The notes beneath the pieces are model-generated. The model was not told the DNA's origin and did no database searches. It was given only the letters and a program-made list of their open reading frames with translations. Position numbers and translations under genes: made by a program. 37,737 nucleotides of DNA from a virus: the IMG/VR virus record IMGVR_UViG_3300038309_000183, positions 1 to 37,737 of that record. The stretch is one strand, 5' to 3'. Each line of letters begins with the position of its first letter. Within the stretch, counting starts at the first letter, position 1. This document shows positions 1 to 37,737 of this stretch, piece by piece.

Positions 1-54
1 CCTTGTATTATAGCTGTTTGCATTTTCAACAATGCTACCGTCTTCTACGATCAC
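1..54 (-). CDS. Head-tail connector protein, 5' fragment (variant copy)
   Basis: Only the first 18 codons are present; the gene runs off the left edge. It starts with GTG, 8 nt after an AGGAG Shine-Dalgarno (minus strand, near 63-70). The peptide begins VIVEDGSIVENANSYNTR and differs from the full copy at 37166-37660 at one residue (E for D at position 10). The other six base changes are synonymous. This supports it being a variant of the same working gene. It overlaps the end of the tiny membrane-protein gene by 20 bp. Confidence 0.75.
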   Translation of the reverse strand, partial: MIVEDGSIVENANSYNTR

Positions 55-131
55 CCTTCATTCTCCTTATTAATATTTCAAGCCCATATGTTGTTGCTAT
101 TATAGCCGCCAAGCACAATATAAGCAACGAT
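1..131. repeat. Left terminal repeat, variant copy
   Basis: Aligns without gaps to 37607-37737. There are 17 mismatches, all within positions 1-90; positions 91-131 (41 bp) are identical to the last 41 bp of the window. The repeat holds the 5' end of a head-tail connector gene and most of a tiny membrane-protein gene, both on the minus strand. In the connector part (1-54) seven differences give only one amino-acid change (E to D), so both copies look like working alleles rather than decay. I infer a circular or permuted genome whose assembly closed on a related variant. A true tandem prophage is the alternative. Confidence 0.85.
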
Positions 132-157
132 CTACATAAAATAATGGCTGTTTTCAT
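35..157 (-). CDS. Tiny membrane protein (40 aa)
   Basis: This short gene starts at an ATG that overlaps the stop of the upstream beta-helix gene (ATGA) and ends 20 bp inside the connector gene. It encodes a hydrophobic segment at about residues 3-26 and a very basic tail ending in DRRRR. The variant copy at the right end stays open in the same frame despite many base changes and keeps the pattern of one hydrophobic helix, then EILIRR, then a basic tail. This supports real coding. Function is unknown. Its place in the late operon allows a role in lysis (for example a holin-like or regulatory peptide), but this is a guess. Confidence 0.6.
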   Translation of the reverse strand: MKTAIILCRSLLILCLAAIIATTYGLEILIRRMKGDRRRR

Positions 158-2190
158 CGCATTATGCACCCAGATGAATAAACGCCTTTGACATTCGCTG
201 AAACTGAACACGCCTGCGCAGTCCCATCGCAATCCTCGTCAACTCCGTTACCGCAAATTTCCGTTGCGCTTGGGTTGATAGCCGCATCGGAGTCTTTGCA
301 GTCCCCAGAGGTTGCGGTCAAATCGCCAGCTTCGTAATAATTTTCTGAGCATGTTTCAACCCCTGTTTCTGATGTTCCATCAGAGTATCCGTCTGAGTCT
401 GCGTCAAGATAACAAGTTGATTCCAGTGGAGCACCAGAAGAATATTCGAATGCCCCAATATCGTATGAAACATCTCTGGGTGCATTTATAAAGTCGTTAT
501 CAAATAAAGTAGATGCATCGTATCCAGCATCAGCGGCGGGGGATGTCGATGTCAACGAAAAATCTTTATTTGTTGCGTCTGTGAACAATGGGTTTGCGTT
601 AATGTCGCCATTGCCGCTTGAATACCAAGCGGGCAGGCTCGCACCCTCAGCAGAGTAAAATAAGTTATTGCTATAACTACCGGGTGTGACCCCGGTATAA
701 TCTAACCCATCTAAATCCACAAATATGTTGTTCCTGAAATCTATTCCAGAGGCAGACCCCCCCCTGGTTGTTAGGCCGACCAGTTTATATCCGTATATGG
801 TGTTGTTCCAGACTTTTATATGCTCATTTCCGGCAATGGCCATTGCCTCTCCAGACCATGCGGCCGCTGAGTCAACCACTATCACATTATTATATAATTC
901 TATCTGTGCATACTCAGGATCATACGGAAGAGATGTATCAACGGATGCACCACCCTGATTTTCGACCCAGTTGTTATGGACCTTTATCGGCCCATTGAAA
1001 CCAGATCCGGATGTTGCTTGGTCATATATGTGGATCCCCTCTAATATCGGGTTATTAACCAAATTATTCCATCCGATTTCATAAGGATCGACGATCGTAC
1101 TGTTCTGCCTGATTGAGAGATAGTAAAGATGCTGGTATCTATCCATACTCGTGCAATTGGTGCAAGCATCTCCAACGCCATCATACGGAGGATCCGTCCA
1201 GGTGTTACTATTGGATGAATACGTATAGCTATAGTTATTCAGCCCTGGCGTAGTTGATCTATACCCATAATCATGAATGTAGATACCGAGATACGCCCCG
1301 CCTATCGGGGGGTTGCCCGCACTTCCTGAACAATTAATCGCACCGCCGTATCCACCGTAAACTGTTGGTCCTGTAATCTCCACCCCGACAATTCGATTAT
1401 ATGGGTTGGTTTTAATACCGTTTGGGGATCCTCCAGGGACGTTGCCATATGCCGTCACGGATAACTTGGATAAGTTGACGTATGCTGTATCATACGCCTC
1501 CGGGTACCAGTTATCAACCACTGCACTATCCCCACCCTCCCCTGAGATATCGCATGATGTATTCGGGTATGAGATTAATGATATAGGCGCCGTAACTGTC
1601 CCTTCGAGGGTACCTGATCCACCCAATCTTATCCCTGATGTAGTATCAACCCCGACAGAGTATACGGTGTCCCCGGCGACGAGCTTGCTTCCCGCGCCTC
1701 CGTTCATAGTGGCGTCATACGTCAACCAGGGTGAGCTCCATGAGCCGTTCCCGGAATCCGACCCGGTAGATTTAATAAAATAAATGCCGCCACTCCTAAT
1801 AGTGAAGGGCAATATATTTGAGGTTTCGCTGTTAATTATAACCTTGATACCATTTGAGCCATCAGCGGCTCCGGCAGGAACAGAAAATGCAATTTCCTGC
1901 ATTCTGTGATGCGTGTACAAATCAGCGGGGCCGCCCGGAAGTGTACCATCGGCATTTTTCCAGTAATATACATGGTCTGACTCAATATCTCCCACATAAA
2001 CTTTTGATGTTCCTTGAGTGCCCCCGAGGTTGTTCCCCCAAATTGTTACGATCACACCAGATCCTAAGCCGTCTGTGTTACCTATTTTAGGCCCGGATGT
2101 TATGTCCGAAAAATTCAGCACTGGGGCTGAAAATGCCCTCGGGCTTACTAAGAGTATAAATAGAATAACAATTATAATTATTTTTTTCAA
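154..2190 (-). CDS. Secreted beta-helix protein with MopE-type metal-binding tail
   Basis: About 678 aa. I chose the TTG at 2190 because an AAGGGGGC Shine-Dalgarno precedes it and the N-terminus then reads as a Sec signal peptide (KK, a long I/V/L run, then SPRAFSA). Next comes an IPT/TIG-like stretch with V-T-I-W-G-N-N-L-G-G. A long N/G/Y-rich central part resembles a right-handed parallel beta-helix, with recurrent N-N motifs and a typical NPLF...SPAADAGYD end. The C-terminus carries a cysteine and aspartate-rich motif (DCKDSDAAINPSATEICGNG, then DEDCDG) like the Cu-binding MopE family. It lies just downstream of another signal-peptide protein in the late operon. Likely an adhesin or depolymerase-like structural protein; the substrate is unknown. 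A longer form starting at 2232 is possible. Confidence 0.7.
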   Translation of the reverse strand: MKKIIIIVILFILLVSPRAFSAPVLNFSDITSGPKIGNTDGLGSGVIVTIWGNNLGGTQGTSKVYVGDIESDHVYYWKNADGTLPGGPADLYTHHRMQEIAFSVPAGAADGSNGIKVIINSETSNILPFTIRSGGIYFIKSTGSDSGNGSWSSPWLTYDATMNGGAGSKLVAGDTVYSVGVDTTSGIRLGGSGTLEGTVTAPISLISYPNTSCDISGEGGDSAVVDNWYPEAYDTAYVNLSKLSVTAYGNVPGGSPNGIKTNPYNRIVGVEITGPTVYGGYGGAINCSGSAGNPPIGGAYLGIYIHDYGYRSTTPGLNNYSYTYSSNSNTWTDPPYDGVGDACTNCTSMDRYQHLYYLSIRQNSTIVDPYEIGWNNLVNNPILEGIHIYDQATSGSGFNGPIKVHNNWVENQGGASVDTSLPYDPEYAQIELYNNVIVVDSAAAWSGEAMAIAGNEHIKVWNNTIYGYKLVGLTTRGGSASGIDFRNNIFVDLDGLDYTGVTPGSYSNNLFYSAEGASLPAWYSSGNGDINANPLFTDATNKDFSLTSTSPAADAGYDASTLFDNDFINAPRDVSYDIGAFEYSSGAPLESTCYLDADSDGYSDGTSETGVETCSENYYEAGDLTATSGDCKDSDAAINPSATEICGNGVDEDCDGTAQACSVSANVKGVYSSGCIMR

Positions 2191-2203
2191 AATAGCCCCC
2201 TTG

Positions 2204-4132
2204 CTACTGGATCTTGAAATTGTCGAACACAAGAGTCTGGTTTGCTGACGCCTCGTTAAAGCCGTTAAGATGGAGGCGCTGAGTGGCTGGAGTAGCCACA
2301 GTAGTATTGTTCAGGCTATCAGTGTAATGACTCTCCCCTATATATAAGTCTATAGTCTGATCAGCGCAAACAATCTCAAGGTCAATGTGATGGAAATTGC
2401 CATCTGAAAGATCCTCCGTAACTGTCTGATAGTACGAGGCCCCGTTATATGTCACCAGGACCTGTGTTGACGATGAAAATCGAAAGGCAAAGGGGTGAAC
2501 TGCTTCATAGGGTGTTGTAATGACGTAAGACCCGGGATCAAAATCACCAGAAACATACCTAACATCAAAGCTGATGTGTATATGCGACCAATCTATATTA
2601 TTCCCATCTGTGGCAGTAATCCACGCCCAAGTTCCGGTGTCCAATTGAATCCCGTTCCCATCCACGCCAGTAACAAACGAATAGCTTGGGGTCGCCACCG
2701 AGGCTGGTGCCACTGTGTTTCCATCATCCATATCGTAGGTATCAAGAGTCAAATCGTCAGCGGCCCATTCGACAAGGTAGGATGATCCACCGCTTATACT
2801 ATTCGTAACACTCTCGCCTGAAAATGACGCAAGGTCGCCGCCGTCTGAATCTTCAAGGCCATCTGTAGGCTGAGTATAGGCGATTGTTATCGTCTCGCCC
2901 GCCTGGAATGCATCCGCTGTCGTAAATGAGAGGGTAGAAGTTGTGTCTCCCGAAGCATAAGTCCCATTGCTTGCTCCGGTTACAGAACCAGTTACAACTA
3001 TTCCCCCGCTACCCCCAGAACCAATTGTGATGTTTTCAGCTAAGGTTAAATCAACATTTGTTGTAGTGGTCATCTCAGCACTTACAAAAGTCGGGAGTAA
3101 ATTAAAAGTGGCTCCAACAGTTTTGGCCGCATCCATTGTGATTGTATCCGGATTGGTCGTAGTCGATGTGTCTGTGGCATCCCCTGTCCAGGCGAGGAAC
3201 TCGTATCCGCTTGCCGCTGTAGCCGTCAATTGAGGAGTCGATGTGTTTGCAAGATATTGCGTACAATCGGATGCCCCATCACCACAATCTATTGTTCCAT
3301 CAGACGCAATTACATTAGAATCGCCGGGGTCGGAAACAGTCAACAGCCACCACGGTGTGCGTGACATTGCCACAGTAGATATGGCAACATTCTGTTCGAC
3401 AAGGAATAAATCACCATCTGTACGATTTTGGTATAGTCCACTTGCGTCTGTTACATCTGGATCGGTGTTTTGAAATATCGGTGCGCCTCCTCCCGTCATG
3501 TCGCCCCATGATAAAGGGACAACGGTCCCCGTCCTGCCGTCAGGCAGGGTCTGAGATGTAAGCGGTGTGCCGCCTTTCAATACTTGGCCATTTGTCCCAA
3601 CTGCGTTAGGGAATTTATAGCTTATGTTAACCGCTTGATCGTCTGAGCCCTGGAATCCACTTGTCAATTCGCTTGTTGTGTCCGCTTCGAACTGGTATGA
3701 ATAACCCGGCACCCCGCTCTCTTTCGTCGGGGACAGCTCCCCGGCTGTTTGGACTGTCGCAGTCGAGAGTGAGGATGTTAGAACGTAATCCCCGAGTGTG
3801 GTCGTAAGGGACGAGGACGTGACGTAATCCCCGAGAGTTGTTGTTAAGGACGAGGCCAAAACATAATCGCTAAGAGTCGTAGTCAAGGCAGAAGAGAGCA
3901 CATAGTCTGAAAGGGTTGTTGCAAGAGCAGACTCGAGTACATAGCCAGACAAGAAGTTTTCCTTCGTTATAGCCCTTGAAGCCGGAGTCCCATCTGGGTC
4001 ATCTACAACATACACAAGGTCGTCGGAAGATGCCGTTGTTATCCTTGTTAACGCTGATCCTTTCGTGTCGGCTGCATATGCTTGTAATGGCATCAAAAGA
4101 ACTATAAAAGCGCTTAAAATATATTTAATCAA
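2204..4132 (-). CDS. Fibre/adhesin-like protein with signal peptide, InlB-like and LamG-like regions
   Basis: 642 aa, TTG start 7 nt after GGAGG; the TTGA overlaps the stop of the small gene upstream. Residues 1-20 form a signal peptide ending QAYAA. The next part (about 40-55) has the VYVVDDPDGTPASRAIT pattern common at the N-terminus of phage fibres. Residues about 60-125 are four or five near-repeats of S-S-L-T-T-T-L-G-D-Y-V, likely a trimeric stalk. A divergent InlB B-repeat follows at about 275-345 (A-S-G-Y-E-F-L-A-W-T-G), then a SwmB/Ig-like region, then a C-terminal LamG/concanavalin-like sandwich (about 455-642). Probably a surface-binding fibre. A Sec signal on such a protein is unusual. 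Confidence 0.7.
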   Translation of the reverse strand: MIKYILSAFIVLLMPLQAYAADTKGSALTRITTASSDDLVYVVDDPDGTPASRAITKENFLSGYVLESALATTLSDYVLSSALTTTLSDYVLASSLTTTLGDYVTSSSLTTTLGDYVLTSSLSTATVQTAGELSPTKESGVPGYSYQFEADTTSELTSGFQGSDDQAVNISYKFPNAVGTNGQVLKGGTPLTSQTLPDGRTGTVVPLSWGDMTGGGAPIFQNTDPDVTDASGLYQNRTDGDLFLVEQNVAISTVAMSRTPWWLLTVSDPGDSNVIASDGTIDCGDGASDCTQYLANTSTPQLTATAASGYEFLAWTGDATDTSTTTNPDTITMDAAKTVGATFNLLPTFVSAEMTTTTNVDLTLAENITIGSGGSGGIVVTGSVTGASNGTYASGDTTSTLSFTTADAFQAGETITIAYTQPTDGLEDSDGGDLASFSGESVTNSISGGSSYLVEWAADDLTLDTYDMDDGNTVAPASVATPSYSFVTGVDGNGIQLDTGTWAWITATDGNNIDWSHIHISFDVRYVSGDFDPGSYVITTPYEAVHPFAFRFSSSTQVLVTYNGASYYQTVTEDLSDGNFHHIDLEIVCADQTIDLYIGESHYTDSLNNTTVATPATQRLHLNGFNEASANQTLVFDNFKIQ

Positions 4133-4293
4133 TGGTCATCCTCCAAAATAAGCTTATCGCCATTTTCAAGCAAAAAGTAATTTCCAGACTCAAGTAATAT
4201 GGCTGGTTCGCCATTCACAATAATTTGCTCAGCTATTATTTCCTCTGTAATTTGTGAAAAAATTTCAGATTCTATAGTTTCGAATAATGGCAT
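4129..4293 (-). CDS. Small acidic hypothetical protein (54 aa)
   Basis: ATG start at 4293, with the sequence GGGGGCTAA just upstream. It encodes a 54-aa acidic protein that begins MPLFETIESEIFSQ and ends LILEDDH. The stop TGA overlaps the TTG start of the fibre gene, so the two are probably translationally coupled; the GGAGG used by the fibre gene lies inside this gene. No family is recognised. Its place between head genes and the fibre suggests a small structural or assembly protein. Confidence 0.65.
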   Translation of the reverse strand: MPLFETIESEIFSQITEEIIAEQIIVNGEPAILLESGNYFLLENGDKLILEDDH

Positions 4294-4303
4294 TTAGCCC
4301 CCG

Positions 4304-4573
4304 TTAAGGTCTTACATTCAACACAACAGGATCTCCGATATCTGCCACTCGGACCATGAGGACAACGCCCTGCCCATGGTTCAAGGCGAACCCATCAGAA
4401 ACATCAAACGATGGTGTGGGCCAAGCCTGGAAAGTACCGTCTGTCTTTTGATAGCCCCATGTTAACGTTGCCGCAGAATTAGCCTCAACCGTGATGACTG
4501 ATCTTTCCGCGTCTGCATCACCCCTGGCCGCGATTACATGATCACCGTCAGCCGTTATTGTTACAAGTGCCAT
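4304..4573 (-). CDS. Small head-region protein, possible decoration protein (89 aa)
   Basis: ATG start preceded by AGAGGTGATTAG. The 89-aa protein is short, non-cysteine and beta-rich in appearance (M-A-L-V-T-I-T-A-D-G, ending V-V-L-N-V-R-P), with no membrane segment. It follows the coat protein and a 50-aa head protein in the late operon. Size and position fit a capsid decoration or head fibre protein, but I recognise no motif that proves it. Confidence 0.6.
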   Translation of the reverse strand: MALVTITADGDHVIAARGDADAERSVITVEANSAATLTWGYQKTDGTFQAWPTPSFDVSDGFALNHGQGVVLMVRVADIGDPVVLNVRP

Positions 4574-4611
4574 CTAATCACCTCTGAATAGGCCCCCGAA
4601 GGGGCCGTGAT

Positions 4612-4764
4612 TTATTCTTTATCCTTTTCCGATGCTTTCTTTTTTCTTTGCTTCGGTTCAGGCTTTTCAAAAAGCTCATGGAAATCGGAATCAAAATTCT
4701 CCTCGTCAATAATGACGAAATCACCTTGATCCTTTCCCCATGGCTTTACTTTAAGGATACCCAA
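4612..4764 (-). CDS. Small head-region protein (50 aa, DUF7302-like)
   Basis: Starts at TTG 4764, six bases after AGGGGG and ten bases past the coat-protein stop. The protein begins MGILKVKPWGKDQGDFVIID and ends in a lysine-rich tail. The pattern WGKDQGDFVIIDEENFD followed by H-E-L resembles a small family often found directly after phage major capsid genes (I recall DUF7302). A longer frame reaches up to 5052 but that part lies out of frame inside the coat gene, so I exclude it. Confidence 0.65.
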   Translation of the reverse strand: MGILKVKPWGKDQGDFVIIDEENFDSDFHELFEKPEPKQRKKKASEKDKE

Positions 4765-4774
4765 AATAAACCCC

Positions 4775-5938
4775 CTAACCCAAAAGAAGAGCCGTGTGCT
4801 CAGGTTTGATGTTTTTAACGCCCCAGGCAATCGCGACTTCGTAGACTGCCTTGCGGTAACCAGGGTAAACAGAAACTTCGAAAGACAAGCCTGAACGCGG
4901 GTCTGTAATCGTTGTAACATCGATTGCCAAGTCACCGGTTGACGGTCTTTCAGGCATACGGGTTGCAAGAACAATGGCAGAGCGGTTGAAACACATATTC
5001 CGTGCAGATGTTGCAACAACGGTGATTGCGTAGGCCGCTGCATCCTGTGCAACTCTTAGCCCAGGCGCACCGATTGTGATTGTGTCACCTGAGGCAGGGT
5101 TTGCACCTGCGAAAGAAACAGAAGTAACGACATATTTGTTTGTGTCGTTTGCAATTGTGATGATATCGCCAGCTGCCACAACACCGGTTCCTGCTGTAGC
5201 CAGCGGGATAATGGTTTGGCCGACTGTCAATGCAACTGCCGTGGTCGTTGCGCTTGCCATTGCTCCTGCTGTCTGCGTTTGGATTTGTCCAGATTCTCGG
5301 ATGTCCATCCCTGCAACAGTCTGGAAAACGCCCTGTCTCAGAATGGTGTTGTCGCCCTGGGTATTGTAGGTTCCCTGCTTCCCAAGGAAGTTTGCACCGG
5401 CTGTAGTATTCACAACAAGGTGGTTGTTAGATTGCGGTGCACCGTTGTCTTTCAGGATTTTGAGCGCCATTGTTGCATCCGTGAACGTACCAGCGGTTCC
5501 GAACGGTGTGGAAGCCGCTGTGCCGTAAGCGCGAGAAAATGTTGCCTGAAGCTCAGCAAGATCTGCCTCAATCTGGTTTACGAGCGACCGCACGGCCTGT
5601 GAAAACTGACCGTTAAGGATGGAATTTACACCCGGGCCAGTGTTCAGTCCGCGCTGTTCTTCACCGTCCCATGAAAACCGCTCATATTTCGAATTTGAAA
5701 TAGTAACGGCAGTACTTCCCACGGTGTGGTCTGCCTCTGACGGAATTGACATGGCAGGCGTGACTGTGCCGCTGGTCGTAGCCCCTACAATCGGAACGTA
5801 TACGCTCTGGTTGAGCTTTCCTACTTCAAGACGTGAGTCCATTGTTACAGCCGGGATAAGCCCGACAAGTTCGCGGGAAACAACGTCAAGTTCCGCATAC
5901 AATGAAGGAATAAGGTTTGTAAGTGTGTTCGTGGTCAT
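4775..5938 (-). CDS. Major capsid protein, P22 coat-like
   Basis: 387 aa, ATG start at 5938 with AAAGGG eight bases upstream. It begins M-T-T-N-T-L-T-N-L-I-P and carries the features of the P22 gp5 coat group (HK97 fold): an early alpha/beta region with ISNSKYERFSWDGEE, the helix R-S-L-V-N-Q-I-E-A-D-L-A at about 110-122, and a beta-rich insertion at about 210-310 that would match the I-domain. It follows the scaffold gene and assembles the procapsid with it. The leader before this gene holds two strong hairpins that can pair in alternative ways and one of which contains the ribosome binding site. Confidence 0.9.
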   Translation of the reverse strand: MTTNTLTNLIPSLYAELDVVSRELVGLIPAVTMDSRLEVGKLNQSVYVPIVGATTSGTVTPAMSIPSEADHTVGSTAVTISNSKYERFSWDGEEQRGLNTGPGVNSILNGQFSQAVRSLVNQIEADLAELQATFSRAYGTAASTPFGTAGTFTDATMALKILKDNGAPQSNNHLVVNTTAGANFLGKQGTYNTQGDNTILRQGVFQTVAGMDIRESGQIQTQTAGAMASATTTAVALTVGQTIIPLATAGTGVVAAGDIITIANDTNKYVVTSVSFAGANPASGDTITIGAPGLRVAQDAAAYAITVVATSARNMCFNRSAIVLATRMPERPSTGDLAIDVTTITDPRSGLSFEVSVYPGYRKAVYEVAIAWGVKNIKPEHTALLLG

Positions 5939-6050
5939 TTTTTATGCCCTTTTTTTGATTTTGGTAGGGCATAAAAAAGGCCCTACATGGTTTATTATTT
6001 CCACATAGGGCCGCGACTCCCCAGAGCCTTATCAAGGCCAGCTTGATAAG
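5938..6050 (-). promoter_or_regulatory. Coat-gene leader with mutually exclusive hairpins (candidate RNA switch)
   Basis: Read on the minus strand. Segment A (6012-6001) pairs with B (5990-5979) over 12 bp including two G-U pairs, with a 10-nt loop, and is followed at once by six Ts: a standard intrinsic terminator shape. Segment C (about 5978-5966) pairs with D (5950-5938) over 13 bp; D contains the coat AGGG ribosome site and the first base of the ATG. B (5986-5980) can instead pair with C (5970-5964) over 7 bp, which would break both hairpins. A further 9-bp hairpin lies at 6050-6028. The layout resembles attenuators and riboswitch expression platforms; no ligand or protein partner is recognised. 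Confidence 0.55.
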
Positions 6051-6093
6051 ATTCTTATGTTATTTTTATTAAAACTAAACACATATTTGTAAC

Positions 6094-6780
6094 TTAGTCA
6101 ACAAGTTTTCCGCCTTCGCTCATAAACGCAGCTTTTTCCCGGTGTCCCATTGCCTCGAATTGGTCACGTTTCATGGTCATGGCTTGTTTCTGCTTTGTGC
6201 CGAAATCTCCGCCACCGCTTGCTTTACTTCCTATAACGAAGGGCGCGAATTTATCATTTGTTTGGAATTCTTTTTTTAAATCATCGATCGACATGGCTGA
6301 TGGATTACCGGTTGCATCAAGAACTCTAACAACGGGCTTTCCGTCTTTATATTCAGTCGTGAGTCTTTTTGAAATATGTGGCATTACGATTTCTGCAACA
6401 TCTGATTTGAAAACATTAGAAACAAAATCACGGGCAGCCGCCCCGGATGTAAGCTCTGAAATTGTTGATTCGTAACTCTTCAACGCTTCATCGTGTTCGG
6501 TTTTAATCTGATCGATTTTTTCCTGCCACGACTTTTCCAGAGCGTCAATGTCGCCTGTTTTTTTCAGAGCATCTTCTTTCACTTTTTTCTTTTCATCAAG
6601 AAGCTTTCTGTTGTTAGCTTCCAGGGCCTTGATTCTGTTTTCAAAGTCTGATGTGTCAATACTTTTTGCCTCTGGCACGCCTTCGACCTTCAGGACAAAC
6701 TTTCCGTCTTTCTCCTCGTATTCATCACGGTATTTCTCGTCAACGTCTTCAAGTTTTTCGATTGTGTATTTTAATGCCAC
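6094..6780 (-). CDS. Scaffolding protein
   Basis: 228 aa, GTG start 6780 with AAGGAGG upstream. Highly charged, with a predicted coiled coil at about residues 45-115 (repeated K/E with L at heptad spacing) and no cysteine. Length, composition and place directly before the coat gene match phage scaffold proteins of the GP20 type, which direct procapsid assembly and leave or are degraded before packaging. No protease motif is seen. A TTGACT at the stop codon could be part of a promoter for the coat gene, but no good -10 is spaced correctly. Confidence 0.8.
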   Translation of the reverse strand: MALKYTIEKLEDVDEKYRDEYEEKDGKFVLKVEGVPEAKSIDTSDFENRIKALEANNRKLLDEKKKVKEDALKKTGDIDALEKSWQEKIDQIKTEHDEALKSYESTISELTSGAAARDFVSNVFKSDVAEIVMPHISKRLTTEYKDGKPVVRVLDATGNPSAMSIDDLKKEFQTNDKFAPFVIGSKASGGGDFGTKQKQAMTMKRDQFEAMGHREKAAFMSEGGKLVD

Positions 6781-6810
6781 GGTGTTTCCTCCTTTTTATT
6801 GTTTGCCACG

Positions 6811-7155
6811 TTAATCGTCAACCCTGCAAGGTGACGGATTTTCCAAAAACCTAACGGCCTTGATTGTTTTCTCTCTATCAATAAGGGCCTTCATAACCCT
6901 GTGCCTACCATCCAATATTTCGCCGTCCTCATCCAGTATGATCGGATATGACAAATCGGCTTCAAGGATAGCTTCAATGTGAGTGCACATTTCGCGAAGA
7001 TTCAGGCTTTTGTAGTAGTCTGTCATATTTAAATGCATCAATGGGATTTCCATCACCGGTAGGTCTTTCGATAATTCAATCAACCTTGCTACACTCCAAT
7101 GGTTCCGACCGAGTTGTACCATTTGTTCGCTTGTTTTATGCCACTTTTTTATCAA
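6811..7155 (-). CDS. ParB/sulfiredoxin-fold protein
   Basis: About 114 aa from the TTG at 7155, which has AAGGA seven bases upstream; a start at 7185 overlapping the previous stop is also possible. The core P-I-I-L-D-E-D-G-E-I-L-D-G-R-H-R (about residues 72-87) is the ParB-like nuclease-domain signature, with the conserved G-R-H-R. Such stand-alone domains occur in many phage head modules; members of the fold act as CTPases, nucleases or nucleotide-dependent enzymes. The role here is unknown, possibly DNA handling during packaging. Confidence 0.75.
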   Translation of the reverse strand: MIKKWHKTSEQMVQLGRNHWSVARLIELSKDLPVMEIPLMHLNMTDYYKSLNLREMCTHIEAILEADLSYPIILDEDGEILDGRHRVMKALIDREKTIKAVRFLENPSPCRVDD

Positions 7156-7174
7156 AACATATTCCTTTTTAGAT

Positions 7175-7333
7175 TCATATCTCAATTATACAGCGTTTGC
7201 CATCCGACGAAAAAACAACGACGATCTTGTTTTCGTCGGATGGCTCATTGAGTGTCACCTCATCGACACATATGTCGTCTGGTATATCAAGGCTGCCAAA
7301 AATGTCCTTTAACTCTCTCCATGTATAGCTCAA
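7175..7333 (-). CDS. Small hypothetical protein (52 aa)
   Basis: I use the TTG at 7333 because it follows AAGGAGG by five bases and lies just past the stop of the head morphogenesis gene; an ATG at 7387 would overlap that gene. The 52-aa acidic protein begins MSYTWRELKDIFGSLDIPDD and ends R-C-I-I-E-I. No family is recognised. It sits between the minor head protein and the ParB-like gene in the late operon. Confidence 0.6.
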   Translation of the reverse strand: MSYTWRELKDIFGSLDIPDDICVDEVTLNEPSDENKIVVVFSSDGKRCIIEI

Positions 7334-7352
7334 AATGCCCTCCTTGCTATAA

Positions 7353-8417
7353 TTAAAGACCCGCTTTTTCGAATGCCACCGGGTCAAGTTCCCGCATTTC
7401 TTTCAATGTCACAGGCTGGAATCTCTTGTCAAGCTGAAGCTCTGCGAAACGTTGGGCCGAAAGGCCACCATCCCTTAAAAGCTTCGTTCTTTTAACGCCC
7501 AAAACGGACTCTTGAAACGCTTTTGGCTGGTTTTTCAGCCATGCATAATACATCTGTTTCGCCGGTACTTTTTCAATCTTTCCTGTTTCAGGATCACGCG
7601 CCGCCCTGGTTTCTCCACGGCTTAAAAAATCGAATGACCGGTCAAGAGCTGCTGCTGTTGTCGTGCGGCATCCATAGTGAAACGGCGGGATATCTGTCGT
7701 GTCAAGAGGTAATATCTGCCCATCCCTTGCCCTACACTCTGAAGTCGTTCGACCGTCAAGAGTTGCAATGATCTGTATACCCTTGACTATATCGTCGTTT
7801 GCGCGCCATGTCTCTACCCTTGTTTGATTTGCAGCATGTTGCAATGATGTCCTGACCACTGCTTCAAGATCTCGCTTTTCAATCGGAAACACTTCTTTTT
7901 GCAGTGCTCGTATCGTGTCTGGTGTTGTGATACCTGCTGCATAAGACGCACGAATAGTGTTCCCCATGGACCTAATTTGTGCCTCTGTGAACGAGTCTTT
8001 CAAGCCACCAAGCAAAGACCCTTGAAATCTACCCCCAAGGTTGAGCGGAGTTGAGTTTATTGCCGTGACAAGTTGTTCTGTTTTAGGCAAAACAAACTCA
8101 TGTTTTATTCCTTGGCCTAAATTCCTGATCTCAAAATCTGCTTCATACTCAGCGAGAGATTCAATTTGTTTGTCAATCTCACCAAAAATATCCTCAACAT
8201 ACCGCTTTTTTGCCGCTTCTGAAAATGCCTTAATCTGCTTTTCTGACTGTACCCGTGTCTTTTTTGTTATATCATCTCTGAGCAATATCCATACAAGCTG
8301 ATCATTGATATCATCAATCAAGTCAAGAATAGCATTCACATTTCCGCTCTTTAGACGTTCAAGGTGTGCGGCATGTCTTGTGCTTTGCTCTATGAGTTGA
8401 CCTGGTGCCTTTGGCAT
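7353..8417 (-). CDS. Minor head protein, Mu gpF / SPP1 gp7-like
   Basis: 354 aa, ATG two bases before the portal stop region. Around residues 185-255 it shows the phage head-morphogenesis signature: R-T-S-L-Q-H-A-A-N-Q-T-R, then A-T-L-D-G-R-T-T-S-E-C-R-A-R-D-G, then P-P-F-H-Y-G-C-R-T-T. This family binds the portal side of the capsid and is needed for procapsid formation or DNA ejection. N-terminal half is helical and charged. The gene order terminase, portal, gpF-like, scaffold, coat is standard. Confidence 0.9.
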   Translation of the reverse strand: MPKAPGQLIEQSTRHAAHLERLKSGNVNAILDLIDDINDQLVWILLRDDITKKTRVQSEKQIKAFSEAAKKRYVEDIFGEIDKQIESLAEYEADFEIRNLGQGIKHEFVLPKTEQLVTAINSTPLNLGGRFQGSLLGGLKDSFTEAQIRSMGNTIRASYAAGITTPDTIRALQKEVFPIEKRDLEAVVRTSLQHAANQTRVETWRANDDIVKGIQIIATLDGRTTSECRARDGQILPLDTTDIPPFHYGCRTTTAAALDRSFDFLSRGETRAARDPETGKIEKVPAKQMYYAWLKNQPKAFQESVLGVKRTKLLRDGGLSAQRFAELQLDKRFQPVTLKEMRELDPVAFEKAGL

Positions 8418-9806
8418 TTACACCATTCCCCCTGATGGCGCTATGGCGTCAAGGTAATCCTCGTCTGTTGTTTCTTCGTCGAAAAGATTTACCCGCTTCA
8501 TAAATCGGATATAATCAATAGTTCTTACCTGCCCCATGCTTTGGCCAGTCATCATGACTTGTATCAATTGTGCATCCATCGCCAGCGTGATAAAATCCTG
8601 GTTGATTTCGTATGAACATTGCGACTCATCGGCACCCATATAACGAGCAGCCCATTTTAAGGCCTGTGTGTAAGCCTCCGAAACATTTGACGCGATCATG
8701 GAAAGAACGGAAGTCTTGCCCTCACGTTCACCATTAAACTGTGAAGCTGTCTTTGCCGCCGTGTTGTTCTCGCTTATCCTTGCGCCAAGGCCTATCATTT
8801 TGATTTCTTTCCGGTCCATTTCGGCGCTTACTTGGGTGTTTTCCGGTGATGATGCAACTCCTATCTTGAATGGCATCAACCGACGATTCCCATAATAAAC
8901 CGTTCCTTCTTTTTTCATATCTTCGACCATTGAAGCTGAAATGTCATCTGAATCGATAAACGGCTGATTCTGAACACCCCAAAAAACGCTTTCCTCATTG
9001 TCTGCGCTGTTCATGAAGTGCTTTAAGTTCATCGTCGCAAGTGGCAGTATGGGGGGGTTGTCAACGGACGGATCGTTTACTTCTGCGCCTTCAAAAATGA
9101 ACGGGATAACGTCCCACTTGTTTCCTTTTGCATCGGTCGGGAAAAGCTCTTCACCGGGTATCCATTCTTTCTTCGGCTTTTCCCATTCGCGCATGGAATA
9201 CACGCCATATCTTAGCATAAGTTCAACTATTTTAGGCTTGTATTCAACTGTGTATCCATCGTCGCCGATCGTTTCTTCCATGGTTTCAATCACGACAAGA
9301 GACAACATCGTTTTTGAACCTACCGTTGTCTCGCGCCAATTAATTATGTTTTGAGCCGGTATGCGGTTGATCGTTGCAACATACTTCCCATTTTGGGTAT
9401 CTGCCCTTGAGACTTCGCCTTCCGTCCTTGGGAATGCCACATAAAGACCACCACGGCCACGTGTCAAGCTTGTCCGTGCGCTTCCCTGGCTCAACTGGTA
9501 AAGAGACTGCCCCTTCCCATTGGCGTTTTCCTGCATGTACTCAAGTTCGGGCGGAAGATTGACAGTAGGAACACGCCTGAACATTGTCCCAATATTGGCC
9601 GATACGGTTTGTGACGTGATCCCGTACCATGTTGCAGCGTCTTTGTATTGCTGGTTCCGGATTTTATTTTCTTGTGACGTGTCCTTCGGGTTGAGATACC
9701 GAAGGTATTTCTTCAGCCGGCCCTCATCGTCGGACATTACATCATCGATCATCTCCCATTTTGGAAGCATCGCTGTATATTCTGGGTGCCGTGCGTCAAT
9801 TGCCAT
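8418..9806 (-). CDS. Portal protein (DUF4055 type)
   Basis: 462 aa, ATG preceded by GGAGAT. The N-terminus A-R-H-P-E-Y-T-A-M-L-P-K-W and the L-R-Y-L-N-P segment match the DUF4055 group of phage portals. The body has the expected portal pattern, including R-I-P-A-Q-N-I-I-N-W and a late helical part with M-I-A-S-N-V-S-E-A-Y-T-Q-A-L. It forms the dodecameric channel at one capsid vertex where terminase docks. The start overlaps the end of a 63-aa gene by 11 bp. Confidence 0.88.
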   Translation of the reverse strand: MAIDARHPEYTAMLPKWEMIDDVMSDDEGRLKKYLRYLNPKDTSQENKIRNQQYKDAATWYGITSQTVSANIGTMFRRVPTVNLPPELEYMQENANGKGQSLYQLSQGSARTSLTRGRGGLYVAFPRTEGEVSRADTQNGKYVATINRIPAQNIINWRETTVGSKTMLSLVVIETMEETIGDDGYTVEYKPKIVELMLRYGVYSMREWEKPKKEWIPGEELFPTDAKGNKWDVIPFIFEGAEVNDPSVDNPPILPLATMNLKHFMNSADNEESVFWGVQNQPFIDSDDISASMVEDMKKEGTVYYGNRRLMPFKIGVASSPENTQVSAEMDRKEIKMIGLGARISENNTAAKTASQFNGEREGKTSVLSMIASNVSEAYTQALKWAARYMGADESQCSYEINQDFITLAMDAQLIQVMMTGQSMGQVRTIDYIRFMKRVNLFDEETTDEDYLDAIAPSGGMV

Positions 9807-9987
9807 TGTTTATCTCCGTAACTATATCAAGAAGCTCTTTAGACCACTCAATAATGTATTGGCCTGAATACCCCATTGATATATATCTATCTATTGATCT
9901 CGATAGCTCTATTGCTCTGTCTTCAAGCCATGTTTTCCTTGGTTTTGGTCCTATGGGTAGCTCGTTTTCTATAATAATTGCTGCCAT
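9796..9987 (-). CDS. Small hypothetical protein between terminase and portal (63 aa)
   Basis: ATG start after AAGGGGGAAAAC. It encodes 63 aa, mainly helical, with W-L-E-D-R-A-I-E-L-S-R-S-I and W-S-K-E-L-L-D-I-V. It overlaps the portal gene by 11 bp, which suggests coupled translation. No known family is recognised; a packaging or portal accessory role is only inferred from position. Confidence 0.65.
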   Translation of the reverse strand: MAAIIIENELPIGPKPRKTWLEDRAIELSRSIDRYISMGYSGQYIIEWSKELLDIVTEINNGN

Positions 9988-9998
9988 GTTTTCCCCCT

Positions 9999-11261
9999 TT
10001 ATATCACAGTCAATGGTCGTTTTACCGGGAATCTTCGGTGAACGTAGTAGCCTCCAGCGTCATTTCTATGGTCATTACCCTGCGTTTTGTCGGGTTGCCC
10101 ATCTGGACCATATGCCTGTTGCTCAAGGTCACGAACATATTTAGGGCACATCTTCGAGTTTACTTTATACCGTCTTTCGCCTTTTGAGTTGCAGAACATG
10201 GCATTCATAGACATAACGCGGTCCTTAATTCTCGGGTTAGCTTTTGGCGCATCGACGATAAAGCCAGCCCCTTCAAGCAATGTTATGTCTGATCGGCTTG
10301 CGCTCCGCGTGTCCCTGCTCCCTCCTGATGAATCAGGAAATATATAAATCTTATGTCCCTTGTAAATGTTCTGTATCGCCTTTATCATCGCAGGTGTGTC
10401 AATCAATTCACATATTTCACGCACAGCATGTGGCCACCCGTCGCGCAAAACATGGACGATTGCTGACATGTTCCCAACATTGAAATCCATGCCGATATAA
10501 AGCGTTTCTCGTTCAACCGGGTGTTCATTTGAATCATTTTCGATCCGATTATATGCCGGATAAACAGACCCGACTGTCAGATTGCAAAATTGGCCATCGA
10601 TATAGGCCATTACCAATTCAGCCGGGTAAGCTTCAAGCAATGACGGTATATAATCATTAGGCAAGTTTATGGCGTTTGAGCGTGTTGATGCATGGACAAT
10701 GCCATAATTGCCTTTGAGCTCCGGATTATCCTCAAGATCCTGCACAAACAACTTGTGCGTGGCCATAAACCCTTCGGGGGTCGTTGTGACATCAATACTG
10801 TTTCTGACCCCTGCGACATTATACCGCATCCTGGCAATGATCTTTTTCCATGCCGTCATCGCCTTTGGTTGTTTCAAAACATCAAACTCATCAATAAGGG
10901 CATGGCCGATCTTAAAACCGATGATCGTTTCTGGCCGCTCCATACTACGGCAAATAACCGTTGAAAGATACCGTTGCCCGCTGTAAATATGAACCTCTTT
11001 ATTCCCTACATTTATATCGCATCTATACCCAAACCAGTCCGCCACCTCTGAAATTGTAGGGTAAAATATATCTCTAATTTGCGGATATGTCGGAGCGAAA
11101 AACCCCATGTTTATTCCTGTGTGCTGATACGCATGATACAAAATACCAGTTGCGCCTGTGACTGATTTGCCGCTTCCATATCCGGCGACAAAGGCCCGAA
11201 ACTTATGAGGCATATCAAGGAAATCAACCTGCTCATCAGAGTATTCAATCCTTTTTTTCAC
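9999..11261 (-). CDS. Terminase large subunit
   Basis: About 420 aa from GTG 11261 (GAGA nine bases upstream); a TTG at 11270 is the alternative. The ATPase part has Walker A GYGSGKS (residues 27-33) and Walker B ALIDEFD (121-127). The nuclease part shows the acidic motif Y-I-G-M-D-F-N-V-G (about 245-253), a second block I-F-P-D-S-S-G-G-S and a final R-N-D-A-G-G-Y. It packages DNA with the small subunit encoded just upstream; the reading frames overlap by 17 bp. Confidence 0.95.
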   Translation of the reverse strand: MKKRIEYSDEQVDFLDMPHKFRAFVAGYGSGKSVTGATGILYHAYQHTGINMGFFAPTYPQIRDIFYPTISEVADWFGYRCDINVGNKEVHIYSGQRYLSTVICRSMERPETIIGFKIGHALIDEFDVLKQPKAMTAWKKIIARMRYNVAGVRNSIDVTTTPEGFMATHKLFVQDLEDNPELKGNYGIVHASTRSNAINLPNDYIPSLLEAYPAELVMAYIDGQFCNLTVGSVYPAYNRIENDSNEHPVERETLYIGMDFNVGNMSAIVHVLRDGWPHAVREICELIDTPAMIKAIQNIYKGHKIYIFPDSSGGSRDTRSASRSDITLLEGAGFIVDAPKANPRIKDRVMSMNAMFCNSKGERRYKVNSKMCPKYVRDLEQQAYGPDGQPDKTQGNDHRNDAGGYYVHRRFPVKRPLTVI

Positions 11262-11709
11262 GGCGCACAATCTCTATTTTGGTTATCTTTTCTTGGTCGT
11301 CGTCAACTTCTTTAGGAGGTGTTGTCATGAGGCCAATCTCACGTGCTATGATATTGTGGTTAAGCAATTCTGCTGCCGCGCCTGTAAATTTCTGATCCCA
11401 TATGATAGCCTCCACGCGCGTAATGACCTTGGATAAGTCATTTCTCTTTTTCCACTCATACCAAGTGCTAAGATCAATCCCAAGAAAAACAGAAAGCCCT
11501 GTGATTGTCATCGCCCTCATCTTGCAAGCATTGTACGTTAAAATCTCACCTTTTGATGCAAAAACCTTTTCTTCAATCAGCGGATTATCTTCAACCCACT
11601 GGAAATATTCACAGCATGCATTCCAAAGGTCTTCTCCGTTTTCAAATTTCCGATTAGGCCCATGCTTAGCCCTGAGTCTCCAAAATTGGTTCCCTTCAGG
11701 TGCTCCCAT
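11245..11709 (-). CDS. Terminase small subunit (P22 gp3-like)
   Basis: 154 aa from ATG 11709, which has GGGGTGAT directly upstream and lies one base past the preceding stop. It starts MGAPEGNQFWRLRAKHGPNR, the typical opening of gp3-type DNA-packaging proteins, followed by the W-x-x-C-x-E-Y-F-x-W segment and a later F-L-G-I-D-L-S-T-W-Y-E-W motif, a predicted DNA-binding helix pair. The charged C-terminus would contact the large subunit. P22-like small and coat proteins make headful packaging plausible, which fits a permuted genome. Confidence 0.88.
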   Translation of the reverse strand: MGAPEGNQFWRLRAKHGPNRKFENGEDLWNACCEYFQWVEDNPLIEEKVFASKGEILTYNACKMRAMTITGLSVFLGIDLSTWYEWKKRNDLSKVITRVEAIIWDQKFTGAAAELLNHNIIAREIGLMTTPPKEVDDDQEKITKIEIVRREKKD

Positions 11710-11710
11710 A

Positions 11711-11974
11711 TCACCCCGCAATCTTAATACCGAAAATAGCCAAAACAGCAGATGCAACCCCTATAGCAAGTGTTTTTAAAATCGCAAATTTCGCAGTCCT
11801 TACGCCCTCTTTATGTTCGAGATACCACCCATGCACCTCATCGATTTTCGCCTTATTGTCAGCGCATCCAAGACCATCAAACCGCTTGTCCATGGACTCA
11901 ACAATTGTTTTTAGGTATTCAACACCTGCGTGAGTTTCGCCTATTTTTTGAGCTGTCGCGCTGTCAAGTTCCAC
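11711..11974 (-). CDS. Membrane-anchored protein, XhlA/holin-like
   Basis: About 87 aa; GTG 11974 fits the GGGGGG five bases upstream better than GTG 11980. Residues 1-60 are helical and charged; a single membrane helix (about 65-87, L-A-I-G-V-A-S-A-V-L-A-I-F-G-I) closes the protein. This N-terminal amphipathic plus C-terminal membrane anchor plan resembles XhlA-type proteins that work with holins. It lies between another small membrane protein and the terminase genes. A lysis role is likely but not proven. Confidence 0.6.
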   Translation of the reverse strand: MELDSATAQKIGETHAGVEYLKTIVESMDKRFDGLGCADNKAKIDEVHGWYLEHKEGVRTAKFAILKTLAIGVASAVLAIFGIKIAG

Positions 11975-11988
11975 AATCACCCCCCATG

Positions 11989-12189
11989 CTATTTTTCACC
12001 GAATTTTTGGCCGACCTTTGCCCCAAGAGAGCCGAGAACAAGAGCCACAGTGCTAAGATCGAGCGGTTGAACAACCCCGGACCTAATAGACGTATACGAC
12101 CATACAGAAACAACGGCTGAGGCTATCATAAACGCTATGACCCTGATTGAAGACATATTGCCATTTGATTCTTTCAACATTTCAAACAT
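11989..12189 (-). CDS. Small two-helix membrane protein, candidate holin
   Basis: 66 aa, ATG with AAGGGG upstream. It begins M-F-E-M-L-K-E-S-N-G-N-M-S-S-I-R-V, then has hydrophobic helices at about 17-33 and 43-58, and ends K-V-G-Q-K-F-G-E-K. This pattern (D/E-x-N-G-N-x-S-S-x-R-V ... KFGE) recurs in small phage proteins often called holins. It is the first gene of the late operon, directly behind the putative late promoter, and is followed by a second membrane protein. Confidence 0.65.
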   Translation of the reverse strand: MFEMLKESNGNMSSIRVIAFMIASAVVSVWSYTSIRSGVVQPLDLSTVALVLGSLGAKVGQKFGEK

Positions 12190-12221
12190 ACGGACCCCTT
12201 TAGTTTTATATGTGCAGCCTC

Positions 12222-12251
12222 AATGTACCTATATTTTAATCAAATTGTCAA
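12222..12251 (-). promoter_or_regulatory. Candidate late promoter
   Basis: On the minus strand TTGACA (12251-12246), an 18-bp AT-rich spacer, and TACATT (12227-12222, four of six matches). It points into the holin-terminase-head operon, with about 30 nt of leader before the ribosome site. It is back-to-back with the plus-strand early promoter, whose -35 is 27 bp away. Confidence 0.5.
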
Positions 12252-12277
12252 TAAATTAAAAAAAGTGCATTTTGTTG

Positions 12278-12305
12278 TTGACATTCTCGTACAATGTGGT
12301 AATAT
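12278..12305 (+). promoter_or_regulatory. Early promoter copy 1 with operator-like dyad
   Basis: TTGACA (12278-12283), 16-bp spacer, TAATAT (12300-12305). The spacer carries an imperfect dyad at 12282-12298 (ACATT...AATGT, six of eight pairs), well placed for repression by a dimeric HTH protein. An identical arrangement is at 14297-14324. Confidence 0.7.
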
Positions 12306-12361
12306 GTAATCAAGAGGTCAGGGAAAGGCCCTGACCGAAACACCCAAGCGAAAGGAAACGA
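12278..12361 (+). repeat. 84-bp promoter/leader block, copy 1
   Basis: Matches 14297-14380 at 82 of 84 positions. It includes the promoter, the operator-like dyad, an 8-bp leader hairpin (GGTCAGGG at 12316-12323 with CCCTGACC at 12329-12336, loop AAAGG) near the expected transcript 5' end, and the AAAGGAAACGA ribosome site. It is a whole, reusable expression signal. Confidence 0.92.
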
Positions 12362-12363
12362 CA

Positions 12364-12528
12364 ATGACAAATGAACAAGCCTTCGAAAAAATTTGCGGGA
12401 ACCAAGTTGACCCCAAAAATGTGACCGACGAAGACATCCGTGGGATGGCCGAACAGTGGAACGCCCAGGGCGAAACATGCACCGACGAAGAGATTGCAGC
12501 AGCCATTGATTATATCAACTCATTATAA
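12364..12528 (+). CDS. Small acidic early protein (54 aa)
   Basis: ATG start 12364, four bases after AAAGGAAACG of the promoter block. The 54-aa acidic protein begins MTNEQAFEKICGNQVDPKNV and ends D-Y-I-N-S-L. It is the first gene behind the strong early promoter. Two D/E-rich helices are likely (T-D-E-D-I-R and T-D-E-E-I-A-A-A-I). No family is recognised. Small acidic early proteins in phages often bind host proteins; that is only a suggestion here. Confidence 0.7.
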   Translation: MTNEQAFEKICGNQVDPKNVTDEDIRGMAEQWNAQGETCTDEEIAAAIDYINSL

Positions 12529-12536
12529 ACAATCCA

Positions 12537-12554
12537 GCCCCGGTCAGCCGGGGC
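12537..12554 (+). other. Intergenic GC hairpin 1
   Basis: GCCCCGG, loop TCAG, CCGGGGC: a perfect 7-bp stem just after a stop codon and before the next ribosome site. No T-run follows, so it is not a normal terminator. Similar stems stand at 12802-12819 and 14628-14651. Confidence 0.6.
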
Positions 12555-12580
12555 ATAAATTGAAACAAGAGGGCATGGAA

Positions 12581-12793
12581 ATGAAACCAGAAACAGAATT
12601 GCAATTCCGGTTACGCAAAGCGAAAGAATCGCTCGAACGCGCTATTATCAAAGAAAGCGATGCTCGTCAGGAGCTTATTCGTGCAGAAGAATCACGCCGT
12701 TCTGCGAAAAACAGATACGAGTCGCTTTTTTTAGAAGAAGAGCGTGCTGAACATGACCGCAGGGCGATTAATTACAGACATTGCACGTTATAA
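12581..12793 (+). CDS. Small coiled-coil early protein (70 aa)
   Basis: I use the ATG at 12581, seven bases after AGGG; ATG 12575 is the alternative. The protein begins MKPETELQFRLRKAKESLER and is almost entirely charged helix (R/E/K with regular L, A), so a coiled coil is likely over about residues 5-60. No cysteine motif or membrane segment. Function unknown. It is the second gene of the first early unit and is followed by a GC hairpin. Confidence 0.65.
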   Translation: MKPETELQFRLRKAKESLERAIIKESDARQELIRAEESRRSAKNRYESLFLEEERAEHDRRAINYRHCTL

Positions 12794-12801
12794 CCGACCC
12801 C

Positions 12802-12819
12802 GCCCCGGTCCGCTGGGGC
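12802..12819 (+). other. Intergenic GC hairpin 2
   Basis: GCCCCGG, loop TCCG, CTGGGGC: seven pairs including one G-U, after a stop codon. Same plan as 12537-12554; one compensating-type G-U difference suggests the stem, not the exact sequence, is kept. Confidence 0.55.
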
Positions 12820-12841
12820 ACAAAACGAAAAGGAGAACATC

Positions 12842-13192
12842 ATGGATGAAACGATATTAAAAGTAAAAGGCTTCGGGGAAAGCGGCACTACAAAGGCCTG
12901 GAACCAACTTAGCGAGTTCGTAATGGAAAATTTCGACTTGCTATATTATGGGGCTTGCAGAATAGACGCGAACATACCCGACGACTATTACGCACCCCGT
13001 AGAATACAAATTAACAGCACCCGGTTGCACCTAAACCAGGGCCTGAAAATCGCAGCCGGACATCATCTGCATGACGATAAAGAACCGGAAGAAAGGCATA
13101 TAACCGAGGCCATATCTGACATTCAAAAACTTCTGGATGTAGCGGGTGAGGACAGACCACTTAGTTACATAATAAGAATAGAGGCAATATGA
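12842..13192 (+). CDS. Hypothetical early protein (116 aa)
   Basis: ATG with AAGGAG seven bases upstream. It begins MDETILKVKGFGESGTTKAW; later parts include D-Y-Y-A-P-R-R-I-Q-I-N and a C-terminal helical region. No membrane segment and one cysteine. No family is recognised. Its TGA overlaps the ATG of the next gene (ATGA), so the pair is probably co-translated. Confidence 0.65.
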   Translation: MDETILKVKGFGESGTTKAWNQLSEFVMENFDLLYYGACRIDANIPDDYYAPRRIQINSTRLHLNQGLKIAAGHHLHDDKEPEERHITEAISDIQKLLDVAGEDRPLSYIIRIEAI

Positions 13193-13413
13193 AACGTCGG
13201 AAAAGTGAAATGACACGATACCGCGTAACCCGAGGCATATGCGCTAAGGTATACGCCACTGCCGCCATGCAAGACCGGCGCGCACCAGTCCACCATGAAC
13301 CAGCACCATTCAGGATGGCTTACATCACAGAAGGTGGAGAAAGGATAGAGCGTAAATTCCACGGTTCACCGGGTGAGATTCTTGATCAATTAAAGGCAGA
13401 AACTCAAAACTAA
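13189..13413 (+). CDS. Small basic hypothetical protein (74 aa)
   Basis: Starts in an ATGA overlap with the previous gene. It begins MKRRKSEMTRYRVTRGICAK and is basic at the N-terminus, with a more acidic end G-E-I-L-D-Q-L-K-A-E-T. A short beta-hairpin-like middle (A-Y-I-T-E-G-G-E-R-I-E-R-K-F) is suggested. Function unknown. Confidence 0.6.
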   Translation: MKRRKSEMTRYRVTRGICAKVYATAAMQDRRAPVHHEPAPFRMAYITEGGERIERKFHGSPGEILDQLKAETQN

Positions 13414-13431
13414 TTTTCATGGAGGTGTAAA

Positions 13432-13626
13432 ATGTTGAAAGATAAAGAACCATGTGATTTTCAAGAAATTATCAGATTGACTGACAAATATATTGCAGCA
13501 AGGTTGGCATATCGCGATAGAGTCGATGAAATTGAAACAATCAACACGGCAAAGAAAAACATTGATGCCCACCTTGATTATCTCAAAAAAACATACACAA
13601 AAAAACTCGGCCCTGGTTGCCAGTAA
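13432..13626 (+). CDS. Small helical hypothetical protein (64 aa)
   Basis: ATG with GGAGGTGTAAA upstream. The protein begins MLKDKEPCDFQEIIRLTDKY and is helical, with I-A-A-R-L-A-Y-R-D-R-V-D-E-I and a lysine-rich tail. No family is recognised. It lies in a tight run of small early genes (11 bp to the next). Confidence 0.65.
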   Translation: MLKDKEPCDFQEIIRLTDKYIAARLAYRDRVDEIETINTAKKNIDAHLDYLKKTYTKKLGPGCQ

Positions 13627-13637
13627 GGAGGTGTTAG

Positions 13638-13967
13638 ATGTTTAGAAATGACAAAAAATGCCCAAACAAACGATGTAAAGTGACCTTCGAACGGTCGCGA
13701 TTTGACACATACCAATATTGCCCCCATTGTGGTTCGTCGCTGCGTGGCCCTGAATCTGGCGTAACAATCTTTGCAAAACGCGATGGAGGAACTTATTTCG
13801 GGGTTGAAAACGTGGTTGATCTTGTTATTTGCGGAAAAAACGGCATTCCAAAATGGAAAATTTCAGAATCAGGGGAAAGGTCTAAGTTTGAAAAGTTTCT
13901 GGATGATCTTGAATCGAATCTCTCTGTTGTAGATGGAAAGGAGGATGAATGGACGTTAGGGGAATAA
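13638..13967 (+). CDS. Zinc-ribbon protein (109 aa)
   Basis: ATG with AAGGAGGTG upstream. The N-terminus has two cysteine pairs, C-P-N-K-R-C (about 8-13) and C-P-H-C (about 28-31), the classic zinc-ribbon layout. The rest has a beta-rich middle and an acidic helical end. A nucleic-acid or protein-binding role is likely. It overlaps the next gene, an HTH regulator, by 19 bp. Confidence 0.7.
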   Translation: MFRNDKKCPNKRCKVTFERSRFDTYQYCPHCGSSLRGPESGVTIFAKRDGGTYFGVENVVDLVICGKNGIPKWKISESGERSKFEKFLDDLESNLSVVDGKEDEWTLGE

Positions 13968-14278
13968 GAGAGGCGCTTGGGTTGTCACGTGCTGAGTTCG
14001 CTGAAAAGGTAGGCGTTACGGTATCAGCCGTGGAATCGTGGGAATACGGAAGAAGGAACCCATCAAAACAGGCCCAATTTATTGTGAAAATTTTAGTGAA
14101 TAAGGAGAAAAAATTGAAATTGACGCATGATCAGATTGTAAAAACATACCGAGAAAAGGGGTATGAGGAAGTTGATATTTTCCCATTGATCCCGGTTACG
14201 GTTATGTCAAACGGGCACCAGTTCATAACAATCAAAGGCATCCGTGTACGAGACGGATATCACAAGCCGAAAAATTAA
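13949..14278 (+). CDS. XRE-type HTH protein (109 aa)
   Basis: ATG with AAAGGAGG upstream, inside the end of the zinc-ribbon gene. Residues 1-50 form an XRE/Cro-like HTH: I-R-E-A-L-G-L-S-R-A-E-F-A-E-K-V, then V-T-V-S-A-V-E-S-W-E-Y-G-R-R-N-P. The C-terminal 50 residues are not a known domain. It is the last gene of the first early unit, just before the second copy of the promoter block, so it is a good candidate to bind the operator dyads at 12282-12298 and 14301-14317. Confidence 0.8.
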   Translation: MDVRGIREALGLSRAEFAEKVGVTVSAVESWEYGRRNPSKQAQFIVKILVNKEKKLKLTHDQIVKTYREKGYEEVDIFPLIPVTVMSNGHQFITIKGIRVRDGYHKPKN

Positions 14279-14296
14279 AATAATGTTGCTTCCCCC

Positions 14297-14324
14297 TTGA
14301 CATTCTCGTACAATGTGGTAATAT
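14297..14324 (+). promoter_or_regulatory. Early promoter copy 2 with operator-like dyad
   Basis: TTGACA (14297-14302), 16-bp spacer and TAATAT (14319-14324), identical to copy 1, including the ACATT...AATGT dyad at 14301-14317. It drives the short unit 14384-15155. Confidence 0.7.
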
Positions 14325-14380
14325 GTAATCAAGAGGTCAGGGAAAGGCCCTGACCGAAACACTCAAACGAAAGGAAACGA
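14297..14380 (+). repeat. 84-bp promoter/leader block, copy 2
   Basis: Direct repeat of 12278-12361, 2,019 bp apart, with two mismatches, both in the unpaired leader between hairpin and ribosome site. The genes that follow the two copies are unrelated, so only the control block is duplicated. Confidence 0.92.
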
Positions 14381-14383
14381 ATC

Positions 14384-14623
14384 ATGATGAAGCATGAATT
14401 TGAAAAGATGGTCGGCCAGGAAGTTGGGGAAGATGAGTACGCCTGTATCGAAACAGTTTATATGTTCTACCCCGGGGAGATTCAGAAAGATACAATAGTT
14501 AAAATGTATAAAGAATCCGGTATGGTTATTTTTAGGGATCTTTATAAACGCGCGTCCGAAATAGTGGTGTTAAATAACCAAATTTCTGATTTACAGAACA
14601 GGCTATCTAAACTATTCGCCTAA
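14384..14623 (+). CDS. Phage hypothetical protein (79 aa)
   Basis: ATG start 14384 behind AAAGGAAACG of promoter copy 2. It begins M-M-K-H-E-F-E-K-M-V-G and continues E-D-E-Y-A-C-I-E-T-V-Y-M-F-Y-P. This E-Y-x-x-I-E-x-V-Y pattern recurs in small phage proteins of unknown function. The C-terminal third (N-N-Q-I-S-D-L-Q-N-R-L) looks like a short coiled coil. Confidence 0.7.
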   Translation: MMKHEFEKMVGQEVGEDEYACIETVYMFYPGEIQKDTIVKMYKESGMVIFRDLYKRASEIVVLNNQISDLQNRLSKLFA

Positions 14624-14627
14624 CCAA

Positions 14628-14651
14628 CCCGGCCTGTTCCGGCCCGCCGGG
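14628..14651 (+). other. Intergenic GC hairpin 3
   Basis: CCCGGC (14628-14633) pairs with GCCGGG (14646-14651) just after a stop codon, third example of the same kind of intergenic stem in the early block. No T-run. Confidence 0.45.
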
Positions 14652-14720
14652 GCAGAATATTTGGTGCACCAACACACACTATCCAGACAACCCAAAGATA
14701 TTAAATACGGAGGGAGTATT

Positions 14721-14912
14721 ATGGTATATAAATTGAGATTAAACCCCGAGTCAATGACGATGAGTGGCGTTCAAAGATTTGATAATTTTTGCGGGGAGTG
14801 GGAGGACTTCCCATATCATTATGCCTTAAAAGAGTGCGTTGCATGGATGTGCAACCGATATAAAATTAAAGAAAAAGACATAACCTGGAATCATTGGTCC
14901 GCCTTTGTATAA
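14721..14912 (+). CDS. Small hypothetical protein (63 aa)
   Basis: ATG 14721 follows GGAGGGAGTATT; a frame start at 14661 lacks a good site. The protein begins MVYKLRLNPESMTMSGVQRF and is aromatic-rich (W-E-D-F-P-Y-H-Y, W-M-C, W-N-H-W). No family is recognised. Second gene of the second early unit. Confidence 0.65.
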   Translation: MVYKLRLNPESMTMSGVQRFDNFCGEWEDFPYHYALKECVAWMCNRYKIKEKDITWNHWSAFV

Positions 14913-14936
14913 ATCGAAATTTAATAGGATGGGAAT

Positions 14937-15155
14937 ATGGAAATTAAATATAAAGGCCTTTGCATAGAAGCAGAATATCACAAAGGAAGCAAAGGCTCAA
15001 TCCGAGACGGGTTGAAAGTTGAACCGGATGAGCCTAATGAAATAGAAATCATTGCAGTATACTGCGAAGGAAATGACATAACAGATATTATTAACATAAA
15101 CAAACTATCAGAAATATGCATGGATGAGCTTTCAGCGTTAGCATGCATCTATTAA
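14937..15155 (+). CDS. Small hypothetical protein (72 aa)
   Basis: ATG after AGGATGGGAAT. It begins MEIKYKGLCIEAEYHKGSKG and is acidic, with a beta-rich N-terminal half and a C-terminal helix (L-S-E-I-C-M-D-E-L). Last gene of the early block; a terminator follows at once. Function unknown. Confidence 0.65.
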   Translation: MEIKYKGLCIEAEYHKGSKGSIRDGLKVEPDEPNEIEIIAVYCEGNDITDIININKLSEICMDELSALACIY

Positions 15156-15156
15156 G

Positions 15157-15191
15157 AAAAAGCCGGGCACTCAAACCCGGCTTTTATTTTT
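15157..15191 (+). terminator. Intrinsic terminator, probably bidirectional
   Basis: AGCCGGG (15161-15167), 8-nt loop, CCCGGCT (15176-15182), then a T-rich run, with A-run on the other side. It ends the early block and, read on the minus strand, can end the replication operon after ssb. Confidence 0.85.
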
Positions 15192-15241
15192 CCCGTATGG
15201 CAACCGAACTAACCGACTGATTTTATTCAATCCATGTTTCC

Positions 15242-15733
15242 CTAAAAAGGAATATCGTCGTCAGGCGGCGGTGTAAATCCTGCATCAGGTTGCGCGTATC
15301 CCGTTTGGTCTCTCCGGTTCTGATTATTAAACCTGCTCCCTTGTTGGTTATAGCCGCCTTGGTTTTGTGGCATGGCTTGTTGCTGGCCTTGGGCTTGCCC
15401 CTGCCCACCTCCCAAAAACTGAAACCCCGTCCCTATGATATCAGTTGAATGCCTGGTTATACCGTCTTTCTCGTATGATGAGGTTTGAAGTCTCCCCTCC
15501 ACATACATCTGCTTCCCCTTGGTCATGTGTTTCCCGATTATTTCGGCGGATTTTCCCCAAAAAACAACCTTGTGCCACTCTGTTTTTTCGCGTTTTTCGC
15601 CTGTTGTTTTGTCGGTCCAATTTTCTGTTGTTGCGATATTGAGTCGGCAACAACACATACCTGATGGAGTGTATGTTGTTTCCGGGTCACGCCCCAGGCA
15701 CCCGATAAGCATTACTTTGTTCAGACTTGACAT
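15242..15733 (-). CDS. ssb: Single-stranded DNA-binding protein
   Basis: 163 aa, ATG with GGAGAG upstream. The OB-fold part (about 1-105) has M-S-S-L-N-K-V-M-L-I-G-C-L-G-R-D-P-E, then T-E-W-H-K-V-V-F-W-G and a Y-V-E-G-R-L-Q-T motif. A Q/G-rich linker follows, then the acidic tip D-D-D-I-P-F used by bacterial SSBs to recruit partners. Length is close to that of E. coli SSB. It is the last gene of the replication operon and would coat ssDNA for the ERF and exonuclease pair as well. Confidence 0.95.
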   Translation of the reverse strand: MSSLNKVMLIGCLGRDPETTYTPSGMCCCRLNIATTENWTDKTTGEKREKTEWHKVVFWGKSAEIIGKHMTKGKQMYVEGRLQTSSYEKDGITRHSTDIIGTGFQFLGGGQGQAQGQQQAMPQNQGGYNQQGSRFNNQNRRDQTGYAQPDAGFTPPPDDDIPF

Positions 15734-15742
15734 AAATCTCTC

Positions 15743-16396
15743 CTATGGTTGGAAATTGGTCATATTGACACCATGGTTAATATCTTGAGTTTTATTCTTA
15801 CAATACTCATGATCACTGCAATAATGTGACTGCCTATGCCTATCTCTAATTTTTGGGATATCATTACCGCAAAATAGACACTTCCGCACACCAATAACAT
15901 CAAGCCCTGGGTCTTTTTTTGGCGTTTCTGGTTTTTCCCCGCCACGGTTATACACCCAGTACCCTATGCAGAGTTTTTTACACACATCCCTGACCGTACC
16001 TTGAGTTACACTAAGCTCTTTTGCAATGTCTTTGATGGTCATTTTTTCTATGATCATCTTTGCATATGCCTCGGACACATATGTATACCCGAGTTGTTTG
16101 ACTTTCCAACCCAAATTTGACCTATATAATGTTTTGTCAACACTCTTGAATAACTCCATATTACCAATAAATCCATTGGGTATTACAGGGCCACGCCAGA
16201 GTATCTTTTTGCGTTGTTTTGATTTAATAAGGCCAGCCATGACAAGTACGGTCTGCCGTTCGTCGCCTCTCTTAATTGAGGCAATGTATTTTGGGTCCAA
16301 ATCATATTCATCGGCCAAGTTTTTATTTGATTCTTTGGATTTAAAAATTCTGATAACATCTTCACTTGTAAGATATCTTTTTTTTCTTTGGCACAT
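15743..16396 (-). CDS. HTH and zinc-knuckle protein (217 aa)
   Basis: ATG with AAGGGGAAAAAATAAA upstream. A resolvase-like HTH is visible at about 115-140 (M-T-I-K-D-I-A-K-E-L-S-V-T-Q-G-T-V-R-D-V-C-K). A possible first HTH lies near residues 10-40. Near the C-terminus C-L-F-C-G (about 172-176) and Y-C-S-D-H-E-Y-C (about 193-200) would bind zinc. No catalytic motif is seen. Likely a DNA-binding regulator, perhaps of late genes, but the name is not known to me. Confidence 0.6.
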   Translation of the reverse strand: MCQRKKRYLTSEDVIRIFKSKESNKNLADEYDLDPKYIASIKRGDERQTVLVMAGLIKSKQRKKILWRGPVIPNGFIGNMELFKSVDKTLYRSNLGWKVKQLGYTYVSEAYAKMIIEKMTIKDIAKELSVTQGTVRDVCKKLCIGYWVYNRGGEKPETPKKDPGLDVIGVRKCLFCGNDIPKIRDRHRQSHYCSDHEYCKNKTQDINHGVNMTNFQP

Positions 16397-16397
16397 T

Positions 16398-16694
16398 TTA
16401 TTTTTTCCCCTTATAAATCATACTCAACGTTCTGTTTCGTTTAATAATCCTCATTTTCATCACGGATTTCATGTCAAGAAAAAGCCGCATCCTATGCGCT
16501 ACTTCTAAAACGTCTGCGAATTCTTCCAGTACGCAGAGATAGGCCTTCCCGTGTTCGTTTGTATCTCCGTTTCTTTCTGCAATAATCATCTTGCAGATAG
16601 CAGCAGAAAGCTCACTACATTCTTCGGCCATCTTCAATAAAACTGCGTCTTTACCGAAATAGTCAAGGATTATCTGGTGTTGGTCTTCGCTCAT
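16398..16694 (-). CDS. MazG-like nucleotide pyrophosphohydrolase
   Basis: 98 aa from ATG 16694, which has GGGGGTGAG upstream; it overlaps the VRR-NUC gene. The helical core has A-E-E-C-S-E-L-S-A-A-I (about 23-33) and later E-E-F-A-D-V-L-E-V-A (about 60-69), the E-E-x-x-E and E-x-x-D metal-binding pair of the MazG/all-alpha NTP-PPase fold. Such phage enzymes may remove unusual nucleotides or lower alarmone levels. Confidence 0.75.
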   Translation of the reverse strand: MSEDQHQIILDYFGKDAVLLKMAEECSELSAAICKMIIAERNGDTNEHGKAYLCVLEEFADVLEVAHRMRLFLDMKSVMKMRIIKRNRTLSMIYKGKK

Positions 16695-17064
16695 ACTCAC
16701 CCCCAAGATATTTTTCAATTACCGTTATAGCCGCGTCCCCGCCTTTACAAACACAGGCGAAATACCCCTGATTCTTGAGCGACCGAAGGATTCTTTTTTG
16801 GTCTTCAGATACCCGGCCTTTTTTGATCCGCTTCATTTCAATAAAAAGTCCGTGGTATCCACCGCGTGAAACGTAAAGACTGATGTCGGGGAACCCTGCT
16901 TTAAGGCCTTGCCTTTTTGCTAAATTAGCCTGGAATATTGATCTCTTTGCACCGTTCATAGATCCGTTCAAAAGTTCAAGCTCAGGATATTGACGCTCTG
17001 AAAACTCGGCCCATCGGAAGACTTTTTCCTGTTCTTCTGATTCTGGCGGGATGAATGTTTTCAT
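16663..17064 (-). CDS. VRR-NUC nuclease
   Basis: 133 aa. The signature A-G-F-P-D-I-S-L-Y-V (about 56-65), G-L-F-I-E-M-K-R (about 71-78) and downstream Q (S-E-D-Q-K-R) give the PD-(D/E)xK set of VRR-NUC domains. Stand-alone phage forms of this family act on DNA structures such as Holliday junctions. It starts in an ATGA overlap with the YopX-like gene and its end overlaps the MazG-like gene. Confidence 0.88.
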   Translation of the reverse strand: MKTFIPPESEEQEKVFRWAEFSERQYPELELLNGSMNGAKRSIFQANLAKRQGLKAGFPDISLYVSRGGYHGLFIEMKRIKKGRVSEDQKRILRSLKNQGYFACVCKGGDAAITVIEKYLGGEYERRPTPDNP

Positions 17065-17438
17065 GAATTCACCATTTCCGGGTTTTCGTGGATATTCCCT
17101 ACGATTTCAAGGTCTGATATATTGCCATAATAAAATTCACAAAATGCCCACCATCTACCAATACTCCAGGTTCCATTTCCCTTATCCCACTCTATCACGA
17201 GGGTTCTTCTTATATCAGGATGCTTAATGATATCCCCTTCAAAAATCTTTTTTCCGTTCCTATCTTTCAGTCCGGTATACTGCTCAAAAACACGGCCATT
17301 AGCAATATGATTAAAAGCCAAAAACCCAAGTTTCTTATTAGACAATGATTGCTGTTTTAAGCAGTTAAAAACATTTCCCGGATCGTGAAAATATTTTTTT
17401 GTCGTACTATCCCACATCCTAAAATCAATCTCTCGCAT
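17061..17438 (-). CDS. YopX-like protein
   Basis: 125 aa from ATG 17438 with GGAAGGAAACAAT upstream. It has the YopX family marks: M-R-E-I-D-F-R-M-W-D at the start, Y-T-G-L-K-D-R-N-G-K-K-I-F-E-G-D-I at about 68-84, and E-I-V-G-N-I-H-E-N-P at the end. These small beta-rich proteins are common in phages and prophages; their role is unknown. Overlaps the VRR-NUC gene by 4 bp. Confidence 0.9.
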   Translation of the reverse strand: MREIDFRMWDSTTKKYFHDPGNVFNCLKQQSLSNKKLGFLAFNHIANGRVFEQYTGLKDRNGKKIFEGDIIKHPDIRRTLVIEWDKGNGTWSIGRWWAFCEFYYGNISDLEIVGNIHENPEMVNS

Positions 17439-17456
17439 ATTGTTTCCTTCCACTGT

Positions 17457-17948
17457 TTACATATATTCAACCGGCAAACCAAAGCTTTCAGCAAGGGCAA
17501 TTTCGGCTCGTGTCCCTTTAGATTTTTCCCATCCCTTTGTCACAATAATTTTGTCGGCCCAAAATACAGATTCGCATGACAATTCCATATACTCCTTGGC
17601 TGTAAGATTTGGCGGATAATCCATAGGGGTTTTAATTTCATCGTAACCGATCATGAAATAATGACCTTTCGCATCTCTAAATTTGTCTTTCCAGTTTTCA
17701 ACCCCGGTTACTGCACCGACTATGTAAATTTTTCCCATTCTTTTTGTGCTATTTTGATCTGTATTCAACTTTCTCCCCTTTCCGAATGCCTGAGTACGTG
17801 TTTTTTGGGCATTTGATTTTTCAACATGTTTTTTCTCCGCCCTCTTCCGCCAAAAATATACATCACAAAGGCCAACATCGCTCCCATCCCTACCATGCAT
17901 ATTGTGGTTGATTGCGTAGCTTCCGCAAATTTTGCACTTTTCCATCAT
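17457..17948 (-). CDS. DUF4406-like protein with N-terminal zinc knuckle
   Basis: 163 aa. The C-terminal part (about 70-163) has K-I-Y-I-V-G-A-V-T-G, then P-P-N-L-T-A-K-E-Y-M and A-D-K-I-I-V-T-K-G-W-E-K-S-K-G, matching DUF4406, related to nucleoside deoxyribosyltransferases. The N-terminus has C-K-I-C-G-S-Y and a later C in L-C-D-V-Y-F-W-R-K-R, suggesting a fused zinc knuckle not usual in the family. It may act on nucleotides. It starts in an overlap with the DnaC-like gene. Confidence 0.7.
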   Translation of the reverse strand: MMEKCKICGSYAINHNMHGRDGSDVGLCDVYFWRKRAEKKHVEKSNAQKTRTQAFGKGRKLNTDQNSTKRMGKIYIVGAVTGVENWKDKFRDAKGHYFMIGYDEIKTPMDYPPNLTAKEYMELSCESVFWADKIIVTKGWEKSKGTRAEIALAESFGLPVEYM

Positions 17949-18796
17949 ATCTTCCTCACGCTCTCACCGTCGAATTTCAAAAAGACGCCGTGGTTTTCGT
18001 AAAGCCGGTCAATTGTCCTTTCGCCGAGATTGTCTTGCAATTCTTTTTCGCAAAGGTTCGATACAATAATTGTCGGCTTGACATCTTCATATCGCGCGTC
18101 AATAATTTCATATGTCAAGGCCTTTTCCGTTTCTGACATTTCTTTTAGTCCGACTTCATCAAGGATCAGCAAATCAAACTCATTCAGACGGTCGATTATC
18201 GCCTTCTCGCTGTCCGTTGATCCTTTTGCGTATGTAGCCTTAATCCTGCGCGTTAAGTCGTACAGGCGTTCATAATGTACGCTGTAACCTTTTTTTATGA
18301 TTGCTACACCGACGCCTGTCACGAGATGTGTCTTACCTGTGCCCGGGGGACCATAGAGCATTAAGCACGATCCTAGCTTTAAAACAGCCTTGAAATTATC
18401 AACATACTTTTTCACACGCTCAAATATTTTTTCCTGGTCATGTGTCCTTGGATTAAATGTATCAAGGCTCATGTTTTGGCGTCTTTTAGATAGCCATGGT
18501 ATTCCTTCTGATGAAGATACGGTTTTTATATCTTCTTGCATACGCCTTGCTTGTGATTCATCATAACACAATGGGCAACCGGTCCAGCATCCAAAAACTT
18601 TTTTTGAATCGTAATCAATATTGTGGAAATCACACCTCATTTTTTTTGTAAAAGGCTTTTTAAACATTTGTCCAGTGCCTATCGGGTTGCAAAGTTCTTG
18701 TATTGTTTCAGAAACATCAAAAGATGGGGTTGTATTTTCCATCGGTGCTTGGCTTTTCATAATATCCTGGGTCTGAGAAGTTTTGTTTTGATCCAT
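17945..18796 (-). CDS. DnaC-like helicase loader ATPase
   Basis: 283 aa. Walker A GPPGTGKT at 149-156, Walker B L-L-I-L-D-E at 209-214, and a sensor-like T-I-I-V-S-N-L follow the DnaC/IstB AAA+ pattern. Four cysteines before the ATPase (C55, C70, C74, C77) suggest a zinc site, as in DnaI-type loaders. It would load the host replicative helicase at the origin marked by the O-like protein. Its start overlaps the end of the O-like gene by 80 bp out of frame; later ATGs at 18760 and 18742 are possible. Confidence 0.88.
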   Translation of the reverse strand: MDQNKTSQTQDIMKSQAPMENTTPSFDVSETIQELCNPIGTGQMFKKPFTKKMRCDFHNIDYDSKKVFGCWTGCPLCYDESQARRMQEDIKTVSSSEGIPWLSKRRQNMSLDTFNPRTHDQEKIFERVKKYVDNFKAVLKLGSCLMLYGPPGTGKTHLVTGVGVAIIKKGYSVHYERLYDLTRRIKATYAKGSTDSEKAIIDRLNEFDLLILDEVGLKEMSETEKALTYEIIDARYEDVKPTIIVSNLCEKELQDNLGERTIDRLYENHGVFLKFDGESVRKI

Positions 18797-19499
18797 TCGA
18801 TTTGCCTTTCACAATTTCATTGTTCCAGCTTTGATTATTTAAATAAGTTGAAGGGTCTTTCCTGAATTGAACGTCTTTCGTCGATTCAATATAAGCCGGT
18901 AAAGTTTCAAAAATTTTGTCCCTTTCATCCTGTTTCAACCTCTTCCACTTTTGAAAACACTTTTTACGATCCCGCTTTTTATTGTAAAGATCCCAAAAGC
19001 GGTTAAAACAAATCTCACACGCGCAATTTTTTGCGCAATTAATATTTAATTCTTTTTCATTTTTAAAATTATCTTCATTCTTGTTTATGTTGGTTGCCTG
19101 TTGGTTGCCTGTTGGTTGCCTGTTGGTTGCCTGTTGGATTGGTTGTCGGGCATATGCGTCATCAGCTTGATAAACGTCCCAATTTACTATTGATATAATA
19201 GAATAATGGTTGTCGGGTTGGATGTCGATATTTTTCATGTTTTTTAATTTTTTAATTCTGTCAGCAACGGTTGATGGTTTCATTCTTAATTCGGATGCCG
19301 CCCTATTCCTACCAAAAATAAACTGCCCAGGTTGTATTTCGACCTCTGTTGTGCCCTTCCCTGTTTCTATAGGAACCCATCTTTTTTGATGGTTTGCTTT
19401 TAATAAGCACCAAATCCAAACCTTTAACAAGCCTTCATTTAAAAAAACACGGCTGTCAATTAATTGACGATATATTTTTACCCATCCGATTTTTTCCAT
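18717..19499 (-). CDS. Replication initiator, lambda O-like
   Basis: 260 aa, ATG. The N-terminus M-E-K-I-G-W-V-K-I-Y-R-Q-L-I and W-C-L-L-K-A-N-H matches the winged-helix domain of phage replication proteins; a second helix pair R-M-K-P-S-T-V-A-D-R-I-K-K-L fits the recognition part (about 73-86). A Q/N/T-rich linker (about 120-140) is encoded by four 11-bp DNA repeats, and a C-terminal helical part follows. Its neighbour encodes a DnaC-like loader, as O and P do in lambda. The iterons inside the gene make it the likely origin site. Confidence 0.8.
   Translation of the reverse strand: MEKIGWVKIYRQLIDSRVFLNEGLLKVWIWCLLKANHQKRWVPIETGKGTTEVEIQPGQFIFGRNRAASELRMKPSTVADRIKKLKNMKNIDIQPDNHYSIISIVNWDVYQADDAYARQPIQQATNRQPTGNQQATNINKNEDNFKNEKELNINCAKNCACEICFNRFWDLYNKKRDRKKCFQKWKRLKQDERDKIFETLPAYIESTKDVQFRKDPSTYLNNQSWNNEIVKGKSNGSKQNFSDPGYYEKPSTDGKYNPIF
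19021..19146. other. Candidate replication origin with iterons
   Basis: Inside the O-like gene: a small perfect hairpin (GCGCAA, TTTT, TTGCGC at 19021-19036), then an AT-rich stretch 19037-19088 with about 5 G/C in its first 44 bases, then four exact tandem copies of TTGGTTGCCTG (19090-19133) and a partial fifth. Iterons beside an AT-rich unwinding region in the initiator gene is the lambda plan. The 11-bp unit is not a multiple of three, which argues for selection on DNA rather than protein. Confidence 0.65.
19090..19133. repeat. Four 11-bp tandem iterons
   Basis: Unit TTGGTTGCCTG repeated four times without change at 19090, 19101, 19112 and 19123. One unit is one helical turn, so four initiator molecules could bind one DNA face. 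Confidence 0.9.
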
Positions 19500-19507
19500 T
19501 AAAATGC

Positions 19508-19666
19508 CTACTTAAAAAACTTTTCAAGGCGTTTTTTGTTTTCTTCGTTAGGCTTGCTTACCCCCCTTTCCCAAAGCTGATATGATGTCAATGAAACTCC
19601 ACACGCTTTTGCAACATCAATCTGTGTCATGCCTTTCTCAAGGCGTTTTTCTTTTAAATTATCCAC
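19508..19666 (-). CDS. Small XRE-type HTH regulator (52 aa)
   Basis: GTG start with AAGGAG upstream. The 52-aa protein is almost entirely an HTH: begins MDNLKEKRLEKGMTQIDVAK, then C-G-V-S-L-T-S-Y-Q-L-W-E-R-G, ending K-R-L-E-K-F-F-K. It matches Cro/CI-type DNA-binding domains with no other domain. It lies directly upstream of the O-like gene and behind its own strong promoter, so it probably controls replication genes and possibly its own promoter. Confidence 0.85.
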   Translation of the reverse strand: MDNLKEKRLEKGMTQIDVAKACGVSLTSYQLWERGVSKPNEENKKRLEKFFK

Positions 19667-19698
19667 TTAAATTCTCCTTATTGTTATTGTTATTATCT

Positions 19699-19727
19699 AT
19701 AATATACCACAAAAAAATATATGTCAA
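19699..19727 (-). promoter_or_regulatory. Sigma-70 promoter for the HTH/replication genes
   Basis: Minus strand TTGACA (19727-19722), 17-bp T-rich spacer, TATTAT (19704-19699, five of six). It sits in the 72-bp gap between a hypothetical gene and the 52-aa HTH gene and would transcribe HTH, O-like, DnaC-like and on to ssb. Confidence 0.8.
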
Positions 19728-19738
19728 CTGATTAAAAA

Positions 19739-20116
19739 TTAAGCGCCAGGATTTTCAGATTCAAGAATTTCAATAATTCTTTTTTTGGCGTCAAGCGAAA
19801 GATGGAGCAGCCCACCTCTAAATATATTTGTTATTTTGCGCGTTAAATCTATGTTCAATATTTCGTCAAGACGCTCCTTCTCGCTTTCCAATATATAATC
19901 TTTATAGTTTGTATTATTTGATTCGTACCAGTCGTCGATAGAGAATTTTGTCGAATCATCTATCAACCAACGTCCAGCATCAATATAAAAATATTTGCGC
20001 CCAACTTTTCTTACTTTACATTTGATGCCTTTTTCAGGCTCTTTTGTTCGATTGTATGATTTTCTAATAAGCCATAAATCTTCACCGACCACTGGTTTTC
20101 TTCTTTTTTTTATCAT
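19739..20116 (-). CDS. Phage hypothetical protein (125 aa)
   Basis: ATG with AAGGAT upstream. It begins M-I-K-K-R-R-K-P-V-V-G-E-D-L-W-L-I and has V-R-K-V-G-R-K-Y-F-Y-I-D at about 35-46, a beta-barrel-like pattern I have seen in other small phage proteins of unknown role, then a helical C-terminal half. It is separated from the next upstream gene by 6 bp. Confidence 0.65.
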   Translation of the reverse strand: MIKKRRKPVVGEDLWLIRKSYNRTKEPEKGIKCKVRKVGRKYFYIDAGRWLIDDSTKFSIDDWYESNNTNYKDYILESEKERLDEILNIDLTRKITNIFRGGLLHLSLDAKKRIIEILESENPGA

Positions 20117-20122
20117 TGTATA

Positions 20123-20794
20123 TTATCCTTTCGGCAAGTATTCCGGGTATTCTGTTTTGATTATTTCTTGCCATTTTTTGTTTAAGTTTTGCCAGTATAG
20201 ATGCCCTTCGTATGTAGCAATCCAATAAAAAGAATTAGTCAAGACAGAATATGGCTCCGTCAATTTATTATGTCCATATCTAACATCACGTTTCATATTT
20301 TTAAGCCAATCGTTAAAACATCTGTTCTCAACCAAAAACCTCTTAAATCGTGACTTGATATGCTCTTTATATTTTCCGCGCGCTTTCTTTTTAGGGGATA
20401 CCAAGTTTGATTCCCACCCTCTGACGTGTTCCGGGTATTCCCTCTCAAGAATTATCCGCCACAAGGTAGACGCATATGCCCACGGAACCCATTCGTCTTT
20501 GTCTATCGCGTGAAGATCGAACGCCATTACGAAAAAATCCCATGGTTTCGCTTTTTTGTGTCTGGATGGATATCTCCATCTTGCATCAAGAAATTGTGAA
20601 GAAATCCCGTTTCCTATCATGAATTCGACAAGCCTATCCATGACATGTTTCTTCCGCCAGGACTGTTTAAGACATGATTTTTTACTGGTTGGGAGCATGA
20701 GGCTTGCGCCGCACTTGTATTTCTTTCCAACCTTCCTGAGCCGATTACACTCCCGGCAGCAACATGGGATTTTTTGCCATTTTTGGGCGATCAT
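20123..20794 (-). CDS. Cysteine-rich hypothetical protein (223 aa)
   Basis: ATG in a 4-bp overlap with the preceding gene. The first 45 residues hold C-C-C-R-E-C, K-C-G and S-C-L, a possible zinc site. The rest is rich in W, K and R (W-V-P-W-A-Y-A-S-T-L-W-R). No known catalytic motif, membrane segment or signal peptide is seen. The size and basic charge fit a DNA-binding enzyme or regulator. It is the largest protein in this module I cannot place. Confidence 0.6.
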   Translation of the reverse strand: MIAQKWQKIPCCCRECNRLRKVGKKYKCGASLMLPTSKKSCLKQSWRKKHVMDRLVEFMIGNGISSQFLDARWRYPSRHKKAKPWDFFVMAFDLHAIDKDEWVPWAYASTLWRIILEREYPEHVRGWESNLVSPKKKARGKYKEHIKSRFKRFLVENRCFNDWLKNMKRDVRYGHNKLTEPYSVLTNSFYWIATYEGHLYWQNLNKKWQEIIKTEYPEYLPKG

Positions 20795-21039
20795 TCTACG
20801 GTTTCCTTTATAAATTTATAGCCATCAGGAACATCTGGCAATTCGTGGAAAGGCGAACAATATGCTAATACAATATCTCCGGACGTAATTATAACGTTTA
20901 TAATCAATCCTGAAGCATCACGCCCGGCTGAAGACCTTTGCGGATATAATGCAGGCAAATATCGTTCTATGTCAGATTTGTTTCTTGATGGTAGCCAATC
21001 GACTAGTTTGAATTTTATTGTTTCTATTGTTGTATCCAT
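20791..21039 (-). CDS. Hypothetical protein (82 aa)
   Basis: ATG with GGAGGG upstream. It begins MDTTIETIKFKLVDWLPSRN; middle part G-L-I-I-N-V-I-I-T-S-G-D-I-V-L-A looks like beta strands, ending D-G-Y-K-F-I-K. Overlaps the next gene by 4 bp. No family is recognised. Confidence 0.6.
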   Translation of the reverse strand: MDTTIETIKFKLVDWLPSRNKSDIERYLPALYPQRSSAGRDASGLIINVIITSGDIVLAYCSPFHELPDVPDGYKFIKETVE

Positions 21040-21066
21040 TTTCCCTCCAAATTTTAAATATTTTAT

Positions 21067-21309
21067 CTAATGCAAAGCTTTAAACATTTTTCTTAACTCT
21101 TTGATATCTGTACAACAACCGTGTGATATCATAGTGAACGGACTACGAACAACCGTTCTATTGAAAAGCTCTTTTGCAGTGTTGCGCTTTATGCCCCGTT
21201 TCTCACCAGCTTTTTCAAATGTCGAACCCTTGAGAATTTCGATTACGAGGTCATAATTTTTGATTTTTGGTCCGGTGTTTTCATTCCCGCATCTTTTCCA
21301 GAGGGTCAT
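21067..21309 (-). CDS. Small HTH-like protein (80 aa)
   Basis: ATG start; it begins MTLWKRCGNENTGPKIKNYD. Residues about 20-50 (V-I-E-I-L-K-G-S-T-F-E-K-A-G-E-K-R-G-I-K-R-N-T-A-K-E-L-F-N-R) read like a helix-turn-helix with a typical A-G-x-x-x-G-I turn. Probably a small DNA-binding protein. It lies 3 bp after the zinc-knuckle gene. Confidence 0.55.
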   Translation of the reverse strand: MTLWKRCGNENTGPKIKNYDLVIEILKGSTFEKAGEKRGIKRNTAKELFNRTVVRSPFTMISHGCCTDIKELRKMFKALH

Positions 21310-21312
21310 GAT

Positions 21313-21462
21313 TTATTCCTTTTCTTTGTCGAACTTCTTAGCGCATTCATTATGTAATATCACTGTATTGCCATAGTATTCACGTTCTGCGAAATGATTT
21401 CCCCATAGTTTTCGCCCACATTCCCAACAAAAACGGATACGTATTTTTTGTTTCTTGTCCAT
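21313..21462 (-). CDS. Small zinc-knuckle protein (49 aa)
   Basis: ATG 21462 with GGAGGTTTGA directly upstream, an excellent ribosome site. The 49-aa protein begins MDKKQKIRIRFCWECGRKLW and has C12, C15 and C40 plus nearby histidines, so a small metal site is likely. Ends A-K-K-F-D-K-E-K-E. It is below usual length cut-offs and easily missed. Function unknown. Confidence 0.7.
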   Translation of the reverse strand: MDKKQKIRIRFCWECGRKLWGNHFAEREYYGNTVILHNECAKKFDKEKE

Positions 21463-21522
21463 TCAAACCTCCATTTCTTCCGCTGTTTCCTTCTCTTTAA
21501 TCCCGTATATTGTTTTCTTTTT

Positions 21523-21714
21523 TTATTTCCGGCCACGGTTGATTGTCCAATCGAAATCTTCATTGCCTGGGCCAAGATATCCAGGTTCGCATTCACAGAA
21601 AATTTGGCCACATTCTGCAATATCTTCTTTTTTGCACGCGCACCCATAGGGTGAGAAAAGTCCGTCATATTTGTTTTCAGTAAGGTATTTTTTTATTATT
21701 TCTAATGCGTTCAT
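21523..21714 (-). CDS. Small cysteine-rich phage protein (63 aa)
   Basis: Start at ATG 21714, preceded by AGGTGAATG. It begins M-N-A-L-E-I-I-K-K-Y-L and has Y-G-C-A-C-K-K-E-D-I-A-E-C-G then F-C-E-C-E-P-G-Y, a small set of cysteines found in many short phage proteins with this same start and middle. Likely binds zinc. Role unknown. Confidence 0.75.
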   Translation of the reverse strand: MNALEIIKKYLTENKYDGLFSPYGCACKKEDIAECGQIFCECEPGYLGPGNEDFDWTINRGRK

Positions 21715-21725
21715 CATTCACCTAG

Positions 21726-22037
21726 TTAATTAGTTGATAAAACAATATTTATAATGTGTTCTTTTATGTTTCCCTGGAAAATATACCCTTTCCTACCTGA
21801 TTTAAACTCTCGGCCTTGTTTGGTAAGCAGTGGACCAGAGTATATACATTGAGGGTTCCTCCAATTATGATTTACTCTTATTGTTACGACACGTATTTTT
21901 TGATAATGATCAATAAGAATATCACCGATTGAAACATAGTTATTTGCTAATGCGTATTGCTTTGCCAAGTCTGCTTTTTTAGATTCTGATTCTATGTCTA
22001 TTTCCTTAATTTTTTGCTTGTATTCGTCTAAAGTCAT
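21726..22037 (-). CDS. Hypothetical protein (103 aa)
   Basis: ATG with AAGGCGGTGAGCG upstream. The first 30 residues are a charged helix (M-T-L-D-E-Y-K-Q-K-I-K-E-I). The rest looks like a small beta barrel (V-S-I-G-D-I-L-I-D-H-Y ... I-Y-S-G-P-L-L-T), similar in feel to the SH3-like domains of other small phage proteins. No family assigned. Confidence 0.6.
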   Translation of the reverse strand: MTLDEYKQKIKEIDIESESKKADLAKQYALANNYVSIGDILIDHYQKIRVVTIRVNHNWRNPQCIYSGPLLTKQGREFKSGRKGYIFQGNIKEHIINIVLSTN

Positions 22038-22111
22038 CGCTCACCGCCTTTCATTTCATTTTTAACCGCTGATACATTTCTTTTGCCAGGCTTGTTTCAT
22101 TTTTGGCCCTT

Positions 22112-22315
22112 TTAATATGTGTAGCCGTGATTGTATATAAGAACATCGCCAAGATAATAATCCGGACCTTCCAATCCATCGCTGTCATGACAGAAAAAAT
22201 ATCCATTTGAATATGTTTCTCGTACTGGTTTTTTGTGCATTGGGTTTGTTTCATTCGGGTACAATGTAATGCAAACGCCTTCTTCTAATTCTTCAAAATT
22301 TGTATTCAGCTCCAT
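22112..22315 (-). CDS. Hypothetical protein (67 aa)
   Basis: ATG with AAGGAA upstream. It begins MELNTNFEELEEGVCITLYP, is acidic and aromatic-rich, and ends G-D-V-L-I-Y-N-H-G-Y-T-Y. An overlapping frame at 22051-22254 is open too but lacks a ribosome site. The gap 22038-22111 holds no clear gene. Confidence 0.6.
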   Translation of the reverse strand: MELNTNFEELEEGVCITLYPNETNPMHKKPVRETYSNGYFFCHDSDGLEGPDYYLGDVLIYNHGYTY

Positions 22316-22325
22316 AATATATTCC

Positions 22326-22526
22326 TTACCAGTTTGTGACCTTTAAAAGGCCCTTTGTTGCCTTTTCAAGTTTCAAGGCGTCGTGTATTGATGGAGTCGT
22401 TTGCCCTCTCAGCAAATCGTATACCCATTGCCTTGACCTGCCTACGGCCTCAGCATAAAAGGCCATTTTTAGGTGATTATCATCAAGATATTCACGCGCT
22501 AATTCAATATTACTTCTTTTTTTCAT
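22326..22526 (-). CDS. HTH regulator at head of replication operon (66 aa)
   Basis: Start ATG 22526 with AAGGA eight bases upstream. Residues about 20-50 (M-A-F-Y-A-E-A-V-G-R-S-R-Q-W-V-Y-D-L-L-R-G) form a Cro/YdaS-like helix-turn-helix. It is the first gene behind a strong promoter that is divergent from the promoter of the plus-strand recombination module, a typical place for a Cro-like switch protein. No matching C1-type repressor with a protease domain was found. Confidence 0.75.
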   Translation of the reverse strand: MKKRSNIELAREYLDDNHLKMAFYAEAVGRSRQWVYDLLRGQTTPSIHDALKLEKATKGLLKVTNW

Positions 22527-22533
22527 AACCAAA

Positions 22534-22567
22534 ATCCTTGTTGTTTAATGTTTGTTTTATCCTTGTT
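22534..22567. repeat. Direct repeat ATCCTTGTT, possible operator
   Basis: Two copies of ATCCTTGTT at 22534-22542 and 22559-22567, 25 bp apart; the second overlaps the -10 of the minus-strand promoter. Good place for autorepression by the HTH protein just downstream. Confidence 0.4.
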
Positions 22568-22593
22568 ATATATCCAAAAATTTGTTTTGTCAA
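22565..22593 (-). promoter_or_regulatory. Promoter of the replication operon
   Basis: Minus strand TTGACA (22593-22588), 17-bp spacer, TATAAC (22570-22565, five of six). It drives the HTH gene and the following small genes. Confidence 0.8.
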
Positions 22594-22616
22594 TTCCAAA
22601 ATAATGTATTTTTTTC

Positions 22617-22645
22617 TTGACACAAATTTAAATCCATGAGAATAT
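22617..22645 (+). promoter_or_regulatory. Promoter of the plus-strand recombination module
   Basis: TTGACA (22617-22622), 17-bp spacer, GAATAT (22640-22645). It is back-to-back with the minus promoter, -35 boxes 23 bp apart. A perfect 11-bp dyad CGGTGACACCG lies downstream at 22694-22704, in the leader. Confidence 0.65.
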
Positions 22646-22783
22646 ACAGCCATAACAACTGAGTCATGCGCGACCACGCAACAAGCTGACAGACGGTGAC
22701 ACCGGTTGTACAGGATTTTTAAATTATAAAAATATCGGAATTTTTGATAAACATTTTCCATAAATTTAAGGAGGTGGTGACCG

Positions 22784-22975
22784 ATGAAAAACAAATCAGC
22801 GTTTCCGATAGTTGAAACAGCCCAAACGGAAAGTATTGAAACAGGTATGAGTCTTCGTGATTATTTCGCGGCCAAGGCTATGCATGGTTTGATTGTGAGC
22901 TACCCTGTATCTTTGGACTATGCAAAAGAAGCTTATAAAATTGCAGACGCAATGCTGAAAGAGAGAGATGAATAG
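22784..22975 (+). CDS. Small phage protein (63 aa)
   Basis: ATG with AAGGAGGTGGTGACCG upstream. Contains T-G-M-S-L-R-D-Y-F-A-A-K-A-M-H-G-L (about 24-40), a sequence block very common in short phage proteins of unknown function, then a helical C-terminus ending M-L-K-E-R-D-E. First gene of the plus-strand module. Confidence 0.8.
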   Translation: MKNKSAFPIVETAQTESIETGMSLRDYFAAKAMHGLIVSYPVSLDYAKEAYKIADAMLKERDE

Positions 22976-22987
22976 TGGAGGTTATTA

Positions 22988-23596
22988 ATGACTGATGAAA
23001 TAATTCTATATGATAGCGACCAATCCGCAGTGTATGAAGAGCGGAAGGTAAAGGGATGGTGGAGTGTAAAAAGCCAAACACACCACGGAGTTTCTGTTTT
23101 CTGGAAAGACGATGAGCATATGGCCCGTTGGGACGGGTGCACACATAAAATGTGTGACGAGTGCGGAAAAAACATTCATGAAAAGCACTATACATGCTGC
23201 CATAAATGCCGCGATAGGCATGAAAAGGAAAGATATGAAAAACTTCCCATTGCCGAATGGGATGAGAAAACACCCGTCTGCACTTTCGACGGTGATCAAT
23301 ATTTTTTCTCACCAGATCAAATTTTGGATCATCTCTGCGAATATGATTGTCAGTCTGAAAGCCTTATGCTTGTAATATGCGAACCTATATATCCAAGTCA
23401 AATAAGCACTGATTATTGGTGTGACGAACTCCATGATGATGGAGAATTGCCTGGTGATATTCTGGATGCGCTTGATGCCCTTAATAATGTCATTGCAAGG
23501 TCAAAACCTATCGCTTGGGGGCCAGGAAAAAAGCGTTTTACCTTTAAAACCAATTGTAATGAACAACGATTTGTATATGGAGGGATTTTGAGATGA
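22988..23596 (+). CDS. Cysteine-rich hypothetical protein (202 aa)
   Basis: ATG with GGAGG upstream. Residues about 50-78 have C-T-H-K-M-C-D-E-C-G-K and Y-T-C-C-H-K-C-R, a clear zinc-binding cluster. The C-terminal part has E-L-P-G-D-I-L-D-A-L-D-A-L and R-F-T-F-K. Similar proteins occur in other phages without a known role. Overlaps the next gene by 4 bp. Confidence 0.65.
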   Translation: MTDEIILYDSDQSAVYEERKVKGWWSVKSQTHHGVSVFWKDDEHMARWDGCTHKMCDECGKNIHEKHYTCCHKCRDRHEKERYEKLPIAEWDEKTPVCTFDGDQYFFSPDQILDHLCEYDCQSESLMLVICEPIYPSQISTDYWCDELHDDGELPGDILDALDALNNVIARSKPIAWGPGKKRFTFKTNCNEQRFVYGGILR

Positions 23597-23865
23597 GTGA
23601 GCCGAAACATTCCCCAGGCCCTTGGAGGGTTGCCAAAACTGACGATGGTAATTTCGGCATCGTCTCCAAATACGGCGAATGGATCGCAAATTGTTATTTA
23701 TGGGCGAAACCTGTGGATAATGCCAGGCTTATTGCTGCCGCCCCCGAGATGCTTGAAGTGCTCCGTTGGCTGGACAATGAAATGGATTGCCTTGGTGGTT
23801 GCATGTTTTCGCGTCGTGATTTTGAAAAAGTCAGGGCGGCAATAAAAAAAGCAATGAACGGCTAA
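23593..23865 (+). CDS. Phage hypothetical protein, HSPGPW family (90 aa)
   Basis: Starts in an ATGA overlap. It has H-S-P-G-P-W-R-V at about residues 6-13 and D-N-A-R-L-I-A-A-A-P-E-M-L at about 42-54, the two conserved blocks of a very widespread small phage protein family of unknown role. Helical C-terminus. Confidence 0.85.
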   Translation: MSEPKHSPGPWRVAKTDDGNFGIVSKYGEWIANCYLWAKPVDNARLIAAAPEMLEVLRWLDNEMDCLGGCMFSRRDFEKVRAAIKKAMNG

Positions 23866-23916
23866 CCATTCAACAAGACCGCTAAAGCGGCAAGCTAATT
23901 ATAACCAGTAAAACCG

Positions 23917-24360
23917 ATGGTGATGAATAATGAACAGCAAAGACGAAAAAAAAAACTAATTGGCGATGTTGATTCATACTACGAAACGATAATGGATATT
24001 TTGGAGAAAAAAACACCTCTCCAATACTATCGTTGTGGGGCATGCGGCGGACCTGTCGCTTATGAATTGTGTTGTGCTTGGTGCGGAACTAATGACCCTA
24101 TGACGAAAAAAGACGATCCCCAAGAAAAAACATGCCTAACATGCATGTTTGAGCCTAAGTGGAGTTGTATCATCGGTGATGGTGGCGATCAGCGTGTTAA
24201 CGGAATGTGTAAGTTTAAATTGCCAATGCCAATACCTGCTTCTTTCCAAGTCGTAAATGTAGTTATCACGCGCTTTCTTTTAGACGGATGGATATCTATT
24301 TGCAACTGCCCAGCATGGAGGCCGAAAGATGAAAAGATGGGTTACAAAAAATTGCCTTGA
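23917..24360 (+). CDS. Zinc-ribbon hypothetical protein (147 aa)
   Basis: ATG 23917, or ATG 23923; the ribosome site is weak. The middle holds C-G-A-C-G-G-P-V (about 40-47) with C-C-A-W-C-G (about 52-57), a zinc ribbon, and C-L-T-C-M-F-E-P further on, a second cysteine group. Resembles uncharacterised phage proteins. Overlaps the next gene by 32 bp. Confidence 0.6.
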   Translation: MVMNNEQQRRKKKLIGDVDSYYETIMDILEKKTPLQYYRCGACGGPVAYELCCAWCGTNDPMTKKDDPQEKTCLTCMFEPKWSCIIGDGGDQRVNGMCKFKLPMPIPASFQVVNVVITRFLLDGWISICNCPAWRPKDEKMGYKKLP

Positions 24361-24556
24361 AAAAGGTATCCGACATTGCGAAGGCTACATGGAGCGATGC
24401 CCAGGATGGTTTTATGCTAATTATGTTGGTAGCCTTAGAAGGTCAGAGCATCATGAAACATACGAAGCGGCTAAAGAAAAAGCAGAATCGATGCGTATAA
24501 AAAGGATCAATGACCTTAAACAAAAGATCAAAGATCTTGAGGAGATGAAGTTTTGA
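24329..24556 (+). CDS. Hypothetical protein (75 aa)
   Basis: ATG seven bases after GGAGG. It begins MKRWVTKNCLEKGIRHCEGY; an N-terminal half with three cysteines and aromatic residues, and a charged coiled-coil C-terminus (K-R-I-N-D-L-K-Q-K-I-K-D-L). Function unknown. Confidence 0.65.
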   Translation: MKRWVTKNCLEKGIRHCEGYMERCPGWFYANYVGSLRRSEHHETYEAAKEKAESMRIKRINDLKQKIKDLEEMKF

Positions 24557-24592
24557 ACGAAAGCAATCTTGAAATTTAAAACATATTCAAAA

Positions 24593-24691
24593 ATGATAAT
24601 CAAGGGCATCCTGATCGGAAAGAGTAGGCACGAGTGGGGAGCATCGGGATTGAATCAGTTTATCATTGAAATAGGAAAAACAAAGGCCTGA
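24593..24691 (+). CDS. Possible tiny ORF (32 aa)
   Basis: In the 165-bp gap between two genes. ATG 24593 (or TTG 24569 in frame) opens a frame encoding MIIKGILIGKSRHEWGASGL and 12 more residues. No good ribosome site is seen. It could be a tiny gene or a remnant; I rate it as weak. Confidence 0.25.
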   Translation: MIIKGILIGKSRHEWGASGLNQFIIEIGKTKA

Positions 24692-24721
24692 AACGACTTA
24701 AACGAGAAGGGAGAATGTGAG

Positions 24722-25213
24722 ATGCAAAGCATGGATAATATCATAATCGAACCAGAATCAATCAAACCAAAAGTCAAAGGTTGGTCCGATTTCTTTTCAT
24801 GGAACCTTTACCGGTGGGTGAAAAACAACCCTGAATACGTTCATGTTTTTCAAAGCACATGGAATCCGGTTTATGACAAAGACAGGCCTGATTTCAAATG
24901 GCTCATGATAGGAATGATTGACCAAGATGACGAAAGCTGTTTTTTGGGCCGCCACCTTCCCAATGTATGTTGTGAAGGCAAACCACAAGAGAGTTTCGCA
25001 TATTGCTGTCATGTCCACGATGTTAAAAACTGGAAAGACATCACAGATGAATTTTGGAAACGATACATGGAAATAGGTGTTTGCGCGATCCATGGTGATT
25101 TTGCTCATAAGTGGATCGAATCCGGGCGTGAACGGATGTGTGAATACTGCGGGAAAAAAGAACGGAAGATGACTTTTATTGAATCGGTTGAAAGGTGGAT
25201 TTCTTGTAAATAA
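24722..25213 (+). CDS. Hypothetical protein with C-terminal zinc motif (163 aa)
   Basis: ATG with AAGGGAG upstream. Aromatic-rich N-terminal half (W-S-D-F-F-S-W-N-L-Y-R-W); C-C-E and Y-C-C-H-V-H in the middle; C-x-x-H (C-A-I-H) and C-E-Y-C-G near the end (about 127-145) could bind metal. No family is recognised. Last gene before the attenuator-like leader. Confidence 0.6.
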   Translation: MQSMDNIIIEPESIKPKVKGWSDFFSWNLYRWVKNNPEYVHVFQSTWNPVYDKDRPDFKWLMIGMIDQDDESCFLGRHLPNVCCEGKPQESFAYCCHVHDVKNWKDITDEFWKRYMEIGVCAIHGDFAHKWIESGRERMCEYCGKKERKMTFIESVERWISCK

Positions 25214-25228
25214 CCTCAATATAAATTC

Positions 25229-25257
25229 TTGACTCCGAAAACATCATGATATAAAAT
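25229..25257 (+). promoter_or_regulatory. Promoter upstream of recombination genes
   Basis: TTGACT (25229-25234), 17-bp spacer, TAAAAT (25252-25257, five of six). Expected start near 25264, only about 33 nt before a terminator-like hairpin. Confidence 0.75.
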
Positions 25258-25268
25258 GTATTATCTGC

Positions 25269-25350
25269 GGTGAGAGGCAGAGCAAATATGAATGAAAGCT
25301 CCCCGTGGTCACTACGCAACGAGTGACCTCTCTCACCGGGGGGCTTTTTT
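25269..25350 (+). terminator. Attenuator-like leader or small RNA terminator
   Basis: Outer stem AGCTCCCCG (25297-25305) with CGGGGGGCT (25337-25345), one G-U pair; inner stem GGTCACT (25307-25313) with AGTGACC (25322-25328); T-run 25345-25350. A competing stem, GGTGAGAG (25269-25276) with CTCTCACC (25330-25337), cannot form together with the outer stem. A 12-codon frame MNESSPWSLRNE (25288-25326) ends inside the inner stem. This may attenuate transcription of the recombination genes, or the 90-nt transcript may be a small RNA. Confidence 0.65.
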
Positions 25351-25364
25351 ATTTGGAGGATATT

Positions 25365-25463
25365 ATGCCCGAGCGAATCGCCTTTGCCATAGAACGCGAC
25401 AGGAAAGACGCCGAAGAACGAGAGCGACGTGAACGCGAATGGCAGGATTCTTACATCAGATGA
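25365..25463 (+). CDS. Tiny charged protein (32 aa)
   Basis: ATG with GGAGGATATT upstream, right behind the attenuator. It begins MPERIAFAIERDRKDAEERE and is a single charged helix ending W-Q-D-S-Y-I-R. Its end overlaps the start of the next frame by 35 bp, so it may serve to couple translation. Function unknown. Confidence 0.5.
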   Translation: MPERIAFAIERDRKDAEERERREREWQDSYIR

Positions 25464-25650
25464 GGCATTCGATTTTTATACAGAGAACGTCATGCGGAAT
25501 GATGTAACGTGTAAACTAAACCGGTATACCAGAAACATCAGGCATGATGATTATCCTATGTGGGAACTCCAAGCAAAGTCACAAAACTGGCATATGAGGG
25601 CAATTGGTTCACTCGTTTACAATGGGCATATCGGAGTTTATATTAAATAA
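25429..25650 (+). CDS. Hypothetical protein (73 aa)
   Basis: GTG start inside the tiny upstream gene, with no strong ribosome site of its own; coupled translation is likely. It begins MNANGRILTSDEAFDFYTEN and continues R-H-D-D-Y-P-M-W-E-L, with a beta-rich end G-H-I-G-V-Y-I-K. No family is recognised. Confidence 0.5.
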   Translation: MNANGRILTSDEAFDFYTENVMRNDVTCKLNRYTRNIRHDDYPMWELQAKSQNWHMRAIGSLVYNGHIGVYIK

Positions 25651-25699
25651 ATATTGCGAAAACAAAACCATATAAATTGCATCAAAGGGAGATTTTTAA

Positions 25700-26419
25700 A
25701 TGGGAGACACACAAGCAATCACAACGACAAACGAAACACGACCGGCTACACCACTTGATATCGTTAATCAGGCAATGCAATCAGGACGCGAAATATCGAT
25801 GGACCAGATTGAAAAGCTATATGAATTACAAGAGAGGCATGAGAAGAACGAAGCACGGAAGGCATACCACAATGCAATCGCAGAATTCAAAGCAAAAAGC
25901 TTCCGTATCAATAAGGATAAAAATGGGCATAACTGCATGTTCGCAAGCTTGCCTAATATCCTTGACGTTGTAACACCTCACCTGAGCGAATTCGGATTGT
26001 CTCTGTCTTGGGAAACCGCAAGGCGTGAAAATCTTATCTGTGTCACAGCCGTATTGTCACACAAGCAAGGCCATTCCGAAAAAACATACCAAGAGTCTGC
26101 ACCAGACACGTCTGGCGGGAAAAATGTTATCCAGGCCGTTGGATCGGCACAAAAGTACTTGATGCGTTATACAGCCGAAGCCATCCTTGGTATTGCCGCA
26201 CATGACAAGAATGAGGATGATGGAAAGGCCATGGATGAAAGAATCACAGAGAAACAACACTCAGAAATCCTTGACATGATGGCAGGGAAAAACATTGTTG
26301 AGGCTGATTTTATCAAATGGATGAACGGGCAGAAAGGAACAAGCATCACAGACATGGCAGAGCTACCTGCACGGTTGCATGGGTTTGTTGTTTCGACAAT
26401 TAAAAGTGTGAGGGTGTAA
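25700..26419 (+). CDS. erf: ERF-family single-strand annealing protein
   Basis: 239 aa, ATG with AAAGGGAG upstream. Typical ERF blocks: helical start with H-E-K-N-E-A-R-K-A-Y-H-N-A-I-A-E-F (about 52-68), then L-P-N-I-L-D-V-V-T-P-H-L-S-E-F-G-L-S (about 90-107), V-T-A-V-L-S-H-K-Q-G-H and G-S-A-Q-K-Y-L-M-R-Y. ERF proteins anneal complementary ssDNA in phage recombination; in P22 they help circularise the genome. It pairs with the exonuclease encoded one base downstream. Confidence 0.92.
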   Translation: MGDTQAITTTNETRPATPLDIVNQAMQSGREISMDQIEKLYELQERHEKNEARKAYHNAIAEFKAKSFRINKDKNGHNCMFASLPNILDVVTPHLSEFGLSLSWETARRENLICVTAVLSHKQGHSEKTYQESAPDTSGGKNVIQAVGSAQKYLMRYTAEAILGIAAHDKNEDDGKAMDERITEKQHSEILDMMAGKNIVEADFIKWMNGQKGTSITDMAELPARLHGFVVSTIKSVRV

Positions 26420-26420
26420 T

Positions 26421-27023
26421 ATGATAATTTGTCAGCATGCGCAAGGCACACAAGAATGGTTTATGGACAGGCTCGGAGTCCCGAGCGCGTCGAACTTTGA
26501 CAAGATAATGACGGCTAAATGTGAGCCCTCAAAACAGCGTGAAAAATACCTTTACCAGCTTGCCGGTGAAATAATCACAGGCCGCCCACACGATGGGTTC
26601 AAGAATTCTCGCATGGAAGAAGGCAACGAGAGTGAAAGCGCATCCAGGGTTATTTATGAATTTTCCCGTGGTGTGAAAGTCGAACAGGTCGGGTTTTGCA
26701 AGACGGACGATGGTCTTTATGGGTGCTCACCGGACGGCCTTATTGGTGAATATGGAGGTTTTGAGACAAAAGACGCATCACCCCACATCCAAGCGGAAAG
26801 ATTGCACAAAGGATGGACAGGATCAGAACATCACAGGCAGGTCCACGGGTGCATGCTTGTCACTGGAAGAAAATGGTGGGATCTTGTTTCGAATTGTGAT
26901 GGGATGAAGCAGGTTGTCATCCGTTTCGAAAGGGACGACGACCTGATGCGGAGGATGCATGAACAGCTTGTTTTGTTTTGTGACGAGCTTAAATGGGTTG
27001 TCAAAAGCATAGGCCTACGCTGA
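26421..27023 (+). CDS. YqaJ/lambda-Exo-type exonuclease
   Basis: 200 aa. It has Q-G-T-Q-E-W-F-M-D-R-L-G-V-P-S-A-S (about 9-25), the YqaJ opening, then M-E-E-G-N-E-S-E (about 69-76), S-P-D-G-L-I-G (about 97-103) and F-E-T-K-D-A-S (about 110-116), the D...ExK catalytic core, and H-H-R-Q-V-H-G-C-M. The enzyme would resect dsDNA 5' ends and hand ssDNA to the ERF protein. Last gene of the module, convergent with the tail-spike gene 24 bp away. Confidence 0.9.
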   Translation: MIICQHAQGTQEWFMDRLGVPSASNFDKIMTAKCEPSKQREKYLYQLAGEIITGRPHDGFKNSRMEEGNESESASRVIYEFSRGVKVEQVGFCKTDDGLYGCSPDGLIGEYGGFETKDASPHIQAERLHKGWTGSEHHRQVHGCMLVTGRKWWDLVSNCDGMKQVVIRFERDDDLMRRMHEQLVLFCDELKWVVKSIGLR

Positions 27024-27047
27024 AAATGTTTTAATTCTTGTGCCTGC

Positions 27048-29219
27048 CTACAATCGGTTATTGTATATTGGGTATGATATCCCATCAAAGCTAACCCATG
27101 TGGTCGGCACGGAATCGATACTTATCGTTCCAGATGAATGAACTGTTAGTGTTCCAGATCCCGAGTCGGTTGCGACTGAAATAAAAATGTTTCTACCCGA
27201 TGGACTGAATCCACTTGGGACAGTTAATATAGTCGTAGCCGAAGACCCGTTGGGCATAGCTAATCCGGTCAGATAAACTATATTTCCTCTTTTTATAAAC
27301 CTGACTTCTGATCCAGAAGAGAAGTCGCCCCAGGTATCGTTAAAAGTTGGCTGTCCTGTTGCTGCGAGGCTCCCGCTCTGCCGAGACGAAGGTATTTTAA
27401 ATTTAGACATGAGATATCCAGCCATTACTGAATGGCCGCCGCTATTTGGGTGCACGCCATCCGCGTAAAGATTCGGACTTAAGTCTACATCTCTGTAATC
27501 TATCACGGAAGCATCGTATTTATCGGCGAGCTCAATTATAGCCCTTACGTAATTATCATACGTATCGTATATAGGAGGCCATGTCGATTCAACTGGCTTC
27601 GGTGGTATCGTTAGCACAACGAATCCCAAAGAGCTCGAAAGACCTGTGATAAGAGATTCTAATTCGCTCTTAAATACAGCCACCGTTGTTGCCACACTCG
27701 AATAAATGTTATTCGTGCCAAGTGCAAGTAGGAATATCTTAACCCCACTTTCCCAATCCGCAACCTTTTTTATACTTGATACTAATGGTACGAAGGATGT
27801 TGTTGTTGTTCCGCCGTTACCGAGTCTGCTTATATTAACCCCTCTAGTTACGGATGTCATTTTTTGTCTGACGAGCCCTGTGATTTCTGCTGGAGCGTTT
27901 ATACATCTTAGTTCCCATGCGCTTGATAATACCTGCCCATCAATTGCGGTACTGGACAGCGCATCATCTTCTGCCGCCCCCGCTAAAGAAAGGGTGTCAA
28001 CAAGGGACCCATCCCTATAAACTTCTATGTTGCCTGACGCTAAAGTTTGTTGGTAGAAAACCTTGATAATCTGATACGCACCTGAAAAAAAGATACTTTC
28101 CCCAACGTCCAGCACTATGGATTCGCCAACGGGGCCTTTAGTTCCTATCGTACCGGTGTGACTTGTTATATTCGAAACCGAGGGACTGCCAAATGTAAAT
28201 GAATTTTCTAATCCATAGTGACCGTTTTGTGCGTTGTTTACTGCTGTACGGAGTAGACCAGCATAGGAAGTATTGAATATGTCAGAGGCTCCCGAGCCAG
28301 CGGTAATGGAATCTCCGATAAGGCACAACTCTACACTTACAACACTATTTAAGCCTTGTACAATATAAGCCCCAATTTTGTTAAGCCTTGCCTCGTTCCG
28401 CTCTTTCCAACCGTACTGAGAGAAAACAGATATCGTAGAGTTATTTAGTATCGTAACGTCTTTCCCATAAAAAACAGAATTAGAATAGTATCCCGTTGCC
28501 ACATTATATGTGGCGTTATCAGACAATATTTTTTCCTGATTAATGCTATCACAGAAATCGGACCATGCCGCGAAAGCCGTAGAAGTATCTGACCCATCGG
28601 TCAATACCCCGAACATGGGTGGTGTGGGGTACCCATTTAACTGCCGAACCCAGCATCCCAATGCCCCAGTTGGATCAGCGTCAGACGGTGCGTAAACACC
28701 TGAGCGTGTGTCGGATGTGACTTGGGTTGTAAAGTCTCCGGCTTTACCGACAAAAACCCCTTGACCTCCGTCCCCTGACGTTGTTCGGCCTTTGAGATAA
28801 ACAACAGCCCCGTCAACAACTGAAAAGCTTTGAAGTTGATCAAGATCATCGGCAAGGATTACACCGCCGATAATTTCCCACGCCGCTGTAACCCCCGGCT
28901 CTGAAGCTGTAACATCAGCAAGATTGCTTACAAGCTGCCAGTAGTTTCCCTCGTGATAAACGGAATACGGAATCGTGGCTGCGCCGGTTTGGTCTGACCA
29001 GTTTCCCTTAAAGTTTGCGGATGCCTGCGCCGTTGCCGCTGATGCGGTTGCAACAGCTTCAGCCGCTTCAGCGTCGGTTTTGTATCCGTTTACCTCAGCC
29101 GCAAGGGCGTTCGCCTCTGTTCCGAATGTAGGCAATGCGGCCACAAAAGCATCAGCTTTTGTGGAAAATGTTGAAGGCTCTGTTCTTTGCGGCGCGTCTG
29201 GCAATGGTGTTATAGCCAT
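27048..29219 (-). CDS. Tail spike with SGNH/GDSL hydrolase domain
   Basis: 723 aa, ATG with AGGAGTCG upstream. The N-terminus M-A-I-T-P-L-P-D-A-P-Q-R and a long A/T-rich helical stretch are typical of tail fibres that attach to the tail tip. A Y-W-Q-L-V-S-N motif precedes a G-rich part. At about residue 300 L-C-L-I-G-D-S-I-T-A-G (block I, nucleophile S), then A-L-G-T-N-N-I-Y (block III) and A-D-G-V-H-P-N (block V, D and H) complete the SGNH triad. The end is a small beta domain. It probably removes acyl groups from host surface sugar. Last gene of the late operon. Confidence 0.88.
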   Translation of the reverse strand: MAITPLPDAPQRTEPSTFSTKADAFVAALPTFGTEANALAAEVNGYKTDAEAAEAVATASAATAQASANFKGNWSDQTGAATIPYSVYHEGNYWQLVSNLADVTASEPGVTAAWEIIGGVILADDLDQLQSFSVVDGAVVYLKGRTTSGDGGQGVFVGKAGDFTTQVTSDTRSGVYAPSDADPTGALGCWVRQLNGYPTPPMFGVLTDGSDTSTAFAAWSDFCDSINQEKILSDNATYNVATGYYSNSVFYGKDVTILNNSTISVFSQYGWKERNEARLNKIGAYIVQGLNSVVSVELCLIGDSITAGSGASDIFNTSYAGLLRTAVNNAQNGHYGLENSFTFGSPSVSNITSHTGTIGTKGPVGESIVLDVGESIFFSGAYQIIKVFYQQTLASGNIEVYRDGSLVDTLSLAGAAEDDALSSTAIDGQVLSSAWELRCINAPAEITGLVRQKMTSVTRGVNISRLGNGGTTTTSFVPLVSSIKKVADWESGVKIFLLALGTNNIYSSVATTVAVFKSELESLITGLSSSLGFVVLTIPPKPVESTWPPIYDTYDNYVRAIIELADKYDASVIDYRDVDLSPNLYADGVHPNSGGHSVMAGYLMSKFKIPSSRQSGSLAATGQPTFNDTWGDFSSGSEVRFIKRGNIVYLTGLAMPNGSSATTILTVPSGFSPSGRNIFISVATDSGSGTLTVHSSGTISIDSVPTTWVSFDGISYPIYNNRL

Positions 29220-29220
29220 T

Positions 29221-30927
29221 TTATACGACTCCTAAAAGTTGTAGGCTGTATGTGCCTTGGTTGTAATCAATAACTGGGTTAAAACGTTTGCATATGCCAT
29301 ATAAAAGAGACCATGGTTCAGGCTCTTCGGCTTCTGATGCGATCCAAAAAGCTTTTTGATCTTTTGAGTTTATGAAAAGGCTTGTCACTGCGCTTGCCTT
29401 CTCTCTGCTATCTACTTTTATTTTACAGTTAAGCTCTTTTGCACTTGGTCTTTCCGTTATTGATATCCGTCCAAAAGTGTCAATGGTTGTGTTCGAGTAA
29501 TTTGTAAAACCAGGGGCTATCCCTTCAAGCGTTTCGCCAACGTCATAGGCATATCCGCACACCATAAGGCCGGCCTCTATTTCTGTTGATGGTGAAGCCC
29601 CTGAAATTGTGATTTCAAAATCTCCGCTTGAATATGCTGGGATATCCGTGAAAGAAATATCCCGTATGAATTCAATCGGTGATGTGTAATACTCCCACCA
29701 ATCCCCAACGTCGTCATTTCTCAAACTTTTTGTTTCGCTCCACACCTCAACAGTATCGACTATCAATGCTGCCGCTATTTCATCACACTGCATCCCGAAA
29801 AAAACAAACGCCGTAACATTGTCGTTTTCAAGGGTTAAATTTATTTCCCCGGTGGCAGTTGTTGGGCTTGTGATTGTGCCATCGAACATTCTATATGGAT
29901 TTGTTGCTCCATAGTCATACCATACTGTTTCGTCGGCCCCTGGCCGCCTGAAATTTGAGAATGCCAATGCATAATAAAGCCTATCGTTGTAAATACAATA
30001 CTCGTCTTGTTCAAAAACTTTGTTCCCTAACAAATATATTGATGCACTCGGGCTTTCTGGGATTATATAGTAGCTCAGAGTTCTCCATGAAAAAAAACAA
30101 TGCCCATAAAGCCCTGAATAGCTATCAGAAACACCTGTAATCGTTGCGGCAACCATTGAACCCGTCGCGCTTGATACATACGAAGTTGCTGATAGCTGAG
30201 AACACACGTACCCGGTAAGCTGGTTAACTGTTATTGACGCGCCTGTATAGCTCCCACTTATTTGAGAAAATGCGCCAGCTCCGGCGGTTTGTTTGTAAGC
30301 ATGCGGCACCGTTGGAAGCACCGTAGCAGATACAAACACGTCGCCGGTGTTTTCGTAGACATCTATATCGTGAATTATATCAACACCGGATGGTTTTGCA
30401 TACAAAGCCCATGACGTCGTAGATGTCATTTTGTAAATATTGTAGACAGCGCCCGTTGCAATATCAACAACAATAGAAAAGATATCGCCGTTTGTACTAT
30501 TGGCATGCGCTAATACAATATGTGTTGTTAATGGTGCTGTTATTGTCGTAAAGCTACCGTCAGTCTGATCAATTACATAAAGGTCTGAAAACCAAGCGGT
30601 ATATAATTTGTTTGTTGCATAATTCCCGTTTATTGGGATTGACGATGTTGAAGTGAATATTGTTCCTGTCCCAACCTCATCAGATAAGTTAATGAGAAGT
30701 GCGAATGGCCCAGATCCACCACGCTGAACATATATTTTGGCGTTCACTGTTATAAACAGGTCGCCTGTTACGGCATTCTCCCATATACAGCGTTTTGGCC
30801 CGTTTATATTTTGATCATATGTTTTTGCTTCTGTTGCTGTCCCGGAACCCCATGTGGCATAATCCTCTGCAACGGCATCAGTGGTCATATTTGTATCATC
30901 TATCGTTATCGGTATGCCCATTTTCAT
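29221..30927 (-). CDS. Tail-tip / distal tail protein (568 aa)
   Basis: Start ATG 30927 in an ATGA overlap with the tape-measure stop, GGAGG upstream; a longer frame to 30963 is less likely. The first 350 residues are rich in G, T, S and Y with regular short strands and could form a propeller-like fold (V-T-G-D-L-F-I-T-V-N, G-D-V-F-V-S-A). The C-terminal part (E-P-W-S-L-L-Y-G-I-C-K-R-F-N) resembles distal-tail-type ends. Position after the tape measure and before the spike supports a tip role. Confidence 0.65.
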   Translation of the reverse strand: MKMGIPITIDDTNMTTDAVAEDYATWGSGTATEAKTYDQNINGPKRCIWENAVTGDLFITVNAKIYVQRGGSGPFALLINLSDEVGTGTIFTSTSSIPINGNYATNKLYTAWFSDLYVIDQTDGSFTTITAPLTTHIVLAHANSTNGDIFSIVVDIATGAVYNIYKMTSTTSWALYAKPSGVDIIHDIDVYENTGDVFVSATVLPTVPHAYKQTAGAGAFSQISGSYTGASITVNQLTGYVCSQLSATSYVSSATGSMVAATITGVSDSYSGLYGHCFFSWRTLSYYIIPESPSASIYLLGNKVFEQDEYCIYNDRLYYALAFSNFRRPGADETVWYDYGATNPYRMFDGTITSPTTATGEINLTLENDNVTAFVFFGMQCDEIAAALIVDTVEVWSETKSLRNDDVGDWWEYYTSPIEFIRDISFTDIPAYSSGDFEITISGASPSTEIEAGLMVCGYAYDVGETLEGIAPGFTNYSNTTIDTFGRISITERPSAKELNCKIKVDSREKASAVTSLFINSKDQKAFWIASEAEEPEPWSLLYGICKRFNPVIDYNQGTYSLQLLGVV

Positions 30928-33900
30928 GCGGTTCGTGCCTCCGGTAAACCTGCCCCATCCCAATCATCAATGGTATCTGAAATCCGCTTCACAAGCAGTC
31001 TATTTTGTTCGGCCTGTTCTGATACGATTGATTTCAGTTCGATGACTTCTGATATAAGCGTATCATTATTTGATTGTCCGGTCAATGTTCCTGCTGGTCC
31101 ACCGAGTATCGATTGATTGATTGTGTTGAGAGCCTCAATACTTTCTTTATGCTGTACCCATGATGCTTCAAGTATTTGTTCGTCAGTCGTAAGCTGGTCG
31201 CCTATCACATTTTCAAGGTGCGTAAGCGCTGATGTGGCCCTGGCCTGATCAAGATAATAGTCCTCGGCTTTCTTATATTGTGATTCTGTCGCGCCAGTTA
31301 TCCCGGAAAGATACATATCAAGATTGTCAAGCGCTGACGCATTGCCACCGGCCACACTTGCAGCTATCCCCCTGATGCCCATGATTGACTCTAACAATGT
31401 GGTCCTTGCTGTTTCGTCAACCGTTTTTCTGACATTCTGGACAGCTGACAATGCGTTCTCCATCGTTGACACCCAATCTTTTTGAGCTTTTTCGAGGTAC
31501 GAATAGTAATCGTTGGCTGTCCCGGCAAGCGCGAGTAACGAGGCATATGCGCGCTGTCCTGATTCGGTGGTTATATCAATTGATTCAACAAGGTCCTTGA
31601 AGCCGTCCCTCGTACCTGGGAGAGCCATCCCCATGCCTTCAAGAGCACCGGTAAGCGCGTCTTGTTCATCAATCGCCTTTTCTGAATCCGAGAAAAACTT
31701 ATCGTAATAGGTTGAGAATGATTCCTTTAGAGCGTCAAGACCACCAGCAACATCTATCAGGCTTTCGCTTAATTCAATGGCCGATTCAACAGACGTGTCA
31801 AGTCCCTTATTCGTATAATCAAGGATTCTTAATACTTGTTCTTTATCAGCCATGAGCCGAACAGCTGTTTCGAGTAATCCCTCGTTTACCTCCTGGTATT
31901 GCGATACGATGGAGCCAAAAAGCGTATCAACGAGTTCATCCCCATATGCTGAGAAAGCATCGGTTATTATTTTCGTGACCTCATCACCTGTTTTGCCCAT
32001 CAGGTCTATTTTACCAAGATCTATGGACATTGACATAAGTTCATCGGTTATATCCATATTGAAGCCTTCTGCGAGGCTTAATATTGTGTTGCCAAGATTA
32101 ACGAAAACTTTTGAAAATAGCCTGTTTGTTTGGTCGTCAAGATCCTTTGTTATCGTCCAGTATGAAACATCATCAGAATGGAACCATCCACCATCGACAA
32201 CTTTTTTCATGTCTACGAAAAAATCACCGACATCGGTGACCGCACCGCTTAGTACATCCCCCATTGTCGCACCAGTTACCTGGATACCTGAGGCGAGTTG
32301 TGAAACGTCCGTCTTGCCTCCAAGCACACTTGCAGCAGCAGACCCAAGCCAATCACCTATGGGCAGGCCTGCAAAAAGAAACTCAAAGTTTTTGAAGGCA
32401 ACATCAAAGACATCTTGAATCCCGGCCATGTATGATTTCATGCCTGAAGCTGATTCCATCTGGCTAAAATCGCCTCCGACAAGAATGCCATGGACAAGAC
32501 CTGTAATATTGTTGTTAAGATCACGGACCTCTGAATATATTCCGGTCAGGCGATCATATTCAAGTGCGTGTGCATCCTCAAGGATGCTTGCTATGTTTTC
32601 AACGCTATTGCTTGAGTCATTGCTCCCCAAAACAGTTCCAGACCCAGTATTATAAACATTCGGATTTTGGCTTTCTCCGCCGGATGTAAAACTGTTGATT
32701 GACACGCCAAGTGATGCAACAGCCGCCGCCATTGTGGCCATGCGGGCAAATGCGGTGAATGGATCGCCAAATGCCGCTTGATTCAGTATCGCGCCTATTG
32801 CACGGGCAACGTTTGCGGCCTGGATTGCAACCTCAATGGCTTGGAATTCTTTTGATTGCTGGTCGAAAAGACGCTGCGACATTTGCAAGCCTTCTTGCAT
32901 TGATGCCGCGTTTGATTCGAGCTTTGAACCTATCCCTCCGGCTGCGTTTGCAACTTTTATAAAACCTTTTGTCAGTCTATCGAATTCATCTTCGCCTATT
33001 AATCCTGCCTCTGCAATGTTGAATATCTTTGTGAGCGAATCCCCAAGCTCAAGCGCAGCAGCATAAGCAGGTTTAGTTGCCGCGCGTATTTCATCGAGTT
33101 GGTCTGAAAGTTTTATCCCGGTATCAAATTTTTCAAAGTCAAAAGATTCTTTTGCAAGTTTTTTTATCTCTGACTTAATACTACTGAATGTAACTGCGGC
33201 ATTGTTTGAAACTTGCTCAGTTGCCGCCGTCACTATTGGTTTTGTTATATCGACAGAAGGTTCTGACGCCTTTTCTGTGATTTCCCTGATTTCTTTTTTT
33301 ACTTTCCCAAGCTGAATGAGTTGATCTCTAAGCGTGTTTTCGAGTCCTGAAAGATAATCGGGTTCGAAAATATCAAAAAGGAAACTCCCACGTTTACCCT
33401 TTGTCAATTGATCACGAAGCCCTGATATTGATATTTCAAGGCTCTCTTTCTGGCTCTTAAGCTTTGTAAGCATTGGGTCAAGATCAAAGCTTGCAACTAT
33501 CTCTCTCAATTCATCACGGTTTGCTGTTGCGATATCTGCAAAGCTGATTGTGCCAGCCGCAGCCAGTCCAAATGCCGCAGAAAGGTCGGCAACCCATGAT
33601 CCCATTTTGGTTGTTTTTTCAATTGACCATTGGGCAGCCTCTCCAATTCCACGGACAGATGTGGAAATTATTTCGAACGCCCTTTTTACATCGTCTTTGT
33701 TTTCTCTCACCCAGCCAGACATATTCCCAAGTTCAGTTGTAAAATCTGCCAAAATACCTTTGGCCTGTGACGTGAACCCTGAATCGCCAAGTGATTTTAA
33801 AAAGTCATCCCAAGCGTCTGAAAGGTTTGATGCCTTGCCACCGAGTGTATCCATTTGGCGTTCCATACCACCGGCAAAATTAACAAGACCTATGTTTTTA

Positions 33901-34481
33901 AGGTAGCCAGTTATTTCAGCCGCATTTTTCCCAATTGTTTCTGTTGTTCCCTGGAATGTGAAAGAAACGTTTTCGCCCTCTGACCTTGCCTTTATACCGA
34001 ACTCTTTGAGTCGTTCAAATTCACCAGTTGCAGCATCGGCAACTGCCTCAATCATCTGATTAAGGTCTTTACCCATTGCCGATGCCGTGTTTCCGTATGA
34101 TTCAAGGGATTTTTCAGAAGAATCAAGACCCATTGCCTTGAGTTTAATAAATGCGTCTGTGACCTGTGTAAGCTGGTATGGTGTGTTTTTTGCGAACTGT
34201 TGGATTTGCATGAATGCATTTTCAGCGCCCATGGCAGACCCAGTAACAGTTTCAAGGCTTGCGTTCAATCGATCAAACTCTTTATTCGCATCAAATAAGC
34301 TTCTCGTCATCGCTGCAAGACTTATACCGCCAACAATTCCACCGACAATAGAGAGTGCTTTGCCAAGTTTTGATGTAGCAGTTTCAGCCCCCTTTGCAGC
34401 GGACTGCATCCCGTCAAGCTCTTTACGGGCTCCCTTGACATCCCTACTGTCAACACCAAGTTTTATGGTCGTTACGTTCAT
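30924..34481 (-). CDS. Tape measure protein
   Basis: 1185 aa, by far the longest gene; ATGA overlap with the chaperone gene upstream. It begins M-N-V-T-T-I-K-L-G-V-D-S-R-D-V-K-G-A and has the classical tape-measure N-terminal domain (F-D-R-L-N-A-S-L-E-T-V-T-G-S, then A-K-N-T-P-Y-Q-L-T-Q-V-T-D-A-F), long helical regions and hydrophobic segments near residues 45-60 and 570-610. At about 0.15 nm per residue it predicts a tail of roughly 175 nm. Confidence 0.95.
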   Translation of the reverse strand: MNVTTIKLGVDSRDVKGARKELDGMQSAAKGAETATSKLGKALSIVGGIVGGISLAAMTRSLFDANKEFDRLNASLETVTGSAMGAENAFMQIQQFAKNTPYQLTQVTDAFIKLKAMGLDSSEKSLESYGNTASAMGKDLNQMIEAVADAATGEFERLKEFGIKARSEGENVSFTFQGTTETIGKNAAEITGYLKNIGLVNFAGGMERQMDTLGGKASNLSDAWDDFLKSLGDSGFTSQAKGILADFTTELGNMSGWVRENKDDVKRAFEIISTSVRGIGEAAQWSIEKTTKMGSWVADLSAAFGLAAAGTISFADIATANRDELREIVASFDLDPMLTKLKSQKESLEISISGLRDQLTKGKRGSFLFDIFEPDYLSGLENTLRDQLIQLGKVKKEIREITEKASEPSVDITKPIVTAATEQVSNNAAVTFSSIKSEIKKLAKESFDFEKFDTGIKLSDQLDEIRAATKPAYAAALELGDSLTKIFNIAEAGLIGEDEFDRLTKGFIKVANAAGGIGSKLESNAASMQEGLQMSQRLFDQQSKEFQAIEVAIQAANVARAIGAILNQAAFGDPFTAFARMATMAAAVASLGVSINSFTSGGESQNPNVYNTGSGTVLGSNDSSNSVENIASILEDAHALEYDRLTGIYSEVRDLNNNITGLVHGILVGGDFSQMESASGMKSYMAGIQDVFDVAFKNFEFLFAGLPIGDWLGSAAASVLGGKTDVSQLASGIQVTGATMGDVLSGAVTDVGDFFVDMKKVVDGGWFHSDDVSYWTITKDLDDQTNRLFSKVFVNLGNTILSLAEGFNMDITDELMSMSIDLGKIDLMGKTGDEVTKIITDAFSAYGDELVDTLFGSIVSQYQEVNEGLLETAVRLMADKEQVLRILDYTNKGLDTSVESAIELSESLIDVAGGLDALKESFSTYYDKFFSDSEKAIDEQDALTGALEGMGMALPGTRDGFKDLVESIDITTESGQRAYASLLALAGTANDYYSYLEKAQKDWVSTMENALSAVQNVRKTVDETARTTLLESIMGIRGIAASVAGGNASALDNLDMYLSGITGATESQYKKAEDYYLDQARATSALTHLENVIGDQLTTDEQILEASWVQHKESIEALNTINQSILGGPAGTLTGQSNNDTLISEVIELKSIVSEQAEQNRLLVKRISDTIDDWDGAGLPEARTA

Positions 34482-34897
34482 TTTTGGCCTTTCAGAGCAT
34501 TCACCATTTTCCTGAAACTTTCGTTTACAGACTCACGATCAATATCTTGATCAAGTTTCGGCTTTGGCCTGTTCGGGTCTTTCGCCGCGATCGCTTCGGC
34601 GCAATATTCTCGGGAAAGCTGCCTGATCTGCGTTGATTCGTACCATGGAAGATATGTGTTCGTAAGCCTTGACCACGCCTCAATCTCCTGATACGTTACT
34701 GGGACAGGCCCACCCATCCCTGGCATCGCAGGGCCAACCTCCATGAGGGATGAGATAAGCTGTTCTCCCCATTCGAGTTCAGGAAGTTCTATATGTTTCG
34801 TACCATTCAGCATTTCGGCCCTGCTTTGTTTTTTCCCTTCCGGCGTTGCGTGCAGCCATGCAAGTTGTCTTACATATAGGACAACCTGCGTTAGGCG
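34478..34897 (-). CDS. Tail assembly chaperone gpT part (made as gpGT by frameshift)
   Basis: The frame is open from a stop at 34904 down to 34478, so it overlaps the end of gpG. An ATG exists at 34813, but the coding character continues upstream: after the slip the sequence reads K-R-L-T-Q-V-V-L-Y-V-R-Q-L-A-W-L-H. The later W-S-R-L-T-N-T-Y-L-P-W-Y motif is like lambda gpT-type proteins. Fusion with gpG would give about 266 aa. The product helps load tail tube subunits onto the tape measure. Confidence 0.8.
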   Translation of the reverse strand, partial: RLTQVVLYVRQLAWLHATPEGKKQSRAEMLNGTKHIELPELEWGEQLISSLMEVGPAMPGMGGPVPVTYQEIEAWSRLTNTYLPWYESTQIRQLSREYCAEAIAAKDPNRPKPKLDQDIDRESVNESFRKMVNALKGQK

Positions 34898-35277
34898 TTT
34901 GGGTCATAGTTGTCCAGGTTCATTGCGAAAGCTTGGACCTGTTCTGCGATCCAGTCTTGTTCAAGATACATGGTCACGGCGTCTTTGTACGGTCCGTCTG
35001 CACTTCCGATATTATCGGTGAACCCCTGCGTCAGAGCCGCCAAAAATTCGGCCCCGGATTGAGCCTGTTGTTCATGTGTCATTTTTTTGACTGACCCGTA
35101 TTTTCTATCCCGGTCCTTTACAGCGTTCCGCGCAACATCTGATTTAATACCGTAGATAAAAAGGTCAAGGGTTTTTCCATCTTCATCAATCAGTGTTTCA
35201 CCTGAAAACGGATGAACAAGGCTCATTCTTTTAGGCACGCCACATGCTTTTTTTACGTTAAGTTTGCTGATATCCAT
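34891..35277 (-). CDS. Tail assembly chaperone gpG
   Basis: 128 aa from ATG 35277 with AAAGGAGACAAAACC upstream (35301 is a longer, less likely start). It begins MDISKLNVKKACGVPKRMSL and shows F-I-Y-G-I-K-S-D-V-A-R-N-A-V (about 40-53) and a helical acidic C-terminus, as in other phage gpG-type chaperones. It lies between tail tube and tape measure. A CCCAAAC slippery site near its end lets a fraction of ribosomes make gpGT. Confidence 0.8.
   Translation of the reverse strand: MDISKLNVKKACGVPKRMSLVHPFSGETLIDEDGKTLDLFIYGIKSDVARNAVKDRDRKYGSVKKMTHEQQAQSGAEFLAALTQGFTDNIGSADGPYKDAVTMYLEQDWIAEQVQAFAMNLDNYDPNA
34897..34903 (-). other. -1 ribosomal frameshift site CCCAAAC
   Basis: In the gpG frame the codons are GAC CCA AAC GCC TAA; the heptamer C-CCA-AAC fits X-XXY-YYZ exactly and lies one codon before the gpG stop. 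A slip by -1 joins the open gpT frame. Same design as G-GT in lambda and many siphoviruses. Confidence 0.85.
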
Positions 35278-35312
35278 GGTTTTGTCTCCTTTGTGCCACA
35301 ATTTTAAGATGT

Positions 35313-35346
35313 CCCCTGTCCGGGCGTGGCAGGTCCGGACAGGGGT
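35313..35346 (-). other. Intergenic hairpin after the tail tube gene
   Basis: CCCCTGTCCGG and CCGGACAGGGG form a perfect 11-bp stem with an 11-nt loop between tail tube and gpG genes. No T-run follows, so it may stop RNA decay or slow transcription and so set tube protein well above chaperone. Confidence 0.7.
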
Positions 35347-35372
35347 GCCCCGTGAAGGAGGGACGCGGGGGG

Positions 35373-36050
35373 TTATACGGTCGTGAACTGGGCCGTCACG
35401 CTGATGTCAGCCGAAATGGAAGTGTCAGTCCTCGGATTGTCCGTGGACGTATCAGACCACTGATCAAAAACATGTGTCACTGGGTTTGTAGGTGCTGCAA
35501 AAACGGCTGTACCATCACTACCATCAAGAACAGTCTGGGAAAGATCGCCGTAAACTGCGCCATTCGCGCCTGCGGCATAAGTCAGGGTGAATAATTCTGT
35601 TGAATCAACAACTGGCTGCGTTTTGATTGCAACGGTCACTTCGTTCTGGGTGATCGCGTTTGCATCGCCGTAATTGTAGGTGTAACCGGTGATTTCTGCG
35701 GTAAAATAAATGGTCCCGATTTCGATGTTTGTCAGCTTAAAGCTGTGTGTCACCGATTTGTTTGCACCATCGAAGCCAGATTTCAGCGCGATCTGTCCGG
35801 CGTCTGAAAGGATCTGGGCCAGAGGGAATGTGAACCCGCCATAATTGATTGAGCCTTTTTTCTTGTTGACCACACCTGTGTCCAGCGGGGTCCATTCCGG
35901 GACCTGGGCAGTGCCACCAAACGAAGGGATTGATCCGACCTGGCCGATATCTGTATAAGAAAGTGCGCCGTAACCGGCTGCGTCATACGTTGCCGGGACT
36001 CCTGCCGAAACTGACAGTGTAGTGTAAACACTGATGGTAATGTCAGTCAT
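35373..36050 (-). CDS. Major tail tube protein with InlB-like C-terminal domain
   Basis: 225 aa, ATG with GGAGACTAAATT upstream. The first 150 residues match a siphovirus tube protein: early G-Y-G-A-L-S-Y-T-D-I-G-Q-V, then G-G-T-A-Q-V-P-E-W-T-P-L and K-K-G-S-I-N-Y-G. The last 65 residues (Y-A-A-G-A-N-G-A-V-Y-G, then V-F-D-Q-W-S-D) form a divergent InlB B-repeat/Ig-like domain, probably shown on the tail surface. The same domain type occurs in the fibre-like protein of this genome. Confidence 0.85.
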   Translation of the reverse strand: MTDITISVYTTLSVSAGVPATYDAAGYGALSYTDIGQVGSIPSFGGTAQVPEWTPLDTGVVNKKKGSINYGGFTFPLAQILSDAGQIALKSGFDGANKSVTHSFKLTNIEIGTIYFTAEITGYTYNYGDANAITQNEVTVAIKTQPVVDSTELFTLTYAAGANGAVYGDLSQTVLDGSDGTAVFAAPTNPVTHVFDQWSDTSTDNPRTDTSISADISVTAQFTTV

Positions 36051-36064
36051 AATTTAGTCTCCTG

Positions 36065-36460
36065 TCACCGTGGCAAAAACGCCCGGTACGCTATTGATAA
36101 TGGGAGGGCATACCAGCCGCCCTCATTTATTCCACGTCCACGAGACTGCCCCGTGATTGTGGCTTTTTGGCCATCATATGATAGCCGTGTGCCTATTTTA
36201 AACACGCTGAAAATTGAATCAGCCATTGTTTTTGCCGTTATTGAGTACGTGTCTGAAGGATATCTCAAGTTGATCCTGAAAACGCCGTCTGTTTCGTCCG
36301 AGTCTGCCAAGGTTACCGGTGTGATGTCGTTTGGGATAAGGTATATTTCCGCGTATGGTGTCCCAGGTGTTGGCTCGTAATTATCGTTTTCATGGGCGAT
36401 CGTAAGTCCGAAAGACCCGTTGATAAATGCTTGAACGAAAGCTTGGTCTATTTTTATCAT
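36065..36460 (-). CDS. Tail terminator / completion protein
   Basis: 131 aa, ATG. The sequence F-G-L-T-I-A-H-E-N, P-G-T-P-Y-A-E-I-Y-L-I-P and G-V-F-R-I-N-L-R-Y-P-S-D-T resembles phage tail terminators of the DUF4128 kind, which cap the tail tube. It follows the gp10-like gene and precedes the tube gene, the normal order. 4-bp overlap with the upstream gene. Confidence 0.8.
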   Translation of the reverse strand: MIKIDQAFVQAFINGSFGLTIAHENDNYEPTPGTPYAEIYLIPNDITPVTLADSDETDGVFRINLRYPSDTYSITAKTMADSIFSVFKIGTRLSYDGQKATITGQSRGRGINEGGWYALPLSIAYRAFLPR

Positions 36461-36831
36461 TTTGCAAGCTCCTCTTTGACGTCTCTCTCAAGCCTTGCCA
36501 CGTTTTTTGCGATCATCCCGTCCCGCATTTCCCAGACAGCGGCATATGGAAGGTTGTTCGTAAGCCAGTCTATGGTGTCGGCTTTGACCATAGAAAGAAC
36601 GTCTTCCTGCGCTCCTCCGCCATCAGAGCCTTGTGGTATTTCGTCTTCCCTTTCAATCTCTCCGCGCGCTGGTCTTCCTGTAGTTGTCTGCCAGTTCCCC
36701 CTAAGACGCCCTGTGTCAACCCGTGTGTCACGAATAACCCCATTGAAAAGTTTGATCTTAACTCCACGTGCCACTTGATCAAGCGATTTCCCCATGGTTT
36801 CTGCGAGTTTATCAAGGGGGATGTATGTCAT
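36457..36831 (-). CDS. HK97 gp10-like neck protein
   Basis: 124 aa, starting in a 4-bp overlap. V-D-T-G-R-L-R-G-N-W-Q (about 38-48) and L-P-Y-A-A-V-W-E (about 93-100) are the marks of HK97 gp10-type proteins that sit between connector and tail. It is encoded between stopper and terminator genes as expected. Confidence 0.85.
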   Translation of the reverse strand: MTYIPLDKLAETMGKSLDQVARGVKIKLFNGVIRDTRVDTGRLRGNWQTTTGRPARGEIEREDEIPQGSDGGGAQEDVLSMVKADTIDWLTNNLPYAAVWEMRDGMIAKNVARLERDVKEELAK

Positions 36832-37169
36832 GCGCGCACCTGTAATTTATAAGCCAAAACGGTTCCAGCCGGGTTGATTTCGTCAATGTTCACGATCTGC
36901 ATGCCGTTAATTGTATCAGTCATGAGCGGCTCAACTTCAGGTGATAGTATCGCCTCTTTGTCCCCTGCCTTGATAACCGTGCCATCAATAAGGCTTTGTT
37001 TGTATGGCTTGATAACCCCTACCGTTTCTTGATTGTCCGGAGTCCCACCCGTTATAATGCCCGTGACAGGGTCAGTGCTTTTACCTGTTGTCCGCTCAAG
37101 GGTGATTGTTTGCCCGAATTCAGTCAACAATTCAACGGAAACCTCTGCCATGTCTGAATAAAAAGTCAT
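36828..37169 (-). CDS. Head-tail stopper/adaptor protein
   Basis: 113 aa in 4-bp overlaps on both sides. It has V-E-L-L-T-E-F-G-Q-T-I-T-L-E-R (about 10-24), G-D-K-E-A-I-L-S (about 69-76) and a final beta part N-P-A-G-T-V-L-A-Y-K-L. These fit the SPP1 gp16-like stopper fold. Place and size agree. Confidence 0.8.
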   Translation of the reverse strand: MTFYSDMAEVSVELLTEFGQTITLERTTGKSTDPVTGIITGGTPDNQETVGVIKPYKQSLIDGTVIKAGDKEAILSPEVEPLMTDTINGMQIVNIDEINPAGTVLAYKLQVRA

Positions 37170-37660
37170 GCACGTTCCAATGCAATGCCAAGTCCGCTAT
37201 TCACGAGCAAAGATGAAAGAAGCGCCTCCCATTTGCTGGTCTTGCTCAATTTCACGTCATTGTCATTCCCGAAGTATTCAACCTCAACTGCACCTTCGAC
37301 TTTTTCCTTTTTGCGCGTCCTGTTAAGCGGTGGATTATAAGGATCATTTCCTGCATGAATATCAAGAGCAATGGCCAATTGGCAGAGCTTCACTTGCCTT
37401 GGTATTTCGTCGCTATCCCAATAAAAGCCTTCAATAACAACGTCATAACGCGGGAACCCCATGGCCTGATCACGTTCGACAAGTGAACCCTTGTACTGTG
37501 ATCGTTTAGATTCCATGTATTCACCGGCTTTTACAAGCTCAACGTCTGCGGCTGAATCGTCTGCAATCGTAATTCCAACTGATGCGGCATAAGCTATATA
37601 TTCAGCACGTGTATTGTAGCTGTTTGCGTTATCAACGATGCTGCCGTCTTCTACGATCAC
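37166..37660 (-). CDS. Head-tail connector protein (DnaT-like family)
   Basis: 164 aa, GTG with AAGGAGAAGTACAA upstream. It begins M-I-V-E-D-G-S-I-V-D-N-A-N-S-Y and has R-S-Q-Y-K-G-S-L-V-E-R-D-Q-A-M-G-F-P-R (about 53-71) and L-C-Q-L-A-I-A-L-D-I-H, which match the phage family named DnaT-like but acting as head-tail connector. The variant of its 5' end is at 1-54. Upstream (across the junction) is the tiny membrane-protein gene. Confidence 0.85.
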   Translation of the reverse strand: MIVEDGSIVDNANSYNTRAEYIAYAASVGITIADDSAADVELVKAGEYMESKRSQYKGSLVERDQAMGFPRYDVVIEGFYWDSDEIPRQVKLCQLAIALDIHAGNDPYNPPLNRTRKKEKVEGAVEVEYFGNDNDVKLSKTSKWEALLSSLLVNSGLGIALERA

Positions 37661-37737
37661 TTGTACTTCTCCTTATTAAAATTTCACCCCAATATTTTGT
37701 TGCTATTATAGCCGCCAAGCACAATATAAGCAACGAT
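37607..37737. repeat. Right terminal repeat, partner of 1-131
   Basis: Partner of the left-end repeat at a constant offset of 37,606 bp. The exact match covers only the last 41 bp and stops at the window end, which is what overlapping k-mers at an assembly-graph closure look like. It is not a clean identical direct terminal repeat, so I do not call it a packaging terminus. Confidence 0.85.
37632..37737 (-). CDS. Tiny membrane protein, variant copy (5' end cut by window)
   Basis: Right-end allele of the 40-aa membrane peptide. The start lies beyond the window but would fall in sequence equivalent to 132-157. It diverges after the hydrophobic segment (T-K-Y-W-G-E in place of T-T-Y-G-L-E), keeps EILIRR and DRRRR, and extends three codons further before TGA. 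It overlaps the start of the connector gene by 29 bp and contains that gene's ribosome binding site. Confidence 0.55.
   Translation of the reverse strand, partial: SLLILCLAAIIATKYWGEILIRRSTSDRRRRQHR

Follow-up and report, generated by a model that had tools for sequence, protein, structure and literature searches.

A putative RNA switch between the scaffold and coat genes of tailed phages

The leader that precedes the coat gene in the phage DNA studied here looks, judging from its sequence and predicted folding, like a real and undescribed switch that would help to balance scaffold and coat during head building, two proteins which tailed phages must make in balance. It combines a putative terminator, a hairpin over the coat ribosome site and an exchange pairing between the two, all of which recur in leaders of related phages. 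Small tandem hairpins with matched loops are found upstream of coat genes and, in many other phages, upstream of scaffold genes. In many phages that can be cultured, the element offers a defined RNA target open to mutation.

Organization of the coat leader

The window, by which we mean the whole stretch of DNA analysed, is a 37.7-kb virus record that belongs to a siphophage according to its gene content, including genes for a tape measure, an Erf-like annealing protein, an exonuclease and a helicase loader. On the minus strand, terminase, portal, head morphogenesis and scaffold genes are followed by the leader (6050-5938) and the coat gene (Table 1).

A sequence-only reading made earlier had proposed that four consecutive segments, A to D, make up this leader, and the layout was found at the positions it gave. 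Segments A and B form a stem of 12 bp followed by U6, which has the composition of an intrinsic terminator (GC-rich stem, then U tract) as judged by sequence, fold and shuffles, and 35 nt separate the end of the U tract from the coat start codon. Segments C and D pair over 13 bp. Segment D takes up the A of the coat ATG together with the greater part of the probable ribosome site (AAGGG, 5951-5947), in agreement with the earlier suggestion that this hairpin hides the ribosome site and the first base of the start codon. The competing helix B:C comprises 7 bp. The perfect 9-bp hairpin noticed just upstream, here hairpin 1, was also recovered, both in the sequence and in the fold.

Table 1. Coordinates of features in the window, numbered from its first nucleotide
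Feature	Position	Strand	Sequence	Basis or remark
Scaffold gene, 228 aa	6094-6780	-		phrog_206; proposed source of the ligand
Hairpin 1, perfect 9 bp	6050-6028	-	CTTATCAAG-CTGGC-CTTGATAAG	Sequence and fold; position matches hairpin 1 of other coat leaders
Hairpin 2, reading (a)	6016-6027	-	GCTC-TGGG-GAGT	Loop matches hairpin 1 (CUGG) by inspection; no overlap with A
Hairpin 2, reading (b)	6007-6022	-	GGGG-AGTCGCGG-CCCT (as RNA GGGG-AGUCGCGG-CCCU)	Overlaps terminator arm A
Segment A, putative terminator 5' arm	6012-6001	-	GGCCCTATGTGG	Sequence and fold; A:B kept in 11 leaders (permutation p < 2e-5)
Segment B, putative terminator 3' arm	5990-5979	-	CCATGTAGGGCC	GTAGGGC (5986-5980) alternatively pairs with C
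U tract of terminator (T6)	5978-5973	-	TTTTTT	Sequence; doubles as 5' end of segment C
Segment C, 5' arm of ribosome-site hairpin	5978-5966	-	TTTTTTATGCCCT	Stretch pairing with B is GCCCTAC (5970-5964)
Segment D, 3' arm of ribosome-site hairpin	5950-5938	-	AGGGCATAAAAAA	Sequence and fold
Coat gene, 387 aa	4775-5938	-		phrog_283 / PF11651 P22_CoatProtein

Folding of the minus strand from 6093 to 5930, which the sequence-only reading had put forward as a check, yielded a minimum-energy structure (-53.1 kcal/mol) that holds exactly A:B, C:D and the 9-bp hairpin. Its z-score is -6.06, and none of 200 shuffled sequences was equally stable. When the leader was subjected to 4000 dinucleotide shuffles, a stem of at least 9 pairs followed by a U tract arose in 1 and a helix of at least 9 pairs over the start in 160, while both features together arose in none.

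The triloop of hairpin 1, UGG, is flanked by C and C in the window, while in other leaders the flanks are C and G. This hairpin is probably the first of the predicted protein-binding hairpins. The second is ambiguous in the window, where it has two readings. Reading (b) follows the consensus GGGAG-N2/3-GCG-(G)CCC common to leaders L026, L039 and L495 and is weak by itself, and forcing it leads to loss of the 5' part of A:B. Neither reading qualifies under the strict matched-loop test, which the window consequently does not pass. A -35-like TTGACT is located at 6101-6096 and lacks a good -10, in contrast to leaders L032, L035 and L238, and the scan for promoter-like sites listed none at the leader of the window.

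Conservation of pairings among related leaders

Relatives were assembled from a sample of 80 coat relatives, later extended with several coat queries and bacterial genomes. The closest coat relatives (coat 73% identical) have no leader, and the device is thus optional. In 182 of 235 loci the scaffold-coat gap is no longer than 40 nt, and about 80% of coat relatives are leaderless. A long leader is present in about 25 to 30 non-redundant loci, with folding z-scores mostly between -2 and -7. The exact DNA pattern of the window leader matched no other contig. Because long leaders cannot be aligned with the window and are too divergent for sequence alignment in general, conservation was assessed by permutation between leaders instead of a covariance model, comparing the fit of a leader's own segments with that of segments taken from other leaders.

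Nine terminator-type leaders (the window, L026, L032, L034, L035, L075, L124, L140 and L241) were tested; their segments were delimited visually on the basis of A:B and C:D, a limitation of these permutation tests. The pairings A:B, C:D and B:C were all better within leaders than across them, and none of 20000 permutations was as good, while the control pairings gave null results (A:D, p = 0.74; A:C, 0.18; B:D, 0.27). When each group was represented by a single leader (seven in all), B:C had an exact p of 0.0006. Leaders L411, L489 and L416, fetched after B:C was proposed, behave like the earlier ones. In the set of 11 leaders, each of the three predicted pairings reached p < 2e-5, and pairings that were not predicted ranged from p = 0.26 to 0.64. 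For B:C, the energy in this set is -13.9 kcal/mol within leaders and -10.4 kcal/mol across them (p < 2e-5; 4e-5 without the window). Across related leaders, the four segments therefore show the compensatory changes that the sequence-only reading had named as support, and B:C is kept in addition. Since the three pairings are leader-specific, selection has most likely acted on the exchange of the terminator and the ribosome-site hairpin with B:C.

Where the terminator is missing (12 leaders), the hairpin block itself pairs with the coat ribosome region (-18.8 kcal/mol within, -14.1 kcal/mol across, p = 0.0001), so that formation of the small hairpins would mean coat expression in both classes. 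Upstream of coat in L109, L464, L474, L482, L483 and L487, the leaders form a third class, in which three hairpins match (e.g. CUGCG or CUAGG, each three times) and a terminator is lacking.

Static folding gives a less uniform picture. Forcing hairpin 2 breaks A:B, yet C:D stays closed in almost all leaders, so the translational half of a switch would need co-transcriptional kinetics, the ribosome or a protein. Accessibility of the ribosome site is low relative to shuffles in many leaders, mostly not significantly in individual cases. The earlier interpretation of the leader as an RNA switch is supported in part, by the conserved three-way pairing; on the other side stand the leaderless closest coat relatives and the persistence of C:D.

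Comparison of gene content between leader-bearing and leaderless phages disclosed no additional regulator gene, and in the same comparison the scaffold of the window resembles scaffolds of terminator-type leaders. In L317 (Serratia phage Smarc2), a terminator followed by a ribosome-site hairpin (TAGCC-AATGGA-GGCTA) precedes a phrog_247 coat, a layout like that of the window with another coat family. The scaffold-coat gap of L012 and L030 contains a long inverted repeat (CTCCCG...CGGGAG) that overlaps a promoter-like sequence, possibly a repressor site preceding the tandem hairpins.

Tandem hairpins with matched loops

According to an automatic list of hairpins, most leaders have, ahead of the terminator, a pair of small hairpins with a common loop, as in L032 (CAGCG/CAGCG), L034 (CUGCG/CAGCG), L109 (CUAGG/CUAGG) and Salicola phage CGphi29 (GGAU/GGAU). 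Loops are mostly 3-4 nt long, being either triloops with a middle G (YNGNG) or GGAU tetraloops, and the middle base of the triloop is G in 48 of 52. Loops vary between phages. Within one leader the stems of hairpins 1 and 2 differ while their loops match, the trace expected from a protein that reads loops in RNA and not palindromes in DNA. Inspection of the other terminator-type leaders shows hairpin 2 overlapping arm A, which in the window it does only under reading (b).

Under the strict matched-loop test, 15 of 27 coat-upstream regions were positive against 0.4 expected, and so were 34 of 102 non-redundant scaffold-upstream regions against 1.0 expected. Hairpins upstream of scaffold occur mostly in phages without a coat leader. 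There, the distance from the end of hairpin 2 to the start codon is mostly 1 to 25 nt, and the ribosome site of scaffold lies within hairpin 2, often in its loop, or abuts it. Scaffold relatives are also more frequent than coat relatives in named-phage records (469 vs 70).

Phages that have phrog_247 coats, or scaffolds of that group, carry the element too, namely Acinetobacter TRS1, Serratia Smarc2, Cronobacter phiES15, Shigella EP23, Stenotrophomonas ply2008005c and Morganella IME1369, the coat family having been scanned for TRS1, Smarc2 and PaMx42 only. Its presence with phrog_247 coats suggests that it follows the scaffold and not the coat family. By the strict test it is absent from roughly half of the relatives (62/121), and it was not found in P22, AMA2, SE13, Taid and K21lambda1.

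When both strands of 20 phage genomes (1.26 Mb) were scanned under strict conditions, 24 matches were obtained, about half of them directly upstream of scaffold or coat, and part of the remainder inside glycine-rich scaffold coding sequence. At position 16698 of L279 (minus strand), a matched pair (CCGAG, CTGAG) lies 6 nt upstream of an ORF of 436 aa encoding neither scaffold nor coat; the pair may be due to chance or mark a further regulated gene. The 206-nt coat-upstream gap of L321 (Vibrio phage R01) has two matched CGGGG hairpins, and the coat of this phage is only 27% identical to that of the window.

Proposed mechanism and alternative explanations

We see about an even chance that the leader serves as expression platform in an RNA switch that responds to a protein, free scaffold being the likeliest ligand. 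Without ligand, A:B would terminate transcription before the coat gene and C:D would mask the coat ribosome site. A phage protein bound to the upstream tandem hairpins, in the window probably including its atypical pair, would stabilize hairpin 2, which holds part of A, so that the terminator fails; B, once freed, could pair with the emerging C and expose D and the ribosome site. As forced hairpin 2 does not open C:D, B:C must work during transcription or with help. At scaffold genes, binding to tandem hairpins on the ribosome site should repress translation. When coat is short, free unassembled scaffold would thus shut off its own synthesis and switch coat on. Repression at scaffold together with activation at coat is self-balancing only if the ligand signals excess scaffold, which favours the free form of this protein. 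The wider proposal, which we hold somewhat more tentatively, is that of an undescribed widespread family in which free scaffold reads two matched loops, represses its own translation and turns on coat through antitermination and unmasking of the ribosome site, so that capsid stoichiometry would be set at the RNA level. If true, such dual placement would put a single rule of RNA-protein recognition to unusual use. The guess of a head-protein ligand, made in the sequence-only reading, fits with the matching tandem hairpins at both scaffold and coat genes.

Loop type correlates more strongly with scaffold than with coat identity (for scaffold, Mantel -0.60; partial given coat -0.49), a relationship that could reflect linkage because the scaffold gene adjoins the element. 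The predicted structure of scaffold consists of a long coiled coil, a small domain and a C-terminal helical tail (pTM 0.41); no RNA-binding domain was recognised in this model, which does not decide whether scaffold binds RNA. Loops track coat identity as well (Mantel -0.48; partial -0.30), and the same switch might be read by coat protein, another phage factor or a host RNA-binding protein, which we consider rather unlikely. If coat were the ligand, it would repress scaffold and activate its own gene, a self-reinforcing and not a balancing arrangement, and coat as the only ligand is further weakened by occurrence of the element with a second coat family. As to host factors, one class has GGAU loops similar to GGA sites of the CsrA type, and CsrA is present in hosts such as Marinobacterium; against this protein speak the missing GGA in most loop classes and the lack of a CsrA gene in the phage records searched, including the window.

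It is improbable, in our estimate, that the leader is a ligand-free device, in which the terminator and the ribosome-site hairpin, both fixed, would determine how much coat is made or would serve to protect or process the mRNA, and the small hairpins would act as insulators. The stability of C:D regardless of hairpin 2 would agree with such a device, and so would promoter-like sequences after the scaffold stop in several leaders, where a terminator could separate transcripts. Conservation of B:C, matched loops, overlap of hairpin 2 with arm A and hairpins on the scaffold ribosome site are nevertheless not predicted by it. The promoter-like sequences, which precede hairpin 1 in several leaders, and the overlapping inverted repeat in L012 and L030 could also suggest a DNA operator, with inverted repeats serving as transcription-repressor sites near a coat promoter. 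This we regard as very improbable, since stems of hairpins 1 and 2 differ while their asymmetric loops match, repeats at scaffold genes sit on the ribosome site, and a good -10 is missing from the window. That the structure arose by chance in intergenic DNA rich in AT might be argued from the leaderless state of most close coat relatives, but this is hardly credible, being refuted by the z-score of the fold, the shuffles lacking both features together and the conservation across leaders.

A switch read by free scaffold can be tested directly, as the element is present in culturable phages, among them Shigella phage EP23, Cronobacter phage phiES15, Stenotrophomonas phage ply2008005c, Acinetobacter phage TRS1 and Salicola phage CGphi29.

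Comparison with known systems

A search with Rfam 15 at the gathering score gave no matches in the window, in 14 coat-leader loci or in 16 scaffold- or coat-leader loci, and relaxed thresholds added weak sub-threshold matches only, none of them usable. No description of this element was found in open-licence literature, and likewise no RNA element reported there for scaffold autoregulation. A protein-responsive antiterminator coupled with a translational operator at phage head genes would thus apparently constitute a new RNA family.

The replicase hairpin of MS2/R17 is the translational operator of the coat protein in ssRNA phages. It shares with our proposal a structural protein reading the loop of a ribosome-site hairpin and thereby shifting synthesis between virus proteins. 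The differences are that here dsDNA tailed phages are concerned, two hairpins are involved, scaffold is the likelier reader, and coat would be activated by antitermination in addition to repression. Targets of CsrA/RsmA are paired GGA-loop hairpins, one of them on the ribosome site. Only the GGAU and GGA-triloop classes resemble them, while the window and most loop classes have no GGA in the loop, and this candidate was rejected.

Closest in logic are ANTAR systems (EutV, NasR, AmiR), in which the loops of two small hairpins have conserved residues, the second hairpin shares sequence with the terminator base and a protein dimer favours antitermination (PMC3369931). By inspection, the other terminator-type leaders likewise have two small hairpins with the second on the terminator, an arrangement that the window would show only under reading (b). 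ANTAR targets are hexaloops with A at position 1 and G at position 4 (PMC3369931), whereas phage loops are mostly 3-4 nt (YNGNG or GGAU), vary between phages and match within one; they do not show the A1/G4 hexaloop, and an ANTAR target RNA was rejected. The phage leader, moreover, adds the ribosome-site hairpin with its B:C exchange. The ANTAR protein family PF03861 had no match in 12 phage records, and the control genomes were likewise without a match.

The P22 scaffolding protein autoregulates its own gene according to Wyckoff and Casjens 1985, as cited in PMC5744158, and on that secondary account control of scaffold over its own gene is established in a phage with this gene order. In P22 itself, scaffold is preceded by a gap of just 13 nt and coat by no gap, which explains absence of the element. 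The putRNA of HK022, which has two long stems in about 73 nt, binds RNA polymerase and acts at a distance without a protein factor (PMC9378689), is also a two-hairpin phage RNA acting on termination. It was rejected on anatomy, because the stems of the element described here are short and overlap the terminator itself.

Other features of the window

Between the coat gene and the end of the window, two big overlapping ORFs of 692 and 642 aa (154-2232 and 2204-4132, minus strand) are present, with no PHROGs match. On the plus strand, two 84-nt copies with 98% identity were observed at 12278-12361 and 14297-14380, each with a promoter-like TTGACA-16-TAATAT followed by the perfect hairpin GGTCAGGG-AAAGG-CCCTGACC. 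This duplicated sequence may represent a shared early leader.
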